A stretch of 64,000 bases of DNA from Marivirga sericea (GTDB lineage Bacteria > Bacteroidota > Bacteroidia > Cytophagales > Cyclobacteriaceae): positions 62,001 to 126,000 of the forward strand of contig NZ_FXAW01000009.1 in NCBI RefSeq assembly GCF_900177665.1. The letters are read 5' to 3'. The position numbers and the translations under genes were made by a program. Under the pieces are notes generated by a model. It was not told where the DNA came from and made no database searches. It was given only the letters and a program-made list of their open reading frames with translations. Positions 1 through 64,000 of the stretch are shown here, one piece after another (position 1 is the stretch's first letter; every line of letters begins with the position of its first letter).

Positions 1-64
1 TTTCTGCCTTCACAGAAATGAGGCTATGAAAAGGCGGACACTTATATAGCCCGCTTCTCAATTC

Positions 65-1060
65 TTAGAAGTCTTCGTCCAAAGAGAATTTAGCTTTATC
101 GCTATCTTCTTCTTTTTTCATTACACCTGCTTTTTGGTAATCTCCAACTCTTTTCTCGAAGAAATTGGTTTTACCTTGTAATGAAATCATTTCCATAAAA
201 TCAAATGGATTGCTTGATCCATAGACTTTATCGCATCTTAATTCTTGTAATAATCTATCCGCCACAAATTCAATATACTGACACATCAAATCTGCATTCA
301 TGCCGATCAATTTCACAGGCAAGGAATCCGTTACAAATTCTTTTTCAATTTCTACAGCATCAGTAATAATTGAAGTCACTTTCTCTTTTGATAACTTATT
401 TACTAAATGATCATTGTAAAGCAAACAAGCAAAATCACAATGCAAGCCTTCATCTCTTGAGATTAACTCATTAGAAAAAGTCAGGCCTGGCATTAAGCCT
501 CTTTTCTTTAACCAGAAGATGGAACAGAAACTTCCTGAAAAGAAAATACCTTCCACAGCAGCAAAGGCAATTAATCTTTCCGCATAATTTCCTTCATCAA
601 TCCAGCGTAATGCCCAATCTGCTTTTTTCTTCACACAGTCCATGGTGTCAATAGCATTGAAGAGGCTGCTTTTCTCTTTATTATCTTTCACATAAGTGTC
701 AATTAAAAGAGAGTAAGTTTCAGAGTGTACATTTTCCATGGCAATTTGGAAACCGTAGAAGAATTTCGCTTCAGTGTACTGAACTTCCGCCACAAAATTC
801 TCTGCCAAATTTTCATTTACAATACCATCACTTGCTGCAAAGAAAGCTAGTACGTGTTTTATAAAGTGAGTTTCGCCTTCGGTCAGGTTTTCCCAATCCT
901 TCATATCCTGACTTAAATCAATTTCTTCAGCCGTCCAGAAACTAGCTTCCGCCATCTTATAAAATTCCCATATATCTTTATGCTGTATAGGAAATAATAC
1001 AAAGCGGTCTTTGTTCTCCTTCAAAATTGGTTCGTCTTGAAATGTGGTTACTTCACTCAT
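65..1060 (-). CDS. nrdB: Ribonucleoside-diphosphate reductase, class I small (R2) subunit
   Basis: This is the radical-generating subunit that, with NrdA, reduces ribonucleotides to deoxyribonucleotides in the cytoplasm. The 331-residue protein is full length and reads very like eukaryotic R2. The di-iron ligands are all visible: D48, E109, H112, E170, E204 and H207, with the radical tyrosine at Y116 in the motif [11 protein letters not shown]. The C-terminus FSLDEDF matches the R1-docking tail of the eukaryotic type (FTLDADF). It is transcribed leftward toward the window edge; an nrdA partner could lie just outside, but only 64 bases are visible downstream. Two DnaA-box-like sites lie in the upstream gap. 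The start is the only sensible ATG, preceded by a non-coding gap. Confidence 0.97.
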
Positions 1061-1430
1061 CTTTGAAATGTTTTTTAGTTATGTAATAAATTCTTCAAAG
1101 AAAACAGGGTGGTTCAGGCTAATGAATTCTTACTAAAGCAGATAGAAAAAATTACGCAGTCAAAAATCTTTTTTTTCTTCCCTATTTTCTTGGCTGTGCT
1201 TACAAATATTAGGAAGAAAGCTGATAAATCAAAGGCTCAGTAGTTATGGACAGAGCAGTGTGGATAAGTATATAACTACCTATATTACAATATTTTAAAT
1301 GACTTTATCTTAGGATTACTTAGGGGTTTTTCGGCTGTATTTGAACATAAAAAAAAGTTGCAAAAGTTTTCCACAAACACAAGCATTTAAGCTCATAAAA
1401 AAATGACTCTAACAACCGTTTATTACATCA
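1061..1430. promoter_or_regulatory. Upstream region of nrdB with DnaA-box-like sites
   Basis: A 370-base gap with no credible gene. On the minus strand it holds a perfect DnaA-box match TTATCCACA (1259-1267). On the plus strand it holds a one-mismatch copy TTTTCCACA (1367-1375), and a weaker TTATGGACA occurs at about 1244-1252. No TAnnTTTG promoter element was found for nrdB, so the transcription start is unresolved. DnaA control of nrdAB is known in Escherichia coli; its use here is inference. Confidence 0.4.
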
Positions 1431-1937
1431 TTAATTATTATACAACAACCTCTCTTTCAGGTCCTCAGGCATAAACTCTATCTGAGGCTCGTGTTGATTT
1501 AAGAAAAATGCTAGTGGTCCGTAGTAGGTGTTTGCGGTAACCGGGTCTTCAAATTTTCTGTACACCCCCTTCTTCATTTTGTTTGATAATGCCGCTGATA
1601 CTGAGCTCCTTACTTTTGATTTATTAAGGCCTGGTTCCTTTTCCATAATAAAATCAACCACTTCATTCGTTTTGACTAACTTACGCTTAAAATCAATAAA
1701 ATAGGTGATTTTCTTAGTCCAAGCCCATTGATCATGATAAGCATTCGTCTTTTGATGCAGCAAATTCTGGGCTTCATTTTCTTGAAAGAGAGGTAAGTTA
1801 ACCAGATTAGAAAGATGACTATCTATCTCTTCAATCTCAGCTTTAAACTGATTAATCTTCATTTGTAAAGCCTTCTTTTTATCGCCTAAAGCTTTTATAT
1901 AGAGGTCGGTATATTTCTCAGGAATGTTTACCTTCAT
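1431..1937 (-). CDS. Hypothetical coiled-coil / winged-helix-like protein
   Basis: I do not recognise this 168-residue protein. Residues about 15-50 are charged, with heptad-like hydrophobic spacing (KKKALQMKINQFKAEIEEI), suggesting a short coiled coil. Residues about 85-150 contain 'TNEVVDFIMEKEPGLNKSKVRSS' style helices followed by a basic turn and 'KKGVYRKFED', which resembles a small winged-helix or HTH module in which lysine-rich helices precede a beta wing. There is no signal peptide or membrane segment, so it is probably cytoplasmic. It is monocistronic, with its own gaps on both sides. Two 12-base direct repeats lie 40-73 bases upstream of the start. A DNA-binding role is a guess. Confidence 0.6.
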   Translation of the reverse strand: MKVNIPEKYTDLYIKALGDKKKALQMKINQFKAEIEEIDSHLSNLVNLPLFQENEAQNLLHQKTNAYHDQWAWTKKITYFIDFKRKLVKTNEVVDFIMEKEPGLNKSKVRSSVSAALSNKMKKGVYRKFEDPVTANTYYGPLAFFLNQHEPQIEFMPEDLKERLLYNN

Positions 1938-1976
1938 TTTTTAATATATTTTGAACGCTTGGATGTTTCAAAATAA

Positions 1977-2010
1977 AGCAATTCAAGCATCAAAAGCAAG
2001 CAATTCAAGC
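1977..2010. repeat. Pair of 12-base direct repeats upstream of the 1431-1937 gene
   Basis: AGCAATTCAAGC occurs at 1977-1988 and again at 1999-2010, exactly 22 bases (about two helical turns) apart. A partial copy, TTCAAGCAAT, follows near 2075. They sit just upstream of the leftward gene starting at 1937, where a regulator could bind. Confidence 0.4.
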
Positions 2011-2151
2011 GTGTTTCGCTACTAAATTTACGTTAAACGTATTAAAATGCTCTACTCGCTCGTATTTTATACGATTTCAAGCAATATTACGATCGCTTAT
2101 CAAATGTGCAGAACAGGAAATCTCCAAATTACTTGATGTATTGCATTAGCT

Positions 2152-2183
2152 TTTGTAACTATTAAATAAAATCCCTATATTTG
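2152..2183 (+). promoter_or_regulatory. Bacteroidota-type promoter of rplU-rpmA
   Basis: TTTG (2152-2155), a 20-base spacer and TATATTTG followed by C (2176-2183) match the Bacteroidota consensus TTTG-N19-21-TAnnTTTGY exactly. The predicted transcription start is about 2187, giving a leader of roughly 42 bases before the rplU ATG at 2229. It also rules out any upstream start codon near 2181 for rplU. Confidence 0.8.
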
Positions 2184-2228
2184 CATTCCTTTTGGGAAAT
2201 AGTATACTTATTAAAAACAATTATTTCA

Positions 2229-2540
2229 ATGTACGCAATTGTAAACATAGCCGGAAAGCAGTTCAAAGTAACGCAAGACCAGTTCGTTTACGCTCCAAAG
2301 ATGGAGGGTGAAGATGGCGCTTCCGTAGAGTTCGACAAAGTATTGTTAGTAGACAATGATGGAAAAGTCGAAGTAGGTGCTCCTTTAGTTAAGGGCGCTA
2401 AGGTATCAGGGAAAATCCTTGGTCATGTTAAAGGCGATAAAGTAGTCGTATTCAAAAAGAAAAGAAGAAAAGGCTACAAGAAAAGAAATGGACATCGCCA
2501 AGATTTCACAAAAGTATTAATCGAAAAAATTTCTAAATAA
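2229..2540 (+). CDS. rplU: 50S ribosomal protein L21
   Basis: L21 is a 23S rRNA-binding protein of the large ribosomal subunit. The 103-residue product begins MYAIVNIAGKQFKV, the usual L21 start, and carries the basic KKKRRKGYKKRNGHRQ segment near the C-terminus. A longer reading frame open from 2181 exists, but that point lies inside the -7 promoter element, so ATG 2229 is chosen. It is followed after 8 bases by rpmA, the conserved L21-L27 pair, and the two share the promoter at 2152-2183 and the terminator at 2833-2863. Confidence 0.98.
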   Translation: MYAIVNIAGKQFKVTQDQFVYAPKMEGEDGASVEFDKVLLVDNDGKVEVGAPLVKGAKVSGKILGHVKGDKVVVFKKKRRKGYKKRNGHRQDFTKVLIEKISK

Positions 2541-2548
2541 TATAAACC

Positions 2549-2806
2549 ATGGCACACAAAAAAGGAGCTGGTAGTTCTAAAAACGGTAGAGAATCGGAAA
2601 GTAAACGATTAGGTGTGAAAATTTATGGTGGCCAAGCTGCAATAGCAGGAAATATCTTGGTTCGTCAGCGTGGTACTGCGCATCACCCAGGTGAAAACGT
2701 AGGGATGGGAAAAGACCATACTTTATTTGCACTTACTAACGGAGTGGTTCAATTTAAAAGAGGTAAGAAAGACAGATCTTATGTTTCTGTTGAACCTGTA
2801 AATTAA
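2549..2806 (+). CDS. rpmA: 50S ribosomal protein L27
   Basis: L27 lies near the peptidyl-transferase centre of the large subunit, where its N-terminal tail contacts tRNA. The protein is 85 residues, the family's normal length, and starts [14 protein letters not shown] with no cleavable N-terminal extension of the Firmicutes type. The conserved [20 protein letters not shown] block is present. It is the second gene of the rplU operon and ends 26 bases before a strong hairpin terminator. Confidence 0.98.
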
Positions 2807-2832
2807 TAAAAGATAATTTAATCTTTTCTTAG

Positions 2833-2863
2833 AAGCCTTTCATAAAAATGAAAGGCTTTTTTT
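2833..2863 (+). terminator. Rho-independent terminator of rplU-rpmA
   Basis: Perfect 11-bp stem AAGCCTTTCAT / ATGAAAGGCTT (2833-2843 and 2848-2858) with an AAAA loop and a run of T to 2863. Confidence 0.9.
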
Positions 2864-3090
2864 ATACCCGACAAATCCATCAGCAGCAGCAAATTTTGGT
2901 ATGCTAGCAATAAAAGATGTGAAACATAATGCTTTGGGAACGGCATCTGTTCTTCAACAACATTTACTTCCCTTTGATATCTGCCCTCACTAATTTTCCT
3001 CCATCATATTACATTAAAAACTGATCTCTCTAGCTACAGCTGTAATTAATAACTATTATCTATCCAATTTATTTACTATCTTAATTATGC

Positions 3091-5259
3091 TTGATCAACA
3101 GAATTATCAAATTGAAATTCAGAATTTTATATATAGCCACCTATTTACTTTTCAGTTTTCAGTCTTTTTCAGGCATCCAAACTGATAGTATCAAAAATCT
3201 ATTGCAAAATTCGAATAAAGATGATCAAATTGACATACTCCATGAGTTAGTTTTCGATAATTGGCTAAATCGACCAGATTCTGCGATGAAATATGCAGAA
3301 CAAGCCTTAATGATCGCTCAAAGACTAAATGACCCTGTTCATATATCTAAATCCCTACGGCTTTTGGGAGGTACCTATACCTACAAAGGCGAATATGAAT
3401 TTGCCTTAGAATATAATATTCAAGCTCTGGAAATTGCTAATCAGATCAATGACTCTATTCTGATGCACAATGCCTTGAATAATATTGGCTACGTATACAT
3501 AAGCTTAGGAAATTACCAAAATGCTTTAGAATATTTGATGCGCTCTTATGAAATGAAGAAAAATTTAGGGGTGAAATATGGACTGGAACATACATTAAAT
3601 AATATAGGGTTAGTCTATCTTCAAGCTCAGATGTTTGATAGCGCTCATCACTATCTTGATGCGGGCTTAAAAGCAGCCAAAGACAATAAAGCCTATGAAC
3701 TGATTATCTATTCGCAAAATAATATAGGGAACACTCATTTAGCTCAACAAGAATACAGCAAAGCACGCCAATCTTTTAACTCCTCACTACAAATTGCCCA
3801 AAACCATGAAAATAAGAATTGGGAATCAGTTGCTTTGCAAGGCATGGGACAAGTAATGCTGCATGAAAAAAATTATGACTCTGCACAGTATTACTTCGAG
3901 CAGTCCTTCAAGATACGCGAAGCCATCAAAGACCAAAAAGGAAAGAGCGAAATCTATTTATGGCTTGGTAGATTATCTCTCCTCAGAGATCAAGCCAATG
4001 AATCATTGGAATACTTAGCAAAAAGTGACTCACTAGCTCATAAAATCAAGGCAAACAATATCATTATTGAGGTATACGAATTGAAGGCAAAAGTATACAA
4101 AAGTTTAGGTAATCTTGAAGCAGCTGATGAACTATCGAAAATGAATGTGATTCTCAAAGACTCTTTGTATGTGAATGTACTAGGTCGAAATTTGAGTTTG
4201 ATACATTTAAAAATGGAAGAAAACAAGAATAGAATGCTCTTGGAAAAGAACGAAATTGAGCTGAAAGAAAAAAGCTTTCAAAATTTAGTTTACATCTCCA
4301 TTTTAATATTAATCATCCCGTTCTCAATACTCATAGTACTAATTTTTCAAAGAAATAAGAAAATCAATAGCACACTAAAAAAGCAAAATGATAAAGTAGA
4401 GGCTCAAAAAGAAGAGATTGAATCGCAAAAAGAATACTTGGAGCTGAATTTAAAAGAACTTGAACGCGCCAAAAATGTCATCAGCCGCCAAAAGGATGAA
4501 CTTGAAGTATTAAACGGACAGTTAGCCGGCACTGTTGATAAGCGAAATATTGAGTTAAAATCAGTAAATGATAGGCTTAGAACTACAAGTTTGGAGTTAG
4601 ATAACTTTATCTATAAATCATCACACGATATTAAAGGCCCTATTGTAAGATTGATGGGAATTTGCAATATCGCCTTACAGGATGTGGAAGATGCCAAAGC
4701 CCTAAATTATTTCAGCATGCTAGACAAAGCTGCAATGCGGCTAAATATTATAATTGAAGAATTAAAATTGATCAGTGAATTACAAGACAAAACATTAGAA
4801 AATAGTCAGATTGATTTTCGAACAATCATTCAAGAGTCCTTTAATGAAGTGATCTACATTGAAAATATCAAAGATTTTGATCTTAACATCAGTATTGAAA
4901 GCAACTTTATTTTTTATTCCGATGAGTCATTGATCAAGCTAATTACTTTCAACATTCTTCAGAACGCTGTGCAGTTCATGAAGAGTGAAAGCCTTACTGA
5001 TTATAAAATCCAGTTTTCACTCACACACCAAGCCAAAAGCATTAGCTTACTATTTAAATTGTTTAATCTGCAGCTTATTGATGAAGAAAGCAATAAACTA
5101 ATGAACGGCTTCTCAAAAGCGGAAAAGGAATTTGAAAATATTAGTATCGGATTATATACAGTTAAGCAATGCATTCAAAAACTAGATGGGAGTTTCAGTA
5201 TTCACTCTTCAAAACAACAGCATACTATTTTTGAGATTAAATTACCGAAAAGTGTATAA
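3091..5259 (+). CDS. TPR-containing sensor histidine kinase with degenerate ATPase domain
   Basis: This looks like a membrane two-component sensor. A signal peptide (about 1-28) is followed by a periplasmic run of tetratricopeptide repeats (about 60-350), one membrane helix (about 397-420), a long coiled coil (425-495) and a HisKA dimerisation domain with phospho-acceptor H512 in SSHDIKGPI. An N-box-like NILQNAVQF is at 621-629 and a G2-like IGLYTVKQ at 686-693. The DxGxG G1 box expected between them is not recognisable (residues 651-680), so ATP binding is uncertain. The chosen start is TTG, which gives a good signal peptide; an ATG four bases upstream is out of frame. No response regulator is adjacent. 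Confidence 0.82.
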   Translation: MINRIIKLKFRILYIATYLLFSFQSFSGIQTDSIKNLLQNSNKDDQIDILHELVFDNWLNRPDSAMKYAEQALMIAQRLNDPVHISKSLRLLGGTYTYKGEYEFALEYNIQALEIANQINDSILMHNALNNIGYVYISLGNYQNALEYLMRSYEMKKNLGVKYGLEHTLNNIGLVYLQAQMFDSAHHYLDAGLKAAKDNKAYELIIYSQNNIGNTHLAQQEYSKARQSFNSSLQIAQNHENKNWESVALQGMGQVMLHEKNYDSAQYYFEQSFKIREAIKDQKGKSEIYLWLGRLSLLRDQANESLEYLAKSDSLAHKIKANNIIIEVYELKAKVYKSLGNLEAADELSKMNVILKDSLYVNVLGRNLSLIHLKMEENKNRMLLEKNEIELKEKSFQNLVYISILILIIPFSILIVLIFQRNKKINSTLKKQNDKVEAQKEEIESQKEYLELNLKELERAKNVISRQKDELEVLNGQLAGTVDKRNIELKSVNDRLRTTSLELDNFIYKSSHDIKGPIVRLMGICNIALQDVEDAKALNYFSMLDKAAMRLNIIIEELKLISELQDKTLENSQIDFRTIIQESFNEVIYIENIKDFDLNISIESNFIFYSDESLIKLITFNILQNAVQFMKSESLTDYKIQFSLTHQAKSISLLFKLFNLQLIDEESNKLMNGFSKAEKEFENISIGLYTVKQCIQKLDGSFSIHSSKQQHTIFEIKLPKSV

Positions 5260-5270
5260 CCAGCTCCTTA

Positions 5271-7943
5271 CTACTCATCATCTTGCACATTAACTGAAAT
5301 ATTTCCTCCAAGAGTAGTGGCAATACCTACTCTAACTCCCCAACCCTTGTACTGCATATTTTCATATTGGGTAGCAACCTCTATTCTGAAAAATTTGAGT
5401 ATGCCGTCAAGAGAATATCCAATTTCAGCATAATTATTACTATCAGGTGTATAAAGGTAATTTAAGAAAGCACCTTCTTTAAGTCCCATAAATCTGGTAG
5501 CAGGAATTTGAGTGATGAGTAATTTCCTAAATCTATGAAAGATAAAATTCTGCGCATAAAATTGGTCAGTACTGAACCTGTAATAGTCTAATAACCGGAA
5601 AGACTCCACCGGATCATTTTGTGTGATAAATGCTCTATTACCAGGGAAATGAGCATAATCCATAAAGCCAAGCTCATTACTATTTAAAAATGCTCCTATT
5701 TTTGTATTAAAATAAGTCCGTCCTTTAGCACCAAAATCAAATTCATCTTTGTACCCTACAACCAACCTGTCGAAGTCAACATTACTTCCTGCGAGGTTTT
5801 TAAACCCTTTATAGTATTCTAAAGTAAATCGTGTTGATCGTTGGGTTACAGGTCTTTTAATTCCATTTCTTATGACATATTTAATAAATGGTCGATAATA
5901 GAATTTCACATTAGCAGTTAAAGCCGTCTGCCCATCAAAATCATCTATAGGATTAATATTTACTGGATAGTTCGGTGTGAATTCTCGCTCCCAATCGATT
6001 ATCCTAAAATCAGCATTGTTATTTAACCTCTTCCGCTCTTCATATTCTAAATCCGCAGACATGCCTATTCTGGCCGAAAACTTTCTCTCAAAGGTCAACT
6101 TCATGAAATCTTTTTCATAAATCTTCATGAAGTTTTGTTCCCAAATTGTTGTAAAGCTGGTGTTAAGAAGTGGTCCAACAGCTGGGGCATCATTGAATTG
6201 TTGTATATATCTTCCCACTCTAAACTCGACATTACCTGTCTTAAATTGATACTTGGCTAAAACTTTCCCTGAAATTCTATTTCTCGCAACAGAATAACGA
6301 ACCGTTGGCTTAATGAGCGCATATGACCTCCAATTATGATAACTTCTGTCTTCAGTGGCACGATCTATCGTAGTATCATATTTAATAGGAATATATCGTT
6401 TTAAACCAATACTGTAATCCAAATTTAATCCTTCAACAGTATTATACTGAATATTTAAAAACGGATTATAGATCTTAAAATATAGCTTTTTTGCACTGTC
6501 TAGTTTATAATCACCTCCTACTATAATATCTGTAAGTTGAAAGGTTCTTTTCTTTACATTTTTGGTGGAGTCTTTAGAGGCTTTAATCTCTTGAACTACA
6601 TTGATGCTGTCAAGCTTCGCATAACCTCTAGTTTCATCTGTAGAAAGTGGAATAGGTCTAATTTGAGCCCAAAAAACAGAATCCTGATTAAAAGCAGAAG
6701 AATCCACTTCATAATCATAAATCCCAATTATATCTTGCTTTGCCAAGGAATCTTGTTGAGCCTTCTTGTAATCTTTCATGATATCCGATAAGTCCTCAGA
6801 CTTAACAGCTACTTTTTCTTGCTTTTGAGTATTTACCAAATCATTAGCCTCTTGTATAATCTCTTCGGTCATTTTACCTTGTTCTGCATCATCCTTATCC
6901 AAAATCTTGATGTTTCTAGGCAGAGCTGGGTTCAATTCAATTTTATATTTACTCATTGAAGCTAAGTACTTCCCTTCAAAACCTACTCCCATAAGTTTAC
7001 CTTCTACATCAAATTGGTGGGTGATAGGCATCCAGGCTAGATTATTTATACTTTGATATACCTGTCTAATTCGTACATCAATTCCAAGTTCAATCTGAGC
7101 ATTCAAATCTACTCTAAACAAAGCCCAGTCCTCTTCCACCAACTGAATTTCACCTTCAAAAACATTCGGAGCTGGTACTTTAGGGATAACTTTTATTTTA
7201 TTGATGAGATTTTTACCATCCATAAAGGCGCCTAAATGTTTAAATTTGTAATACCTAAAAGCTTTGGAGGATAAGGGCGAAATAACAGAAGCAATTTCAT
7301 CTTGATAAAAACTTCCGGCTATAAAACGCATGGGGTTAGCATTAAAATCAGTTTCCTTGGATGCATAGATCGAAATCACCTTTTCGGAAAACTGATTAGG
7401 TCTGCGATAGCTCACTTCGCTGACCGATTCCGTGATAATCATCGTTTCGGTATCAATACCTTCTTTTTTCAATACACTCCTTAAGTAAAACGGAATATCG
7501 GTAACTCTTCCTTTACCCTTTACATAAACAGTGGCAGAATAAGCATCAATTTGTTGGCGATGATAGCTGCTTTTGGCAATGGCTTTCCGCATCATCCAAT
7601 TTGCGGGATCAGTAGCCTTTGCTGTGGTTGTGACTTCATTTAATAACAAACTTTGCCTAGGCAATTGCACGTCCAGTTGAATATTTCCATTCTCAACAGT
7701 GACTTCTTTTGTAACCGTTTCATAGCCCACAAATTTATACTGGAGGGTATAAGTCCCTTTTTTCAGTTGTAATTCATAATAAGCTTCCTGATTGGTAGCG
7801 GTACCCGAACCGGTTTGCTCCACATAAATGGTGGCAAAAGGCAAAATTTCTCCCTCGTCACCATAGACTACACCTCTTACGCCCTGTGCATTAATGTGAA
7901 AAAAAGAATAAAATATTAAATAGACAGTAAATAATTTCTTCAT
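5271..7943 (-). CDS. DUF5686 / CarboxypepD-regulatory-domain outer-membrane protein
   Basis: A large exported protein of 890 residues. A signal peptide (MKKLFTVYLIFYSFF, ending near HINAQ) is followed by a CarboxypepD-regulatory-like beta-sandwich (about residues 20-105, with the typical GVVYGDEGEILPFATIYV start) and then a long region matching the DUF5686 family, rich in alternating beta strands in its C-terminal half, as expected of an outer-membrane barrel. Its function is unknown; family members are thought to be surface-associated. An ATG 63 bases upstream is possible, but it would place a non-signal sequence first, so ATG 7943 is preferred. It ends a leftward gene string sigma, anti-sigma, gmk, nadD. 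Confidence 0.8.
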   Translation of the reverse strand: MKKLFTVYLIFYSFFHINAQGVRGVVYGDEGEILPFATIYVEQTGSGTATNQEAYYELQLKKGTYTLQYKFVGYETVTKEVTVENGNIQLDVQLPRQSLLLNEVTTTAKATDPANWMMRKAIAKSSYHRQQIDAYSATVYVKGKGRVTDIPFYLRSVLKKEGIDTETMIITESVSEVSYRRPNQFSEKVISIYASKETDFNANPMRFIAGSFYQDEIASVISPLSSKAFRYYKFKHLGAFMDGKNLINKIKVIPKVPAPNVFEGEIQLVEEDWALFRVDLNAQIELGIDVRIRQVYQSINNLAWMPITHQFDVEGKLMGVGFEGKYLASMSKYKIELNPALPRNIKILDKDDAEQGKMTEEIIQEANDLVNTQKQEKVAVKSEDLSDIMKDYKKAQQDSLAKQDIIGIYDYEVDSSAFNQDSVFWAQIRPIPLSTDETRGYAKLDSINVVQEIKASKDSTKNVKKRTFQLTDIIVGGDYKLDSAKKLYFKIYNPFLNIQYNTVEGLNLDYSIGLKRYIPIKYDTTIDRATEDRSYHNWRSYALIKPTVRYSVARNRISGKVLAKYQFKTGNVEFRVGRYIQQFNDAPAVGPLLNTSFTTIWEQNFMKIYEKDFMKLTFERKFSARIGMSADLEYEERKRLNNNADFRIIDWEREFTPNYPVNINPIDDFDGQTALTANVKFYYRPFIKYVIRNGIKRPVTQRSTRFTLEYYKGFKNLAGSNVDFDRLVVGYKDEFDFGAKGRTYFNTKIGAFLNSNELGFMDYAHFPGNRAFITQNDPVESFRLLDYYRFSTDQFYAQNFIFHRFRKLLITQIPATRFMGLKEGAFLNYLYTPDSNNYAEIGYSLDGILKFFRIEVATQYENMQYKGWGVRVGIATTLGGNISVNVQDDE

Positions 7944-8010
7944 GCTGTGGTTCGAAAGGGTTAAAGATATTAAAGTTAAGGTTGATAAATGAAGCCTAAG
8001 TGACAAAAAA

Positions 8011-8589
8011 TCAGAAGTAAAGCTTTTTACCTTTTATCCTATCTAAAACCGCATCTGGAACTAAATATTTTACTGAGCGATTATTTTTTATTGACTTTCT
8101 AATAAAGGTGGCCGATATATCCATCATCGGAGCTTCTACGAAACGAACGTTTTCATGACCTTCCAATTCAGATTTTTTTGCGTTTGGCCGGGGATAAACC
8201 AATAAACCATAATCTCGCAAAATAACATCACTATTTTTCCATTTAGGGAAACTCTTCAAATTATCCTGTCCGATTATTAATTTAAAATGATGATTGGGAT
8301 GCTGATCGGTTAAATAGGCTAAGGTATCTGATGTATAACTTGGCTTAGGCATATCGAACTCTATGTCCGTAACTTTCATATGAAAATGGTCGCCAATCGC
8401 TGTCTGTACCAAGTCATACCTATCAAACTCGTGGGCGAGTGATTCTTTTTTTTTGAAGGGGCTTTGAGGAGATACAACAAACCAAACCTCATCTACATCA
8501 GACTCCTCCAACATCGTATTAGCAATTATCAGATGGCCTACGTGAATAGGATTAAAAGAACCAAAGAATAGACCTACGTTTTTACGCAT
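8011..8589 (-). CDS. nadD: Nicotinate-nucleotide adenylyltransferase
   Basis: NadD transfers AMP from ATP to nicotinate mononucleotide in NAD biosynthesis. The 192-residue protein has the nucleotidyltransferase motif GSFNPIHVGH near its start, PKPSYTSDTL in the middle, and the ISATFIRKSI motif near residue 160 that contacts ATP phosphates. The ATG at 8589 gives MRKNVGLFFGSFNP, the usual family start. A further upstream ATG (8604) would overlap gmk. It begins 4 bases after the gmk stop, so the two are presumably translationally coupled. Confidence 0.96.
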   Translation of the reverse strand: MRKNVGLFFGSFNPIHVGHLIIANTMLEESDVDEVWFVVSPQSPFKKKESLAHEFDRYDLVQTAIGDHFHMKVTDIEFDMPKPSYTSDTLAYLTDQHPNHHFKLIIGQDNLKSFPKWKNSDVILRDYGLLVYPRPNAKKSELEGHENVRFVEAPMMDISATFIRKSIKNNRSVKYLVPDAVLDRIKGKKLYF

Positions 8590-8593
8590 AAGA

Positions 8594-9169
8594 TTATTTT
8601 CCAATAAAATCTGTAACCATAGTTAATGCCTTTTCCTGAGAAGTAGGTAAGTCCTCATTCACTAAAGTAACATCAAATTCTTTCTCAAAAGTCATTTCAA
8701 ACTTCGCTTTGTAAAGCCTCTGCGATAAACTAGATGAAGATTCTGAGTTACGATTTTTAAGTCTCTCCTCTAAAACTTCTAAGGAAGGAACTTTCACAAA
8801 AACAGCTAGAGCTTGGTCCCCGAAATATTTCTTGAGCTTTAAGCCTCCTTTGACATCTACATCAAATATTACTGCTTTCCCATCATCCCAAATTCTTTGG
8901 ACCTCTTCTTTTAACGTACCATAAAAATTTCCTTCGTACACTTCCTCCCATTCGACAAACTCATCTTTATCAATGCGTTTTTTAAATTCCTCAACGGTCA
9001 AAAAATGATAATCAACTCCATCTATCTCTGTCCTCCCTCTTTTATCTCGGGTGCAGGCTGAAATCGAAAATCCTAGTTCAGGATGTTTATCTAATAAATG
9101 TTGAACGATAGTGGTTTTGCCCGCTCCTGATGGAGCAGAGAAGATAATAGCTTTACCTTTTTCTTTCAT
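8594..9169 (-). CDS. gmk: Guanylate kinase
   Basis: Gmk phosphorylates GMP to GDP. The protein is 191 residues with the P-loop [10 protein letters not shown] (residues 11-20), the GMP-binding segment [18 protein letters not shown] and the FDVDVKGG motif, all normal for the family. Its start codon overlaps the stop of the anti-sigma gene by ATGA. That links a housekeeping nucleotide enzyme to an ECF sigma/anti-sigma pair in one transcript. Confidence 0.97.
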
Positions 9170-9411
9170 TTTAAGAAGGCCGTTTCAGAGATTTTGTTTT
9201 GGATGGAGTTGGCTAATCCCGTGGGACTGGTGCTTGGTTTAATGTGGTTTTTAAGACTATCCTTAATCGACTTACTCAATAAGTATTCTTCTCTACATTC
9301 TTCACATTTTTCCAAATGCCCCATTAACTCATCATGTTGCTTTTGGGTAGCTTGTCCGTCAATTACTAATTCTAATAATTCAGTACATGCTTGCTTTTGC
9401 TCAACTTCCAT
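9166..9411 (-). CDS. Zinc-binding anti-sigma factor (ZAS / RsrA-like)
   Basis: An 81-residue soluble protein with the ZAS signature: C9, then H32-x3-C36-x2-C39 in [12 protein letters not shown]. In RsrA-type anti-sigma factors this cluster binds zinc and releases the sigma factor when the thiols are oxidised. There is no membrane helix, unlike many anti-sigma factors that sense envelope stress. The ATG at 9411 is chosen because it gives the compact ZAS domain; an upstream ATG at 9459 would add 16 unrelated residues. It lies directly downstream of the sigma gene it presumably controls and overlaps gmk by ATGA. Confidence 0.82.
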
Positions 9412-9498
9412 GGTTTGCTTCTTCTTTAAAAAATTTTGGCTGTTGCCATTAATATGCAAATATGCCCAATGTTTTCCTCACCTAAAAATCTCCTCCAA

Positions 9499-10071
9499 TT
9501 ATTTTCGCTTATCCTTATAGCCTAAGGAACTAGCATATTGCTTCAATTTCTCTTTTAATAAATTTCTTGCCCTATGCAATCTACTTCTAACAGTACCGAT
9601 TGGGATGTCTAAAATTTTAGCCATCTCCTCGTAAGTAAAGCCTTCCAAATCGCACAGTATTATAACAGTTCTGAAATCCACATCAAGCGAATTAAGCGCA
9701 TTTGTGATTTCATCACCAATTAAATGTTGAACAGTTTCTACCCTCAGATCAGTCGTAATATTCTCATTAACAGAATCTGAATTATAAAATGATTCAACCT
9801 CTTGGTAATCTACCTTATTAGGTTGCTTACTTTTTTTACGGTAATTATTAATAAAACTATTCTTCAAGATTCGAAACAGCCAAGCTTTTGCATTGGTTCC
9901 CGTTTCAAAAGAATTGATGAATCTATACGCTTTCATGAAGGTCTCTTGCACCAGATCCTTGGCATCATCTTCATCCAAAGTCAGCCTATAAGCGAAATTA
10001 TACATCGCATCTATATGCGGCATAAATTCTTCATTGAATACTCTTTGTTTATCTTTGCTTTCGTATGACAT
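9499..10071 (-). CDS. ECF RNA polymerase sigma factor, SigR/SigH-like
   Basis: A 190-residue group IV sigma factor. Region 2 is clear (PHIDAMYNFAYRLT, DAKDLVQETFMKAYR, AWLFRILKNSFINNYRKK), and region 4 has the HTH GFTYEEMAKILDIPIGTVRSRLHRAR. The wording of region 2, including GTNAKAWLFRIL and NNYRKKSKQP, resembles the redox-responsive SigR/SigH (ECF12) group as I remember it. This fits the ZAS anti-sigma encoded next. ATG 10071 (MSYESKDK) is preferred over the ATG four codons earlier. The target promoters cannot be deduced here. Confidence 0.9.
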   Translation of the reverse strand: MSYESKDKQRVFNEEFMPHIDAMYNFAYRLTLDEDDAKDLVQETFMKAYRFINSFETGTNAKAWLFRILKNSFINNYRKKSKQPNKVDYQEVESFYNSDSVNENITTDLRVETVQHLIGDEITNALNSLDVDFRTVIILCDLEGFTYEEMAKILDIPIGTVRSRLHRARNLLKEKLKQYASSLGYKDKRK

Positions 10072-10165
10072 ACGCTCTCCCACGGACTAGTTTAATTATT
10101 CTATATAACCGAAAAATGGAGAGAAGGTTATACCAATGAATTCTTAATTTTATATCAGTTATATT

Positions 10166-11269
10166 ATGAATATTCTAATTCTTTGTGCGCAGGGAGGTGT
10201 TGCAGGTTCAACATACAGTATATCTTACTTAGCTAAGGGCTTGGCTGAAAAAAAACACAATGTATATTTAGGCCTATTGAAAGGTTCATTTCTAGACAGC
10301 TTAGTTAAAGATAGCACAGTTAAAAGAGTCTATATGCCATTTAATGGCAAGACAGATAAAAAAACTCGCTCTATCATAAAAGAATTAATTGAACAAGAGA
10401 ATATCCATATTATAAATGCTCAATCATCAAATGACCGCTATGTTGGACCTCTCATTAATTTTTTGAATGGAAAAAATGTAAAAATTATACAAACCAGACG
10501 GCAGAACCCAAAAAAAATGATTGGGTTAAATAAATTCTTTCAGAATATCTTCAATAACTACTTTTGCGACCATCTTGTGGTGGTAAGTGAGGCGCTGAAG
10601 CAAATATTCATAGAAAGAGGGATTCATGCGAATAAATTAAAGGTAATCCATAACGGAACGCCAACGGATCAATACCAGCCAAATTTAGAACTGAGAAAAA
10701 AATTACAAAATGAATTAGGCTATTCGGATCAAGATATTGTGATAGGGTGTGTTGCTCGCTATAAAAATCAACCTCAATTAGTGAAAGCACTCCAACTACT
10801 ACCCAAAGAATGGAAAGTACTTTATGTTGGTTTAGATGAAGAAAACTACAGAAATAGGTTTCCAAATGAACCCGACATTCACGATGTTCCGCAAGAAGTA
10901 AAATGCCTAGGGATTGTGAATGATAAATCAGCTGTCATTCAATACTATACTCTCATGACCGTGAATGTCCTACCCTCTACCATGGATGGATTTGGGCTAA
11001 CTTTGGTGGAAAGTATGGCAATGAACACTCCTGTAGTAGCAACCAATTTTGCTGGAATCCCTGATGTAGTGCAACATGAAGAAAACGGACTTCTCTATGA
11101 AAATGAAAATTATGAAGACTTTGCAAACCAAATTAAAAGAGCTGTAGAAGATCAAGAACTTAGAAAAAAGCTATTAGAAAATGGCAGAAAGACCGCTTTT
11201 AATACCTTCTCTATTGAAAATACCATTAATAAATATGAAACTTTTTTTGAGGAGATTCTGCATAGCTAG
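10166..11269 (+). CDS. Glycosyltransferase family 4 protein
   Basis: A GT-B fold sugar transferase of 367 residues. The N-terminal Rossmann start MNILILCAQGGVAGSTYSISYLAKGL and the C-terminal donor-binding motif DGFGLTLVESMAMNTPVVATNFAGIPD (E-x7-E type, about residues 270-297) are typical of GT4 retaining enzymes. There is no membrane segment, so it probably acts at the inner face of the membrane on lipid-linked glycans. It is the first gene of a surface-polysaccharide patch. The sugar donor and acceptor cannot be inferred. Confidence 0.92.
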   Translation: MNILILCAQGGVAGSTYSISYLAKGLAEKKHNVYLGLLKGSFLDSLVKDSTVKRVYMPFNGKTDKKTRSIIKELIEQENIHIINAQSSNDRYVGPLINFLNGKNVKIIQTRRQNPKKMIGLNKFFQNIFNNYFCDHLVVVSEALKQIFIERGIHANKLKVIHNGTPTDQYQPNLELRKKLQNELGYSDQDIVIGCVARYKNQPQLVKALQLLPKEWKVLYVGLDEENYRNRFPNEPDIHDVPQEVKCLGIVNDKSAVIQYYTLMTVNVLPSTMDGFGLTLVESMAMNTPVVATNFAGIPDVVQHEENGLLYENENYEDFANQIKRAVEDQELRKKLLENGRKTAFNTFSIENTINKYETFFEEILHS

Positions 11270-11420
11270 CAACAGGCCTTATGATAGGTTCTGCAATATC
11301 ACTGCGGAGATTATAAATAATTAAAGCTACTGTTTGAAAAAATTATAATTTCGAAGCTTTTTTTCATAATTTCACATATCATCAGCTATCGTTCTATTTT
11401 GCACCAAAAAATAAAATATA

Positions 11421-12293
11421 GTGTCTAAACTATTTCGAAAACTAGTCCCCAAGTTTATTAGGCGACCGATTGAAAAAAATAAACTAAAATCTACCGTTCT
11501 GAATTACTACAATTCAAATGAGGAAGAATTTATTGACCAGGAGAAAAGTAATGCACTTGAATATTTGAAAGAAACCGGATTTAGTGTTTTTCCTTATCCC
11601 TTTCAGGAAAAATATAAACGTTCGGATATAGAAGTGTATGCCGATCCATCCAACCAACTAAAATATATTGTTACCGAAGGAAAGCGACTTTATTTTAAAA
11701 GGAAATCATCTAAAAGAGGCGTTCGTAGAAATTACAATTTTTTAAAGATAGAGCAAGATCAAAATTCCCCACACCGGTACTTAACATCCGAATTTGATAT
11801 TAAAGAAAATGTTATTTTAGTAGATGTAGGTGCAGCAGAAGGGAATTTAGCTTTAGAAGCTATTGAAAAAGTAAAGAAAGTCTATTTGTTTGAAACAGAT
11901 GAACGATGGATCGAAGCACTTGAAGCGACTTTTGCTCCTTGGAAGGAAAAAGTGGTTATTGTCAATAAATTTGTATCGGATGTAAACGATGCAAAAAATG
12001 TATCCCTAGACGAATATTTCAAAGACAAAGAAAGCTTCAATTTTCTAAAAGTGGATGCTGAAGGAGCAGAAGGTGATATTTTGAAGGGGGCGGAAAAAAT
12101 TATTGCAGAAAATAAAAATTTGAAAATAGCTCTTTGCTGCTATCACAAGCCTTATGATGAAGATAAATTTAAAGCCTATCTTGAAGACAGAAACTTCGAA
12201 GTTTCCTTTACGGATGGATACATGATATTCCCTGAACCTAAAACTTTTAATCCTCCTTATTTAAGACGTGGTGTACTAAGAGCTGTAAAGTAA
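11421..12293 (+). CDS. FkbM-type SAM-dependent methyltransferase
   Basis: A 290-residue class I methyltransferase. The SAM-binding glycine loop is VDVGAAEGN (about residues 134-142), with an acidic strand end LFETDE downstream. The FkbM-type LKVDAEGAEGDILKGAE block follows (about residues 212-228). In glycan clusters such enzymes O-methylate sugars. The start is GTG at 11421, with basic residues first (SKLFRKLVPKFIRR); I see no better ATG. It stands tail to tail with a second FkbM-like gene 11 bases away. Confidence 0.85.
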   Translation: MSKLFRKLVPKFIRRPIEKNKLKSTVLNYYNSNEEEFIDQEKSNALEYLKETGFSVFPYPFQEKYKRSDIEVYADPSNQLKYIVTEGKRLYFKRKSSKRGVRRNYNFLKIEQDQNSPHRYLTSEFDIKENVILVDVGAAEGNLALEAIEKVKKVYLFETDERWIEALEATFAPWKEKVVIVNKFVSDVNDAKNVSLDEYFKDKESFNFLKVDAEGAEGDILKGAEKIIAENKNLKIALCCYHKPYDEDKFKAYLEDRNFEVSFTDGYMIFPEPKTFNPPYLRRGVLRAVK

Positions 12294-12304
12294 AAATTGC
12301 TTCT

Positions 12305-13120
12305 CTATTCAAAGGTTTTTATCATATTTATGCCAAAGCTATAATCTTTTCTGACTGCGACACTATCGCCTTTCACTCTCTTAATTAGAAATTCATTTTC
12401 TGTGAAATATTGCTCCGCTTCACCATATTCATCATCACCCAAATGACCACTTTCAAACACAATTACCTTTGGCTTATTATTACTTAAATCATAAAGTTTT
12501 ATGACTTCAAAGTCGAAACCCTCCACATCAATTTGCAAAACATCCACTTCTTTAATTTGATATTTAGCCCTAAGAAACTCAAATGTTTTGGATTCCACTT
12601 TAACTTCATCTATATACTTTTCTATTGAGGAAGGAACCGTGATACCTTTTCTCTTCGCAATAATATCGACATCGCCCCGGTCTACCTTATCTTGCAAAGT
12701 TGGACGATGAAAAGTGGTAAGCCCTGTTGCCCATCTTTCTCTAGTGAAGCTAATTTTATACATATCCATTAGGCTGATTTTATCGCTAATAGCAATATTT
12801 TCCATGAAAATGCCTTCATCTCGCATATAGAGAGGGAAAAGTTGATATCTAAATACGTCAGGTTGCGGTTCGATCAAAAGACCTTGCCATTTGTCGCGCT
12901 TCACAAATTTATGGATCGGATCGTGGTTGATACCGTCATTAGCTCCCACCTGTATTACAAAGGTAGTATCCAGGTTTTTTGAAATCTGGTTATAAAAGTA
13001 GCCTAAAGTTCCCTTTTTAGGATTAAATAGGTATTTATAAAAAAAAGTAAACAAGAAAGAATTACGTGCTGATAATCTGAATACAAAGTTTTTGTAAGCA
13101 TGGGTAAAGTACTTTTTCAT
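12305..13120 (-). CDS. FkbM-type SAM-dependent methyltransferase
   Basis: 271 residues with the SAM loop VIQVGANDGINHDP (about residues 55-68) and the FkbM hallmark VLQIDVEGFDFEVIKL. The two FkbM-like genes in this patch differ strongly from each other, so they are not a recent duplication. It is probably an O-methyltransferase for a cell-surface glycan. A 113-base gap separates it from the next leftward gene, so it could be the last gene of the 16003-12305 unit or stand alone. Confidence 0.84.
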   Translation of the reverse strand: MKKYFTHAYKNFVFRLSARNSFLFTFFYKYLFNPKKGTLGYFYNQISKNLDTTFVIQVGANDGINHDPIHKFVKRDKWQGLLIEPQPDVFRYQLFPLYMRDEGIFMENIAISDKISLMDMYKISFTRERWATGLTTFHRPTLQDKVDRGDVDIIAKRKGITVPSSIEKYIDEVKVESKTFEFLRAKYQIKEVDVLQIDVEGFDFEVIKLYDLSNNKPKVIVFESGHLGDDEYGEAEQYFTENEFLIKRVKGDSVAVRKDYSFGINMIKTFE

Positions 13121-13233
13121 CAGAATAGGCGGTTATTAGATTAATTAAAACACAATAATACGAAGATTCAAGTTTGAGAAAGAAAAATCAGCTAATAAAT
13201 AAATCCTTCCCTTTCTGTGTTGCATCACAATAA

Positions 13234-14322
13234 TTAATAGGAAATCAGCTTTTTATAGAATTTCTCATATTCTTCCACTGTTTTACTGGTATGGAAAACG
13301 GTTTGAATTCTGTTTTGAGCTGCTTTACCATACTTACTGATTAACTCAGAATTGTAGATATATTGCTTCATCCCTTCTGCTAATTCCTTTGCATTTGCTT
13401 TTGGTACTACAATGCCGGATTCCCCTGAAACTACCAGTTTCCTATTGCCGGGTATATCCGTTATCAATGGGGCTTTACCTAATGCCATGGCTTCAATTGC
13501 TGCTTTAGTGATAGACTCACCGTAAAGAGAAGCCAATACAAACACATCGCAATTGTTCTCTACTTCTAGAATATCCTTTCTAAATCCCAGAATATGAATT
13601 TTGTCTTTAACTGGACTGTCATTAATCAACTTTAAGAATTCAGGCCTATCCATATTATTACCTGCTAAGAACAGTTCAAAAGGTGCGTCTTTATCTAAGT
13701 AATGTGTGGCTTTCAGTAGATATTTCACGCCCTTCATTTTTCTGTCGTTAGCAGTGCAGACAAATTTCACATTATCCGGATCTTGCGTATATTCCGATAA
13801 ATCTGCCTTTTCATCTACTTGGTACCATGAAATATCATGCCCTTTATTGATAGTTTTGAAAATAATTCTTTTAGAAAATGAGTGCTTTTCAAACAGCTCT
13901 TGGATAGCCTGAACATTACAAATTACTGCATCGACTCGTCTGTTGAAATACTTTAAGTAAATAAATGGATCATACCAAGCAATATTCCCCGTATAACCTC
14001 TATATAAAATTACTTTTACAGGTAATCCCTTGGCTGCTGGAATTCCATTGAAATAAGCAAGGCTGTTATACATCTGTAGAACATCAAATCCTCCTCTTAC
14101 TAACTCTTTCCTTATGAAAGCGATACTTTCTTTATCACGTTTTTTTTCAGGGTGAAATGGAATGACCTTAATCCCATGCTCCTCAAATCGCGGGATGTAT
14201 TCAGATTCCTTATAAGTCATAACAGTAATATCATGCCCTTTTTGTGCTAAACCGATAAAAATTTCAGCTTCCGGCCGTACAGTAACAATTGATCTAAAAT
14301 TACTAATAACTAATATCTTCAC
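13234..14322 (-). CDS. Glycosyltransferase family 4 protein
   Basis: A GT-B glycosyltransferase of 362 residues. The acceptor-side Rossmann begins MKILVISNFRSIVTVRPEAEIFIGLAQKGH, and the donor motif GESITKAAIEAMALGKAPLITDIPGNRKLV lies at about residues 268-297. It sits 6 bases after the GT2 gene upstream, in a leftward run of three glycosyltransferases. It is presumably part of lipopolysaccharide or capsule assembly; the linkage is unknown. Confidence 0.9.
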   Translation of the reverse strand: MKILVISNFRSIVTVRPEAEIFIGLAQKGHDITVMTYKESEYIPRFEEHGIKVIPFHPEKKRDKESIAFIRKELVRGGFDVLQMYNSLAYFNGIPAAKGLPVKVILYRGYTGNIAWYDPFIYLKYFNRRVDAVICNVQAIQELFEKHSFSKRIIFKTINKGHDISWYQVDEKADLSEYTQDPDNVKFVCTANDRKMKGVKYLLKATHYLDKDAPFELFLAGNNMDRPEFLKLINDSPVKDKIHILGFRKDILEVENNCDVFVLASLYGESITKAAIEAMALGKAPLITDIPGNRKLVVSGESGIVVPKANAKELAEGMKQYIYNSELISKYGKAAQNRIQTVFHTSKTVEEYEKFYKKLISY

Positions 14323-14328
14323 CTCACT

Positions 14329-15216
14329 CTATTTAAAACTGTAATAAATCTTTTTGAGTCGATTGACTATTTTCTTTGACTGTGGTAGGTTAGTTTCCTT
14401 TATGATCGAGCTATAGTCCGCCCCAATTTTCAGGAAGTTTTGCGTGAAAGTTTTCGAACTAAGCCCCCATTTCATAATAAATTGAATTCTACCGGTATTC
14501 TTTCCTAAACGCTTAGTCGATTTTGAACCAAAATGATACACTAAACTTTCTCCTTTTCCCTTGAATATTTTGACTCCTGCTTCATAGATCTTTTTCGAAA
14601 AGTCGGGGTCAGAGTACATTCCAGGGCTGTATTCAATACTTAAGCCCCCCACTAAATCCCAAAGGTCGACAGCCATAATATTAGGTGGCCAGGTGCTTCC
14701 GCTCCAGTCGTTTTTAACAAGACTTTTATACTCGCTTAAGAGTTTCTCTTCCTGAAAATTATCTAGCCCATTGCCATAATCTTTTACCACTACACATGAA
14801 TTACCAGTGTCTGTAGGCTCTATAAGGGTAGCTGATAGCATAAACATTTTCGTATCCAACGATCTGATCTCGTCATGCAACACTTTGTCCCAATTGGGTA
14901 AAACATACATATCATCATTTAAATACAACATATAGTCTGCTTGGAAAAGCTTCCTACAGCTATTTAAGGCGTAACAAATTCCTACATTTTCTGGAGAAAA
15001 CACATAATCAAGATCTTCTTGCTGTTTTACCCATTCCAACGTATCATCTTTTCCTTCATTAATAAACACTATGATCTGATGATTCAATTCAGAATGGTTA
15101 CGAATTGCCTTAATACAATTTTTCAGAATGTTAAGATTATTCCAAGTTGGAATAACTATAGAAAACACGGGCGAATTCTCTTTTTGGCTGCAATGTGATT
15201 TGAAATTATCTAGCAT
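14329..15216 (-). CDS. Glycosyltransferase family 2 protein
   Basis: A GT-A glycosyltransferase of 295 residues. The nucleotide-sugar binding start FSIVIPTWNNLNILKNCI and the metal-binding DxD-type site YMLYLNDDMYVLPNWD (about residues 94-110) are visible. The C-terminus has no membrane helices. It is the middle gene of the leftward glycosyltransferase run, 13 bases after its upstream neighbour's stop. Confidence 0.9.
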   Translation of the reverse strand: MLDNFKSHCSQKENSPVFSIVIPTWNNLNILKNCIKAIRNHSELNHQIIVFINEGKDDTLEWVKQQEDLDYVFSPENVGICYALNSCRKLFQADYMLYLNDDMYVLPNWDKVLHDEIRSLDTKMFMLSATLIEPTDTGNSCVVVKDYGNGLDNFQEEKLLSEYKSLVKNDWSGSTWPPNIMAVDLWDLVGGLSIEYSPGMYSDPDFSKKIYEAGVKIFKGKGESLVYHFGSKSTKRLGKNTGRIQFIMKWGLSSKTFTQNFLKIGADYSSIIKETNLPQSKKIVNRLKKIYYSFK

Positions 15217-15229
15217 TCAATCGCAAAAG

Positions 15230-16003
15230 TTAATGTTGTGAATTAGTTTTCTTAGCTCTTTCTATTTCCCAGAGCTTTATTATCTTTAAATAGGTTTCTA
15301 CAGCAGTGAGCAGGCAAATTGTTAAACCCCTGTAGCCCCCCAGAAACCCATGTTTAAGAAAGTAGTCTCTAAAAAACCTCCAGAACGGCTTAAATATTAA
15401 TTTAAATAGAGTGAATCTTTTGCCTTGATCATAAGCCGCTTTAGCCGCTACTGTAGAAAAGTAATTTACTTGCTTTAAATGTTCTTCAATTGTATGATAA
15501 GTATAGTGAAGCAGATCTCCTTTCAAATGCTTTTTACTACTGCTTGAAAGTATAATTTTATCATGTGGATTTGTGCCTCCCCATTCAGCAAGCCTTCTAT
15601 CAAAAAGTCGTACTTTTTGATCTGGATACCAACTTCCGTGACGGAAAAATTTTCCGCAATAAGAGGATAACCGATTAAAGAAATAGGCATCATACTCCCA
15701 GTTTGTTTTTACACTCAAAATGGAATCTATCAGCTCTTCAGACAGCTCCTCATCAGCATCTAAGGAAAGTACATATTCATTCGAGGCTTGCTGCACGGCA
15801 AAGTTTTTCTGCTGAATATGTCCTTCAAATGGATTTTTCTTAAACTCACAATGAAATTCGGAGCAAATTTCTTCTGTTCTATCACTGGAGAAAGAATCCA
15901 CCACGATTATTTCATCCGCAACTTTCGTTAAAGAACTTAGACATCGTCTGATGTTTTTTTCCTCATTGAAAGTGATCACAACTGCAGATAATTTAATCTT
16001 CAA
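15230..16003 (-). CDS. Glycosyltransferase family 2 protein, WaaE-like
   Basis: This resembles the lipopolysaccharide-core beta-glucosyltransferase WaaE/KdtX type: it starts LSAVVITFNEEKNIRRCLSSL, then VVDSFSSDRTEEIC and the DxD-bearing LSLDADEELSEELI, followed by a RLFDRR segment typical of the group. A reading frame is open back to a GTG at 16042, but that codon lies inside the ahcY terminator hairpin (16031-16074). I therefore choose the TTG at 16003, which gives MKIKLSAVVITFNEE, the usual family start, and 257 residues. Confidence 0.85.
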   Translation of the reverse strand: MKIKLSAVVITFNEEKNIRRCLSSLTKVADEIIVVDSFSSDRTEEICSEFHCEFKKNPFEGHIQQKNFAVQQASNEYVLSLDADEELSEELIDSILSVKTNWEYDAYFFNRLSSYCGKFFRHGSWYPDQKVRLFDRRLAEWGGTNPHDKIILSSSSKKHLKGDLLHYTYHTIEEHLKQVNYFSTVAAKAAYDQGKRFTLFKLIFKPFWRFFRDYFLKHGFLGGYRGLTICLLTAVETYLKIIKLWEIERAKKTNSQH

Positions 16004-16024
16004 GTAATTGGTGTTTAAAAAATT

Positions 16025-16075
16025 AAAAAAGCCAACAATCACGTTCTGACTAAACTTAAAACGAGATTGTTGGCT
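16025..16075 (-). terminator. Rho-independent terminator of ahcY
   Basis: On the minus strand, GCCAACAATC/GATTGTTGGC arms (16065-16074 and 16031-16040, 10 bp plus one A-T pair) enclose a 24-base loop and are followed by six T (16030-16025). It lies 13 bases after the ahcY stop and contains the discarded GTG of the next gene. Confidence 0.8.
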
Positions 16076-16087
16076 AAAAAATATTAA

Positions 16088-17389
16088 TTAATATCTGTAA
16101 TACTCTGGCTTGAATGGTCCTTCAACCTCCACTCCGATGTAATCCGCTTGATCTTTGCTTAATGAATCTAATTCTACGCCAATCTTAGCTAAGTGCAATG
16201 CTGCTACTTTCTCATCTAAATGCTTAGGCAACATATAAACTGCATTCTCATAATTATCTTTACGAGTCCATAATTCAATTTGAGCCAATGTTTGGTTGGT
16301 AAAGGAATTAGACATTACGAATGACGGGTGGCCAGTAGCACAACCTAAGTTTACCAATCTACCTTCAGCTAATAGAATGATTTGCTTTCCATTCTTCATG
16401 GTAATCAAATCTACTTGTGGCTTAATGTTATCCCACTCAGCATTTTTATGTAACCAGTCTACATCGATTTCATTATCAAAGTGACCGATGTTGCAAACTA
16501 TTGCTTTATCTTTCATTGCTTCAAACAAATCTGAAGTAATAATATCTTTATTACCAGTAGCTGTTACAATGATATCTGCTTCTGGAACAGCTTTCTTCAT
16601 TGGCTTCACTTCAAACCCATCCATGGCAGCCTGAAGCGCACAAATTGGATCAACTTCTGTCACAATAACTCTCACACCAGCACCTCGTAAAGAAGCGGCA
16701 GATCCTTTTCCAACATCACCATAACCACCTACAACAGCAACTTTTCCAGCCATCATAACATCAGTGGCTCTTCTGATAGCATCTACCAATGATTCTTTAC
16801 AACCATATTTGTTATCAAATTTAGATTTAGTAACTGAATCGTTAACATTGATTGCAGGCATTGGTAAAGTACCCTTCTTCATTCTTTCATACAATCTATG
16901 AACACCCGTAGTGGTTTCTTCTGAAAGACCATTGATACCTTCTGCGAGCTCAGGATAGTTATCTAAAACCATGTTAGTTAAGTCACCACCATCGTCTAAA
17001 ATCATATTCAATGGTTTCTTATCTTCTCCAAAGAACAAGGTTTGTTCAATACACCAGTTAAATTCTTCCTCTGTCATACCTTTCCAAGCATAAACAGAAA
17101 TACCAGCAGCAGCTATAGCAGCAGCAGCTTGATCTTGAGTTGAAAAGATATTACATGAACTCCAAGTTACTTCAGCACCTAAGGCCACCAGTGTTTCAAT
17201 CAAAACCGCAGTCTGGATAGTCATATGCAAACAACCAGCAATTCTAGCTCCCTTCAAAGGCTGCTCTTTACCGTATTCTTCTCTTAACGCCATCAAACCG
17301 GGCATTTCTGCTTCAGCTAGCGTAATTTCTTTTCTTCCCCAAGCGGCTAGGGAAATGTCTTTTACTTTGTAATTTTCTGTATCTGTCAT
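16088..17389 (-). CDS. ahcY: Adenosylhomocysteinase
   Basis: Hydrolyses S-adenosylhomocysteine to adenosine and homocysteine, removing the product inhibitor of methyltransferases. The 433-residue protein has the NAD-binding loop [13 protein letters not shown], the substrate segments [15 protein letters not shown] and [15 protein letters not shown], and the characteristic C-terminus FKPEYYRY that reaches the neighbouring subunit's NAD site. It is monocistronic, with its own promoter-like element (17429-17459) and terminator. It uses the AhcY detoxification route; whether a Pfs/LuxS route also exists cannot be seen here. Confidence 0.97.
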
Positions 17390-17428
17390 TTTAACTTATT
17401 TTCTTCTCTTCAAATGCAATTAGCAACA

Positions 17429-17459
17429 CAAAATTACCACATTAGTTTTAATAATTAAA
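17429..17459 (-). promoter_or_regulatory. Bacteroidota-type promoter of ahcY
   Basis: On the minus strand, TTTA (17459-17456), a 19-base spacer and TAATTTTG (17436-17429) match the TTTG-N19-21-TAnnTTTG pattern with one mismatch. The predicted start is near 17425, about 36 bases before the ATG. Confidence 0.55.
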
Positions 17460-17493
17460 GAGAGTATGTGTTTATTGAAGGAAAAGCGTATTA

Positions 17494-18258
17494 TTATGAT
17501 AGTAAACGGACTTCCTTGAATTGGTACTTTTTATAAATCCCCCCTTCATCTTCAATTTCTAGTACTCCATCCGGATAAACTTTTCGAATTATTCCATTGA
17601 ATTTCCCAATTCCGTCTTCATAATAAGCAACTTTATCCTTCAAGTATAATTTTGATTCATACAATTCGTGAATAAACCGAAAATCCTGACTCCTCATAAT
17701 CAAATAGTAGTGCTCCAGCCGTTGAACAATATCTAGGAGAATCTTTTCCAATTCAAATTCTTTATTAAATTGTTGTTGTAAAGAAGTGGCTGTAGGCAGT
17801 AAATTTTCAGTTTGATTTACATTCAATCCAATCCCTACAATGCTTTCAGAAATAGCATTTTGACTAATTGAATTCTCAATTAAAATACCCGCCACTTTCT
17901 TTTTATTGAGGATAAGATCATTGGGCCATTTTACGAAAACTCTAGACTCATCCTTGAAATTTTTTACCACATCTAATAGTGATAACGATACCATTCTATT
18001 AAGCTCAAATTGCTGAGTTGCCTTAAGAAAACGCGGTCTTAAGAAAATGGAAAAGGTTAAGTTCTGACCTGCTGGGGAATTCCACTCATTTCCTCTCTGA
18101 CCTTTCCCCTTAGTTTGGTGTTTTGTGATGATGATTGCACCTTCGTGCAATTGGTTTTTGGCAGACATTTGTGCCATCACATCATTTGTAGAATGACAGC
18201 TTGGCAGAGAAACGAGCTGTTTCCCCATAAATAAGGTATTGGCAAAGATTTTATGCAA
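17494..18258 (-). CDS. birA: Biotin--[acetyl-CoA-carboxylase] ligase
   Basis: Activates biotin to biotinyl-AMP and attaches it to carboxylase carrier lysines. The 254-residue protein lacks the N-terminal DNA-binding winged helix of E. coli BirA, so it is a mono-functional ligase. Motifs seen are LPSCHSTNDVMAQ, the adenylate loop TKGKGQRGNEWNSPAGQNLTFS, and the FVKWPNDLILNKKKVAGILIEN block that binds biotin. The SH3-like C-terminal domain (about 205-254) is present. It is divergent from rsfS with 59 bases between them. Confidence 0.95.
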   Translation of the reverse strand: MHKIFANTLFMGKQLVSLPSCHSTNDVMAQMSAKNQLHEGAIIITKHQTKGKGQRGNEWNSPAGQNLTFSIFLRPRFLKATQQFELNRMVSLSLLDVVKNFKDESRVFVKWPNDLILNKKKVAGILIENSISQNAISESIVGIGLNVNQTENLLPTATSLQQQFNKEFELEKILLDIVQRLEHYYLIMRSQDFRFIHELYESKLYLKDKVAYYEDGIGKFNGIIRKVYPDGVLEIEDEGGIYKKYQFKEVRLLS

Positions 18259-18317
18259 TATTATTTCGTAGATTTACAGCAAAGAAACACCTAAGATTTG
18301 AAACCAAAAAATATTTA

Positions 18318-18671
18318 ATGAATTCAGAAGCTTTAAGTAATATAGTAGTGCAGGGAATGCAGGAGAGAAAAGCTCAAGACATCACTATTCTAGATTTAAC
18401 AGAAGTTAAAAACGCAGTGGCTGACTATTTTGTAATATGTTCAGCAACTTCCGACACCCAAGCAGATTCTATTTCTGAGTCCATTGAAAAATTCGTGTAC
18501 AAAGAAGCGAATGAAAAGCCATGGATGACTGAAGGCAAAAACAATAGAGAATGGATTCTTATAGATTTTGCAAATGTTGTGGCTCATGTTTTCAAAAATG
18601 ACAAAAGAGGACACTATAACCTTGAAAGTCTATGGGGCGATGCCAAAATCATAGAGGTAGAAAGTGTTTAA
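18318..18671 (+). CDS. rsfS: Ribosome silencing factor
   Basis: RsfS/Iojap binds L14 of the large subunit and blocks subunit joining when nutrients are low. The 117-residue protein has the family blocks ILDLTEVKNAVADYFVICSATSDTQADSI and WILIDFANVVAHVFKNDKRGHYNLESLWGDA. It precedes ftsH by 67 bases and is divergent from birA. The gap to ftsH contains a weak inverted repeat (AATGCTG/CAGCATT, 18689-18695 and 18715-18721) that might be an attenuator or simply chance. Confidence 0.95.
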   Translation: MNSEALSNIVVQGMQERKAQDITILDLTEVKNAVADYFVICSATSDTQADSISESIEKFVYKEANEKPWMTEGKNNREWILIDFANVVAHVFKNDKRGHYNLESLWGDAKIIEVESV

Positions 18672-18738
18672 AAATTTATCATAAACATAATGCTGAATGC
18701 TAACGTTATGCTAGCAGCATTGTAATAGGAAAAAAGTA

Positions 18739-20826
18739 ATGGCAGAAAAACCAAAAGATAACAAAAGAAAAAAAATAATACCGAAGCCGCCACAAAAGCC
18801 GAACTACCAGATATGGGTAATTATCATATTGATATCCGTTGTATTTGGTATATCTTTATTTAGTGGCAGTAGTGACGCTATAAAAATATCTGAAAAGAGA
18901 TTTGAAAGAATGTATTTGAGCAATGACGTTAAAAAGGTCCTCTTGCTCAAAAATCAAGGTCTGGTCGAAGTGTATTTAAAAGAGGATGCACTCCAAAATT
19001 CCAAATATATACAGGAATTAGAAAACAGTAATCCGTGGAACTATCAACAAGGTCCGCATTACTCTTTTGAGATTCCGAGCCTCGACATATTTGATAAGAA
19101 CTACACTGCACTCGAAAGTCAGGTTCCTGAAGCAGATAGAATTGGCTATGAAGTCGAAGAGAGAACACAATGGTCTGAAATGTTTTGGAGCTATGGTTTC
19201 CTTATATTCTTATTATTTGGTGTTTGGTTCTTAATGAGAAGAATGTCAGGACAAGGCGGCCCTGGAGGACAAATTTTCAATATCGGGAAATCAAAAGCAG
19301 CCTTATTTGATGCAGAAAATAAAGTTAAAATCACTTTCAAAGATGTGGCGGGGCTTGACGAGGCTAAAGAAGAAGTAGCCGAAATAGTTGAATTCTTAAA
19401 GAATCCATCAAAATTTACCACTTTGGGAGGTAAAATTCCTAAAGGTGCACTATTAGTGGGCCCTCCGGGAACAGGTAAAACTTTACTTGCTAAAGCAGTT
19501 GCAGGTGAAGCAGAAGTCCCATTTTTCTCACTATCAGGATCGGATTTCGTTGAGATGTTCGTAGGTGTTGGTGCAGCAAGAGTAAGAGACTTATTCAAGC
19601 AAGCTAAAGAGAAAGCTCCTTGTATAGTATTTATTGATGAGATCGATGCAATCGGTAGATCCAGAGGTGGTGGTAGAATGCCAGGCTCAAATGACGAAAG
19701 GGAAAATACATTAAACTCTTTATTAGTAGAGATGGATGGATTCTCAACTGATTCGGGTGTTATCATACTTGCAGCTACTAACAGACCGGATGTACTAGAT
19801 TCTGCGCTAATGAGACCAGGAAGATTTGATAGACAGGTCAGCATAGATAAACCAGACATTATTGGAAGAGAAGCAATATTCAAAGTACACTTAGGTCCAT
19901 TGAAAGTTCATGCTGACGTAGATGCTAAAAAGTTGGCTGCACAAACCCCAGGTTTTGCTGGTGCGGAAATAGCTAACGTATGTAATGAAGCAGCGCTAAT
20001 TGCCGCAAGGAGAAATAAAAAGGCAGTAGAAATGGATGACTTCCAAGATGCTGTAGATAGAGTAATTGGAGGTCTTGAGAAGAAGAATAAAATAATATCT
20101 CCAGACGAGAAAAAAATTGTAGCTTATCACGAAGCTGGACACGCAGTTGCTGGTTGGTACCTAGAACATGCTGATCCTTTGGTTAAAGTAAGTATCGTTC
20201 CTAGAGGAATCGCTGCATTAGGTTATGCACAATATCTACCAAAAGAGCAGTTCTTACATCAGACAGAACAATTATTTGATGAAATGTGTATGGCGCTTGG
20301 TGGTCGTGCAGCCGAAGAGATCGTATTTGGTAAGATTTCTACTGGAGCTCTAAGCGATTTGGAAAGAATTACTAAAATGGCGTACAGCATGGTGAGTGTG
20401 TATGGTATGAACGAAAAGATTGGTAATGTGTCTTTCTATGATTCTAAAGATGGTGGCGATTACAAATTCACCAAACCTTATTCAGAAGACACTGCCAAAG
20501 TAATTGATGAAGAGGTAGGTAAATTAATAGCGAAAGCTTATGAAACCACTAAAAAACTCTTAACTGACAAACGCGATAAATTAGAAATTCTCGCGCAGCA
20601 GTTGTTGGAGAAAGAAATCATATTCCAATCTGATTTAGAGAAATTAATAGGTAAAAGACCTTTTGCACAGCAAACTACCTATGAAGCCTACACTAATGGT
20701 AAAAAACAGGAACAGTTAGACAAGGAAAAGAAGGAAGCAGAACAAAAATCTGTGACAGAAGAGACTGCAACCTCTGATGCTTCATCTTCTAATTCTTCCA
20801 GTAAAGATGACGATAAAGAGGAGTAA
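18739..20826 (+). CDS. ftsH: ATP-dependent zinc metalloprotease FtsH
   Basis: A membrane-anchored AAA protease that degrades misfolded and regulatory proteins at the cytoplasmic face. The 695-residue protein has TM1 (about 25-42), a short periplasmic domain, TM2 (about 150-167), Walker A GPPGTGKT (241-248), Walker B with D300-E301, the second region of homology ending in [13 protein letters not shown], and the zinc site HEAGH (464-468). The tail (about 665-695) is a low-complexity acidic-serine stretch. It ends in a terminator shared with the convergent gene. Only the carboxy-terminal tail differs from the usual. Confidence 0.98.
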
Positions 20827-20850
20827 CAATCTTCGGAAAAGCAAAATTAA

Positions 20851-20882
20851 AATAGCTCTGTAGTATACAGGGCTATTTTTTT
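20851..20882. terminator. Terminator shared by ftsH and the convergent gene at 20873-22174
   Basis: A 12-bp stem AATAGCTCTGTA / TACAGGGCTATT (20851-20862 and 20866-20877, one G-T wobble on one strand) with a 3-base loop and T run to 20882. On the minus strand the tail is AT-rich. The right arm contains the stop codon of the leftward gene (20873-20875). Confidence 0.75.
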
Positions 20883-22174
20883 GTTTCATAATATCTCAAC
20901 TTATTTTTAAGTCTTAAACTAGTAGATAAAGAAATTGATTCTGATTCGATGATTTCTCCACTATCATTTGTGATCAGATAGAAAGGCATACTTCTAATCT
21001 TTTGATCTTTCCTAAAATTACTGCTTCTAAATGCCGTTGCTTGTTCAGGTATTAAATGAAATCCTTCCACTCTATTTTGAAAAATGAATGATTTAGCTTT
21101 TTCAGGGGATTCATATCCGTCAATACAGATATGTACAAAATTAAAAGAACCCTCAAACTCATCCTTTATTTTAGCTAGCAAGTTCAACTCTAAGCTCATT
21201 TGAGCATCCCAAAATGACCAAAAAATCAACACATTTTTCATCTCAGATGTATTGCGCGCAAAATATCCTTCCATTGCTGCATCAATATCTAGCCCAAATA
21301 AGAATTCAATCTTTGGTATATCGCCTAACTCTTTTACTACTTGCCTCTGTATAATAGCCTCAGCCAAACTTTCTTCTCTTTCATTTAAGTCATCTTCAAA
21401 CAATTCATAGTGTGCTTTTAAGTCAGTTGAATTTAAACCTTCCTTAAAAAAATGATGAAACACCAACAGTTTCGATTCAGGGTAATTGAAGTCCTTCTCA
21501 ATTTGTGACTTAACTTCACCTTTTTTTAGAGCCTTAAAAGAATTGGTATGAAAATACTGATAATATAATTTATACACCAATTCCCAATACTGAGAATATG
21601 CCGGCACCCAATGAATCCATTTTTGATCTAATTGATAGGTCATGCTCTCTACCGCATGATTAAACAAACGCTTAGCTGATCTACTGTCCCATACAATAGT
21701 ATTGAAATTCTTCTCTGCTCTATAATTTTTGTCATTCTCTGCTAAATTAATTAAATCATCCAAGGCATCTTTGAATAACCTATCCAATTCATTTAGCTTA
21801 ATCAAAGATGAATTATTTGACTCCAACTCACCTTTATACCAATCAGTCTTCGAAATCAATGCGAAATCTGAAGAGGTGTCACCAAGATTAGTTAAATCAA
21901 TTTCAAGAATACTAGATGACTTTTCAAACCATAAATAATACTCTTCTGAATTGATATTAAAAGCATAAAAGTTGATATCTCTATCTTTCAATTCAAAGAT
22001 CGTTTTCCTTGGATATTCGAATTTGGGGGCAAAAATTAAGCTATTGCGATATACAGGATCTTGTATACTAACATTGATGTCTTCCCCATGTACAATATGC
22101 ACTGTGGTCGCAGAACAATTGAAGGCAAAAAGGATAGATAATAATAAACCAGAAAGAAGCTTGAAAATCATCAT
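20873..22174 (-). CDS. Exported thioredoxin-fold protein lacking the CxxC active site
   Basis: A 433-residue exported protein (signal peptide about 1-22). The C-terminal 130 residues read as a TlpA/thioredoxin-like fold: NVLIFWSFWDAQMSLELNLLAKIKDEF (about 314-340) aligns with the usual FWATWCGPCR...L segment, followed by VHICIDG and SMPFYLITNDSGEII with the cis-proline P397. The two active-site cysteines are replaced by D323 and M326, so it cannot be a standard disulphide oxidoreductase. The N-terminal 300 residues are unknown and rich in helices. Its promoter-like element overlaps a short 5' leader. Confidence 0.75.
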   Translation of the reverse strand: MMIFKLLSGLLLSILFAFNCSATTVHIVHGEDINVSIQDPVYRNSLIFAPKFEYPRKTIFELKDRDINFYAFNINSEEYYLWFEKSSSILEIDLTNLGDTSSDFALISKTDWYKGELESNNSSLIKLNELDRLFKDALDDLINLAENDKNYRAEKNFNTIVWDSRSAKRLFNHAVESMTYQLDQKWIHWVPAYSQYWELVYKLYYQYFHTNSFKALKKGEVKSQIEKDFNYPESKLLVFHHFFKEGLNSTDLKAHYELFEDDLNEREESLAEAIIQRQVVKELGDIPKIEFLFGLDIDAAMEGYFARNTSEMKNVLIFWSFWDAQMSLELNLLAKIKDEFEGSFNFVHICIDGYESPEKAKSFIFQNRVEGFHLIPEQATAFRSSNFRKDQKIRSMPFYLITNDSGEIIESESISLSTSLRLKNKLRYYETKK

Positions 22175-22191
22175 ATTTATATTATTTACAG

Positions 22192-22224
22192 CAAAAATAT
22201 AAATATTAGCCGATATTCGTTAAA
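22192..22224 (-). promoter_or_regulatory. Bacteroidota-type promoter of the 22174 gene
   Basis: On the minus strand, TTTA (22224-22221), a 21-base spacer and TATTTTTG (22199-22192). The predicted start is near 22188, giving a leader of about 14 bases before the ATG. Confidence 0.5.
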
Positions 22225-22253
22225 TAAGTTTCATTTTCTAATCTACCAATACG

Positions 22254-22694
22254 TTAAGATTTAAAAATCCTTTTATAAATAGGCTTTCGGTAGGCAAACT
22301 GAAGCCATAAAACTGGAAACAGAAAAAAATCCATTAAAATAAAGGGGGATTTGAATGTAATATCATCTATTATTAAAGACTGATCCTTATTATCCTTTTT
22401 AACTACATGGTGGTGCTTCCAATATTTTAAAAAGAAAGGGAGCTTTGTTCCTTCATCTACAAACTCAAAAACTGAATCAGACGTATTATCATAAGTGATT
22501 TCACTTATCCAGTCTTGCTTAAAAAAAATAAAATTCAGTTCTAAATGAACTATGTCTCCTTTGTTGCATCCTCCGAATTCTTTTAATTTAACTGGAGGAA
22601 AGGGAGGATTTAATGACAAAAACAATTTCTCATTAAACCCTTCTTTTACTGATATATAATCTTGTGTGACTTTAGTCGTAAGCTTTAATTGCAT
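22254..22694 (-). CDS. SRPBCC-like ligand-binding domain protein
   Basis: A 146-residue cytoplasmic protein that resembles the SRPBCC/START-like small ligand-binding fold: it starts with a strand TTKVTQDYISVKEGFNEKLF, has a mid-segment DIVHLELNFIFFKQDWISEI and ends with the HHHVVKKDNKDQSLIIDDITFKSP pattern seen in CoxG/SRPBCC-type proteins, then a hydrophobic end helix FPVLWLQFAYRKPIYKRI. No catalytic residues can be named. It lies 36 bases after the histidine phosphatase gene and is probably co-transcribed with it. Confidence 0.65.
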   Translation of the reverse strand: MQLKLTTKVTQDYISVKEGFNEKLFLSLNPPFPPVKLKEFGGCNKGDIVHLELNFIFFKQDWISEITYDNTSDSVFEFVDEGTKLPFFLKYWKHHHVVKKDNKDQSLIIDDITFKSPFILMDFFLFPVLWLQFAYRKPIYKRIFKS

Positions 22695-22730
22695 AAAAAT
22701 GAAATAGAATTATTGAGTAAATGTTTGAAA

Positions 22731-23234
22731 TTACTCCTTAAATTTTGTGCCATAGGTGTGGGTAATTACTTTCTTAGCATCCACCCTAATTTCAAAAATC
22801 TTATCGTATTCATTTTCTTTAATCTCTTCCTGCGGACGCTCAAGACCAAAAGCTTCTATCTGCTCTAATATTGTGTTGCTATGTCCAACTATTAATATTG
22901 TATCAGCTTTCATTTCCTTCAAATTCTCTGCAAACCCCTCAAAGTCCTTAGCTTTATAAACTGAAAGCTCTAGACCCTTTGCCTCTGCTACAGGTTTCAC
23001 CGTTTCCCGTGTTCGCAAGAAGTCAGTTGAAAAGATCGTATCTATTTCAATGTCCTTAAACCAGCTTGTCAAGTCTACCGAGCGAATGACACCATCTGTA
23101 GATAAAGGCGGATTATTATTCGGTACCACATCTTTTTCTGCGTGCCTAACCATATAAATTACTTTATTCTCATTCTTATTTGAACAAGAAACTGCCAAAC
23201 CGGCCATTAAAATAACTGCGATTAATATTCTCAT
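22731..23234 (-). CDS. Histidine phosphatase family lipoprotein
   Basis: A 167-residue lipoprotein: the signal MRILIAVILMAGLAVSC ends in a lipobox cysteine at C17. The catalytic RHG-family motif is MVRHAEK (about residues 28-34), with a second conserved histidine in LIVGHSNT (about 117), the usual pair of the phosphoglycerate-mutase superfamily. It is small, as in SixA-type enzymes, but periplasmic. It starts 23 bases after the stop of the upstream sensor kinase gene, so they probably share a transcript. The substrate is unknown. Confidence 0.82.
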   Translation of the reverse strand: MRILIAVILMAGLAVSCSNKNENKVIYMVRHAEKDVVPNNNPPLSTDGVIRSVDLTSWFKDIEIDTIFSTDFLRTRETVKPVAEAKGLELSVYKAKDFEGFAENLKEMKADTILIVGHSNTILEQIEAFGLERPQEEIKENEYDKIFEIRVDAKKVITHTYGTKFKE

Positions 23235-23257
23235 GAGATTTACTATTTACTTATTTT

Positions 23258-25093
23258 TTAAATTTTAGGAAATGCGACAATAAATTTTGCGCCTTTTCCG
23301 AACTCGCTTTCGCACCACACGCTACCATTCATCTCTTCCACGTATTTCTTGACTATCGATAAACCTAATCCAGTGGAACTTTCATCTCCTGTAGGTTTTG
23401 CTGAAAGGGTCATGTATTTGGTAAATAATTTCATCTTATCCTTTTCTGAAATCCCTGGTCCCTGATCTTCTATGTAAACATGATGGTATTCATGATGACT
23501 TTCAGTACCTACGAAGACCTGACTTTTAAAGGGAGAAAATTTCAAAGCATTACTTAATAAGTTCTCAAACACCTGCTTCAGAAAAAATGAATCAACCATG
23601 ACCGACTTTCCATTAGTGACTCTAGAAAAATCGATCGATATATTCTTAGACTGCGCTTTCTCCTCAAATTCACTAATCGTCTCCTTCAATGTATCAGCCA
23701 TATCCACTGTGCTGAATTTATAATTTAAACTTTTTTTCTGAATGGATTCAAGGTCTAAGATTCGCTCAACTAGTTCCTTTAAATGAAGATTGGAACTCTC
23801 CAGCTTTTCAAAAATATCAATTTCTTCTTTATCCCATTTCTCACTTTTGAAGCCCAAAATCGTGATCAATCCATTCATTTGATTTATTGGACTTTTCAAA
23901 TCATGAGCTACAATCCCTATCAGATCATCTTTCTGTTTATTGAGATGCGTCAACTCCTTATTCTTCTTTTGAAGGAGCAATCGTTGATGCGATAATTCAT
24001 CCTTGCTCCTGTTCAGTTCTGCCAACAACTCCTGCAACTGATCTCCTTTTTCTGTCAATAGCAAATTGTCTCGTTCACGAATCTTATTCGACCTTACAAG
24101 AAGAATGACCAGTACAACAACAAACACCAAACTAATACTTACAGAAATAATAATGGTCCACTGAAGCTCTTTCTGTCGTTCTGAAGCCATTAAACTTTGA
24201 CTCTGGATTTCCTTTTCCTTATTCAAGAATGCAATTTCATCTGCCCTATCACTAACATTATCACCAGCTAGTCCCCAAATTAGTTCTGAATAATCATTCC
24301 CTAGGTACCTCCTGATAATTTTATCTGCTTCAGCTCTATATAAATAACTTTCAAAGTAATTTTTGACTGATTCTTCCCAGCCTCTCTCCCTTTGATAAAT
24401 AAACCTATACCCATCTCTTTTCACTTGGAATTTACTATGTCTTTTAACTGGATTTCCTTTTCCAATTTCAATTACATAAAAGGGTAAGCCTACATAACCT
24501 ACCATCTCTCTGTTCCTACTCACTAGACGTATAATATCCTCATCATTAGGGACATCTACATAGTTCAAATGGAGATCATGGGATCTGCTTAACTCGTCTA
24601 AATCCGTTTTGTAGGTAGTGCTGGAAATAGTAGCAGCTTCATATCCGTCAATATGATTTTTGAGGGAGGTGCCATTATCCAAAAAAGGCACTGAAAGATG
24701 CGTGATGAACACACTTACATCCGGCATGTAAGAATAGGAGAAACCTACTAGCTTAGATCGCTCATCGGTTTTAGAAATTACAGAGACTCCAAAAGCTGGG
24801 ATTTTAGATTTTTTAACATATTCGAATACAGAATCGAAAGTGGGTACTTGTTCCCATTCAACGAACAATTTTATTGAATATTTTTTTTCAACAAAACGAA
24901 GATAGGAATCCATCATTTCCTTTTCAATACCCAACAAATTCCCAATTTCATCTTGATAAATGAAAGGCTCTATAGGATAATAATAGACCTTTAATTTTCC
25001 TGATCCCTCTTCTAATACCTCTTGAAAAGATTGAGCATGAAGAGACCAAGCTCCCATACAGTAAAAGAGTGATATAATGATGAGTTTTTTCAA
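23258..25093 (-). CDS. Sensor histidine kinase with periplasmic solute-binding (SBP_bac_3-like) domain
   Basis: A 611-residue membrane sensor. A signal peptide (1-20) is followed by a bilobed SBP_bac_3-like domain (about 30-265), one membrane helix (about 312-334), a coiled coil (about 336-388), HisKA with phospho-acceptor H397 in GIVAHDLKSP, and HATPase_c with FENLLSNALKFS, EDQGPGIS and STGLGLSIVKKYVEEMNG. All ATP boxes are intact, unlike the kinase at 3091. No cognate response regulator is adjacent; the downstream genes are a lipoprotein phosphatase and an SRPBCC protein. Confidence 0.9.
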   Translation of the reverse strand: MKKLIIISLFYCMGAWSLHAQSFQEVLEEGSGKLKVYYYPIEPFIYQDEIGNLLGIEKEMMDSYLRFVEKKYSIKLFVEWEQVPTFDSVFEYVKKSKIPAFGVSVISKTDERSKLVGFSYSYMPDVSVFITHLSVPFLDNGTSLKNHIDGYEAATISSTTYKTDLDELSRSHDLHLNYVDVPNDEDIIRLVSRNREMVGYVGLPFYVIEIGKGNPVKRHSKFQVKRDGYRFIYQRERGWEESVKNYFESYLYRAEADKIIRRYLGNDYSELIWGLAGDNVSDRADEIAFLNKEKEIQSQSLMASERQKELQWTIIISVSISLVFVVVLVILLVRSNKIRERDNLLLTEKGDQLQELLAELNRSKDELSHQRLLLQKKNKELTHLNKQKDDLIGIVAHDLKSPINQMNGLITILGFKSEKWDKEEIDIFEKLESSNLHLKELVERILDLESIQKKSLNYKFSTVDMADTLKETISEFEEKAQSKNISIDFSRVTNGKSVMVDSFFLKQVFENLLSNALKFSPFKSQVFVGTESHHEYHHVYIEDQGPGISEKDKMKLFTKYMTLSAKPTGDESSTGLGLSIVKKYVEEMNGSVWCESEFGKGAKFIVAFPKI

Positions 25094-25254
25094 GCTATTA
25101 AAGCATTTCAGAACTTAAAATAAGCAGAAAGCTACCATTTAAAAAAATAAATGACCTACTATGGACGATATTTCAATTGATTACTTTAGCAAGAAACAAA
25201 ATATTAGTTGAAATTACTTGATGAATTCAGCGGAAAAGGTACAGGAATGAAAAT

Positions 25255-25890
25255 CTAATTGTTATTCGTAAAATCTCCTCTTTTTATGGCTCTAAAAATT
25301 TCAACCCATGACATTGGACTCAACAACGGATTGATACGAACTGAATTTTTGGTTTGGTCATAAAAGGCCTGTTGCTGAACAAACCATCTGTGATTCATAG
25401 AACCATCCGCAGGAAGGGTTCGATACATCTCTTGAAGCGTAGCAGGATCTAAATTTCGATTAACATTATCAAAATCTGATGGAAGCCTAACCGCAAGAAC
25501 CGCCTGCTTAAAAGCTTCAACAGTTGGTGGCATATTATAAACTTGCACCTCATTAAGCATCTCCTGATCTGACTCAAGCTTAAAAATCACTTTCAAGGTA
25601 TTTGTTTTAATCTTTGGTACTACGTAAGTCGCTTTTTTGAAACCGACCGCACTTATTACCAAACTGTCCCCTTCTAATGCTGGCATAGAGAAAAAACCAT
25701 ACTGGTTAGTTGATGTTCCTCTCCCAAAAACGGGAGTATAAATATGCACGCCTGGAATGCTTGCACTATCTTCATCTAACACAACTCCTGTGAATTGAAT
25801 AACTTTATCATTCTCAGCTTCATCCTGCGACATGCCCATGAATGGCATCAATAATAAAATTAAGGGGATTATCGTGTGTCTGATTTTCAT
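25255..25890 (-). CDS. CarboxypepD-regulatory-like domain exported protein
   Basis: A 211-residue exported protein. The signal peptide ends near MGMSQ, followed by a CarboxypepD-regulatory-like sandwich (about 25-110; QFTGVVLDEDSASIPGVHIYTPVFGRGTSTNQYGFF) and an unassigned C-terminal region of about 100 residues (residues 110-211). The ATG at 25890 is preferred: the promoter element at 25897-25904 places the transcript start 3-4 bases upstream of it, whereas the more upstream ATG (25899) lies inside that element. The transcript would be nearly leaderless. No clear function. Confidence 0.7.
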   Translation of the reverse strand: MKIRHTIIPLILLLMPFMGMSQDEAENDKVIQFTGVVLDEDSASIPGVHIYTPVFGRGTSTNQYGFFSMPALEGDSLVISAVGFKKATYVVPKIKTNTLKVIFKLESDQEMLNEVQVYNMPPTVEAFKQAVLAVRLPSDFDNVNRNLDPATLQEMYRTLPADGSMNHRWFVQQQAFYDQTKNSVRINPLLSPMSWVEIFRAIKRGDFTNNN

Positions 25891-25896
25891 TAAATA

Positions 25897-25928
25897 CAAA
25901 TATAATATATAAAAGCCAATTCTAGAAA
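25897..25928 (-). promoter_or_regulatory. Bacteroidota-type promoter of the 25255-25890 gene
   Basis: On the minus strand, TTTC (25928-25925), a 20-base spacer and TATATTTG (25904-25897). It lies only 6 bases before the ATG at 25890, so the mRNA would carry almost no 5' leader. Confidence 0.5.
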
Positions 25929-26130
25929 ATTAATAGTAAGTCCCGTATGCTTATCGCATAAAACTTGTTACTTTAAACAAACCATAATTACAACGTAGCA
26001 GTTAAACTTTAGTTATTTCTTATTTAAAGTTAATAACTTTAAGCATAGATCTATTTAAACCGACATAAATTATTGACTTTTTAAGAGCTTCTAGAAAAGA
26101 TGCTTCTTAAAAGACATCTATTTTGATTCT

Positions 26131-26150
26131 GAGAAGAGATATCTCTGCTC
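26131..26150. promoter_or_regulatory. Near-perfect 20-base palindrome, candidate operator of the ArsR-family gene
   Basis: GAGAAGAGATATCTCTGCTC at 26131-26150 contains the 12-base perfect palindrome AGAGATATCTCT (26135-26146). Its flanking GAG/CTC are also symmetric, leaving one mismatched pair in 20 bases. It sits 36 bases upstream of the regulator's ATG, the usual place for a dimer operator. Confidence 0.55.
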
Positions 26151-26186
26151 AAATATTAAATTTACAAAGATTATTAGCATAGTAAT

Positions 26187-26570
26187 ATGAGGCTGAAGAA
26201 CTTTACCTTAAATTTTAGTGTACAATTCTACAAGTGTCTTTCAGATGATTCTCGTTTACGGATCCTGTTTTTAGTTCATCAGAATCAGGAAATGTGTATT
26301 TCTGATCTCGAGCTTATTCTAGATTTCACGCAGGCGAAAACATCAAGACATTTATCTTATTTAAAAAATAACGGGGTATTAAACTCAAAAAAAGTAGATC
26401 AGTGGGTGTTCTATTATGTTAAAGAAGAGGTAAAAGATTTACTAGGACAGACGTACAAGTTCGTTGAAAAAGATCAACAATTACAAAAAGATTTAGAAAC
26501 ATTTAAGGTGATGTATTCAAATAGAACCCTCGCCTTGAACATATTACACAGCAAAAAATGGGTAAAATAA
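26187..26570 (+). CDS. ArsR-family winged-helix transcriptional regulator
   Basis: A 127-residue DNA-binding protein. The ArsR-type winged helix is clear: YKCLSDDSRLRILFLVHQ (helix alpha2-3), MCISDLELILDFTQAKTSRHLSYLKNNGVL (recognition helix segment) and KKVDQWVFYYV (wing). C37 occurs in EMCISDL at the position of the ELCVCDL motif, but only one cysteine of that metal-site motif is present, so classical As/Cd sensing is unlikely. The gene overlaps the next by 13 bases. A near-palindromic 20-base site stands upstream and could be autoregulatory. Confidence 0.9.
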   Translation: MRLKNFTLNFSVQFYKCLSDDSRLRILFLVHQNQEMCISDLELILDFTQAKTSRHLSYLKNNGVLNSKKVDQWVFYYVKEEVKDLLGQTYKFVEKDQQLQKDLETFKVMYSNRTLALNILHSKKWVK

Positions 26571-27262
26571 ATACTTACAAACACATATTCTTTGATTTAG
26601 ATCATACGCTATGGGATTATGAGAAAAATTCTAATGAAGCGCTGGGAGAATTATTTCTAAAGTATCAACTGACAAAGTTGGGAGTCGATAATTTAATAGA
26701 ATTCAATCATTGTTTTGATCGTGTGAATAGATCGCTATGGAATGATTATAATAAAAATAAAATATCCAGAGATGGAATCAGAGAACAACGTTTTCTAAGA
26801 ATTTTAAGTGAATTTGCGATAGACGATAATGACTTGAGTAATAAATTGTCCACAGAATATTTAATGCTTTGTCCGACTAAACCTCATCTCATGCCCTATA
26901 CAATTGAAGTCCTAGACTACTTAAAGGAGGGATATAAACTGCACATTTTAACAAACGGCTTTAAAGATGTGCAGAAAATAAAACTAGAAAATTCTAGCTT
27001 GCACCCGTATTTTTCGACAGTAGTTACTTCCGACACTGCAGGTTACAAAAAACCTATGAGCTCCATTTTTAAATATGCTATTGACAAGGCAGATGCAAGA
27101 AAAAGTGAATGTATCATGATAGGAGACAATCTGCAAACTGATATTATGGGTGCTCGAAATTTCGGCATGGATACTATTTATTTTAATCCGAAAAAGGAGA
27201 AGCACAAGGCAAACACTACGCATGAAATTGATTGCCTAAGCCAATTAAAAAATATTTTCTAG
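26558..27262 (+). CDS. yjjG: YjjG-type noncanonical pyrimidine nucleotidase (HAD hydrolase)
   Basis: A HAD-superfamily 5'-nucleotidase that dephosphorylates aberrant pyrimidine nucleoside monophosphates. The 234-residue protein has motif I FFDLDHTLWDY (catalytic D13 and D15), motif II ILTNG, the lysine in AGYKKP and motif IV MIGDNLQTDIMGA. The large cap between motifs I and II fits YjjG. It overlaps the ArsR-family gene by 13 bases, so the two are translationally coupled; the regulator might respond to a nucleotide or stress signal, but this is inference. Confidence 0.88.
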   Translation: MGKINTYKHIFFDLDHTLWDYEKNSNEALGELFLKYQLTKLGVDNLIEFNHCFDRVNRSLWNDYNKNKISRDGIREQRFLRILSEFAIDDNDLSNKLSTEYLMLCPTKPHLMPYTIEVLDYLKEGYKLHILTNGFKDVQKIKLENSSLHPYFSTVVTSDTAGYKKPMSSIFKYAIDKADARKSECIMIGDNLQTDIMGARNFGMDTIYFNPKKEKHKANTTHEIDCLSQLKNIF

Positions 27263-27294
27263 CGCTATATTAGTATCGCCAACAGAATCTAAGC

Positions 27295-27328
27295 TTTATC
27301 GTAACATAGGATTAGATAATTACATTTG
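27295..27328 (+). promoter_or_regulatory. Bacteroidota-type promoter of the DUF3857 gene
   Basis: TTTA (27295-27298), a 22-base spacer and TACATTTG (27321-27328). The predicted start is near 27332, about 60 bases before the ATG at 27394. The spacer is slightly long. Confidence 0.5.
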
Positions 27329-27393
27329 GAATAATAATTGCTAGATTGATTTCAATTAAGCTATTTAGAATCTATCAACAAACTTAAATCAAA

Positions 27394-29292
27394 ATGCAGA
27401 AGATATTTTTAAGTACTTTATTATCAATTATATTTTCAGTTCAAATCTCAGCACAAGAAAGCACTACATCTCAAAAATCTGCATTTGGAGAGGGTGCTGA
27501 AGCTATTATCCTTCTAGATAGTGGTCATAGTGTTTACAATGAGAATTTTGAATTAATATTCACACATACTACAAAAATCGAAATTCTTACTGAAGAGGGC
27601 TTAAGCTGGGCTAAAGCAATGATTCCTTACAGTGAAAATGATTCTCTGCTCTTTATCACAGGCCATACTTATAACCTCATTAATAATAAACTTCAAATTG
27701 ATAGTTTGAATAAGACCACCATAAAAAAGGAGAACACCAATGGCATAATTGAAAATTATTTTAGCTTGCCTAATGCCAAGGTAGGAAGCATTGTTGAGTA
27801 TACTTATCAAATTAAAATATCCGATTGGAAACAATTAAATAGTTGGTATTTTCAGAATGATATACCGGTGGCAAAATCAACTTATACTACTGAGGTTCCT
27901 AACTATATGTTGTTTTACAAATACTTGGAAGGTTCTTTGAACTTGGACGATTTTAACAGAAAAACTGTCAAAAAAATGATTGACGGAAAACAAACTGATG
28001 TCCTCATTGAAGATTTTAAGATGGATAGCATTCCTGCTTACGTTCAAGAAGCTGATATTCCTGGGTCCGACTATTTCATTTCCAAGTTGAAATTTAAGCT
28101 TGCTGAATATACCTTACCCAAAAAATCAACTGTATTTTTATTACCACAAAATTATGAGGAATTAGCTTATAATTGGGCTGGGGCTCCATTTTTCAGAGAA
28201 GTATATACTAGAGATAGCTATTTGCAAACTGAAATCGATAAAATATACCATCCCGAGCTGTTCAAAACGGATGTAATGAAGGGTTTTTATTTCTTTATCA
28301 GAAATAATTTCTCAGTTGACTTATCCTACAATGACAAAAGCCTTGAACAAGCGTATAAAGCAAGAAAAGGGACACCACAGCAAATCAATATGTTATTGAC
28401 CAAAATGTTAAACCAATCTGGTTTTGATGCCTATTTAATTGCCTTAAGCTCTCTAGAAAATAGGCCTACCTATCCGGAAAACCCGTATTTTGAACTCTTC
28501 GATGTTTATATTTCCATGGTGAGGTACAATGGTAAAAATTATTTCCTAGATGCCTCTAACAAAAACTTATTATTCAATATGCTTCCGCCTAACTTCATAA
28601 ACAATGGCGGTTTAGTCATTTCGCAAGAGGCCCCTGGATTTGTGCCATTAGAATTTAATTTTCAAGATAAAGAAATGGTTGCCGCTGAATTCAAAATATC
28701 AGATACCGCTACAATCAAAGGTTCCTACGAAGTAAAAAGAGAAGGATACGCTGTCTATAGTTTTGACTCGCGCTTTTTAAGTAATAATCGTACTTACAAC
28801 GACTATTTGATTGAAACTATATTTGAAAATATGGACTGGCAAATCAATAAGCATGATGTTAATGAAGAATTTGATGAAAATAAAATTCTTAAAGAGTATC
28901 TTTCCTTTGTTAGACCTGCTGATTCTGTAGCTAAAAACTATATGAAGATTAACCCTATTGTATTTAACGAATTTTCTCAGAATCAATTACAGGCAGAAGA
29001 AAGACAAAACCCACTTACGCTGTACACTCCCTTAGTCCGAAAAGCAAGTTATACATATGAAATACCAGACGGATGGACTGTCTTGGAACACCCATCCAAC
29101 AAAAGTATTGCATTACAAGATGGGAAAGGAAAGTTTATGTATCAATACAAGAAAACAGGTGACGTCATGAAAATTGAATATTCCATCGATTATGACCAAG
29201 TCATTTATATGCCTGATGAGTATCTCATGATTAAGACTTTCTTACAGGAAATGACTGATGCTCTCAATCAGAAAATCATTTTGATTCGTTAA
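27394..29292 (+). CDS. DUF3857 / transglutaminase-like exported protein without a catalytic cysteine
   Basis: A 632-residue exported protein (signal peptide about 1-20). Residues about 50-220 match DUF3857 (SWAKAMIPYSENDSLLFITGHTYN, with the YFSLPNAKVGSIVEYTYQI block). Residues about 285-400 have the transglutaminase-like fold, with KGTPQQINMLLTKMLNQSGFDAYLIAL in place of the cysteine-bearing motif and NYFLDAS near D386 in place of the catalytic Asp. I see no cysteine anywhere in the protein, so it cannot be an active transglutaminase or cysteine protease. Such proteins are common in Bacteroidota, with unknown roles. It ends 4 bases into the convergent neighbour. Confidence 0.8.
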   Translation: MQKIFLSTLLSIIFSVQISAQESTTSQKSAFGEGAEAIILLDSGHSVYNENFELIFTHTTKIEILTEEGLSWAKAMIPYSENDSLLFITGHTYNLINNKLQIDSLNKTTIKKENTNGIIENYFSLPNAKVGSIVEYTYQIKISDWKQLNSWYFQNDIPVAKSTYTTEVPNYMLFYKYLEGSLNLDDFNRKTVKKMIDGKQTDVLIEDFKMDSIPAYVQEADIPGSDYFISKLKFKLAEYTLPKKSTVFLLPQNYEELAYNWAGAPFFREVYTRDSYLQTEIDKIYHPELFKTDVMKGFYFFIRNNFSVDLSYNDKSLEQAYKARKGTPQQINMLLTKMLNQSGFDAYLIALSSLENRPTYPENPYFELFDVYISMVRYNGKNYFLDASNKNLLFNMLPPNFINNGGLVISQEAPGFVPLEFNFQDKEMVAAEFKISDTATIKGSYEVKREGYAVYSFDSRFLSNNRTYNDYLIETIFENMDWQINKHDVNEEFDENKILKEYLSFVRPADSVAKNYMKINPIVFNEFSQNQLQAEERQNPLTLYTPLVRKASYTYEIPDGWTVLEHPSNKSIALQDGKGKFMYQYKKTGDVMKIEYSIDYDQVIYMPDEYLMIKTFLQEMTDALNQKIILIR

Positions 29293-30314
29293 TTATGCTC
29301 TATCAAATATAACAAGCTCTCGGCTACTACATCGCCCATCGTTTTACAATTATTAAAAGCATTGTGCTTGTAGTGCTCTGCGAGTTCTAATTTCAAATTA
29401 GAGATGTTTTCTGGAGTTGAAATCACATCTTTTCGCATGGCCTTCATCAACTCTTTAAGATTATGATCAGAGGCTTTCATTCTGTTTACAATTAATGAAC
29501 GCTCCTCTTTTTGGTATTGCTTAACAGTAGCGGGAGTCATTAATTCCAAACCTAATTCAATAATCGGATTATTTTGCTTGAAATATTGAGGCATATAAAC
29601 GGCTTTTCTACCCTCGTAGGACTGCTGATCAAAATCAATGGATTTAATTCTATAATGAATTTCTTCAAAATCAGGGGTTATATCAATTACAAAATTACTG
29701 GAGTGCATATCACCTAAAAGTCGCACAAAACATCTTTCTGTAAACTTAACGAATTCTTTTGCCAGTCTGATTTTATTCAGTTTATCATCATTCATATAAT
29801 TTCGGATGAACTGATCGCCTGGTATTCCAGGAATATGCTCCTCTATAAGCGTATCACCATTTACGATATAACTCATCCTGTTGGGAGACAGCAAATGCTC
29901 CAATTCCAAGCCGTAAATTCGAGATGCATCTGCTTTTTTAATATAAAAATAGTCAAAATTATCATTAATCTGGTTCACGATACGTACTCGGAAAGGATAA
30001 GTGTTCCCATAAGTGCAAGCGTCTACTCTGTCTACATAAAGATGCTCCATTACAGACAGATCTCCATCGGCTTTAAGAATAGCATAGATATTTTTAAGCC
30101 CATAGTAGATATGCTTCATATCGTCTTGAGGGAAGAATAGAGTTTCCCAGAGTGTATCATTATCTTCGCTGTCATAAAGCGGAATTGCATTATTTGCCCG
30201 CGTTAAATCATTGTAAGTGATAGGTATATCAAGCTGCCTCCCATGATTTTTTAGGTACTTGATTAGATTATTACTGACAGGAAATATCTTCTTCTTCTTA
30301 CTGATTAAAGCCAT
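29289..30314 (-). CDS. Putative kinase-fold protein (protein-kinase-like)
   Basis: I find no named family, but the 341-residue protein has the layout of a kinase-like fold. A lysine candidate (K126 or K127 in DYFYIKKAD) and an acidic helix residue (LELEHLL, about 136-142) are followed by the hinge LIEEHIPGIPGDQF, the catalytic loop LLGDMHSSNFVID (D202, H204, N207) and a metal-site SIDFD (D227, D229). This is the HGDxHxxN-like arrangement of aminoglycoside phosphotransferases and WaaP/KdkA-type kinases. It lies 33 bases after the LpxH-like gene, presumably co-transcribed. The kinase assignment is inference from motifs. Confidence 0.6.
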   Translation of the reverse strand: MALISKKKKIFPVSNNLIKYLKNHGRQLDIPITYNDLTRANNAIPLYDSEDNDTLWETLFFPQDDMKHIYYGLKNIYAILKADGDLSVMEHLYVDRVDACTYGNTYPFRVRIVNQINDNFDYFYIKKADASRIYGLELEHLLSPNRMSYIVNGDTLIEEHIPGIPGDQFIRNYMNDDKLNKIRLAKEFVKFTERCFVRLLGDMHSSNFVIDITPDFEEIHYRIKSIDFDQQSYEGRKAVYMPQYFKQNNPIIELGLELMTPATVKQYQKEERSLIVNRMKASDHNLKELMKAMRKDVISTPENISNLKLELAEHYKHNAFNNCKTMGDVVAESLLYLIEHN

Positions 30315-30347
30315 ATTCGAATATAAAGCCTTTTCAGCAAAATATTA

Positions 30348-31184
30348 TTATGCAGTCTTTTTTCGCATGTTTATTTCTTCAGTTTCTACGGGGGATACGT
30401 ATTCTAACTTAAGTTCTTCCAGTTTTTTATGATTAGACTTATATCCGGAAGTATCAGCATAATACACTAATGACCAATTACCATTCTCATCTTCTCCTAA
30501 AGCACTCATACTTTCAACCCAATCGCCTGAATTCATGTAGATAAGCCCTTCGATTTCTTTTAAAGCAGGTTGGTGGATATGCCCGCAAATAATCCCATCG
30601 CAATTCTTAATTTTAGCAATTTCAACTAATTGCTTCTCAAAATCATCTATGTAAGAAACCGCAGACTTCACTTTCGACTTCACTACCTGGCTAAGCGAAT
30701 AATATGGCAGCCCTTTACTTCTTCTGTACTTATTATATTTAGAATTAACCCACAAAAGGAAAGTATAGCCCACATCTCCTAATTTTGCGACCCATTTCAA
30801 ATTGGTTGTAATAGAATCAAAAATATCACCATGAACGACATAGAATTTCCTTCCATTGCTTTCAATCATCAAGTCTCGTGTTATTGTAAGATTACCTACT
30901 TTGAATGGCAGCACTTGGTCTAGAAAATCATCATGATTACCTCTTAGGTAGATGACTTCTGTTTTATGCTCCTCAATCATTTTCAAAATTCTGTTAAAAA
31001 AACGAGTATGCTTTCTTTTCCAAATACCGTATTTTTTGAGTTGCCATCCGTCAATTATGTCTCCATTCAATATTAATCTGTCGCAACTACACTGTTTAAG
31101 AAATTTTACCAATTCTTTCGCTTTGGAGCCCTTAGTGCCAAGGTGGACATCGGATATTACTAAAGTTTTATAATGTGTTATCAT
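30348..31184 (-). CDS. UDP-2,3-diacylglucosamine diphosphatase-like metallophosphoesterase
   Basis: A calcineurin-type phosphoesterase of LpxH/YbbF type, probably the lipid A step that cleaves UDP-2,3-diacylglucosamine to lipid X. The 278-residue form from the ATG at 31184 (MITHYKTLVISDVHLG) has all metal motifs: SDVHLG, NGDIIDG, RGNHDD, HGDIFD and GHIHQP. Upstream ATGs (31214, 31211) would add ten residues but lie under a hairpin. Related LpxH2-like hydrolases of unknown substrate are possible. It precedes the kinase-fold gene by 33 bases. Confidence 0.85.
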   Translation of the reverse strand: MITHYKTLVISDVHLGTKGSKAKELVKFLKQCSCDRLILNGDIIDGWQLKKYGIWKRKHTRFFNRILKMIEEHKTEVIYLRGNHDDFLDQVLPFKVGNLTITRDLMIESNGRKFYVVHGDIFDSITTNLKWVAKLGDVGYTFLLWVNSKYNKYRRSKGLPYYSLSQVVKSKVKSAVSYIDDFEKQLVEIAKIKNCDGIICGHIHQPALKEIEGLIYMNSGDWVESMSALGEDENGNWSLVYYADTSGYKSNHKKLEELKLEYVSPVETEEINMRKKTA

Positions 31185-31211
31185 GACCTTTATTGGTTTC
31201 TTAAAGGTCAT
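31183..31211. promoter_or_regulatory. 10-bp inverted repeat over the LpxH-like gene start
   Basis: ATGACCTTTA (31183-31192) and TAAAGGTCAT (31202-31211) are perfect 10-base inverted repeats with a 9-base spacer. On the minus strand the hairpin covers two in-frame upstream ATGs and ends inside the ATG at 31184. Confidence 0.55.
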
Positions 31212-31400
31212 CAATACATATTAATTGGTGTTTAAGCAGTTGTTAAACAATTGAAAAGGATTTCAGGAAATTTCCAACTTTAGTAACATTGGTATAAAAA
31301 GCCGTCAACTTTTGAGTAATATTCAAACTAAAGATACTGGGTTATATTGAGCTTTACGGAATATTAAAAACGAAGGCTTAGTATTACGGTCAAGACTAAC

Positions 31401-32267
31401 CTATTCCCGCTTTTTGATCACAATGCTTTTATTCTGAACAGAACTAAACTGAATAAACCCTAATGGCTCATTCTGAGGGTCTGTTAAATTCTTGATATTA
31501 GTGGTTGGATTCACAGGAGGTGGGCTGAAAACACCACCATCATTAAATAATAGGTTTATAAATTCAACATAATATTGATAAACATCCTCATTTAAGGTGT
31601 ATAGGTTCAAGCTAATAGAGTCTTCCTCTTCAAATGAGCCTGGCACAGGTAAGGCTAGAAATTCTTTCCCAAAAAACTCAGAAGTTAAAACAGAATTTGA
31701 AAATGCGCCTCGTGAATTTTGAAGGGTATCATTAACTGTTACATCCAACTTAAAATATTCGACCCCTTCATTATTTAAACTACCATTTACGAACAAGAAA
31801 TAGCCCTCTCCAAAAGATGGTTGGCCAATACTTTCCAGTTCTTTATCCGATAAATAATACAAAGAGTCTAGGGTAGCATTTTTCAGTATTGTGCCTTTCG
31901 CTTCTAGCCGCTCTCCTTTTGCAACGATCTGAAGGGTATATTCCTGACCTACTGATAAGGCTATGGGACTATTGGTAGTGTACGCACTGTCTTCACTATT
32001 ATAATTAAATTGTGTAATCTGATTACTGTTGTCGTCAAGTAAAATGACTTCTGCCTCCTCAAAAGGAGAAAGGCCACTGGTGTCATAATAATTTAATGAT
32101 TCTGAAATCTTTATACTTTGAAATGAACTTTCACTCACTAAACGTCCTTCAATGACCAGCTTTTTCTCAGATTGAGTTAAATCAATATCAATTATTTCTT
32201 GGCACCCCCAGCTGACAAGTACTGCCATTATTAAACTCAATATTTTATACTTATTTGCTCTCATCAT
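31401..32267 (-). CDS. DUF4249 lipoprotein
   Basis: A 288-residue lipoprotein: signal KYKILSLIMAVLVSWGC, with the lipobox cysteine at C22. The following beta-rich region starts QEIIDIDLTQSEKKLVIEGRL, typical of DUF4249 proteins found beside TonB receptors in Bacteroidota. Its start overlaps the upstream TonB-receptor stop by ATGA, so it is translationally coupled. It is probably a surface partner in nutrient uptake; the ligand is unknown. Confidence 0.85.
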   Translation of the reverse strand: MMRANKYKILSLIMAVLVSWGCQEIIDIDLTQSEKKLVIEGRLVSESSFQSIKISESLNYYDTSGLSPFEEAEVILLDDNSNQITQFNYNSEDSAYTTNSPIALSVGQEYTLQIVAKGERLEAKGTILKNATLDSLYYLSDKELESIGQPSFGEGYFLFVNGSLNNEGVEYFKLDVTVNDTLQNSRGAFSNSVLTSEFFGKEFLALPVPGSFEEEDSISLNLYTLNEDVYQYYVEFINLLFNDGGVFSPPPVNPTTNIKNLTDPQNEPLGFIQFSSVQNKSIVIKKRE

Positions 32268-34642
32268 TTAAAAGAAAAGTTGTAGGTAACAGAAGGAATG
32301 ATACCGAACAAAGCTGTTTTGACAGCTGCAGGTCTAGTGCTAGTTATAGGGCCGTCCTCAGCTTCATTAAAAGTTGGGTCATTATTATTGACTTGTCTAA
32401 ACTCTATTGAGAAAGGATTTTTTCGATTATAAACATTATAAAATGATACCGTAATCTCATGATTATAACGCTTCCATCTACTATTTAATTCATAGGTTAA
32501 GCCTAAATCCATTCTATGAAAATCTGGCATTCTGCTATCGTTTCGTTTACTATCATCATAATAAGGAATATTTTGACCACTAATCACGTATCTACCTTCC
32601 GGAAAAGTAACTGCTGCTCCACTGGCATATACCCAGTTACCAGAAAGTGATAATCGCTCAGAAAACTTATGCGATAGTACCAAAGCAATGTCATGCGGTT
32701 TATCATAGCGTGCCAAATAGGGCTCACCACTAGCAACACCTTCAATTTGCCTTTGTGTTCTTGATAGCGTATAACTCAGCCAGCCACTGGTTTTTCCAAT
32801 GTTCTTTCTTAGCATAAATTCTGCACCATAAGACCAAGCGATTCCATCCGCTACTGCTGTTTCAATCCTATCATTTAAAAGAACATCCTCTCCAGGTAGA
32901 AAATCCACTACATTCTGAAGCCATTTATAATACCCTTCTACTGAAATCTCCCAAGCATTATCTTTCAGGTTTCTAAAATACCCTAAAGCCACTTGATCTC
33001 CAATAACAGGTTTTATATGATAATCAGCGGGAATCCAGCGGTCGGTGGGGAAACCAGCCGTAGCATTTGTGGCGACCTGTAAGTATTGACGCATTCTGTT
33101 ATAAGATGCTTTTAAACTAGTTTTAGAATTAACCATATATCGTATACCTAATCTAGGTTCGAAGCCACCATAATGCTTTACTAGTTCACCACTTCCGTAA
33201 GCATCAGTTCTAATTTCATTTTCAGGACTCTTTCTTTCTCCTTCAGCATAGATAGAGACCGAATCAGCCCCGATTTTCGCAAAGGATGAATAACGAATCC
33301 CATATTCCATACTTAATTTATCCGTGATAGTATGTTGGTTGCTTAAGTATACTGCCGTTTCCACCGCAAAGTCATTTTGCAACTCGAAGCTTTGAATATT
33401 GGAATCTTGACCAGTAATTTCAGCAGGTGCAAAAACATGGTAAATAGCATTGGCTCCGAAAAAAAGCGTATTGTTGTTATTTAAGAAATAATCAAAATCA
33501 AGCTTCAAATTATACTCTTGCAGCCCTGAATTCCAATTAAAGCCTGTTCCAGCTGAGTTGACATCAAAGCCGTAATCAAAATTACTGTACAATAATGTAG
33601 TATTTAAAAATAATTTTTCGTTAAAAAGGTGGTTCCAGCGAGTGGCAAATGTGGAGTTCCCCCAATCGAATCCGAACAAATCTTGAAAACCTAGATTGTC
33701 GCGACCAAAATAGCCTGAAACAAAAATTTTATCTTTATCACTAAATCTATAATTGAATTTAGTATTGAAATCGTAGAAGTAAAGCGTATTATTTCTAATA
33801 TTTTCATCCTGAGCAAAGCCCAAAAACACATCTGCGTAGGTCCTTCTTCCTGATAATAACAAAGAAGATTTATCCTTCACAATGGGGATTTCCGCAGTTA
33901 AGCGACTACTGATACTTCCTATTCCTCCTGATGCTTCAAACTTTTGATTATTACCTTCTCTCATTTGAATATCCAAAATCGAAGAAATACGTCCACCGTA
34001 TTTAGCAGGGATTCCACCTTTATAAATTTCTACATTCTTAACTGCATCAGGATTAAACACAGAAAAGAAACCGAGCAAATGACTAGCATTGTAAACAGTG
34101 GCTTCATCCAAAAGAATTAAATTCTGATCAGAACTACCTCCTCTCACGAACATGCCAGAAGTACCTTCGCCTGCTGTAGAAACACCTGGCAGTAATTGTA
34201 AACTTTTTACAACGTCCACTTCCCCAAAAAGTGCCGGCATGGATTTAATTCTTTCAATTTGAAGCTTTTCTGTGCTCATCTTAACAGAGCTCACATTTTC
34301 ATCACTCCTTCTTGCTGAAACAACTACCTCCTCTAAGCTGGATGTTTCTTCTTTTAAACTGAAGTTTATAGCAACATCTTTTGTAAGATTAACTTCTATC
34401 ACTTTGGTGGCGTATCCAACATAACTGGCCATAAGTGTATATTCTCCTTTTGGTAATTCAAAAGAGTAGTAGCCATAAATATTGGTAGCCATTCCGTTGG
34501 CACGATCGTTTTTATCGACAACGGTTGCCCCAATCAAAACTTCACCTGAGCTTTCGTCTTTTACGTAACCACTAATGGTATATTGTTGTGCAAATAAGGG
34601 AGCAGCTGTAAAAAATAGAAAAATTAATAGTTTAAATTTCAT
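32264..34642 (-). CDS. TonB-dependent outer-membrane receptor with CarboxypepD-regulatory domain
   Basis: A 792-residue outer-membrane receptor. A signal peptide (1-18, ending near APLFA) is followed by a CarboxypepD-regulatory-like domain (about 22-105), the plug with PALFGEVDVVKSLQLLPGVSTAGEGTSGMFVRGG (about 135-170), and a long TonB-barrel region ending in aromatic-rich TYNFSFK. The last residues FSFK fit the outer-membrane insertion signal of barrel proteins. It is paired with the DUF4249 lipoprotein. No SusD gene is adjacent, so it is not a SusCD glycan system; the ligand is unknown. Confidence 0.93.
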   Translation of the reverse strand: MKFKLLIFLFFTAAPLFAQQYTISGYVKDESSGEVLIGATVVDKNDRANGMATNIYGYYSFELPKGEYTLMASYVGYATKVIEVNLTKDVAINFSLKEETSSLEEVVVSARRSDENVSSVKMSTEKLQIERIKSMPALFGEVDVVKSLQLLPGVSTAGEGTSGMFVRGGSSDQNLILLDEATVYNASHLLGFFSVFNPDAVKNVEIYKGGIPAKYGGRISSILDIQMREGNNQKFEASGGIGSISSRLTAEIPIVKDKSSLLLSGRRTYADVFLGFAQDENIRNNTLYFYDFNTKFNYRFSDKDKIFVSGYFGRDNLGFQDLFGFDWGNSTFATRWNHLFNEKLFLNTTLLYSNFDYGFDVNSAGTGFNWNSGLQEYNLKLDFDYFLNNNNTLFFGANAIYHVFAPAEITGQDSNIQSFELQNDFAVETAVYLSNQHTITDKLSMEYGIRYSSFAKIGADSVSIYAEGERKSPENEIRTDAYGSGELVKHYGGFEPRLGIRYMVNSKTSLKASYNRMRQYLQVATNATAGFPTDRWIPADYHIKPVIGDQVALGYFRNLKDNAWEISVEGYYKWLQNVVDFLPGEDVLLNDRIETAVADGIAWSYGAEFMLRKNIGKTSGWLSYTLSRTQRQIEGVASGEPYLARYDKPHDIALVLSHKFSERLSLSGNWVYASGAAVTFPEGRYVISGQNIPYYDDSKRNDSRMPDFHRMDLGLTYELNSRWKRYNHEITVSFYNVYNRKNPFSIEFRQVNNNDPTFNEAEDGPITSTRPAAVKTALFGIIPSVTYNFSFK

Positions 34643-34758
34643 AAGGTTTGACAGTGGGATAACATAGCATCGAAAGGAAAACGAAGCTTGCCTACTTTTG
34701 TTAAAAAATTCAGGAAAACATTAAAATTGTTTTTGATGAATGGAGTATCTAGAGGACA

Positions 34759-34795
34759 AATAAAAACCGATGGAAATAAGAAACTTGCCATCGGT
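34759..34795 (-). terminator. Terminator of the acyl carrier protein gene
   Basis: On the minus strand, ACCGATGG/CCATCGGT arms (34795-34788 and 34773-34766) with a 14-base loop, followed by TTTTTATT (34765-34758). It lies 31 bases after the ACP stop. Confidence 0.7.
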
Positions 34796-34825
34796 ATCAA
34801 TTCAAAAAGTAATCATTCAAAAAAT

Positions 34826-35077
34826 TTATTCAGCTCCCTGAATTTTTTCGTCAATATACTTAACAGCTTGATTGATAGTTGATAATTTTTCAGCATCCAT
34901 ATCTGGAATTCTAATATTGAAGTTCTGTTCGAATTCCATTACTAATTCTGCGTAGTCAAGGGAATCTATGCCTAAGTCCTTAATGAAGCTTGCATCCGCC
35001 GTTACCTCTGAACTGGCAATTCCTAATTTCTCGACTAATATAGTAGTAATAGTTTTTTGAATTTCTTCTTTTGGCAT
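34826..35077 (-). CDS. Acyl carrier protein
   Basis: A small acidic carrier protein of 83 residues. The phosphopantetheine site is S39 in LGIDSLDYAELVMEFE. This differs from the usual fatty-acid AcpP motif LGADSLDTVELVM, so it may be a second ACP with a special acyl-chain or polyketide/lipid role. A reading frame is open to a GTG at 35095, but that codon is within the promoter element, so ATG 35077 (MPKEEIQKTI) is used. It has its own promoter and terminator, so it is expressed separately from the two-component genes next to it. Confidence 0.9.
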   Translation of the reverse strand: MPKEEIQKTITTILVEKLGIASSEVTADASFIKDLGIDSLDYAELVMEFEQNFNIRIPDMDAEKLSTINQAVKYIDEKIQGAE

Positions 35078-35094
35078 TTTGACTATTTTTTCCA

Positions 35095-35126
35095 CAAATA
35101 TAACTTTTTAAAGGGTAATCACTAAA
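35095..35126 (-). promoter_or_regulatory. Bacteroidota-type promoter of the acyl carrier protein gene
   Basis: On the minus strand, TTTA (35126-35123), a 20-base spacer and TATATTTG (35102-35095). The predicted start is near 35091, giving a 14-base leader before ATG 35077. Confidence 0.65.
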
Positions 35127-36471
35127 ATTTTAATACAAACTCCGTACCAACTCCTAACGTTGATTGAACTGAAATATTTCCTTGATGTTTTCTCACTATC
35201 TCTTTAGATAAACTTAGGCCTATTCCTGAACCATTTTTCTTGGTTGTAAAAAAGGGAATAAAAATTTTAGTTAAAGCTTCTGGTTCAATTCCTGTACCAT
35301 CATCTTTCACACTGATAACGACTCTCTTTTTAGCATCAAGGTTGGAACTAATCCATATATTTTTTTCTCCTTGCTCGGGATCAAAAGACTCTGATGCATT
35401 TTTAATTAAATTTATAATAACCTGTTCAATTAACTCTCTGTCAATCAAAATCTCCTTCACTCTTTCATCTAATGATTTATGAACTTTAATAGACTTCGCC
35501 TTCAGATCTTTTCTCATTAGCAAGCATATGCCTTCTAAAAGCACATTAACATTTTCACTCTGGAGTTTAGGAGTCGGTGTATGCGTTAAATTTCTGAACT
35601 CATTTAAAAATCTGATAAGACCTTCACTTCTACTTTCTATGGTTTTTAATGAATACATCAAATCTTCCATATCATCTTTTTGAATAGGAACTTCCTCCGC
35701 TCCATTCACTTTATAATCGCTTAGCATTTCACGAGTTGTACCGGTCAACGATGAGATGGGAGTAACGGAATTCATGATTTCATGCGTTAAGACTCTTATA
35801 AGATTTCTCCATGCCTCCATCTCCTTTTCATCTAACTCTGTTTGAATATTCTGCAGAGACACCAGCTTAAACTGTTTGTCATGCAATTGCAATTCAATGG
35901 CATATACAGACAGCTGTCTACTTTCTTCGCCTATTGTGACTTGTATTAATTTGCTTCCTCCGGTTTTAAGTTCTTTAAAAGTGTCTACTAATTCCTCGCT
36001 CACTTTAGCCAGTTGTTGAATATTATTGACTTGATATGAGGTGTTTAATAATTTTTTTGCAGCAAAATTATACAGTTGAATATCACCTGACTTATTAAAT
36101 GTTATGATACCGATTCCAACATGCTGAACTATATTTCTGAAGTATTGATACTCTGCTTCCTTTTCTTTTTGCCTTCCTTTAATAGCATCTATTATCGCTA
36201 AATACTGTTTTTTTAAATCCTCATTTTTCTCTACAGGTTCGAAGTCCATTTCATCATTTTTCAGCTGTTCTAAAAAACGATTTATTGATATTTCATTCGC
36301 TGCCTGCTCCTTGAAAAAAGCCCTCGCTTGAAATACTATCAAGACCAAAAAAACTATGCCTAAAAATGTAGACTCATTGTAGACTGTTACGATTGCCCAC
36401 ACAAAAATTGTTAAGGACAATAGAATCAGTCGAATTAAAAACTTTTTTAAGAGTGGGTTATTGAAGGTCAT
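35122..36471 (-). CDS. PAS-domain sensor histidine kinase (NtrY-like)
   Basis: A 449-residue membrane kinase. Two N-terminal membrane helices (about 11-48) are followed by a linker, a PAS domain (about 105-200), HisKA with phospho-acceptor in LTHEIMNSVTPISSLTG, and HATPase_c with NLIKNASESF, DDGTGIEPEAL and GSGIGLSLSKEIVRKH. The start overlaps the upstream response-regulator gene by 14 bases, so it is its dedicated partner. The layout resembles NtrY, but no nitrogen link is shown. Confidence 0.92.
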   Translation of the reverse strand: MTFNNPLLKKFLIRLILLSLTIFVWAIVTVYNESTFLGIVFLVLIVFQARAFFKEQAANEISINRFLEQLKNDEMDFEPVEKNEDLKKQYLAIIDAIKGRQKEKEAEYQYFRNIVQHVGIGIITFNKSGDIQLYNFAAKKLLNTSYQVNNIQQLAKVSEELVDTFKELKTGGSKLIQVTIGEESRQLSVYAIELQLHDKQFKLVSLQNIQTELDEKEMEAWRNLIRVLTHEIMNSVTPISSLTGTTREMLSDYKVNGAEEVPIQKDDMEDLMYSLKTIESRSEGLIRFLNEFRNLTHTPTPKLQSENVNVLLEGICLLMRKDLKAKSIKVHKSLDERVKEILIDRELIEQVIINLIKNASESFDPEQGEKNIWISSNLDAKKRVVISVKDDGTGIEPEALTKIFIPFFTTKKNGSGIGLSLSKEIVRKHQGNISVQSTLGVGTEFVLKF

Positions 36472-37849
36472 ATTTACTTAATCTTCTATATAAAGAGGCT
36501 CTAGTCAGACCCAATTCCTCGGCTGCTTTCGAAATATTACCTCCATGTATTTGTATTGCCTTTTGAATCGTTTGTCGTTCTACATCTTCAAGATTAAAAC
36601 TATCATCCATTGCTGTTATTTGCGGTGAATTCGAACCACCGCCCCTTGATAAGAAGAAAAAATCATCTACTTCTAAAACAGATTGATCAGCCATTATCAA
36701 TGAACGTTCTATAGCATGTTGCAATTCTCTAATATTTCCAGGCCAATGATACTTTTGAAGAAGCCTCAATGCATTTTGGCTTATTTTCATATCACCTTTC
36801 TTGTACTTTTTAGCATAGGTATCTAGAAAATGATCGGCTAAAAGCGGAATATCTTCAATCCGCTCTCTTAAAGCAGGTAGATGAATTTCAACTGTATTAA
36901 TTCTATATAATAAATCTTGCCTGAAATCGCCTTCATTCACTCTAGCGTTGATGTCCTCATTAGTTGCACAGATTAATCGTGTATCGAATGGAATAGCCTC
37001 ATTACTTCCTAAACGTGTAACCGTTCTACTCTGTAGCACATTCAATAATTTTGCCTGAAGAGGTGCACTTAAATTTCCAATTTCATCCAAAAATATGGTT
37101 CCTTTGTCAGCAATTTCAAATCTCCCTGCCCTATCAATTTTGGCATCGGTAAAGGCTCCTTTTTTGTGACCAAATAGTTCACTTTCAAACAAAGAATCAG
37201 TTAAAGCCCCCATGTCAACACTAACGAATGAATGGTCCTTCCTCATAGATTTTTTATGCAAAGCCCTTGCTATTAATTCCTTTCCAGTACCATTTTCTCC
37301 TAAAATCAACACATTAGCATCCGTTGCGGCTACTTTGTCGATTATGGTGAAGACATTTTGTAAAGCTCGACTTTCGCCTATAATAGACTTGAATGGGGCA
37401 TCAATCGATTCTTCCAACTGCTGTTTTTCCTGTTCCAAACGGCTAACCTGATTATAGGAATTTTTGAGCTGTGCTGCTGCATGAATAGTGGCTACTAATT
37501 TCTCATTCTGCCACGGTTTCAATACAAAGTCTGTAGCCCCTTGCTTGAGTGCATTGACAGCGGTTTCAACATCACCAAAAGCAGTGATTAAAATCACTAC
37601 TGCTTTGGGATCCCGCTCCTTAATTTGTTGCAACCAATACATTCCCTCCTTTCCGCTGGTGGTATCCTGACTGAAATTCATATCCAATAGAATTACATCA
37701 TAGGTAGCCTGATTTAACAGAAACGGAATTTTTCTAGGGTCTTTCTCAATAATGACCTCTTTTACATGTTTTTTAAGTAGCATTTTCGCTGCAAACAAAA
37801 CATCTTCATCATCATCTATAATTAATACTTTATTTATTTCTTTTTCCAT
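36458..37849 (-). CDS. Sigma-54-dependent response regulator (NtrC family)
   Basis: A 463-residue regulator. The receiver domain (about 5-125) has the acidic pocket DDDED (12-16) and phospho-acceptor D56 in VILLDMNF. The central AAA domain has Walker A GENGTGKELIARALH, the sigma-54 contact loop GAFTDA (in place of the common GAFTGA), and the arginine-finger region. The C-terminal Fis-type HTH is SKAAEELGLTRASLYRRLSKYDL. It forms a two-gene operon with the kinase at 35122-36471. It implies that a sigma-54 factor exists elsewhere in the genome. Confidence 0.95.
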   Translation of the reverse strand: MEKEINKVLIIDDDEDVLFAAKMLLKKHVKEVIIEKDPRKIPFLLNQATYDVILLDMNFSQDTTSGKEGMYWLQQIKERDPKAVVILITAFGDVETAVNALKQGATDFVLKPWQNEKLVATIHAAAQLKNSYNQVSRLEQEKQQLEESIDAPFKSIIGESRALQNVFTIIDKVAATDANVLILGENGTGKELIARALHKKSMRKDHSFVSVDMGALTDSLFESELFGHKKGAFTDAKIDRAGRFEIADKGTIFLDEIGNLSAPLQAKLLNVLQSRTVTRLGSNEAIPFDTRLICATNEDINARVNEGDFRQDLLYRINTVEIHLPALRERIEDIPLLADHFLDTYAKKYKKGDMKISQNALRLLQKYHWPGNIRELQHAIERSLIMADQSVLEVDDFFFLSRGGGSNSPQITAMDDSFNLEDVERQTIQKAIQIHGGNISKAAEELGLTRASLYRRLSKYDLQ

Positions 37850-38003
37850 TTTAATTAAATTCTATGGTGAATAAGATAAAAACAGTGCCAAAGCCTAAAA
37901 GGTAGTTTTGAGCATTCAATTTAAGAATTTGCCTTGAAAATGTGTTCGATTACGTACAATATTGTTGCATAAACGAACAATTTTAGGATTTAAGTCAGAA
38001 TAT

Positions 38004-38035
38004 TTTTTCTTTAGGGAATGATAGTGGTAACTTTG
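38004..38035 (+). promoter_or_regulatory. Bacteroidota-type promoter of the FKBP gene
   Basis: TTTT (38004-38007), a 20-base spacer and TAACTTTG (38028-38035). The predicted start is near 38039, about 31 bases before the ATG at 38070. Confidence 0.5.
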
Positions 38036-38069
38036 TAGTTTATAAAGAGAAATTACAAAAGCAAAAATT

Positions 38070-38498
38070 ATGTCAACAGCAAAAAAAGGCGACAAAGTAA
38101 AAGTTCACTACACAGGTAAATTATCAGACGGTACTGTATTTGATAGTTCTTTGGAAAGAGAACCGATTGAGTTCGAATTAGGTGCAGGACAGATGATTGC
38201 CGGTTTTGACAAAGCGGTAGATGGAATGACAATTGGAGACAAGAAAAGTGCAGATATTCCTAGCGCAGAAGCTTATGGTGACAAAAGAGACGATATGATG
38301 GTTCCTGTTCCTCATGATAAAGTTCCAGAAGAGATCAAACCAGAGGTAGGTATGCAACTTTCAATGCAACAGCCTGACGGTCAAGCATTGCCTGTATTAG
38401 TTGCAGAAGTAAATGATGACCATATTGTTTTGGACGCTAATCATCCATTAGCAGGAAAAGACTTAAGTTTCGAAATAGAATTAGTTGAAATCAGCTAA
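38070..38498 (+). CDS. FKBP-type peptidyl-prolyl cis-trans isomerase, SlyD-like
   Basis: A 142-residue cytoplasmic folding helper. The FKBP core begins KKGDKVKVHYTGKLSDGTVFDSS and has MIAGFDKAVDGMTIGDKKS, and a chaperone insert-in-flap domain occupies about residues 70-125, as in SlyD. The metal-binding histidine-rich tail of E. coli SlyD is absent. It has no signal peptide. It is monocistronic, with a strong terminator 24 bases after the stop. Confidence 0.92.
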   Translation: MSTAKKGDKVKVHYTGKLSDGTVFDSSLEREPIEFELGAGQMIAGFDKAVDGMTIGDKKSADIPSAEAYGDKRDDMMVPVPHDKVPEEIKPEVGMQLSMQQPDGQALPVLVAEVNDDHIVLDANHPLAGKDLSFEIELVEIS

Positions 38499-38521
38499 TC
38501 AGTTTTAAAAATTAAAATGTT

Positions 38522-38552
38522 GAAAGCCTGGCAAACGTCAGGCTTTCTTTTT
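38522..38552 (+). terminator. Terminator of the FKBP gene
   Basis: 9-bp stem GAAAGCCTG / CAGGCTTTC (38522-38530 and 38539-38547), extended by two further inner pairs (one a G-T wobble) around an AAAC loop, then T run to 38552. Confidence 0.85.
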
Positions 38553-38562
38553 GTCAAATCTT

Positions 38563-39357
38563 TTATCTTACATTTCTTTTTAGGATCATCTTAGCAAATA
38601 ACCTAGGAAACAATCTTTTAAGCAGCACACCAAAACGCTCATTGCCGCCTATAACGGTTTCAAGTGTGTCTTTTTCTACAGCACTAATTATCCTCTTAGC
38701 ACATTCATGAGCAGTCATTCCGTTAGCTTGAGCATTATCCATTTCTCCTGTCGGTTGTCCATCCGAACCTAAAGCATTAACAGAAACATCAGTTTTTATG
38801 AATCCAGGGCAAATCATCGTGACCTTAATATTATGATCGTGAAGCTCCGTTCGCAGGGAATCGAAAAAACCATGCAATGCATGCTTAGCAGCAGCATATG
38901 ATGAGCGCCAAGGTGAACCAAATTTTCCCACTAAACTACTGGTCACAACAAAGTGGCCTGCGTTCTGATTGACCATATGAGGAGCTACCGCCTTCGTTAA
39001 CGCAATTGTACCAAAATAATCAATTTCCATTATTTTTCGGTCCACTGATAAATCAGTTTCTAAGGCCATACCTCTTTGGCTTATGCCACCATTATTAAAT
39101 AAGAGATCGATCCTGCCAAAATGAGCCAACACCTCTGCTACTTTGGAATCAAAAGTTTTAATTTCAGCCAGATCAAGAGGAAGAATCATGATATTTTCTG
39201 GTTTAGCAGACTTTGCTCTAACCTCCTCTAACACTTCTCTTCTTCTCGCAGAAATCACCACTTTCGCTCCTTTCTTGATTAGCTCATAAACAACAGCTTC
39301 TCCTATTCCAGAACTAGCGCCTGTTACCCACGCAATACTATCTTTAATTTTAGTCAT
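38563..39357 (-). CDS. Short-chain dehydrogenase/reductase
   Basis: A classical SDR oxidoreductase of 264 residues. The NAD(P)-binding loop is VTGASSGIGEA (about 12-22), the structural NNGG motif is present (FNNGGISQRG), and the catalytic SSLVGKFGSP...YAAAK tetrad is intact (S, Y and K of YxxxK). An arginine pair after the second strand (SARRRE) suggests NADP preference. It resembles DHRS7-type enzymes. The substrate is unknown. Confidence 0.9.
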   Translation of the reverse strand: MTKIKDSIAWVTGASSGIGEAVVYELIKKGAKVVISARRREVLEEVRAKSAKPENIMILPLDLAEIKTFDSKVAEVLAHFGRIDLLFNNGGISQRGMALETDLSVDRKIMEIDYFGTIALTKAVAPHMVNQNAGHFVVTSSLVGKFGSPWRSSYAAAKHALHGFFDSLRTELHDHNIKVTMICPGFIKTDVSVNALGSDGQPTGEMDNAQANGMTAHECAKRIISAVEKDTLETVIGGNERFGVLLKRLFPRLFAKMILKRNVR

Positions 39358-39505
39358 AATCCGCTAATCTAATTATCTGAAAGGCGAATTTACATTATAT
39401 CCAATTCTTTCAACCTAAATAATGTGAAGAAATTTAACTATCTTTTTAGTTTTATAGATAAATAATTTATATTCGCTTTTTAAAGATCAAGATTTAAAAC
39501 TCCAT

Positions 39506-40633
39506 ATGAAATACTTCTTCTTATTCAGCAGCATAGTTTTTACACTTGCCATTAGTTCCTGTAATCAAGATACTAAACAAGAAAATGCTCAGTTGGAAAT
39601 CAACATTACAATTGATTCGGTTATGGTCGATTCCAAGGGCGAGATTATCGACACCAAATATGGATTGAATTTTTATGGGCTCGACACGAAGAAAAATTTT
39701 ATGTATAAATTCAATACTAATAATCGGCATGGATTGGAAGTCATTGATATGAATAAAATGCAATTAGTGAAATTTATTCCTTTTGAGGTTGAAGGCCCTA
39801 ACGGGACAACAGCCAGAGTCGATGAGGTTAATTATATCTCAGAAGATAAAATAGCCATTACTAATTCTCAATCTGTCTTGATTTTCAATATGAAAGCAGA
39901 ATTGGTAGACAAATACCCCATTGATAGACATGAATTTGAGGGAGACGCTATACCAGAAGATTTTCGGATGGAGTCAAGCGGCTTATTTGTGCCAGAAAAA
40001 AAAATCTCATTCAATTTAATCAATAAAGGATTTGGTGACTTAAGAGGCTTTGCAAAGCTTAACTTTACACAGAATACCCGCAAGGTATTTTTTATCGATG
40101 AACTTAAAAAGCTTTCAGATTATCATATTTCGCTTACTATAGACGGAAGAATGATGATGATCAGATCGTACATATACACCAATTTCCAAGAAGATCTATT
40201 CATCTTAAGCCATGATATGGAAAACGAACTCTATTATTATGATTTTGAATATGATAGCGTTATTCATAAAAAATATAGAAGTCAATTGAGTAAAAACAAA
40301 AACGAGGTCTTTGGAAAAGATGTTGAATCAAGAGAGGCTATCGGTAAAATTATGTCTTTACGTAATAAAGGTATTCGGTTCCAGAAATTAGTTTATGATG
40401 AAACTCGAAATCAATATTACCGATTTTCATCTTATTCAACCACTCCTGAGCAGGGACAGAAAAACCGGAATATCATCTTGACCATTTTTGATGAAAACCT
40501 CAATCAAATTAAAGAAACCGATAAGATTGCCCTTAACAAAGTTCCCGAAACCTATTTTGTAAAGGATGGAAAAATCTACATTTATAAAAATATGGATGAT
40601 GAAATGGGCTTTATCGTTCTCAGTCTTGGGTAA
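39506..40633 (+). CDS. DUF4221 lipoprotein
   Basis: A 375-residue lipoprotein: signal MKYFFLFSSIVFTLAISSC ends in the lipobox cysteine at C19. The rest is beta-rich and matches the DUF4221 family (LEVIDMNKMQLVKFIPFEVEGPNG), which is expected to form a beta-propeller-like fold. The function is not known. It is convergent with the RlpA gene, only 3 bases away. Confidence 0.8.
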   Translation: MKYFFLFSSIVFTLAISSCNQDTKQENAQLEINITIDSVMVDSKGEIIDTKYGLNFYGLDTKKNFMYKFNTNNRHGLEVIDMNKMQLVKFIPFEVEGPNGTTARVDEVNYISEDKIAITNSQSVLIFNMKAELVDKYPIDRHEFEGDAIPEDFRMESSGLFVPEKKISFNLINKGFGDLRGFAKLNFTQNTRKVFFIDELKKLSDYHISLTIDGRMMMIRSYIYTNFQEDLFILSHDMENELYYYDFEYDSVIHKKYRSQLSKNKNEVFGKDVESREAIGKIMSLRNKGIRFQKLVYDETRNQYYRFSSYSTTPEQGQKNRNIILTIFDENLNQIKETDKIALNKVPETYFVKDGKIYIYKNMDDEMGFIVLSLG

Positions 40634-40636
40634 TCT

Positions 40637-41317
40637 TTAGTATCTAGTCACAAAAGCATCGGGAAATCGGTCAGCCATTTTAGCTTTAAGTTCATCTGCT
40701 TTTTTTCTATTTCTAAAGTCACCTACTATCAAGGCATAGACTTTTGCATCATTTACTTCTTTTACTTCGACATATAGAGTAGCTCGATATGACTTATACA
40801 CATTCTCTGAAAGCTTTAGCATATTATCAAAGCCTTTGAAACTTCCTATTTGAACACCAAAACCTGCTGGGTCTTGTCTCTTTACTTTCAATTCAAAGTA
40901 GCTTTCATTATCAATTTTTTGATCAATTTGAACAGGCCTATTACTATTGGTCCTTCCATCACCTGCATCAATTATCTCAATTTGTACTTCAGCAAGACCT
41001 TGACTGGTAAACTTCAATTTCTCAGCAGCTGATCGCGATAGATCAATTACTCGGCCAGCTACAAAAGGTCCCCTATCATTTATCCTTACCTCAACCGACT
41101 CCTTATTCTCCAAATTGGTCACTTTTACAACAGTTCCAAATGGTAAACTTTTATGGGCCGCTGTTAAATTCTTATGCTTGTACTTTTCCCCATTAGCAGT
41201 CTGCTTGCCTTCAAATTTATCGGCATAATAAGAGGCTGTTCCCTTTTGAATTTGGCCAACAGTGACGTTAAGACTTAAAATAAATAAAATGGAAGTAAAT
41301 ATTAGTTTTTTGAGCAT
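40637..41317 (-). CDS. rlpA: RlpA-family septal-ring lytic transglycosylase with SPOR domain
   Basis: An exported cell-wall protein of 226 residues. Signal peptide (1-21) followed by a DPBB (double-psi beta-barrel) domain, KGTASYYADKFEGKQTANGEKYKHKNLTAAH...RINDRGPFVAGRVIDLSRSAAEKL, with the RlpA signature. A C-terminal SPOR domain (about 150-226, PAGFGVQIGSFKGFDNML) binds denuded glycan at the septum. Unlike E. coli RlpA it has no lipobox. It probably cleaves naked peptidoglycan strands during division. Confidence 0.9.
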   Translation of the reverse strand: MLKKLIFTSILFILSLNVTVGQIQKGTASYYADKFEGKQTANGEKYKHKNLTAAHKSLPFGTVVKVTNLENKESVEVRINDRGPFVAGRVIDLSRSAAEKLKFTSQGLAEVQIEIIDAGDGRTNSNRPVQIDQKIDNESYFELKVKRQDPAGFGVQIGSFKGFDNMLKLSENVYKSYRATLYVEVKEVNDAKVYALIVGDFRNRKKADELKAKMADRFPDAFVTRY

Positions 41318-41416
41318 TTCAGTTCTTTTTTTGTAAACATGAATTTAATGTTTGTAAAACTATTTTCACAATAATTTTTAAAGGCTTATTTTGCCGAAAT
41401 ATAGAAAAGTAAAAAA

Positions 41417-43480
41417 TTGATTTCAGAAAAAGGACTATTACGACTCTCAATATTATTTGCAATCCTATGCTGGCTATCGCTAGTGCTAGCTGATTTGTTC
41501 TTGCTATTTGCTGAAATCAATGATGCTAACGCAGGCATCACTAAAGAAATCCCTCAGCTCTTGCTTTCTCTCTATATAATTTTTGTCTATTTCTTTTTCA
41601 AAATTAGAATACAAAAGGCAGAAAGCATTAATTTTATTGACTTACTGTGGCATGTTTTTTCCACCGGCCTTATTGTCTCCTTGGTACAACTAGCCGTTAG
41701 CTTATTTTTCTACCTATTAAGTGATAGCAAATTAATGCAGAATCCTTTAATGGTAAATTTTTTCTATCATCTTAACTTAGGAGCTGTAATTATATTTTTG
41801 GTTTCCACTTTTATAGTTTGGAAAAGACTGATTCTCTATCAAAAGAACAAACGTTTATTAGTGATATGGCAGATTTTTGAATATTCTATTCTTGCTTCAT
41901 TGCTCTACGGTTTTTTCCAAACTAGCTCTCAACAATGGCTCTTCAATGGATTATTAGGAATTTTCTTGCTTTATGGATTAGTATTGTCATTTAATCTAAA
42001 ATGGATTGCTTATCTTAATTTTAAGCAAAAATGGAGAAGTATTTTGCTATTAGCTTTAGTAATACTTTACCTCTATTATTTCATAAATAATCTGTTCGGT
42101 TTCTCTACAGAGTTCAATTTGGTAATGGACCTATTGGATAATGTATTTATCCTTACTATTGCCGGTTTTATATTTATATATGCATTGATATCAATACTAG
42201 TAATACTTTTCAACCTGCCGACCTCCTCTGTTTTTGAGCAAAAAATAAGCGAAGTTTTAAATTTTCAGCGCTTAAGTCAATCTATTCAAAAAGGAGATAA
42301 TGAAAATCAAGTTTATGAAGTATTACTGGAAAGCAGCAATAATGCGGTCTTTTCAACTAGTGCTTGGCTAGAAATTTATGAAGAGGATGAAACCCATCAA
42401 GTTTTGAAATCCAACATTAATGATTTAAAAATCACGCAGGTTCGAAAAAGTATTCAGGATAGTGGGCTATATGCTTACCTGAACAAGCACAAACTCAATA
42501 ACTTCCAAAAAGAATTGAACCTTAACAAGCTGACCACGAATTTAAATGATCCTGATTATGGTTCAGCCCTGGTAATGCCATTGATCATTCAAGACCGACA
42601 GATTGGTTTACTAGTTGTTTTAAAAGACGTGTCGGACGGTTTCAATAAGGAAATGATAAGTATCATTAGCTCTTTTGTAAATCAAGCATGTATCTCTATT
42701 GAAAACTTCGAACTCTTAACAGAAGCACTAAGAAATGAGCGATATAAAGAAGAATTAAAGATTGCATCTCGTGTACAAAAAAGCTTACTGCCCCATTCTT
42801 TAATTTCCGACAAGGAATTTGAAATGCATGCTTTCTATGAATCAGCAGATGAAGTAGGAGGCGATTACTATGATTTCTTTAAAACTGCAGATCATAAAAC
42901 TGCAGTTATAATCGGAGATGTTTCTGGAAAAGGGACTTCGGCCTCTTTCAATATGTCTCAGATGAAGGGTGTATTCCACAGCTTAGTGCAATTTGATTTA
43001 GACTCTAAAACATTTTTCACTAGAGCAAATCATGCCTTAAGCCATTGCTTAGAAAAAACATCCTTTATAACTGCTGCCTATTACACAATCGATTCAAATG
43101 AAAAAAGCATCAGTTTTTCACGAGCTGGACATTGCCCCGGTCTTTTTTACAATAAAACAGAGAACAGAACTGAATATTTTCACAATAAAGGAATGGGGCT
43201 TGGTATAGTGCGAAATGATAGTTTTGAAAAATATATTGATACCAGTAAAATATATTACAACGCGGGAGATATCCTTTTTCTTTACACCGATGGGATAATA
43301 GAAGCAAAGAATGAAAAGGGAGAAGAGTTCGGTTATGATAGGTTAAGTAGCTACTTAGCGCAAAATAACGAGAAAAGTCCCAAAGAAATTCAGAATGGAC
43401 TGATCAAATATTTATATGATTTTATCGGCACAGAGAATCTAGAAGATGATTATACTGCTTTAATAATTAGATTTTTATAA
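41417..43480 (+). CDS. Membrane SpoIIE-type PP2C phosphatase with GAF domain (RsbU-like)
   Basis: A 687-residue protein. The N-terminal half has about eight membrane helices (to residue about 275); a GAF-like domain follows (about 285-440) and then a SpoIIE/PP2C phosphatase (about 455-687) with the metal-site motifs EVGGDYYDFF (479-488), IIGDVSGKGTSASF (from 499) and LYTDGIIEAK (about 621-630). It would dephosphorylate the STAS protein made by the next gene, the RsbU/RsbV logic. The start is TTG at 41417, with no nearby in-frame ATG that keeps TM1. The gap to the next gene is 44 bases. Confidence 0.9.
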   Translation: MISEKGLLRLSILFAILCWLSLVLADLFLLFAEINDANAGITKEIPQLLLSLYIIFVYFFFKIRIQKAESINFIDLLWHVFSTGLIVSLVQLAVSLFFYLLSDSKLMQNPLMVNFFYHLNLGAVIIFLVSTFIVWKRLILYQKNKRLLVIWQIFEYSILASLLYGFFQTSSQQWLFNGLLGIFLLYGLVLSFNLKWIAYLNFKQKWRSILLLALVILYLYYFINNLFGFSTEFNLVMDLLDNVFILTIAGFIFIYALISILVILFNLPTSSVFEQKISEVLNFQRLSQSIQKGDNENQVYEVLLESSNNAVFSTSAWLEIYEEDETHQVLKSNINDLKITQVRKSIQDSGLYAYLNKHKLNNFQKELNLNKLTTNLNDPDYGSALVMPLIIQDRQIGLLVVLKDVSDGFNKEMISIISSFVNQACISIENFELLTEALRNERYKEELKIASRVQKSLLPHSLISDKEFEMHAFYESADEVGGDYYDFFKTADHKTAVIIGDVSGKGTSASFNMSQMKGVFHSLVQFDLDSKTFFTRANHALSHCLEKTSFITAAYYTIDSNEKSISFSRAGHCPGLFYNKTENRTEYFHNKGMGLGIVRNDSFEKYIDTSKIYYNAGDILFLYTDGIIEAKNEKGEEFGYDRLSSYLAQNNEKSPKEIQNGLIKYLYDFIGTENLEDDYTALIIRFL

Positions 43481-43524
43481 CATGGCAGTCAACTTACTGA
43501 AAATAAGCACGTAATAAACCTTGT

Positions 43525-43878
43525 ATGATTAACATAACAACAAATATTGAGGGAGAAGATCACATCATTATGGTAGAAGGCGATGTAGATGCCAGTTCTA
43601 GTATCCATTTAGATGAAGCTCTGACTGAATTAGCAAATGATGATTCAGTGAAATATATTTTAGTAGACGGGAGCCAATTGAATTACATTTCCTCAGCAGG
43701 ATTAGGCGTTTTTATGTCTTACATCGATGATTTCAAAAATAAAAGTATCAAAATGGTAATATATGGTTTAAGCGAAAAAGTCTCCAATGTATTTCAGATT
43801 CTAGGCTTAGATCAGTTGATGACAATAGTAAGTGACAAGAAGGAAGCGAAGGAGAAATTACATGAAGTTCAATCTTAA
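43525..43878 (+). CDS. STAS-domain anti-anti-sigma factor (RsbV-like)
   Basis: A 117-residue STAS protein. The regulatory serine is S57 in YISSAGLGVFMSY, aligning with the phosphorylated serine of SpoIIAA/RsbV, although the usual D before it is S56 and the following residue is A58. The protein is cytoplasmic. It would bind the RsbW-like kinase encoded next when dephosphorylated by the SpoIIE-type phosphatase encoded just before. Confidence 0.92.
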   Translation: MINITTNIEGEDHIIMVEGDVDASSSIHLDEALTELANDDSVKYILVDGSQLNYISSAGLGVFMSYIDDFKNKSIKMVIYGLSEKVSNVFQILGLDQLMTIVSDKKEAKEKLHEVQS

Positions 43879-44278
43879 AGTATATTGCGATAAAACACGC
43901 CTTAAAGACATTCGGGAATTTATTACCGAAAAGTTAAAGGCCTATGTTCATGACGACTTGGAAATTAATCAGATGGTCTTGGCTGTTGATGAGATTTGTG
44001 CAAACCTCATTATACATTCCAATTACTGCAATGCTAATGAAGCAATAAATCTTGAAGTTTTTGTGGAAAGAGATGGCGTTACATTTGAAATATCGGATGA
44101 AGGCGAAAAATTTGATTTAAAAAAATATAAAGAACCTTCCATTCAAGAAGTAGTACAGACAAAGAAAAAAGGAGGTATAGGCTTAATGCTCGTTAGAAGG
44201 ATTATGGATAAGGTTGAATTTGTAAATAAGGAACAAAAGAACACCTGTATCATGCATAAAAGATTTAAGCACCAATAA
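43862..44278 (+). CDS. RsbW-like serine kinase / anti-sigma factor
   Basis: A 138-residue GHKL ATPase. N-box VDEICANLIIHSN, G1 box DEGEKFD, and G2 KKGGIGLMLVRRIMDKVEF are present. It overlaps the STAS gene by 17 bases. The chosen ATG at 43862 lies after a GGAG-type sequence and gives MKFNLKVYCDKTRLKD, the usual start; a longer frame from 43832 is arginine-rich and unlikely. The target of this anti-sigma domain is not encoded in the window, as no sigma-B-like gene is near. Confidence 0.9.
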   Translation: MKFNLKVYCDKTRLKDIREFITEKLKAYVHDDLEINQMVLAVDEICANLIIHSNYCNANEAINLEVFVERDGVTFEISDEGEKFDLKKYKEPSIQEVVQTKKKGGIGLMLVRRIMDKVEFVNKEQKNTCIMHKRFKHQ

Positions 44279-44368
44279 AAACCACAAATTAATCACCTCT
44301 CAACTGCCTTATATTTTCCTGTGTGAATCCAATTACATAAATTGCCAACCAAAATTCACTATAGTCAA

Positions 44369-46516
44369 ATGCGGAACATCAAAGCTTTATTATTACCTCT
44401 TCTATTTATAATCATAAGCTCATGTAAAACAAGCCAGAAAGCCCCAAAAACTAAGGAAGTAAATCCTTTATTTACGATTGATTCTTTAGCTGTCTATTCT
44501 GATGAATTTGTTTATGCATATGAAAAAAGTAATAAGAATAAAGGAGAAATAGAGCCGATAGAGGACTACCTAGATTTATATATTGACTTCAAGCTTAAAG
44601 TTTTGGAAGCAAAAGCAAAAGGGATTGATACTACAGAAGCTTATAACAAGGAGCTAAACGGCTATTTGGAAGAAATCAAAAAGCCCTACCTAACCGCCGA
44701 AAAAGTCAATAAAGAACTTGTGGATGAAACCTACGAACGTTTACAGAAAGAAATTAATGCAAGTCATATTCTCATCAGAGTTGATCAAGATGGCAAGGCT
44801 GACGACACTTTAAAAGCATATCAAAAAATCAGCGAGGTGAAAAGAAAATTTGAAGCGGGAGAAAGTTTCGAAGCCTTGGCAAGAACCTATTCTGAAGACC
44901 CATCTGCCACAAGTAATAATGGCTTATTAGGTTGGTTTACAGCATTTCAGATGGTATATCCTTTTGAATCTGCTGCTTATGAAACCCAAGTCGGCAATAT
45001 ATCTCCCATCATCCGCACGCAGTTCGGTTATCACCTCATAAAAATAAATGATGAGCGAGAAACTTTGGGTAGAATCAAAGTAGCGCATATTATGAAAAGA
45101 TTTCCTCCACAGGCTTCGAATGAAGATTCTGTCAATACTGAAAAAGCTGTTAGAGAAATCTATGCGAAACTGAAAAAAGGAGAAAATTGGTTTATTCTCG
45201 CTACCACGGAATCGGAAGATTTAAACACAAAAGATAATGGTGGAAGCCTACCTTGGTTTGGCGCTGGAAACCTACCTTCTAACCTAGAAACAGCCGCTTT
45301 CGAATTAGAAAACAAAGGAGATATCTCCCGCCCTGTGCAAAGCCCGTATGGTTGGCATATTTTGAAATTAGAAGATAAAAGAGGTGTTGGAAGCTTAGAA
45401 AGCATGCGCGAGAGCCTTAGCAGAAGAGTGCAACGTGATACAAGATCAGAATTAAAAGAGGTTGAAGTAATTAAAAAATTAAAAGCAGAGAACAATTTCA
45501 CAAAAAGACCTGATGCTTATAGTCTATTAAATTCAAAAGAACGTTTAAGAACGGACGAATTTAAAAAGAAGGAACTGGAAATGACCTTATTTACCATTTC
45601 TGACAGCAAATACTCTATAAATAACTTTTTGCAAACCTACGATGCTTCAAAAGAGCTTAGCAAAGAGTTAGAAGAATATGAGAAGGCTGAACTTATTAAA
45701 TTCGAAGAGGAAAATTTAGAAGTCAAATATCCTGAATACAGATTTTTGAGGCAAGAATACAAAGATGGCCTACTTTTATTCGAAATAATGAATCAACAAG
45801 TATGGAGCAAGGTAGGACAAGATACCGTTGAATTGAAAAAATTCTACGATAAGAATAAAAGTCAATATCGGAGTGGTAAGAAATTAAAAATTGCTCGCAT
45901 CGTATTTTCAGACACCTCCTCTATAAAACCATTTAAAAAGCCAATAAATGGTAGCTACTTTCCGTTAACAGAAAAAAAGGAGTATGTAATCGCAAAACAG
46001 CTCAGTGATCAGCTGCAAATAAAGGATAATGAAGAATATGCAACTTTTATAAGCTTACAGCTACCCGAAGCTATCAGTCAAAAAGATTCTCTAAAGCTAT
46101 ATGAGGAGTTAAATCAGACTTTTACAAATATGGAAGTCGTGAATCTTATCTATTCCGATGAAAATAAAATATATTTGCAATTGCTTTCGGAAGCAAATGA
46201 GCGATTAGCCCAATATAATAATAGCATCGAAACTGCTTCTACGGAAGTAATTGAAGTATCGGAGCATTCAAAATGGGAAAACAAAATAGAAGGAGAATAT
46301 ATCAAAAGTGTATCAAAAAGCGGAATGATAGAACTAGACTTCGGACTTAAAAGCTATCCACCGAGACAAAAAACTTTTGACGAAGCTAGACCAGCATTGA
46401 TGGAGGATTATCAAAAGCATCTGGAAAAAGAATGGATTGAAACGCTGAAAGGAAAGTATAGCGTAAATATTAATGAGAAAGTATTGAATAAATTAAAATC
46501 TAAAATTGAGGAATAA
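44369..46516 (+). CDS. PpiC-type peptidyl-prolyl isomerase lipoprotein
   Basis: A 715-residue exported folding factor. The lipoprotein signal MRNIKALLLPLLFIIISSC gives the lipid-anchored cysteine at C19. A parvulin N-terminal helical region is followed by two PpiC rotamase-like domains (about residues 130-240, INASHILIRVDQDGK..., and about 245-355, VAHIMKRFPPQ...), then a long C-terminal helical region. The ATG at 44369 is used because it gives a proper lipoprotein signal; an upstream TTG is open. It heads a three-gene set of envelope folding proteins. Confidence 0.88.
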   Translation: MRNIKALLLPLLFIIISSCKTSQKAPKTKEVNPLFTIDSLAVYSDEFVYAYEKSNKNKGEIEPIEDYLDLYIDFKLKVLEAKAKGIDTTEAYNKELNGYLEEIKKPYLTAEKVNKELVDETYERLQKEINASHILIRVDQDGKADDTLKAYQKISEVKRKFEAGESFEALARTYSEDPSATSNNGLLGWFTAFQMVYPFESAAYETQVGNISPIIRTQFGYHLIKINDERETLGRIKVAHIMKRFPPQASNEDSVNTEKAVREIYAKLKKGENWFILATTESEDLNTKDNGGSLPWFGAGNLPSNLETAAFELENKGDISRPVQSPYGWHILKLEDKRGVGSLESMRESLSRRVQRDTRSELKEVEVIKKLKAENNFTKRPDAYSLLNSKERLRTDEFKKKELEMTLFTISDSKYSINNFLQTYDASKELSKELEEYEKAELIKFEEENLEVKYPEYRFLRQEYKDGLLLFEIMNQQVWSKVGQDTVELKKFYDKNKSQYRSGKKLKIARIVFSDTSSIKPFKKPINGSYFPLTEKKEYVIAKQLSDQLQIKDNEEYATFISLQLPEAISQKDSLKLYEELNQTFTNMEVVNLIYSDENKIYLQLLSEANERLAQYNNSIETASTEVIEVSEHSKWENKIEGEYIKSVSKSGMIELDFGLKSYPPRQKTFDEARPALMEDYQKHLEKEWIETLKGKYSVNINEKVLNKLKSKIEE

Positions 46517-47399
46517 ACATATAACCATAGCGCTATTTATTTTCTCTAGTTGTTTTCTAAGTTGTGATTATATCAATCTAAAAAATTTTAGTAGCGAAGA
46601 AGAAGCAATTGAAGAAGTACAAATCCCTGTTGCCAAAGTTGGGAGTTCTATGCTATACCAAAAAGATTTGACTGGAATCGTAGCAAAGGACATAAACCCT
46701 AAGGACAGTGCTAATCTTGTTAATCGATACGTCAACTCATGGATAAAAAAGCAATTGCTCATCTCAGAAGCCTCTGAAAAAATAAATTTTGATCAGGCCT
46801 CTATAGAACGAAAGGTTTTAGATTACCGCTACGCATTGATGGTGCATGAGTATAAAAAATACTATGTAGGCAATAATTTGGATACGGTAGTTACTAATCA
46901 AGAAATCCTAGAATACTATCAAAATAATAAAGATAATTTCGAACTGAAGCAGAATATTATTAGAGGCTATTTTATTACTGTCACCAAAGATGCTCCGAAA
47001 ATCAACCAACTTAAAAAACTTATTAACTCAAATAAACCAGAAGATTTTAAAGAATTGAAGTCATATTGTTTCCGATTTGCTGAAACATACTTTTTAGAAG
47101 ATTCAGTTTGGATCAATTTTGATGAAGCGATCAGAAATACACCTTTTGTAGGAGTGACTAATAAAGTCGATTTTTTAAAATCTAATAAATTTGTTGAAGA
47201 TTCAAATGAAGAAAATCTATACTTCTTAAGAATTAAGGAATATAAAATATCAGACCAAATATCTCCCTTAGAATTTGTACGGAATGATATCAAACAAATA
47301 ATTTTGAATAAAAGAAAAGTGGCGATAGCCAATCACCTAGAAGAGGAAGTTTTTGAAAAAGCGAAGAGTGCAAACAAATATGAAATTTACAATCAGTAG
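46506..47399 (+). CDS. SurA-like lipoprotein without a rotamase domain
   Basis: A 297-residue lipoprotein: signal MRNKHITIALFIFSSCFLSC with the lipobox cysteine at C20. Residues about 40-110 resemble a SurA/PpiC N-terminal chaperone helix set (VAKVGSSMLYQKDLTGIVAKDIN...WIKKQLLISEASEKINFD). The following 150 residues have helices and strands, but no recognisable PpiC rotamase domain. It starts at TTG, overlaps the previous gene by 11 bases, and overlaps the next by 20. It is probably a dedicated outer-membrane folding chaperone; the client is unknown. Confidence 0.65.
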   Translation: MRNKHITIALFIFSSCFLSCDYINLKNFSSEEEAIEEVQIPVAKVGSSMLYQKDLTGIVAKDINPKDSANLVNRYVNSWIKKQLLISEASEKINFDQASIERKVLDYRYALMVHEYKKYYVGNNLDTVVTNQEILEYYQNNKDNFELKQNIIRGYFITVTKDAPKINQLKKLINSNKPEDFKELKSYCFRFAETYFLEDSVWINFDEAIRNTPFVGVTNKVDFLKSNKFVEDSNEENLYFLRIKEYKISDQISPLEFVRNDIKQIILNKRKVAIANHLEEEVFEKAKSANKYEIYNQ

Positions 47400-48732
47400 T
47401 CATAAATCAATAATAAGTGTTTTGGCATTTTTAACGATGCCATTTTTGTCTTTCAGCCAATCTGAAGGAGAAGTGGTCGATAAGATCATAGCTAAAGTTG
47501 ATAATTATATTGTTCTTGAATCGGATTTGGCACTTGCCTACAAAGATTTTCTTTCCCGAGGCGGAAACAGCAGAAGTCCTCAGGCACGATGCGAAGTTTT
47601 AGAAAATCTTATCGTTAATAAATTAATGCTGGCAAAAGCAGAAATTGATTCTGTAACTGTATCTGAAGCACAAGTAGATGCTCAATTAGAAAACCGAATG
47701 AAAATGATGGTGCAACAGATTGGGTCGGAAGAAAAGATAGAAGAATACTACGGTAAATCTCTTGAAGAATTCAAAGTTGAAATCAAGAGTGACGTAAGAG
47801 AACAAATGGTGATTGGAGAAATGCAACGGACCATAACTTCCGATATTGAAGTGACTCCAAGACAAGTTCAAAGCTTCTTTGATGATATCCCACGGGATAG
47901 CCTTCCATTTTATTCTACTCAAGTTCAGGTTGGGCAAATAGTGAAAAAGCCAACCATGAGTAAAGAAGCTAAAGATAATATCAAGGCTCGTTTAAATGGA
48001 TTAAGAGAACGAATTCTAGAAGGTGAAAATTTTGAAGATATTGCTAGGTTATATTCTCAAGAACCAGGCGCTAAGCAGTCTGGAGGAAACATCGGTTTTT
48101 TTAGTAGAGGTCAGCTTGCTCCTGAATATGAGGCAACAGCACTTAGACTAAAACCCGGAGAAATTTCCAAACCAGTAGAAACCGATTTTGGATTCCATAT
48201 CATTGAGCTTTTGGACAGAAGAGGGAATGAATTTAATACACGTCACATTCTCATCCTTCCTAAGTTTACTCAAAATGATATTGATAGATCAGTAAATTAT
48301 TTAGACAGTATTCGAACATTAATCATTAACGACAGTATTACTTTTGAAGCAGCTGCTGCTGAATACTCAGATGATATGAATACCTCCTCAAGTGGTGGTT
48401 ATTTTATTGCAGGTGAAGAAGGAGGTACAAAAATATCTGTAGATGAATTGGATCCAAATGTTTTCTTTACCATTGACACGATGAAAGTAGGAAGTATTAC
48501 AAAACCCATCATTTTTCGTCAGCAAGACCGCTCTCAAGCCGTTAGAATTCTATTCTACAAAGATAGGATTAAACCGCACAGAGCTGACATCAGAGTTGAT
48601 TATCAAAAAATTAAGCAGGCAGCTTTAAATAAAAAAAGAAGTGAAAAATTGGCAAAATGGTTTGAAGAATCTAAATCTGACGTTTTCATAGTTTTAGATG
48701 AGCATTATCAAGATTGCCAAATTCTTAACTGA
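47380..48732 (+). CDS. surA: SurA-type periplasmic peptidyl-prolyl isomerase / chaperone
   Basis: A 450-residue periplasmic chaperone for outer-membrane proteins. A signal peptide (about 1-27), the SurA N-terminal helical domain (VVDKIIAKVDNYIVLESDLALAYKDF), two PpiC rotamase domains (about 180-280, YSTQVQVGQIVKKPTMSKEAKDNI..., and about 290-395, NTRHILILPKFTQ...) and a C-terminal helix are present. The ATG at 47380 is used since it provides the signal peptide; the TTG at 47353 would lie in the previous gene. It is followed after 5 bases by moxR. Confidence 0.93.
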   Translation: MKFTISSHKSIISVLAFLTMPFLSFSQSEGEVVDKIIAKVDNYIVLESDLALAYKDFLSRGGNSRSPQARCEVLENLIVNKLMLAKAEIDSVTVSEAQVDAQLENRMKMMVQQIGSEEKIEEYYGKSLEEFKVEIKSDVREQMVIGEMQRTITSDIEVTPRQVQSFFDDIPRDSLPFYSTQVQVGQIVKKPTMSKEAKDNIKARLNGLRERILEGENFEDIARLYSQEPGAKQSGGNIGFFSRGQLAPEYEATALRLKPGEISKPVETDFGFHIIELLDRRGNEFNTRHILILPKFTQNDIDRSVNYLDSIRTLIINDSITFEAAAAEYSDDMNTSSSGGYFIAGEEGGTKISVDELDPNVFFTIDTMKVGSITKPIIFRQQDRSQAVRILFYKDRIKPHRADIRVDYQKIKQAALNKKRSEKLAKWFEESKSDVFIVLDEHYQDCQILN

Positions 48733-48737
48733 TCAAT

Positions 48738-49718
48738 ATGGAGAAATTTGAAAATGAGGTTGAAGCTGCAAATGCTTTACACGATAAATTCGAAAGCTTA
48801 AAAAAAGAAATTTCAAAAGTAATTGTTGGCCAGGAAGATGTTATTAGACTTGTAATAAGTTCATTTTTCTGTCATTCCCATAGCTTGCTTGTGGGCGTTC
48901 CAGGTTTAGCCAAAACCTTATTAATTAATACGGTTGCTTCGGCTATGAATTTGAAATTTAATCGTATTCAGTTTACACCGGATTTAATGCCTTCAGATAT
49001 TATCGGAGCTGAAACCTTGGATAAGGATCGTAATTTCAAATTTATTAAAGGCCCCATTTTCAATAATATCATTCTTGCAGATGAAATTAATAGAACTCCT
49101 CCTAAGACCCAAGCAGCTTTGCTAGAGTCGATGCAAGAGAAAAACGTTACCGTGGCAGGTGAAACTTATGCCTTGCCTGATCCATTTTTTGTGTTAGCCA
49201 CTCAAAACCCTATCGAACAAGAAGGAACATATCCCTTACCGGAGGCACAGTTGGATCGTTTCATGTTTAATATTACTTTAGACTATCCCTCTTATGAAGA
49301 TGAATTAGATATTGTGAAGACCTCAGGGCAAGAGCTTGAAGGCGTAAATGCAGTAATGACATCAGAAGAAATATTATACTTTCAGAAATTGGTTAATAAG
49401 GTCCCAGTCCCTGATAATGTCATCGAATTTGCTGTAAAACTCGTACACAGCACGAGACCTAACACTGAAAAGGCTTTCAATATCACGAATGAATATTTAG
49501 AATGGGGAGCTGGACCAAGAGCCTCTCAGTTCTTAATTAAAGGAGCTAAATGTAATGCTTTATTAAGCGGTAAATATTCACCCGATATTGAAGATGTGAA
49601 AGCAGTAGCTATTCCAGTGCTTCGTCACCGTTTGGTGAAAAATTTTAAAGCAGATGCAGAGGGAATGAGCATCGAAAAAATCATAGAAGAATTGATCGTG
49701 AAAGTGGAAAGTAATTAA
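48738..49718 (+). CDS. MoxR-family AAA ATPase
   Basis: A 326-residue ATPase with Walker A GVPGLAKTLL (about 53-62), Walker B NIILADEINR (about 110-119), and the TQNPIEQEGTYPLPEAQLDRF sensor 1 / arginine-finger stretch characteristic of MoxR. It starts 5 bases after the surA stop and is the last gene of the folding operon. Its customary DUF58 partner (a VWA-like protein) is not present in this window. It may act as a folding or assembly chaperone for envelope proteins; this is inference. Confidence 0.92.
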   Translation: MEKFENEVEAANALHDKFESLKKEISKVIVGQEDVIRLVISSFFCHSHSLLVGVPGLAKTLLINTVASAMNLKFNRIQFTPDLMPSDIIGAETLDKDRNFKFIKGPIFNNIILADEINRTPPKTQAALLESMQEKNVTVAGETYALPDPFFVLATQNPIEQEGTYPLPEAQLDRFMFNITLDYPSYEDELDIVKTSGQELEGVNAVMTSEEILYFQKLVNKVPVPDNVIEFAVKLVHSTRPNTEKAFNITNEYLEWGAGPRASQFLIKGAKCNALLSGKYSPDIEDVKAVAIPVLRHRLVKNFKADAEGMSIEKIIEELIVKVESN

Positions 49719-50221
49719 AGTATATTTTCGGTTATCTTATACAGTGCAATCGATAAAGCATTTACCACATTGATTGAAGAGTTTTCTCCATACATTGGGA
49801 TATGATAATGGTATTGGCACAGCTTTAGTAGTTCTTCAGATACTCCTTGCCTTTCAGAGCCAACTACCAACGCTATTTTTTTTATCCCCATTCGGCTATA
49901 TTTTTGCAAAGGTTTACTACTATCTGTAATTTCTAAAGCAATAGAGTGGTAACCACTTTCAATCAAATGTTTTAAGGTTTCCAATCTTGGAGATCCAAAT
50001 TGATAATTTACAGTCTTGTATGTGTTGCGTGAAGCTCTTTTCACTTTAGTAGTCAAATCAATAGCTTGGTCACCAACAAAATAAATTTCCTCTACTCCAA
50101 AAGCTTCCGATAATCGCATCATCATTCCCACATTTTCTGGAGTTCTAATATTTTCAGCTATCAATGCTATTTTAAAATCATGTTTTTCATTTTCAATATG
50201 ATCATGTTCTTTTTGAATCAT
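49715..50221 (-). CDS. SpoU/TrmH-family RNA 2'-O-methyltransferase
   Basis: A SAM-dependent RNA ribose methyltransferase of 168 residues. The three SpoU motifs are present: NIRTPENVGMMMRLSEAFGVE (motif 1), KIALVVGSERQGVSEELLKLC (motif 2) and PMYGENSSINVVNALSIALY (motif 3), which form the trefoil knot. It is shorter than TrmL, so the target may be tRNA or rRNA. It is convergent with moxR, with a 4-base overlap. Confidence 0.9.
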   Translation of the reverse strand: MIQKEHDHIENEKHDFKIALIAENIRTPENVGMMMRLSEAFGVEEIYFVGDQAIDLTTKVKRASRNTYKTVNYQFGSPRLETLKHLIESGYHSIALEITDSSKPLQKYSRMGIKKIALVVGSERQGVSEELLKLCQYHYHIPMYGENSSINVVNALSIALYKITENIL

Positions 50222-50314
50222 TTATAGCTTATTAGAATGAGAATGACAAAATAAAGGTTTTTGAAAATCATTTGCCTACAAAAGCTGCCGATTCCACAAA
50301 AATTCTTTCTACAA

Positions 50315-50339
50315 ATGTCATAATGTCATGCAAAATGAC
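50315..50339. promoter_or_regulatory. Tandem ATGTCAT repeats and inverted GTCAT upstream of dnaK
   Basis: ATGTCATA (50315-50322) and ATGTCATG (50323-50330) are directly adjacent copies of one 8-mer. The second forms the inverted pair GTCAT-N5-ATGAC (50325-50329 and 50335-50339). They lie 75-100 bases before the dnaK start. No CIRCE element was found. Confidence 0.35.
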
Positions 50340-50412
50340 CGCATTTCCTATTGGCACATCCATTGTTACATGATGGGAAAAGGAATTTAGAATTAGAAAA
50401 ATAAAATAGATC

Positions 50413-52341
50413 ATGGGAAAAATTATTGGAATTGACTTAGGTACTACCAACTCCTGTGTGGCGGTAATGGAGGGTAATGAGCCCGTTGTCATCCCCAACA
50501 GTGAGGGTAGAAGAACTACTCCTTCAATTGTAGCATTTTTGGACGAGGGGAAAGGCGAACGAAAAGTAGGTGATCCTGCAAAACGTCAAGCTATTACCAA
50601 CCCTGCCAACACAATAGCATCAGTTAAAAGATTCATGGGTAAGAAGTTTTCTGAAATTTCAGAAGAGAAAAAAATAGCTTCTTATAAAGTAGAGTCTGGA
50701 AATAACGATACAGTTAGAGTAAAAGTAGGTGATAGAAATTATACTCCTCAAGAATTATCTGCAATGATCCTTCAGAAAATGAAGTCTACTGCAGAAGATT
50801 ACTTAGGACAAGAAGTGACAGAAGCTGTGATTACAGTTCCTGCTTACTTTAATGATGCAGAGCGTCAGGCAACAAAAGAAGCCGGACAAATTGCAGGATT
50901 AGAAGTAAAAAGAATTATCAATGAGCCTACTGCAGCAGCTTTGGCTTACGGATTAGACAAAAGAGATAAAGATCAAAACATTGCCGTATACGATTTAGGT
51001 GGTGGTACATTTGATATCTCTATCTTAGAACTAGGTGATGGTGTTTTCGAAGTAAAATCTACTAATGGTGATGTGCACTTAGGTGGTGATGACTTTGACC
51101 AAGTAATCATTAACTGGTTAGCAAACGAATTCAAAGAAGAGCAAGGTATTGACTTAAAGCAAGACCCAATGGCTTTGCAGAGATTGAAAGAGGCTGCTGA
51201 GAAAGCTAAAATTGAATTATCAAGCTCTACGGAAACAGAGGTGAACTTACCTTATATCATGCCAGTAGATGGTGTGCCAAAACACTTGGTAAGAAAATTA
51301 AGCCGTTCAAAATTTGAGCAATTAGCTGACGATTTGGTAAAAAGATCAATGGCACCAGTTAAGAAAGCATTAGAAGACGCTGGTTTATCAAATTCTGAGA
51401 TTGATGAAGTAATCTTAGTGGGTGGTTCTACGCGTATGCCAAGAATTCAAGAAGAAGTAGAGAAATTCTTCGGTAAAAAACCTTCTAAAGGTGTAAACCC
51501 TGATGAGGTTGTTGCAATTGGTGCAGCCATTCAAGGTGGTGTTTTAACTGGTGAGGTTAAAGATGTATTGTTACTAGATGTAACTCCTTTATCATTAGGT
51601 ATTGAAACCATGGGTGGAGTAATGACTAAATTGATCGAATCGAACACTACGATTCCTTCTAAGAAGTCAGAAACATTTAGTACTGCTTCGGATAATCAGC
51701 CTTCAGTGGAAATCCACGTATTGCAAGGTGAGAGATCAATGGCAAAAGATAACCGTTCAATCGGTAGGTTCCACTTAGACGGAATTCCACCAGCGCCAAG
51801 AGGTGTGCCTCAGGTTGAAGTTACTTTCGACATTGATGCAAACGGTATCTTGAACGTATCTGCTAAGGACAAAGGAACAGGAAAAGAGCAGAAAATCAGA
51901 ATCGAGGCTTCTTCAGGATTGTCTGATGAGGAAATCGAGAAAATGAGAAAAGAGGCGGAAGCTAATGCTGAGTCCGACAAGCAAGAGAAAGAAAAGATTG
52001 ATAAAATCAATCAAGCTGACTCTTTGATTTTCCAAACGGAGAAGCAGATGAAAGAATTTGGCGATAAGCTATCTGAAGGCAACAAAACTGCCATCGAAGA
52101 AGCCTTAACCAAATTGAAAGAAGCACATAGCAGCCAAGATGTGGCAGCAATTGATTCTTCTATGGAAGGATTGAACAAAGCATGGGAAGCTGCTTCTCAA
52201 GAAATCTACCAAGCACAGCAAGGAGCTGAAGGTCAGCCAGGTGGAGACGCAGGGCAGCAAGCTGAAGGCGAAAGCGGTGATAGCGTAGATGACGTAGAAT
52301 ATGAAGAAGTAAATGATGAGGATAAAAAAGATTCTAAGTAA
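50413..52341 (+). CDS. dnaK: Molecular chaperone DnaK (Hsp70)
   Basis: The 642-residue Hsp70 has the ATPase start [18 protein letters not shown], the phosphate loop [33 protein letters not shown], and [14 protein letters not shown], followed by the substrate-binding domain ([20 protein letters not shown]) and a C-terminal acidic tail ([15 protein letters not shown]). No dnaJ or grpE is adjacent, so the gene stands alone, as often in Bacteroidota. It ends with a hairpin terminator. Confidence 0.98.
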
Positions 52342-52368
52342 GGATCAATAAATCATAGATTATAGCGA

Positions 52369-52400
52369 AAGCCTCTCGGAGAAATCTGAGAGGCTTTTTT
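52369..52400 (+). terminator. Terminator of dnaK
   Basis: 9-bp perfect stem AAGCCTCTC / GAGAGGCTT (52369-52377 and 52388-52396), extended inward with one mismatch around a GAAA tetraloop, and a T run to 52401. Confidence 0.85.
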
Positions 52401-52496
52401 TCTTTTGAAGGATTTAGGAACAGGGAAGGTCAGTCTGTAGAAAAAATATTACGGTTCATCTAAAAAAGTTCATAGTTACCATTATTACATTCATAA

Positions 52497-52514
52497 ATAT
52501 TAATTTATTAATAT
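52497..52514. repeat. AT-rich inverted repeat upstream of the 52556 gene
   Basis: ATATTAA (52497-52503) and TTAATAT (52508-52514) are a 7-bp inverted repeat with a 4-base spacer, 42 bases upstream of the start. It may be an operator, a promoter-adjacent AT block or chance in AT-rich DNA. Confidence 0.3.
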
Positions 52515-52525
52515 ATTTTTAGATA

Positions 52526-52555
52526 GATTGAAGGTTAACAAAAAACCTTTCAATC
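52526..52555 (+). promoter_or_regulatory. Leader hairpin ending at the start codon of the 52556 gene
   Basis: GATTGAAGGTT (52526-52536) and AACCTTTCAATC (52544-52555) form an 11-pair stem with one bulged base and a 7-base loop. The 3' arm ends exactly at the base before the ATG at 52556, so folding would block ribosome access. Confidence 0.6.
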
Positions 52556-54412
52556 ATGAAATTAGAAAAAGTATTAGACCAATTAAATTCTTTTGAAAAA
52601 AATTCATTCCTAAAAATCATAGATGCTATAATATCCGAAAACCCTGTCAACCGAAAAGATATTGATAAGATACTTAGTGAAAGTGATAGAGAATTAAAAA
52701 ATATTGACAACATCAATATAGCTAAGGTTTTCAAATTGATTGAAGTTGAATTTCAAAAATATGTTGAATTTGAATTCAAAGATACCACTTCCCAATTAGA
52801 TGTATTGATAGATATTATTATCCGTGACGGAAATTGCATTATGAAAAGCGATTGGTTAGCACGACTTTATGAAAACGAAATAAAATCTCTAAAATCGAAA
52901 ATTAAGAACCTAAGGAGTACAATCGACAAAGAAAATAATATTTTAGATAACTATCGAGAAAGAGATTATCACATTTATAAGGCTTGTTTAGAAACTGCCT
53001 ATAACAATGACAAAGGAAATAATCTAGATCAAAAAGTCACCCAAGACGAATTATCTATTCTACTAACTTTAGCAAGCAAATTAGAACTATCTCAAGAAGA
53101 GGTAAGGCTTATAAACTACATGGTTTTGCCGGTTGAAAAACAGAATATTGATGATATAATAAATGAACTAAAAAACATAGGGGTGATCTTCTTCTCAAAG
53201 AAAACGAACACGGTTTATGTGGCTGACGAAATAATTAGAAACTTAAGAAAAGTCCGTAAAAAGGATGTAGCTGATAAATACTTTCGCAGAGTTCTTAGAT
53301 CTTTAAAAGATCCTCAAATTAACCTCGCATGTAGAAAGCATAATATAGATTGGCAAAATGTAAGTTTTGATCAAAAGATTAAAAAGATCATAAAAGAAGG
53401 AATTCCTTTTACTGCATTATTGACAACAGATATTTACAAAAACGGCACTAAATTATCTGATAAGAAAGCATTCTTAAATGATTTGTTTGAAAATGGATTA
53501 AACACTAATAAAAGTCTCAAAGGAAGTACTATAGAAGAAAAAGTGGACAATATAATTCAATATTTTGATGAAATAGAAAGAGATGAAAGAGTTGGGATTT
53601 CACTGGAGGGTTATGATCAACTCTTAAATGACTTGAATTCTACACTTCCAAAATCCAATGACCTATTAAAAAACGAATTTGAATTGCAGGATAATAATGT
53701 TCTGAGCAGCGAATATTTGTTAGATTTTAATATCAAACCGCGCGATGTGCTGGAAGTAATTGACAGTAAGGAATTAAAAAGATTCTGCGACAAACTAGAT
53801 ATTAAGACAAGAGGGAATACCATTCTTAATATATTAGAATCATACAAAGATGCTGAAAATCTATCTTTAGAGAATTATGAGCATTTCGCTTATAGAGATG
53901 TAAATAAGATTAAAGAAAATGGTTTAAATGTTAAGGAAGCGGATTTAGGTATTCAATTTGAAGATCTAACTAAGAAGATTTTTGAGGAGCTAAAGTTCAA
54001 TGTAGATGAACAGCTCCGAAAAGATATGAATACTAATAAGGACAAGATCGATATATTATTAAACCTTGGAAATAATCAATTAATTTTGGTTGAGTGTAAA
54101 ACTTCTAAAGAAAAGGGTTTTAATAAGTTTAGCACTGTATCAAGGCAACTGAAATCATACGTAAAATTAGCAGAGAAGAATGGTTATAACATAATTAAAT
54201 CTCTTCTTATTGCTCCAGAATTTAGCGATGATTTTGTTTCTGAATGTAATCTTGAATATGAATTGAATTTGTCTCTTATTAAAGCTAGGAGTCTATATAA
54301 TATTTTGGATGCCTTTAAAGATTCTAAAAAGCACAAAGAATTTCCTCATAATCTGCTAATGAAAGATGTTGTTATTCAGGAGGATCGAATTGTAAAAGCA
54401 TTGGCAAAATGA
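52556..54412 (+). CDS. Orphan protein with SAP-like motif and C-terminal PD-(D/E)XK (Mrr-like) nuclease domain
   Basis: I do not recognise a named full-length family for this 618-residue protein. The C-terminal region (about 455-600) has the PD-(D/E)XK layout: a helix with E469 in GIQFEDLTKKIFEEL, D499 in NKDKIDILLNLG, E513-x-K515 in ILVECKTSK, and Q531 as a possible motif IV. This resembles Mrr-type restriction nucleases. Residues 406-430 read as a SAP-like DNA-binding helix-extension-helix. The N-terminal 400 residues are helical, with no recognised ATPase. It is AT- and lysine-rich, and lies alone between dnaK and a lipoprotein gene. A defence or DNA-quality-control role is inference. Confidence 0.65.
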   Translation: MKLEKVLDQLNSFEKNSFLKIIDAIISENPVNRKDIDKILSESDRELKNIDNINIAKVFKLIEVEFQKYVEFEFKDTTSQLDVLIDIIIRDGNCIMKSDWLARLYENEIKSLKSKIKNLRSTIDKENNILDNYRERDYHIYKACLETAYNNDKGNNLDQKVTQDELSILLTLASKLELSQEEVRLINYMVLPVEKQNIDDIINELKNIGVIFFSKKTNTVYVADEIIRNLRKVRKKDVADKYFRRVLRSLKDPQINLACRKHNIDWQNVSFDQKIKKIIKEGIPFTALLTTDIYKNGTKLSDKKAFLNDLFENGLNTNKSLKGSTIEEKVDNIIQYFDEIERDERVGISLEGYDQLLNDLNSTLPKSNDLLKNEFELQDNNVLSSEYLLDFNIKPRDVLEVIDSKELKRFCDKLDIKTRGNTILNILESYKDAENLSLENYEHFAYRDVNKIKENGLNVKEADLGIQFEDLTKKIFEELKFNVDEQLRKDMNTNKDKIDILLNLGNNQLILVECKTSKEKGFNKFSTVSRQLKSYVKLAEKNGYNIIKSLLIAPEFSDDFVSECNLEYELNLSLIKARSLYNILDAFKDSKKHKEFPHNLLMKDVVIQEDRIVKALAK

Positions 54413-54551
54413 TCTTAACATTCCACATTAATAAACAACTAAATCCACACAAACATTACATATGTGTTGGCAAACGCTATGTTTTAATCGATTAATGAAA
54501 TAATATTGGCAGTTTTGTGTTATGACTTTGAATCATAAAAATGATAATATT

Positions 54552-55418
54552 ATGAAGAATTTGTGGAAAATTTTTGGATTAGCAGCACTAGTACTTTTTT
54601 ATAGCTGCGATGGAATTGAAAGTGGTAACGGAAAAGCTTCCTTCTATTTAACTGATGGCCCTTTAGAAGCTGATAACGTATCAGAGGTTGTTATAAGTAT
54701 TTCAAAAGTTGAGGTATCGGGACCTGAGGGATGGAATATGGTAAAAGAATTCGAAACGCCTGAAGCTATTAATCTATTAGAACTTCAAGGTGGGGAGACT
54801 TTCTTTTTGGATGAAACAGAATTAGCTAGTGGTCAATATAACCAAGTTAGGCTTGGGCTTTCAACATCACAAGAAAGTCAAGACCCTGCTCATTACTTAA
54901 AATTCAATGACGGTTCTATAGAAGAAATTACAGTTCCTAGCGGAACTCAATCCGGTTATAAAGTAGTGGGAGGTTTCACAATTCCTGATGGTGGAGTTAC
55001 CTCTGTAATCATCGATTTTGATGTTCGAAAGTCTGTCGTGAAAGCTGGAAACTCTGGTAAATACATCCTGAAGCCTACATTAAGATTGATAGAAGATGCT
55101 GAAGTTGGTTCTGTCTCAGGTACTATAAGCGGAGGTATTGATGCTAACCTAGTGGTTTATGCTTATGAGAGCAATCAATACAATGAAAACGAAACAGAAC
55201 CAAATGAAGATGGAGTTGTCTTCGCAAATGCCGTTACTAGTGCTATTGTAGATGTTGAGGATAATTACAATTTATCATTTTTGCCATCTGGCACTTATGA
55301 TTTAGTAGTTGTGTCTTTCGATGCTGAGGGCAGTTTCGTAGAAGTAAAAACCCAAAAAAATGACGTGGAATTGGACGCTGGAGTTAAGTTAGATTTCGAT
55401 ATTGACCTTACGCTCTAA
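54552..55418 (+). CDS. DUF4382 lipoprotein
   Basis: A 288-residue surface lipoprotein: signal MKNLWKIFGLAALVLFYSC, lipobox cysteine C19. The DUF4382 domain is clear (ASFYLTDGPLEADNVSEVVISISKVEVSG...), followed by a transthyretin-like beta-sandwich C-terminal part (about 190-288). The ATG at 54552 is chosen because it gives the lipoprotein signal; a longer frame from 54522 adds an asparagine-rich stretch. No binding partner is adjacent. Confidence 0.8.
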   Translation: MKNLWKIFGLAALVLFYSCDGIESGNGKASFYLTDGPLEADNVSEVVISISKVEVSGPEGWNMVKEFETPEAINLLELQGGETFFLDETELASGQYNQVRLGLSTSQESQDPAHYLKFNDGSIEEITVPSGTQSGYKVVGGFTIPDGGVTSVIIDFDVRKSVVKAGNSGKYILKPTLRLIEDAEVGSVSGTISGGIDANLVVYAYESNQYNENETEPNEDGVVFANAVTSAIVDVEDNYNLSFLPSGTYDLVVVSFDAEGSFVEVKTQKNDVELDAGVKLDFDIDLTL

Positions 55419-55454
55419 ATCAAGTCCATTTCGTCTATTTAATAGACAAACTAA

Positions 55455-55490
55455 AAAAAGCCATTCATTTTAAATAATGAATGGCTTTTT
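55455..55490. terminator. Bidirectional terminator between the DUF4382 and DUF4168 genes
   Basis: 15-bp perfect stem AAAAAGCCATTCATT / AATGAATGGCTTTTT (55455-55469 and 55476-55490) with a 6-base loop. The A-run before and T-run after allow it to serve both convergent genes. Confidence 0.85.
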
Positions 55491-55511
55491 GAATATAGGT
55501 AAAATCTACTT

Positions 55512-55997
55512 TTATCCATTTGATCTAGCCTGAACTACTGTATCAACTTTTTTTCTGAACTCTTCATCTTGTTGATAGGCCATCATGATTTTTTGATATT
55601 TTTCTTGACTCATTTCATGCTTTTCTAAAGCTGCAATCATATCTGATTGTGTTTTTTGATTACTTGCCATAATCTCTTGCGCTGCAGCGTTGAAAGCCTT
55701 CATTTCCTCTTCACTTGCTTCCTCTTCGGATTGCCCTTGCTGGATAGCAACAATTTCATTAAACCTCTCTAAATCCAAGTCATTTTTTTCAATAATGGCC
55801 ATGGACTTCTTCTGTGCCTCTTGCTGAACTTTAGTAACATCTAAATTTGCCTCCACAAAAGTCTCGATTTCATCTTGGCTAAAATCTGTCGAAACCTCCT
55901 GCTTTTGCTGCCGAGGCATTGGCATTTGTTGCTGAGCAAATACTGCGGTTGCGAAAATTAACAAAATAGCGGTTGCAAAAACTCTCATTTTCATCAT
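55512..55997 (-). CDS. DUF4168 exported protein
   Basis: A 161-residue exported protein: signal about 1-22 (ending TAVFA), then a glutamine- and methionine-rich stretch QQQMPMPRQQKQ, followed by a helical DUF4168 domain (about 40-155) with the repeated DxxxF/Y pattern. Its role is not known. Alternative ATGs three codons downstream are possible. It is convergent with the DUF4382 gene. Confidence 0.78.
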   Translation of the reverse strand: MMKMRVFATAILLIFATAVFAQQQMPMPRQQKQEVSTDFSQDEIETFVEANLDVTKVQQEAQKKSMAIIEKNDLDLERFNEIVAIQQGQSEEEASEEEMKAFNAAAQEIMASNQKTQSDMIAALEKHEMSQEKYQKIMMAYQQDEEFRKKVDTVVQARSNG

Positions 55998-56149
55998 TTT
56001 ATAATTTTTGTTTAAATAATAAAACTACAGATAGCACTACGAATGAGAAAGGTATTGTTACTCTAAATCAAAGATTCGCTGAAAGTTCTTTAAATACTGA
56101 AATAGAATGATAAAATACTGAAATCAGCAGATGACCGATTTTGAATCTC

Positions 56150-56731
56150 TCAAGTCTCAGTTTCCCGAATCCATTTGGGCGTTTCAGGCGCTTGATATTG
56201 CTCCATCTTTCTGAGCAGAGCATCAATATCATGATCGCTCAGTAACATATCTCTATTAATCTCTTTTAAAAAATCCTGAGCAGTCATTTGAGAAAGCATT
56301 TCCAAGAGAGGTTGATAGAAATCCTCTATATTCAATAAGCCTACCGGCTTGCTATGCAATCCCAATTGTCCCCAAGTCAGGATTTCAAAAAGTTCTTCCA
56401 TAGTGCCGAAACCTCCTGGCAAAGCAATAAAACCATCTGCCAAATCATGCATTTTGAGTTTTCGCTCATGCATGGATTCTACCACTATCATTTCAGATAA
56501 TTCGGTATGCGCTACTTCTTTGGTTTGCAGAAAATCGGGAATAACACCAATTACTTCTCCATTTTCTGATAAAGTGCCATCCGCCACTGCGCCCATCAAG
56601 CCGATTTTGGCTCCACCATAAACAACTCCAATATTTTTTTGAGCTAATAGCTTTCCCAATTGAAAAGCTTGCGCACTGTATTTTCCATTTTTACCTGCGC
56701 TTGATCCGCAGAATACTGTTATTCTTTTCAT
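56150..56731 (-). CDS. LOG-family Rossmann-fold protein (TIGR00730)
   Basis: A 193-residue enzyme of the LONELY GUY family. The motif PGGFGTMEELFEILTW (about 103-118) is the nucleotide-binding signature, and the N-terminus ITVFCGSSAG and VVYGGAKIGLMGAVAD are typical. LOG proteins are phosphoribohydrolases that release nucleobases from nucleoside 5'-monophosphates; whether this one makes cytokinins is not shown. It is followed by the ParE/antitoxin pair on the same strand. Confidence 0.9.
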   Translation of the reverse strand: MKRITVFCGSSAGKNGKYSAQAFQLGKLLAQKNIGVVYGGAKIGLMGAVADGTLSENGEVIGVIPDFLQTKEVAHTELSEMIVVESMHERKLKMHDLADGFIALPGGFGTMEELFEILTWGQLGLHSKPVGLLNIEDFYQPLLEMLSQMTAQDFLKEINRDMLLSDHDIDALLRKMEQYQAPETPKWIRETET

Positions 56732-56762
56732 AAAAAGCTGTTTAGTTCAATTAAGGTTATAA

Positions 56763-57068
56763 TCACAGTTTTCTATCAACTGGATTTTTATAATTATTGA
56801 AGAAGGATAAAATAATTACAGATTTTTCGCCTTCATCTATCTCGTAATAAAGACTATTATATTTTAAGATAACAGCTTTGTGAATATTCTCTTTTTCAGA
56901 TTTGGGATATAATCTTGGATTTTCTTCAATGAGACTAATTGTGAAGTCAATGGCTTCTTTCAAGTTAACAGTAACTACATCAGGCCATCTATTTTTTAAA
57001 TAATTTGAAATCTCTTCTAATTCACTTAATGCTTTTTCAGTCCATAAGACCTTATAGCCATTTTCCAT
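56763..57068 (-). CDS. RelE/ParE-family toxin
   Basis: A 101-residue toxin-like protein. It begins YKVLWTEKALSELEEISNYLKNRW, the ParE start, and has HKAVILKYNSLYYEIDEGEKSVIILSFFNNYKNP, the beta-strand set of ParE/RelE ribonuclease-like proteins. ParE toxins usually inhibit gyrase. It overlaps the upstream antitoxin gene by 17 bases, typical of coupling. The critical residues for toxicity cannot be confirmed. Confidence 0.85.
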   Translation of the reverse strand: MENGYKVLWTEKALSELEEISNYLKNRWPDVVTVNLKEAIDFTISLIEENPRLYPKSEKENIHKAVILKYNSLYYEIDEGEKSVIILSFFNNYKNPVDRKL

Positions 57069-57288
57069 AGCGCCTTTTTGCTTCCGATTGAGAAATTAAG
57101 TTTCCTTTTTTAGCATCTTCTCGTCCCAACCTAATAGACTCTTTTTCGGCTTCAGATAAATCCGCCCAAAAATCCTTATCTGAGTATCTTTTTATATCCT
57201 CAATTTGACGCAATATGGCATCATTTTCTTGGGCATTAATCCAGCTTATCAGATCTCGTTTTAAATCCTCTTTTGTGGTATTCTTCAT
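57052..57288 (-). CDS. Antitoxin of the ParE-type module
   Basis: A 78-residue helical protein preceding the ParE-like toxin and overlapping it by 17 bases. The C-terminus SQSEAKRRYGKWL is the usual toxin-wrapping tail of this antitoxin group as I remember it; the N-terminus is an all-helical segment (KRDLISWINAQENDAILRQIEDI). No clear ribbon-helix-helix DNA-binding motif is visible. The pair lies between the LOG-family gene and the dihydroorotase gene. Confidence 0.8.
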   Translation of the reverse strand: MKNTTKEDLKRDLISWINAQENDAILRQIEDIKRYSDKDFWADLSEAEKESIRLGREDAKKGNLISQSEAKRRYGKWL

Positions 57289-57327
57289 ACTTTCAAGTTA
57301 TCATTTATAAAACTCAAATCAAATAAA

Positions 57328-58674
57328 TTAAATTCCATTGGTTTTAAACAACATCCTCTCTCCCACTCCTGCTTCAATTACTTCTCCGTTTTCGTAAACT
57401 TTATTCCCATTTACAAAAGTGCTATGAACAGATGAAGGAAAAGTATGCCCTTCAAAAGGAGACCAACCACATTTGGCTAAAATATTACTTTTGGATACTG
57501 TATATTCCTTCCCTAAATCTACTAATACACAATCTGCATGGTAGCCTTCTCGGATATAGCCTCTCTCTTCTATTCTAAATAGAGTAGCTACATTATGTGA
57601 AGCTTTTTCTACAATCTTCTCTAAGGATATCTTTCCTTGCTTATGAAAATCTAAAAGTGCCATTAGATTATGCTGAACTAATGGTCCACCGGAAGGCGCT
57701 GAAAAATATTTGTTTTGCTTCTCTTCCAATGTATGTGGAGCATGATCGGTAGCTAGCACATCAATTTTATCATCTAAAAGTGCTTGAAATATGGTTTCTC
57801 GATCCTCAGCAGTTTTTACAGCTGGATTCCATTTTATCAAGGTTCCTTTTTCCTTATAATCCTCATCACTAAACCAAAGATGATGAACACAAGCTTCTGC
57901 TGTGATCTTTTTCTTTTCTAATGGAATTGAATTGTCAAATAGCTCCGTTTCCTTTCCAGTAGAAATATGGAGCACATGAAGTCTTGAACCGTGCTCTTTT
58001 GCCAGTTTAACCGCTAAAGATGAAGACAAATAGCATGCTTCTTCAGAACGGATTATGGGATGCATTTCAATCGGTACATTCTCTCCGTATTCTTTCTTAA
58101 ATTTTTCTGTATTGGCTCTGATTGTGGCTTCATCTTCACAATGTGTAGCAATTAACATCGGAACTTTAGAAAAGATATTATTGAGTGTATCTTCATTATC
58201 CACCAACATATTTCCGGTTGAGCTGCCCATGAAAACCTTTACGCCACACACTTTTCTAGGATCTGTTTTTAAGACTTCCTCTATATTGTCATTGCTTGCC
58301 CCCATGAAGAAAGAATAATTGGCAATAGAGTTTTTAGCGGCAATCTGATATTTATCTTCGAGTAATTCTTGATTTAATGCGTTGGGCACAGTATTAGGCA
58401 TTTCCATAAATGAAGTAATTCCTCCTGCAACAGCTGCTCTTGACTCTGTGAATATATTTGCTTTATGCGTCAAGCCTGGTTCACGAAAATGCACCTGATC
58501 ATCAATTAAGCCTGGTAAAAGGTACTTTCCATCAGCATCGATTACTTCATCAGCCTCTTCAGCATTAATGCTGGATGCAATTTTTTCAAAGCGTCCATTT
58601 TTCATCAGCACATCTAACTGCTGAATTCGCCCTTCATTTACTATATTTGCATTGACAATCAGAATGGTTTTCAT
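57328..58674 (-). CDS. pyrC: Dihydroorotase (type I)
   Basis: Cyclises carbamoyl aspartate to dihydroorotate in pyrimidine synthesis. The 448-residue amidohydrolase has LLPGLIDDQVHFREPGLTHKANI, in which the first metal-binding histidine of DxHxHxR is Q60 (only H62 remains). Later motifs are intact: GVKVFMGSSTGN, ATHCEDEATI, LHVLHIST, and ATDHAPHTLEEK with D304. Q60 may be normal for Bacteroidota dihydroorotases, so I do not call it inactive. The gene is divergent from the DEAD-box helicase gene, with 34 bases between. Confidence 0.92.
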   Translation of the reverse strand: MKTILIVNANIVNEGRIQQLDVLMKNGRFEKIASSINAEEADEVIDADGKYLLPGLIDDQVHFREPGLTHKANIFTESRAAVAGGITSFMEMPNTVPNALNQELLEDKYQIAAKNSIANYSFFMGASNDNIEEVLKTDPRKVCGVKVFMGSSTGNMLVDNEDTLNNIFSKVPMLIATHCEDEATIRANTEKFKKEYGENVPIEMHPIIRSEEACYLSSSLAVKLAKEHGSRLHVLHISTGKETELFDNSIPLEKKKITAEACVHHLWFSDEDYKEKGTLIKWNPAVKTAEDRETIFQALLDDKIDVLATDHAPHTLEEKQNKYFSAPSGGPLVQHNLMALLDFHKQGKISLEKIVEKASHNVATLFRIEERGYIREGYHADCVLVDLGKEYTVSKSNILAKCGWSPFEGHTFPSSVHSTFVNGNKVYENGEVIEAGVGERMLFKTNGI

Positions 58675-58708
58675 ATTTCAGTTAATTTTTTCTTAAAGAA
58701 CAGACTTC

Positions 58709-60025
58709 ATGTCGCAAGATACCGCATCCTTTCAAGATTTTAAACTCAACAAACAATTATTCAATGCCATTGATGATTTGGGTTACCAAAAACCTTCTGA
58801 AATTCAAGTAAAAGCAATTCCTAGGATTTTGAATGGACATGATGTAATTGGAATTGCCCAAACAGGGACCGGTAAAACCGCTGCTTTTGTCCTGCCCCTT
58901 TTAATGAAATTGAAATATGCTCAAGGTCACGACCCTAGGGCTCTGATCATAGCTCCTACCCGCGAATTGGTGATGCAGGTATATGAAAATATTCTGGAGT
59001 TAGGAAAATATACAGATTTACGAACTGTTTGTCTTTATGGTGGAATTGGCCCGAAAAAACAAGCAGAAGAAGTAGCTGCAGGTTGCGATATTATTGTAGC
59101 AACTCCAGGCAGGCTTTTAGATATTTATAGTGCTGGCGTATTACAACCCAAGCAAATTAAAACTTTTGTGTTGGATGAAGCGGATCGCATGATGGATATG
59201 GGATTTATGCCTCAGATCCGTAGGGTGCTGGAGCTTCTACCCATGAAAAAGCAGAATTTATTCTTCTCCGCTACTTTTCCTGAGAAGGTTGAAAAATATG
59301 CTTACGAATTTACAGACTTCCCGGAAAAAGTAGAAGTAACACCTGAAACCATGACTGCAGAATTAATTGAGCAGTCGCTTTATCATGTTCCTAATTTCTT
59401 AACCAAAATAAATTTATTGAAATACCTTTTTGAGAATGAAGATTTCAGTAGGGTTTTAATTTTTGTAAGGACTCGAAAGAATGCCAATAATGTATACAGT
59501 TTTATTGAGCGAAGAATTAGCGAGGAAGTGCGAGTGATCCATGCCAACAAAGCACAATCAACTCGGATTAATGCGATCAATGAATTTAAATCTGGAAATG
59601 TCAGAGTACTCGTAAGCACGGATGTGACGGCCAGGGGAATAGATGTAGAAGAAGTTAGCCATGTGATCAACTTCGAAGTCCCTAATAAATATGAAGACTA
59701 TGTTCACCGAATCGGGCGAACCGGACGTGCAGCACATCATGGGATTGCTATTAGCTTTGTTGACCCTTCGGACGTTTACCATATCGATAAAATTGAGGAA
59801 CTAATCCAGAAGAAAATCAAGGTCCTAGAACTGCCGAAAGAGATTGAACTGATGGAAACACTCCCGTCAGAGAAAAAAGATATGGAACAAGAAATCGATC
59901 GTCAAAAGCACTTAGAAAACCCTGACTTCAAGGGAGCATTCCACGAAAAGAAAAAGAAGAACTTGAGTGGTAAGGCTAGGGATAAAGCTTTTGGGAATAA
60001 GCCGAAGGATAAAAGGAGGAAGTAG
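58709..60025 (+). CDS. DEAD-box RNA helicase (RhlE-like)
   Basis: A 438-residue ATP-dependent RNA helicase. Q-motif and Walker A GIAQTGTGKTAAF, motif Ia, motif II VLDEADRMMDMGF, motif III FSAT, and motif VI HRIGRTGR are all present. The C-terminus (about 375-438) is a basic charged tail (KKKNLSGKARDKAFGNKPKDKRRK) that likely binds RNA. It resembles RhlE-type helicases of ribosome assembly and cold adaptation. It is followed by a GC-rich palindrome at 60026. Confidence 0.95.
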   Translation: MSQDTASFQDFKLNKQLFNAIDDLGYQKPSEIQVKAIPRILNGHDVIGIAQTGTGKTAAFVLPLLMKLKYAQGHDPRALIIAPTRELVMQVYENILELGKYTDLRTVCLYGGIGPKKQAEEVAAGCDIIVATPGRLLDIYSAGVLQPKQIKTFVLDEADRMMDMGFMPQIRRVLELLPMKKQNLFFSATFPEKVEKYAYEFTDFPEKVEVTPETMTAELIEQSLYHVPNFLTKINLLKYLFENEDFSRVLIFVRTRKNANNVYSFIERRISEEVRVIHANKAQSTRINAINEFKSGNVRVLVSTDVTARGIDVEEVSHVINFEVPNKYEDYVHRIGRTGRAAHHGIAISFVDPSDVYHIDKIEELIQKKIKVLELPKEIELMETLPSEKKDMEQEIDRQKHLENPDFKGAFHEKKKKNLSGKARDKAFGNKPKDKRRK

Positions 60026-60041
60026 CCCGCCAGCTGGCGGG
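60026..60041. repeat. GC-rich 16-base perfect palindrome directly after the helicase gene
   Basis: CCCGCCAGCTGGCGGG at 60026-60041 is fully palindromic and GC-rich in an AT-rich genome, starting at the base after the stop codon. It resembles the short extragenic palindromes scattered in Bacteroidota genomes; the number of copies cannot be seen here. Confidence 0.6.
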
Positions 60042-60198
60042 GAACTAGGCAGTAAAAAAATAGAGAACTTTTGTCAATTGTCTATTTAAATAGAATTGTC
60101 AGGAAAAGCGAGAATTAGATTTAAAGCAGTCTAGACTCTAGGTTTCCTGATTCCTACGTCTCGGGATCTTCGCTTCGCTACTACTAAAAATCTATCAA
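60042..60198. repeat. Palindrome-rich intergenic element before the MFS gene
   Basis: This gap holds a 14-base palindrome TCTATTTAAATAGA (60081-60094), a 10-base palindrome AGTCTAGACT (60128-60137), and CGTCTCGGGATCTTCGCTTC near 60158, a sequence that looks like a repeated extragenic element. No gene is supported. Confidence 0.4.
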
Positions 60199-61395
60199 AT
60201 GAGTAAGTGGAAAACATTATTTAAAGAATATAAATACATTTTAAGCTTAGGGTTTGTATTTGCCTATTTTTCCAGTTTTGGGCAGACTTTCCTGATTTCG
60301 CTTTATGTACCTGATATTGAAAGTTGGTTGGGGCTCAATAACACTTCAATGGGAAGCTTATACGCTGCGGCAACGGTTGCATCAGCTTTTACTTTGCCCA
60401 CCTTAGGAAGCCTATTCGATCGTATGAAACTAGGCAGTTACATGGCCATGATTTTGATTGGCTTGATGACTGCTCTCCTCGTTTTATCTTTCTCTATGCA
60501 CATCATCATGGTATTTGTCGGGCTCTATATGCTGCGCCTTTTTGGTCAAGGATTAATGAGTCATACAGCCGTTTCCACCATGTCAAGATATTTTGACACC
60601 AATAGAGGTAAAGCCATAGGAATTGCTACTACTGGTCACCCATTTGGAGAAGCTACTATGCCTGTTGTTATTACTTTAGTAATAGGGTGGTTAGGTTGGA
60701 GAGGATCGCTACAGTTAAATGCGGCTATTGTATTTGTGTTTATCATGCCACTAGTTTATTGGCTATACAGCAAAAAACAGAAAGAACAAGTCCAGGTTGA
60801 GCCGGAATTTGGTTTGGGTACAACTAAAGTGAGTGCCTGGAAGATCTTAAGCCATAAAGCATTTTTAATTATTGCTCCCGCTGTTTTTGCTTTAGGATTT
60901 ACCAATACAGCCATCTTCTTTTTCCAGTTAAAGTTAGGTGCGGCTAAAGGGTGGAGCGCTGCTTGGGTTTCTACCTCACTTGCTGCTTTTGCTGGCGCCA
61001 GTGCATTAGGTATGTTTATGGCAGGCCCCTATATTGATAAACTGACAGCTAAAAAGTTATTTCCATTTGTCCTCATTCCTTATGTCATTGGAGTTCTCAC
61101 TTTATTGGTTAGTGACGCACCCATCATTTACCCTTTATCATTAGCACTTATGGGCTTTGCCAATGGATTTGGCGGAACAGTGAAAAACGCACTTTTTGTG
61201 GAGATTTTTGGAGCCGACATTATCGGGAAAGTCAGGAGTTTATTTGTGACTGTTATGGTGTTAAGTACTGCTTTAGGTCCTTTGTTTTTCGGAGTTTTAG
61301 TAGATGAAGGCTACAGTTTTAATGAAGTATTTCTGAGAAATGCGCTTGGGATTGTGGTGATTATTTTATGGAGTTTTAGGATTAGGAAGTTGTAG
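60199..61395 (+). CDS. MFS transporter
   Basis: A 12-helix major facilitator of 398 residues. The N-terminal half has the cytoplasmic-loop signature LGSLFDRMKLGSYMAMILIG after TM2 and the inter-domain break near residue 195 (SKKQKEQVQVEPEF). It resembles monocarboxylate/oxalate-type MFS proteins, with GHPFGEATMPVVITL in TM5. The substrate is unknown. A 173-base repeat-bearing gap precedes it. Confidence 0.88.
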   Translation: MSKWKTLFKEYKYILSLGFVFAYFSSFGQTFLISLYVPDIESWLGLNNTSMGSLYAAATVASAFTLPTLGSLFDRMKLGSYMAMILIGLMTALLVLSFSMHIIMVFVGLYMLRLFGQGLMSHTAVSTMSRYFDTNRGKAIGIATTGHPFGEATMPVVITLVIGWLGWRGSLQLNAAIVFVFIMPLVYWLYSKKQKEQVQVEPEFGLGTTKVSAWKILSHKAFLIIAPAVFALGFTNTAIFFFQLKLGAAKGWSAAWVSTSLAAFAGASALGMFMAGPYIDKLTAKKLFPFVLIPYVIGVLTLLVSDAPIIYPLSLALMGFANGFGGTVKNALFVEIFGADIIGKVRSLFVTVMVLSTALGPLFFGVLVDEGYSFNEVFLRNALGIVVIILWSFRIRKL

Positions 61396-61776
61396 GTATT
61401 CTTCGGTTTTAGCTCATCTCATTATGAAATAATCCGCCTACTGAGACTATGCTTGCGAAGAATGAGAAAAAAATCAAATAATTCCGGGGTCGTTTGCAAT
61501 AGTAAAGTCTAAAAAATCAAGAAGATTACACACAGCAACGCTCAAAGATTTAATAGATTCTTGGGATTAGGAAGAATTTATTCAGGAACCTATTGGAATT
61601 AAAGAACCAGTAGAAATAACAAAAAGAAGTCGAAGAAATTAAAAATTCAACCTTCATTCCAAGACTAAAATTTGCACCAAAAATAGCAAGTATAGTCAAA
61701 ACAAGAAATCTTGACTCTCATAAGGCAAGCCTACATCATTCTTTACTTTCCCAAATGTTATAATTTAGTAATATGC
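61396..61776. other. Intergenic gap with possible remnant sequence
   Basis: 381 bases with no complete gene. ATTCTTCG (61398-61405) and CGAAGAAT (61456-61463) are inverted repeats. A broken reading frame of about 55 codons lies at 61478-61644. The rest is AT-rich with nothing recognised. Confidence 0.4.
61478..61644 (+). pseudogene. Possible degraded coding remnant
   Basis: The frame reads IIPGSFAIVKSKKSRRLHTA, then TLKDLIDSWD, then a stop (TAG, 61568-61570), then EEFIQEPIGIKEPVEITKRS and a second stop at about 61639. The amino-acid composition looks protein-like on both sides of the internal stop, so it may be a decayed small gene. No start codon is evident and no family is recognised. Confidence 0.3.
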
Positions 61777-62106
61777 CTATATACTAAAATATAACACAAG
61801 CTCAATCAAGGTATCGTCAAAATTTCTCCTAATCTCATATTCAAACAACTTATCCAAATTATAAGAACTAGGTACATTATCGTTGATTCTTATAAAAATT
61901 CCATCTATTTCGAAATCAGTAGATGAATCTACTGTAAACCAGCTGTTATTAGAATTCAGTCGTGCTATAAGTACGTGAGTAACATTCTCTTGATCAATGA
62001 CAGATTGAATTTTTTGAGCCACAAGCTCGCTATCTGTATAGACCTCATCCTCTGTGCATGATAGCAAAAGTGCAAATGCTATAAACAAGAAAAATTTATT
62101 TTTCAT
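61777..62106 (-). CDS. Small lipoprotein of unknown function
   Basis: A 109-residue lipoprotein: signal MKNKFFLFIAFALLLSC with the lipobox cysteine C17, then an acidic start TEDEVYTDSELVAQKIQSVI and a short beta-rich part ending ELVLYFSI. I recognise no family. It has its own promoter-like element (62152-62183) and stands between an accessory gap and the S9 peptidase gene on the same strand. Confidence 0.7.
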   Translation of the reverse strand: MKNKFFLFIAFALLLSCTEDEVYTDSELVAQKIQSVIDQENVTHVLIARLNSNNSWFTVDSSTDFEIDGIFIRINDNVPSSYNLDKLFEYEIRRNFDDTLIELVLYFSI

Positions 62107-62151
62107 TATGAATTATTGAATTAAAATTTTATTAACCATTCGAGTCTCTAA

Positions 62152-62183
62152 CAAAGATATTTAGGGTTTTAATAAAAATCAAC
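62152..62183 (-). promoter_or_regulatory. Bacteroidota-type promoter of the small lipoprotein gene
   Basis: On the minus strand, GTTG (62183-62180), a 20-base spacer and TATCTTTG (62159-62152). The predicted start is near 62148, about 42 bases before the ATG. Confidence 0.45.
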
Positions 62184-62200
62184 TAAAACCTTAATACTTT

Positions 62201-64000
62201 CTACTCTTTCAAGGTTTCTTCAAACAACTCAAAAATCCTTCTGTATTCATCTGTCCAACTGCTAGGCTCGACAAATCCGTGACCTTCAAGAGGGAAAACA
62301 GCCATCTCCCAATTCTCTTTCTCCAATTCAATTAATCGTTGAGAGAGTCTAACTACATCCTGAAAATGTACATTGGTGTCGATCATGCCATGGCAAATCA
62401 ATAGGTTTCCTTCCAAGCCTTCTGCAAAGTAAATTGGGGAACTTCTTTCGTAAGCAATTGGATCTTCCACTGGCGTATTTAAGATGTTGCTGGTGTAACC
62501 ATGATTATAATGTGCCCAATCAGTAACTGATCGGAGAGCCGCCCCTGATTTAAAAGTTTCTGCTTCATTGAACAAGGCCATCAAGGTGATAAAACCACCA
62601 TAAGAACCTCCGTAGATTCCTACATTATCCTTATCCACACCGAATTCATTCACTAAAAATTTGGCTCCATCAACCTGATCACTTAAATCTTTTCCACCCA
62701 TATGGCGATAAATTCCGGTTCTCCAATCTCTCCCATAGCCGGCACTTCCTCTATAATCAATATCCAAAACACTGTAACCATTATCCGCCAACAAATTATG
62801 AAACATATATTCCCTAAAATACGAGCTCCACCATTGATGCGCATTTTGTAAATATCCGGCTCCGTGCACGAAAATTACAGCTGGCTTTCCATTGCTTCCG
62901 CCTTCTGGCTGATATAATCGCGCATGAACTTCTGCCCCATCTTCTGCTTCAAAAGTGATGTATTCGGGAGTTCTCCATTCGTAAGATTGAAATTCATCTG
63001 AAATTGAATTGGTAATTCTTTTGGCTTCATCATCAGCTTGATTATCCATTACATATAATTCCCAAGGCTGATTAGCCGTACTCTTTCTCAAAGCAATTTT
63101 ACTTTCATCGGGTGACAGCGCATATTCCATTCCGCCTTTATCAGAAGTCAATTGCTCCATTTTTCCTCCATCTACTGGCATTTTATATAAATTCCTGATG
63201 CCTGGACTTTCTGGATTGGCCAAGAAATAGAAATGACTTTTATCATTGGATAAATTCACATCGTAAATTTCAAAATCACCTTTGGTCAGTTGTTTCTCTT
63301 TCTTCTTAGTTTTACTTAAATCCACAAAATAGAGATGACTGTATCCAGTTTCTTCCGATTGATAGTAAAGCGTTCTATTATCTGCTAAAAACCCTTTGGT
63401 GGAACCGCCCCAAGCATAACCAACACCGGGTCCAGCAATCCACGCTTCTTCCCTTTGTCTGTCGATAAGCTCTAATTCCCCACTTTCAGGATTAAGCAAA
63501 AACAGCCATCGATCTTTATTGTCGGTAGCTCTTGCATCAATCACAGTATATTTTCCATCCTCTGAAAATAAAGGTGATTGAAAAATCATTTTCCTAGTTT
63601 CATAATCTTCTTCTTTTCTTTCAGGATAATCACTCCAGAATTCAGGGATTTGCTTGAGTCCATCTACCTCATCAATGCTAACTATTTTATTCTCTCTAGT
63701 TTTGAGATTAAAAACACCCAACTCCATATAAGCCTGTTCTCCACCTACTTTTGATCGGGCCCTAAGATCCTCAGTATTTCCAGATTCTGTTACATAATCA
63801 GGTACTATGGTATTATCATTATCTTTGGGTGAAATGTACAGTCTGTAAATGATATGTTCCCCATCCGGGCTGAAGCTAGATTCAATTAGCCTTTTTCCAT
63901 CTAGATAAACCGTCGGGATTCCTGCTCGCTTAATACTTTCATTGTATGCTTCAGACTTTTCTTTTTTCTCTTTTCTTTCCTTTAATACACTGATTAACTC
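62201..64000 (-). CDS. S9-family prolyl oligopeptidase / dipeptidyl peptidase (partial, N-terminus beyond window)
   Basis: A serine peptidase of the prolyl-oligopeptidase family. The reading frame stays open from the stop at 62201 to the window edge at 64000, giving 599 visible residues with no start, so the gene is truncated by the window and not by mutation. The N-terminal part is a beta-propeller (DPP-IV/WD-like repeats such as YALSPDESKIALRKS); the C-terminal hydrolase has the nucleophile GGSYGGF, an acidic residue in MIDTN, and the histidine in EGHGF. It is probably exported. Internal methionines such as that at 63727 should not be taken as starts. Confidence 0.93.
   Translation of the reverse strand, partial: ELISVLKERKEKKEKSEAYNESIKRAGIPTVYLDGKRLIESSFSPDGEHIIYRLYISPKDNDNTIVPDYVTESGNTEDLRARSKVGGEQAYMELGVFNLKTRENKIVSIDEVDGLKQIPEFWSDYPERKEEDYETRKMIFQSPLFSEDGKYTVIDARATDNKDRWLFLLNPESGELELIDRQREEAWIAGPGVGYAWGGSTKGFLADNRTLYYQSEETGYSHLYFVDLSKTKKKEKQLTKGDFEIYDVNLSNDKSHFYFLANPESPGIRNLYKMPVDGGKMEQLTSDKGGMEYALSPDESKIALRKSTANQPWELYVMDNQADDEAKRITNSISDEFQSYEWRTPEYITFEAEDGAEVHARLYQPEGGSNGKPAVIFVHGAGYLQNAHQWWSSYFREYMFHNLLADNGYSVLDIDYRGSAGYGRDWRTGIYRHMGGKDLSDQVDGAKFLVNEFGVDKDNVGIYGGSYGGFITLMALFNEAETFKSGAALRSVTDWAHYNHGYTSNILNTPVEDPIAYERSSPIYFAEGLEGNLLICHGMIDTNVHFQDVVRLSQRLIELEKENWEMAVFPLEGHGFVEPSSWTDEYRRIFELFEETLKE

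Follow-up and report, generated by a model that had tools for sequence, protein, structure and literature searches.

A gene of Marivirga sericea that lies between dnaK and a DUF4382 gene encodes a protein with a PD-(D/E)XK nuclease core, whose active site is invariant among its complete homologues. The gene has a patchy and mobile distribution, is carried among phage genes and decays where it is lost. From this genomic context we infer a role in defence: the gene probably encodes a self-contained, single-protein nuclease that would act against foreign DNA, of phages or plasmids, and would move between genomes as a cassette consisting of this one gene and the region upstream of it. The window analysed is a stretch of 64,000 nucleotides, and its features, in window coordinates, are as follows.

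52556..54412, + strand: solitary nuclease gene, 618 aa (intact ORF, full-length homologues, PHROG 34709 match)
52556..53035, + strand: residues 1-160, helical, with the invariant RDGN...W stretch at 90-100 (conservation in 24 homologues)
53042..53260, + strand: residues 163-235, probable winged helix (low-confidence model, sub-threshold family matches)
53288..53845, + strand: residues 245-430, possibly up to three helix-extension-helix (SAP/LEM-like) units (profile tiles, sub-threshold LEM match)
53936..54325, + strand: residues 461-590, PD-(D/E)XK nuclease domain (model, Foldseek, Mrr_cat in homologues)
53960..54148, + strand: active-site positions E469, D499, E513-x-K515 and Q531 (identical in 24/24 homologues)
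52406..54450, + strand: segment missing from the matching slot of genome G822, comprising the gene with ~150 bases upstream and ~40 downstream (blastn)
50413..52341, + strand: dnaK, upstream neighbour in the three gene-carrying members of the genus
54522..55418, + strand: DUF4382 gene, which lies downstream in those same three members

The intact open reading frame of the original prediction is real. Its coordinates were exact, with an ATG start and zero internal stops, and full-length relatives at 32-62% identity were found outside the genus. The flanking genes are as ordinary as had been claimed, dnaK upstream and the DUF4382 gene downstream, and the gene is AT-rich (29.2% GC as compared with 35.0% for the window), such that only a ParE-like ORF has a lower GC content among ORFs of at least 100 aa between 44 and 62 kb. 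That toxin-like ORF (PF05016, E 1e-7) and a 78-aa ORF just before it (57052-57288), which may be its antitoxin, occupy 56763-57288 on the - strand, near a dihydroorotase-like gene. While the protein, slightly acidic at pI 5.7, is indeed lysine-rich at 12.1% K, this is not distinctive, as nearby ORFs of 715 and 249 aa contain 11.5-11.6%.

Both the predicted fold and the invariant residues support the assignment of the C-terminal part as a PD-(D/E)XK nuclease. Residues 380-618 were modelled with a mean pLDDT of 83.7 and a pTM of 0.75, blocks within residues 461-590 reaching pLDDT 87-94, and this fold-prediction check found the nuclease core present, rather than a fold without it. The proposed arrangement of E469, D499, E513-x-K515 and Q531 was found where it had been placed, and in the alignment of 24 complete homologues all of these residues were identical in 24/24, the active site thus remaining unchanged down to 32% identity. 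Invariant positions number 62 of 618 overall, with 17/80 in residues 461-540 as against 45/538 elsewhere. When the model of residues 380-618 was compared with solved structures by Foldseek, the top six PDB matches, with a query TM of about 0.5, were all chains of the nickase Nt.BspD6I (E 9e-5 to 5.5e-4). FokI (E 3e-3) and the small BspD6I subunit came next, and EndoMS (E 0.045) ranked lower. The predicted fold carries a D...(D/E)-x-K core and matches PD-(D/E)XK enzymes, which places the domain in this superfamily. At the sequence level, neither the protein nor a 19-row profile found a usable match among solved structures, and the single match under E 0.001 in a viral structure library, an uncharacterised algal-virus protein, was uninformative.

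The more specific link to Mrr is borderline by sequence. No Mrr_cat match was obtained for the window protein at E up to 1, and its nearest solved structures are those of Nt.BspD6I and FokI; Mrr_cat differs in that these structural neighbours belong to other families. In a scan of ten homologues, one of them entered as a C-terminal piece, three reached or exceeded the Mrr_cat (PF04471) cut-off of 21, with L016 (24.4 bits) and L017 (22.3 bits) above it and L014 equal to it. At E up to 1, Mrr_cat matched 9/19 members and Card1_endonuc 3/19 (best E 2.6e-5). The latter family (PF09002) remained below its cut-off in the ten homologues (best 24.2 bits against 26.4) and did not match the window protein.

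The N-terminal two thirds were modelled less well, the whole-protein model being poor N-terminally (mean pLDDT 63.9, five sequences) and much of residues 1-160 falling under pLDDT 50. R90-D91-G92-N93 is invariant in 24/24 homologues. As a separate observation, the M-K-L start is likewise invariant in 24/24, together with the R-D-G-N...W stretch (window 52556-52855, residues 1-100), and no family match explains either. Residues 163-235 were modelled, at low confidence, as helix-helix-helix-hairpin, and in 5/10 homologues the corresponding segment gave sub-threshold matches to Tfb2, TrmB and SarA/Rot. These families contain winged helices, and residues 163-235 are probably one as well, although unrelated families match other segments just as weakly. 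A TerB-like reading of residues 150-190 was considered and rejected, TerB not being listed by segment searches.

With respect to the SAP-type motif that had been proposed at residues 406-430, its shape was recovered but its family was not. A helix at 404-414, a short link and a helix at 422-439 were predicted, at a pLDDT of only about 59-77, but SAP matched neither the window protein nor any of the ten scanned homologues, nor was it among the best 25 of 47 profile-matched families. Profile comparison of tiles placed helix-extension-helix units at about 245-282, 303-345 and 396-430. Of 2211 such comparisons, the pair at about 233-280 and 297-344 ranked first at 86% and the pair 241/385 reached 68%; because a structurally senseless control pair (about 57-88 with 474-504) scored 72%, three SAP-like repeats are only suggestive. 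The unit may be repeated up to three times in residues 245-430, and a sub-threshold LEM match was seen at 247-265 in the homologue L042.

A reading that is compatible with defence, and is a narrower version of it, would make the protein a modification-dependent (type IV-like) restriction enzyme, whose N-terminal part would read modified phage bases and whose C-terminal domain would cut nearby. The lack of a methylase partner fits it, as does the presence in three of ten homologues, at or above cut-off, of Mrr_cat, a nuclease family associated with type IV enzymes; searches of the N-terminal part, however, matched no domain that reads modified bases, and we regard this version as rather unlikely.

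Homologues are scarce and scattered. Full-length copies were found in 6/98 genomes of the family to which the window's genome belongs (an in-frame TAA interrupts one copy), in 13/395 genomes of a class sample, two of these being 41-codon fragments, and in 2/395 genomes of a phylum sample; the three samples share genomes, the window's own being part of each. A profile search found the gene in 8/146 relatives, one copy being cut by a contig end, and in 3/10 members of the genus. Further copies were found in Winogradskyella algicola (60% identity), on three Pseudoalteromonas chromids (about 37% identity), which were the only matches among plasmid records, and on viral contigs, which gave three complete homologues (57, 37 and 32% identity) and one cut by a contig end. 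These four viral loci were all recovered by each of two profiles, two of them by the L042 protein alone and none by the window protein alone. Neither of these proteins matched anything in 50,697 phage records, and nothing was found in E. coli genomes with the L041 gene as a DNA-level query. The copy with the in-frame TAA (L003) and the fragments L018, L019, L043 and L046 were excluded from both the alignments and the tree. In the former (genome G005; L003, 1501-3345) the TAA lies near residue 95 and reflects either decay or a sequencing error. Such a distribution is what one would expect of a mobile defence gene, and not of a housekeeping one.

Within the genus, the order dnaK, nuclease, DUF4382 gene was found in three genomes. 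The neighbourhood comparison that had been proposed could have revealed a conserved housekeeping gene with constant neighbours, but the gene is missing from 7/10 genus genomes. In G822 and G825, dnaK adjoins the DUF4382 gene, the gap being no more than about 200-250 bases. The G829 slot (L063) contains another ORF of 214 aa, a nuclease remnant of 23 residues (83% identity) and a repeat of the terminator-like hairpin of dnaK, and looks as if the cargo after dnaK were exchanged. In G055, G823, G824 and G827 the stretch read after dnaK contained neither the nuclease gene nor DUF4382. Remnants of a lost nuclease gene were found in G829, G124 and G450. In another genus two genomes carry the gene between conserved neighbours and two others retain the same 122-base gene end only, which suggests one shared loss. 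Intact copies, on the other hand, look constrained, since dN between the window copy and that of G826 is 0.048 with dS saturated by either method.

The tree of the family speaks for movement between hosts. The label of the window's own family changes five times along it; holding the eight rows of that family as a single clade was rejected (p 1.8e-6), as was a single clade for the two rows of a second family (p 0.0014). Among the viral-contig copies, L040 has as its sister a chromosomal copy from the window's own family (support 93/93), and L041, to which L043 is a close relative, has the chromid copy L020 (99/95). A host nuclease for DNA repair or quality control, similar to NucS/EndoMS, would recall the EndoMS entry among the weaker structural matches (E 0.045) and the only NCBIfam match of the window protein, to NucS, which lies far below its cut-off (16.6 vs 216 bits). 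Rejection of vertical descent by the tree, carriage among phage genes and the lack of the gene in most relatives nevertheless make a repair role very improbable.

The surroundings of the viral copies were as follows. The L042 copy lies by itself on the opposite strand, flanked by a head maturation protease gene and a neck-protein gene, with a minor head protein next. In L040, three + strand genes, of which the nuclease gene is the last, are set between - strand genes of phage type, with a head protease on one side. The other two + strand genes beside it (L040, 6091-7814; 230 and 341 aa) include a second that is metallo-beta-lactamase-like by eye, while the 230-aa gene had no Pfam match at E up to 1e-4. 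In L041 the nuclease gene follows a baseplate gene and a gene of unknown function, and is succeeded by an esterase-like gene and then the contig end, 1.2 kb away, so that the provirus border could be misplaced. When L041 was compared with the chromid loci L020-L022, the sole block in common began 63-64 bases ahead of the start codon and ended at the last codons; the flanks available for comparison were short, with 170 bases upstream in L020 and 1.2 kb downstream in L041. An inverted repeat ahead of the start codon of the window copy was considered as a conserved operator and rejected, since 9 to 100 of 100 shuffles were as good across 24 upstream regions. As the gene appears to travel alone between genomes, including inside dormant phages, it is a good candidate for a one-gene antiviral defence.

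Insertion sites vary between host genera and neighbours differ from locus to locus. Sites are shared by L024 and L025, from two genomes of one genus, and by the Pseudoalteromonas chromid loci L021 and L022. The latter two (L021, 8568-14429; L022, 8476-20217) have flanking genes in common and differ in the genes after the nuclease, and L020 (171-9724) has part of the same region in common; this chromid region is possibly a cargo hotspot. After the nuclease gene in L020 come SIR2 and ATP-binding genes and then, at a greater distance, a DUF3427 gene; L022 has in the vicinity a gene that matches type IV restriction enzymes. A lone nuclease gene in intergenic slots, lost repeatedly with scars and present inside phage genomes, might also be a free-standing homing or selfish endonuclease, which would cut DNA without the gene and be copied in, with no benefit to the host. 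Such a reading would call for one fixed target, but the host genera differ in insertion site; the chromid companions, moreover, are genes of defence type. Homing enzymes are also generally smaller than the 618 aa found here, two thirds of which lie outside the nuclease domain. We regard a homing endonuclease as improbable.

No recurrent methylase or ATPase partner was found beside the nuclease gene, in agreement with the original prediction. The only family to recur across host genera in several loci was a generic cluster of ABC-ATPase type, in four loci including its L027 member. A DPPY-type methylase motif was present in 3/371 neighbouring ORFs of 25 loci, none of them recurrent: the DUF4382 gene of G826, one ORF among the phage head genes of L042 and a 570-aa ORF of L035, at least two of which plainly carry it by chance. 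This screen covered the DPPY-type motif, over loci of at most about 8-10 kb on each side. These data bear on whether the protein could be an orphan type IIS restriction enzyme or nickase, its methylase lying elsewhere in the genome. In its favour, the closest solved fold, Nt.BspD6I, likewise binds DNA with its N-terminal part and cuts with its C-terminal part (PMC6261011). A methylase beside the nuclease, as in type IIS restriction-modification, was not found by the DPPY-type screen of neighbours within 8-10 kb, and the gene alone is common to the apparent prophage and the chromids, a passage that an unprotected site-specific nuclease could hardly survive. This explanation is the least credible of those considered here.

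The neighbours give a mixed picture of defence context, with phage carriage and the chromid neighbours for it and ordinary Bacteroidota neighbours against it. Nine large Bacteroidota neighbours, chosen by hand, had no PADLOC match. In a further family scan of ten proteins, nine of them Bacteroidota neighbours, eight of these nine matched families of an ordinary kind (ABC ATPase, peptidase-transporter, iron-sulfur P-loop NTPase, esterase, TonB receptor, SusD, AcrB and Pnkp-type RNA repair) and one matched nothing, as did the tenth protein, from L040. In a pooled scan of 138 neighbours, which does not tell the proteins apart, PADLOC families including SIR2, HerA, MADS parts and CARF were among the best 25 of 102.

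On the preferred reading of a single-protein defence nuclease, the N-terminal two thirds would bind DNA, or a DNA-protein intermediate, of the invader. Binding would position or release the C-terminal BspD6I/FokI-like domain, perhaps as a dimer, which would then nick or cut DNA, with a metal held by D499 and E513 and with K515 and E469 assisting. We infer both the DNA binding by the N-terminal part and the cleavage from the models. As no methylase travels with the nuclease, the host's own DNA must escape cleavage by some other means. The likeliest would be that the protein recognises a DNA state that marks infection, such as ends or branched or recombining DNA; recognition of a base modification in the invader would come second, and an activation that also destroys host DNA, i.e. 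abortive infection, third. A bolder proposal, which we put forward tentatively as falling somewhat short of an even chance, is that of an undescribed one-protein immune family, in which the winged helix and helix-extension-helix units would sense the state of invader DNA and a BspD6I/Card1-like nuclease would destroy it, the minimal unit with its promoter of ~64 bases passing between prophages, chromids and chromosomes in Bacteroidota and Pseudoalteromonas. If true, this would add a defence gene in Bacteroidota that searches for defence islands would miss, because there it stands alone among ordinary genes. It would also give a probable role to PHROG 34709, and how a lone nuclease with neither methylase nor partner separates the invader from its own DNA would become testable.

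Among known families, phrog_34709 is the same family as the window protein, matching it over residues 1-614 (E 7e-123) and scoring 1424 bits with L041 and 776 bits with L042. PHROGs annotates it as of unknown function, and no literature on it or on the nuclease family was recognised among open-licence papers, most of which were judged by title. PADLOC, Shedu models included, gave no match to the window protein at E up to 1.

The likeness to Nt.BspD6I and FokI lies in an N-terminal DNA-binding part followed by a C-terminal cutting part, which is the arrangement predicted for the window protein; in contrast, there is no sequence match by profile and no methylase neighbour in the window family. 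Alanine variants of BspD6I at E418 and D456 are reported to be catalytically deficient (PMC6261011), and the order of these two residues along the chain matches that of E469 and D499. Card1, Can2 and bAgaN are effectors of CRISPR or Argonaute systems, whereas no such partner recurs beside the window gene. bAgaN is nonetheless a precedent from the same structural group: it is described as resembling Card1, Can2 and R.BspD6I, as having a D-EVK motif and as an indiscriminate DNase used in abortive infection (PMC10620215).

Shedu (SduA) resembles the window gene as a single-gene PD-(D/E)XK nuclease, and its variable N-terminal part senses DNA ends (PMC12904381); it differs in that its structural match to the window protein is weak (8ps5, E 0.16, probability 0.20). 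Prophage-borne single-gene defences and morons (PMC9122126) are further precedents. Alongside these, the nuclease described here is probably a further case of a known kind, the single-gene defence nuclease.
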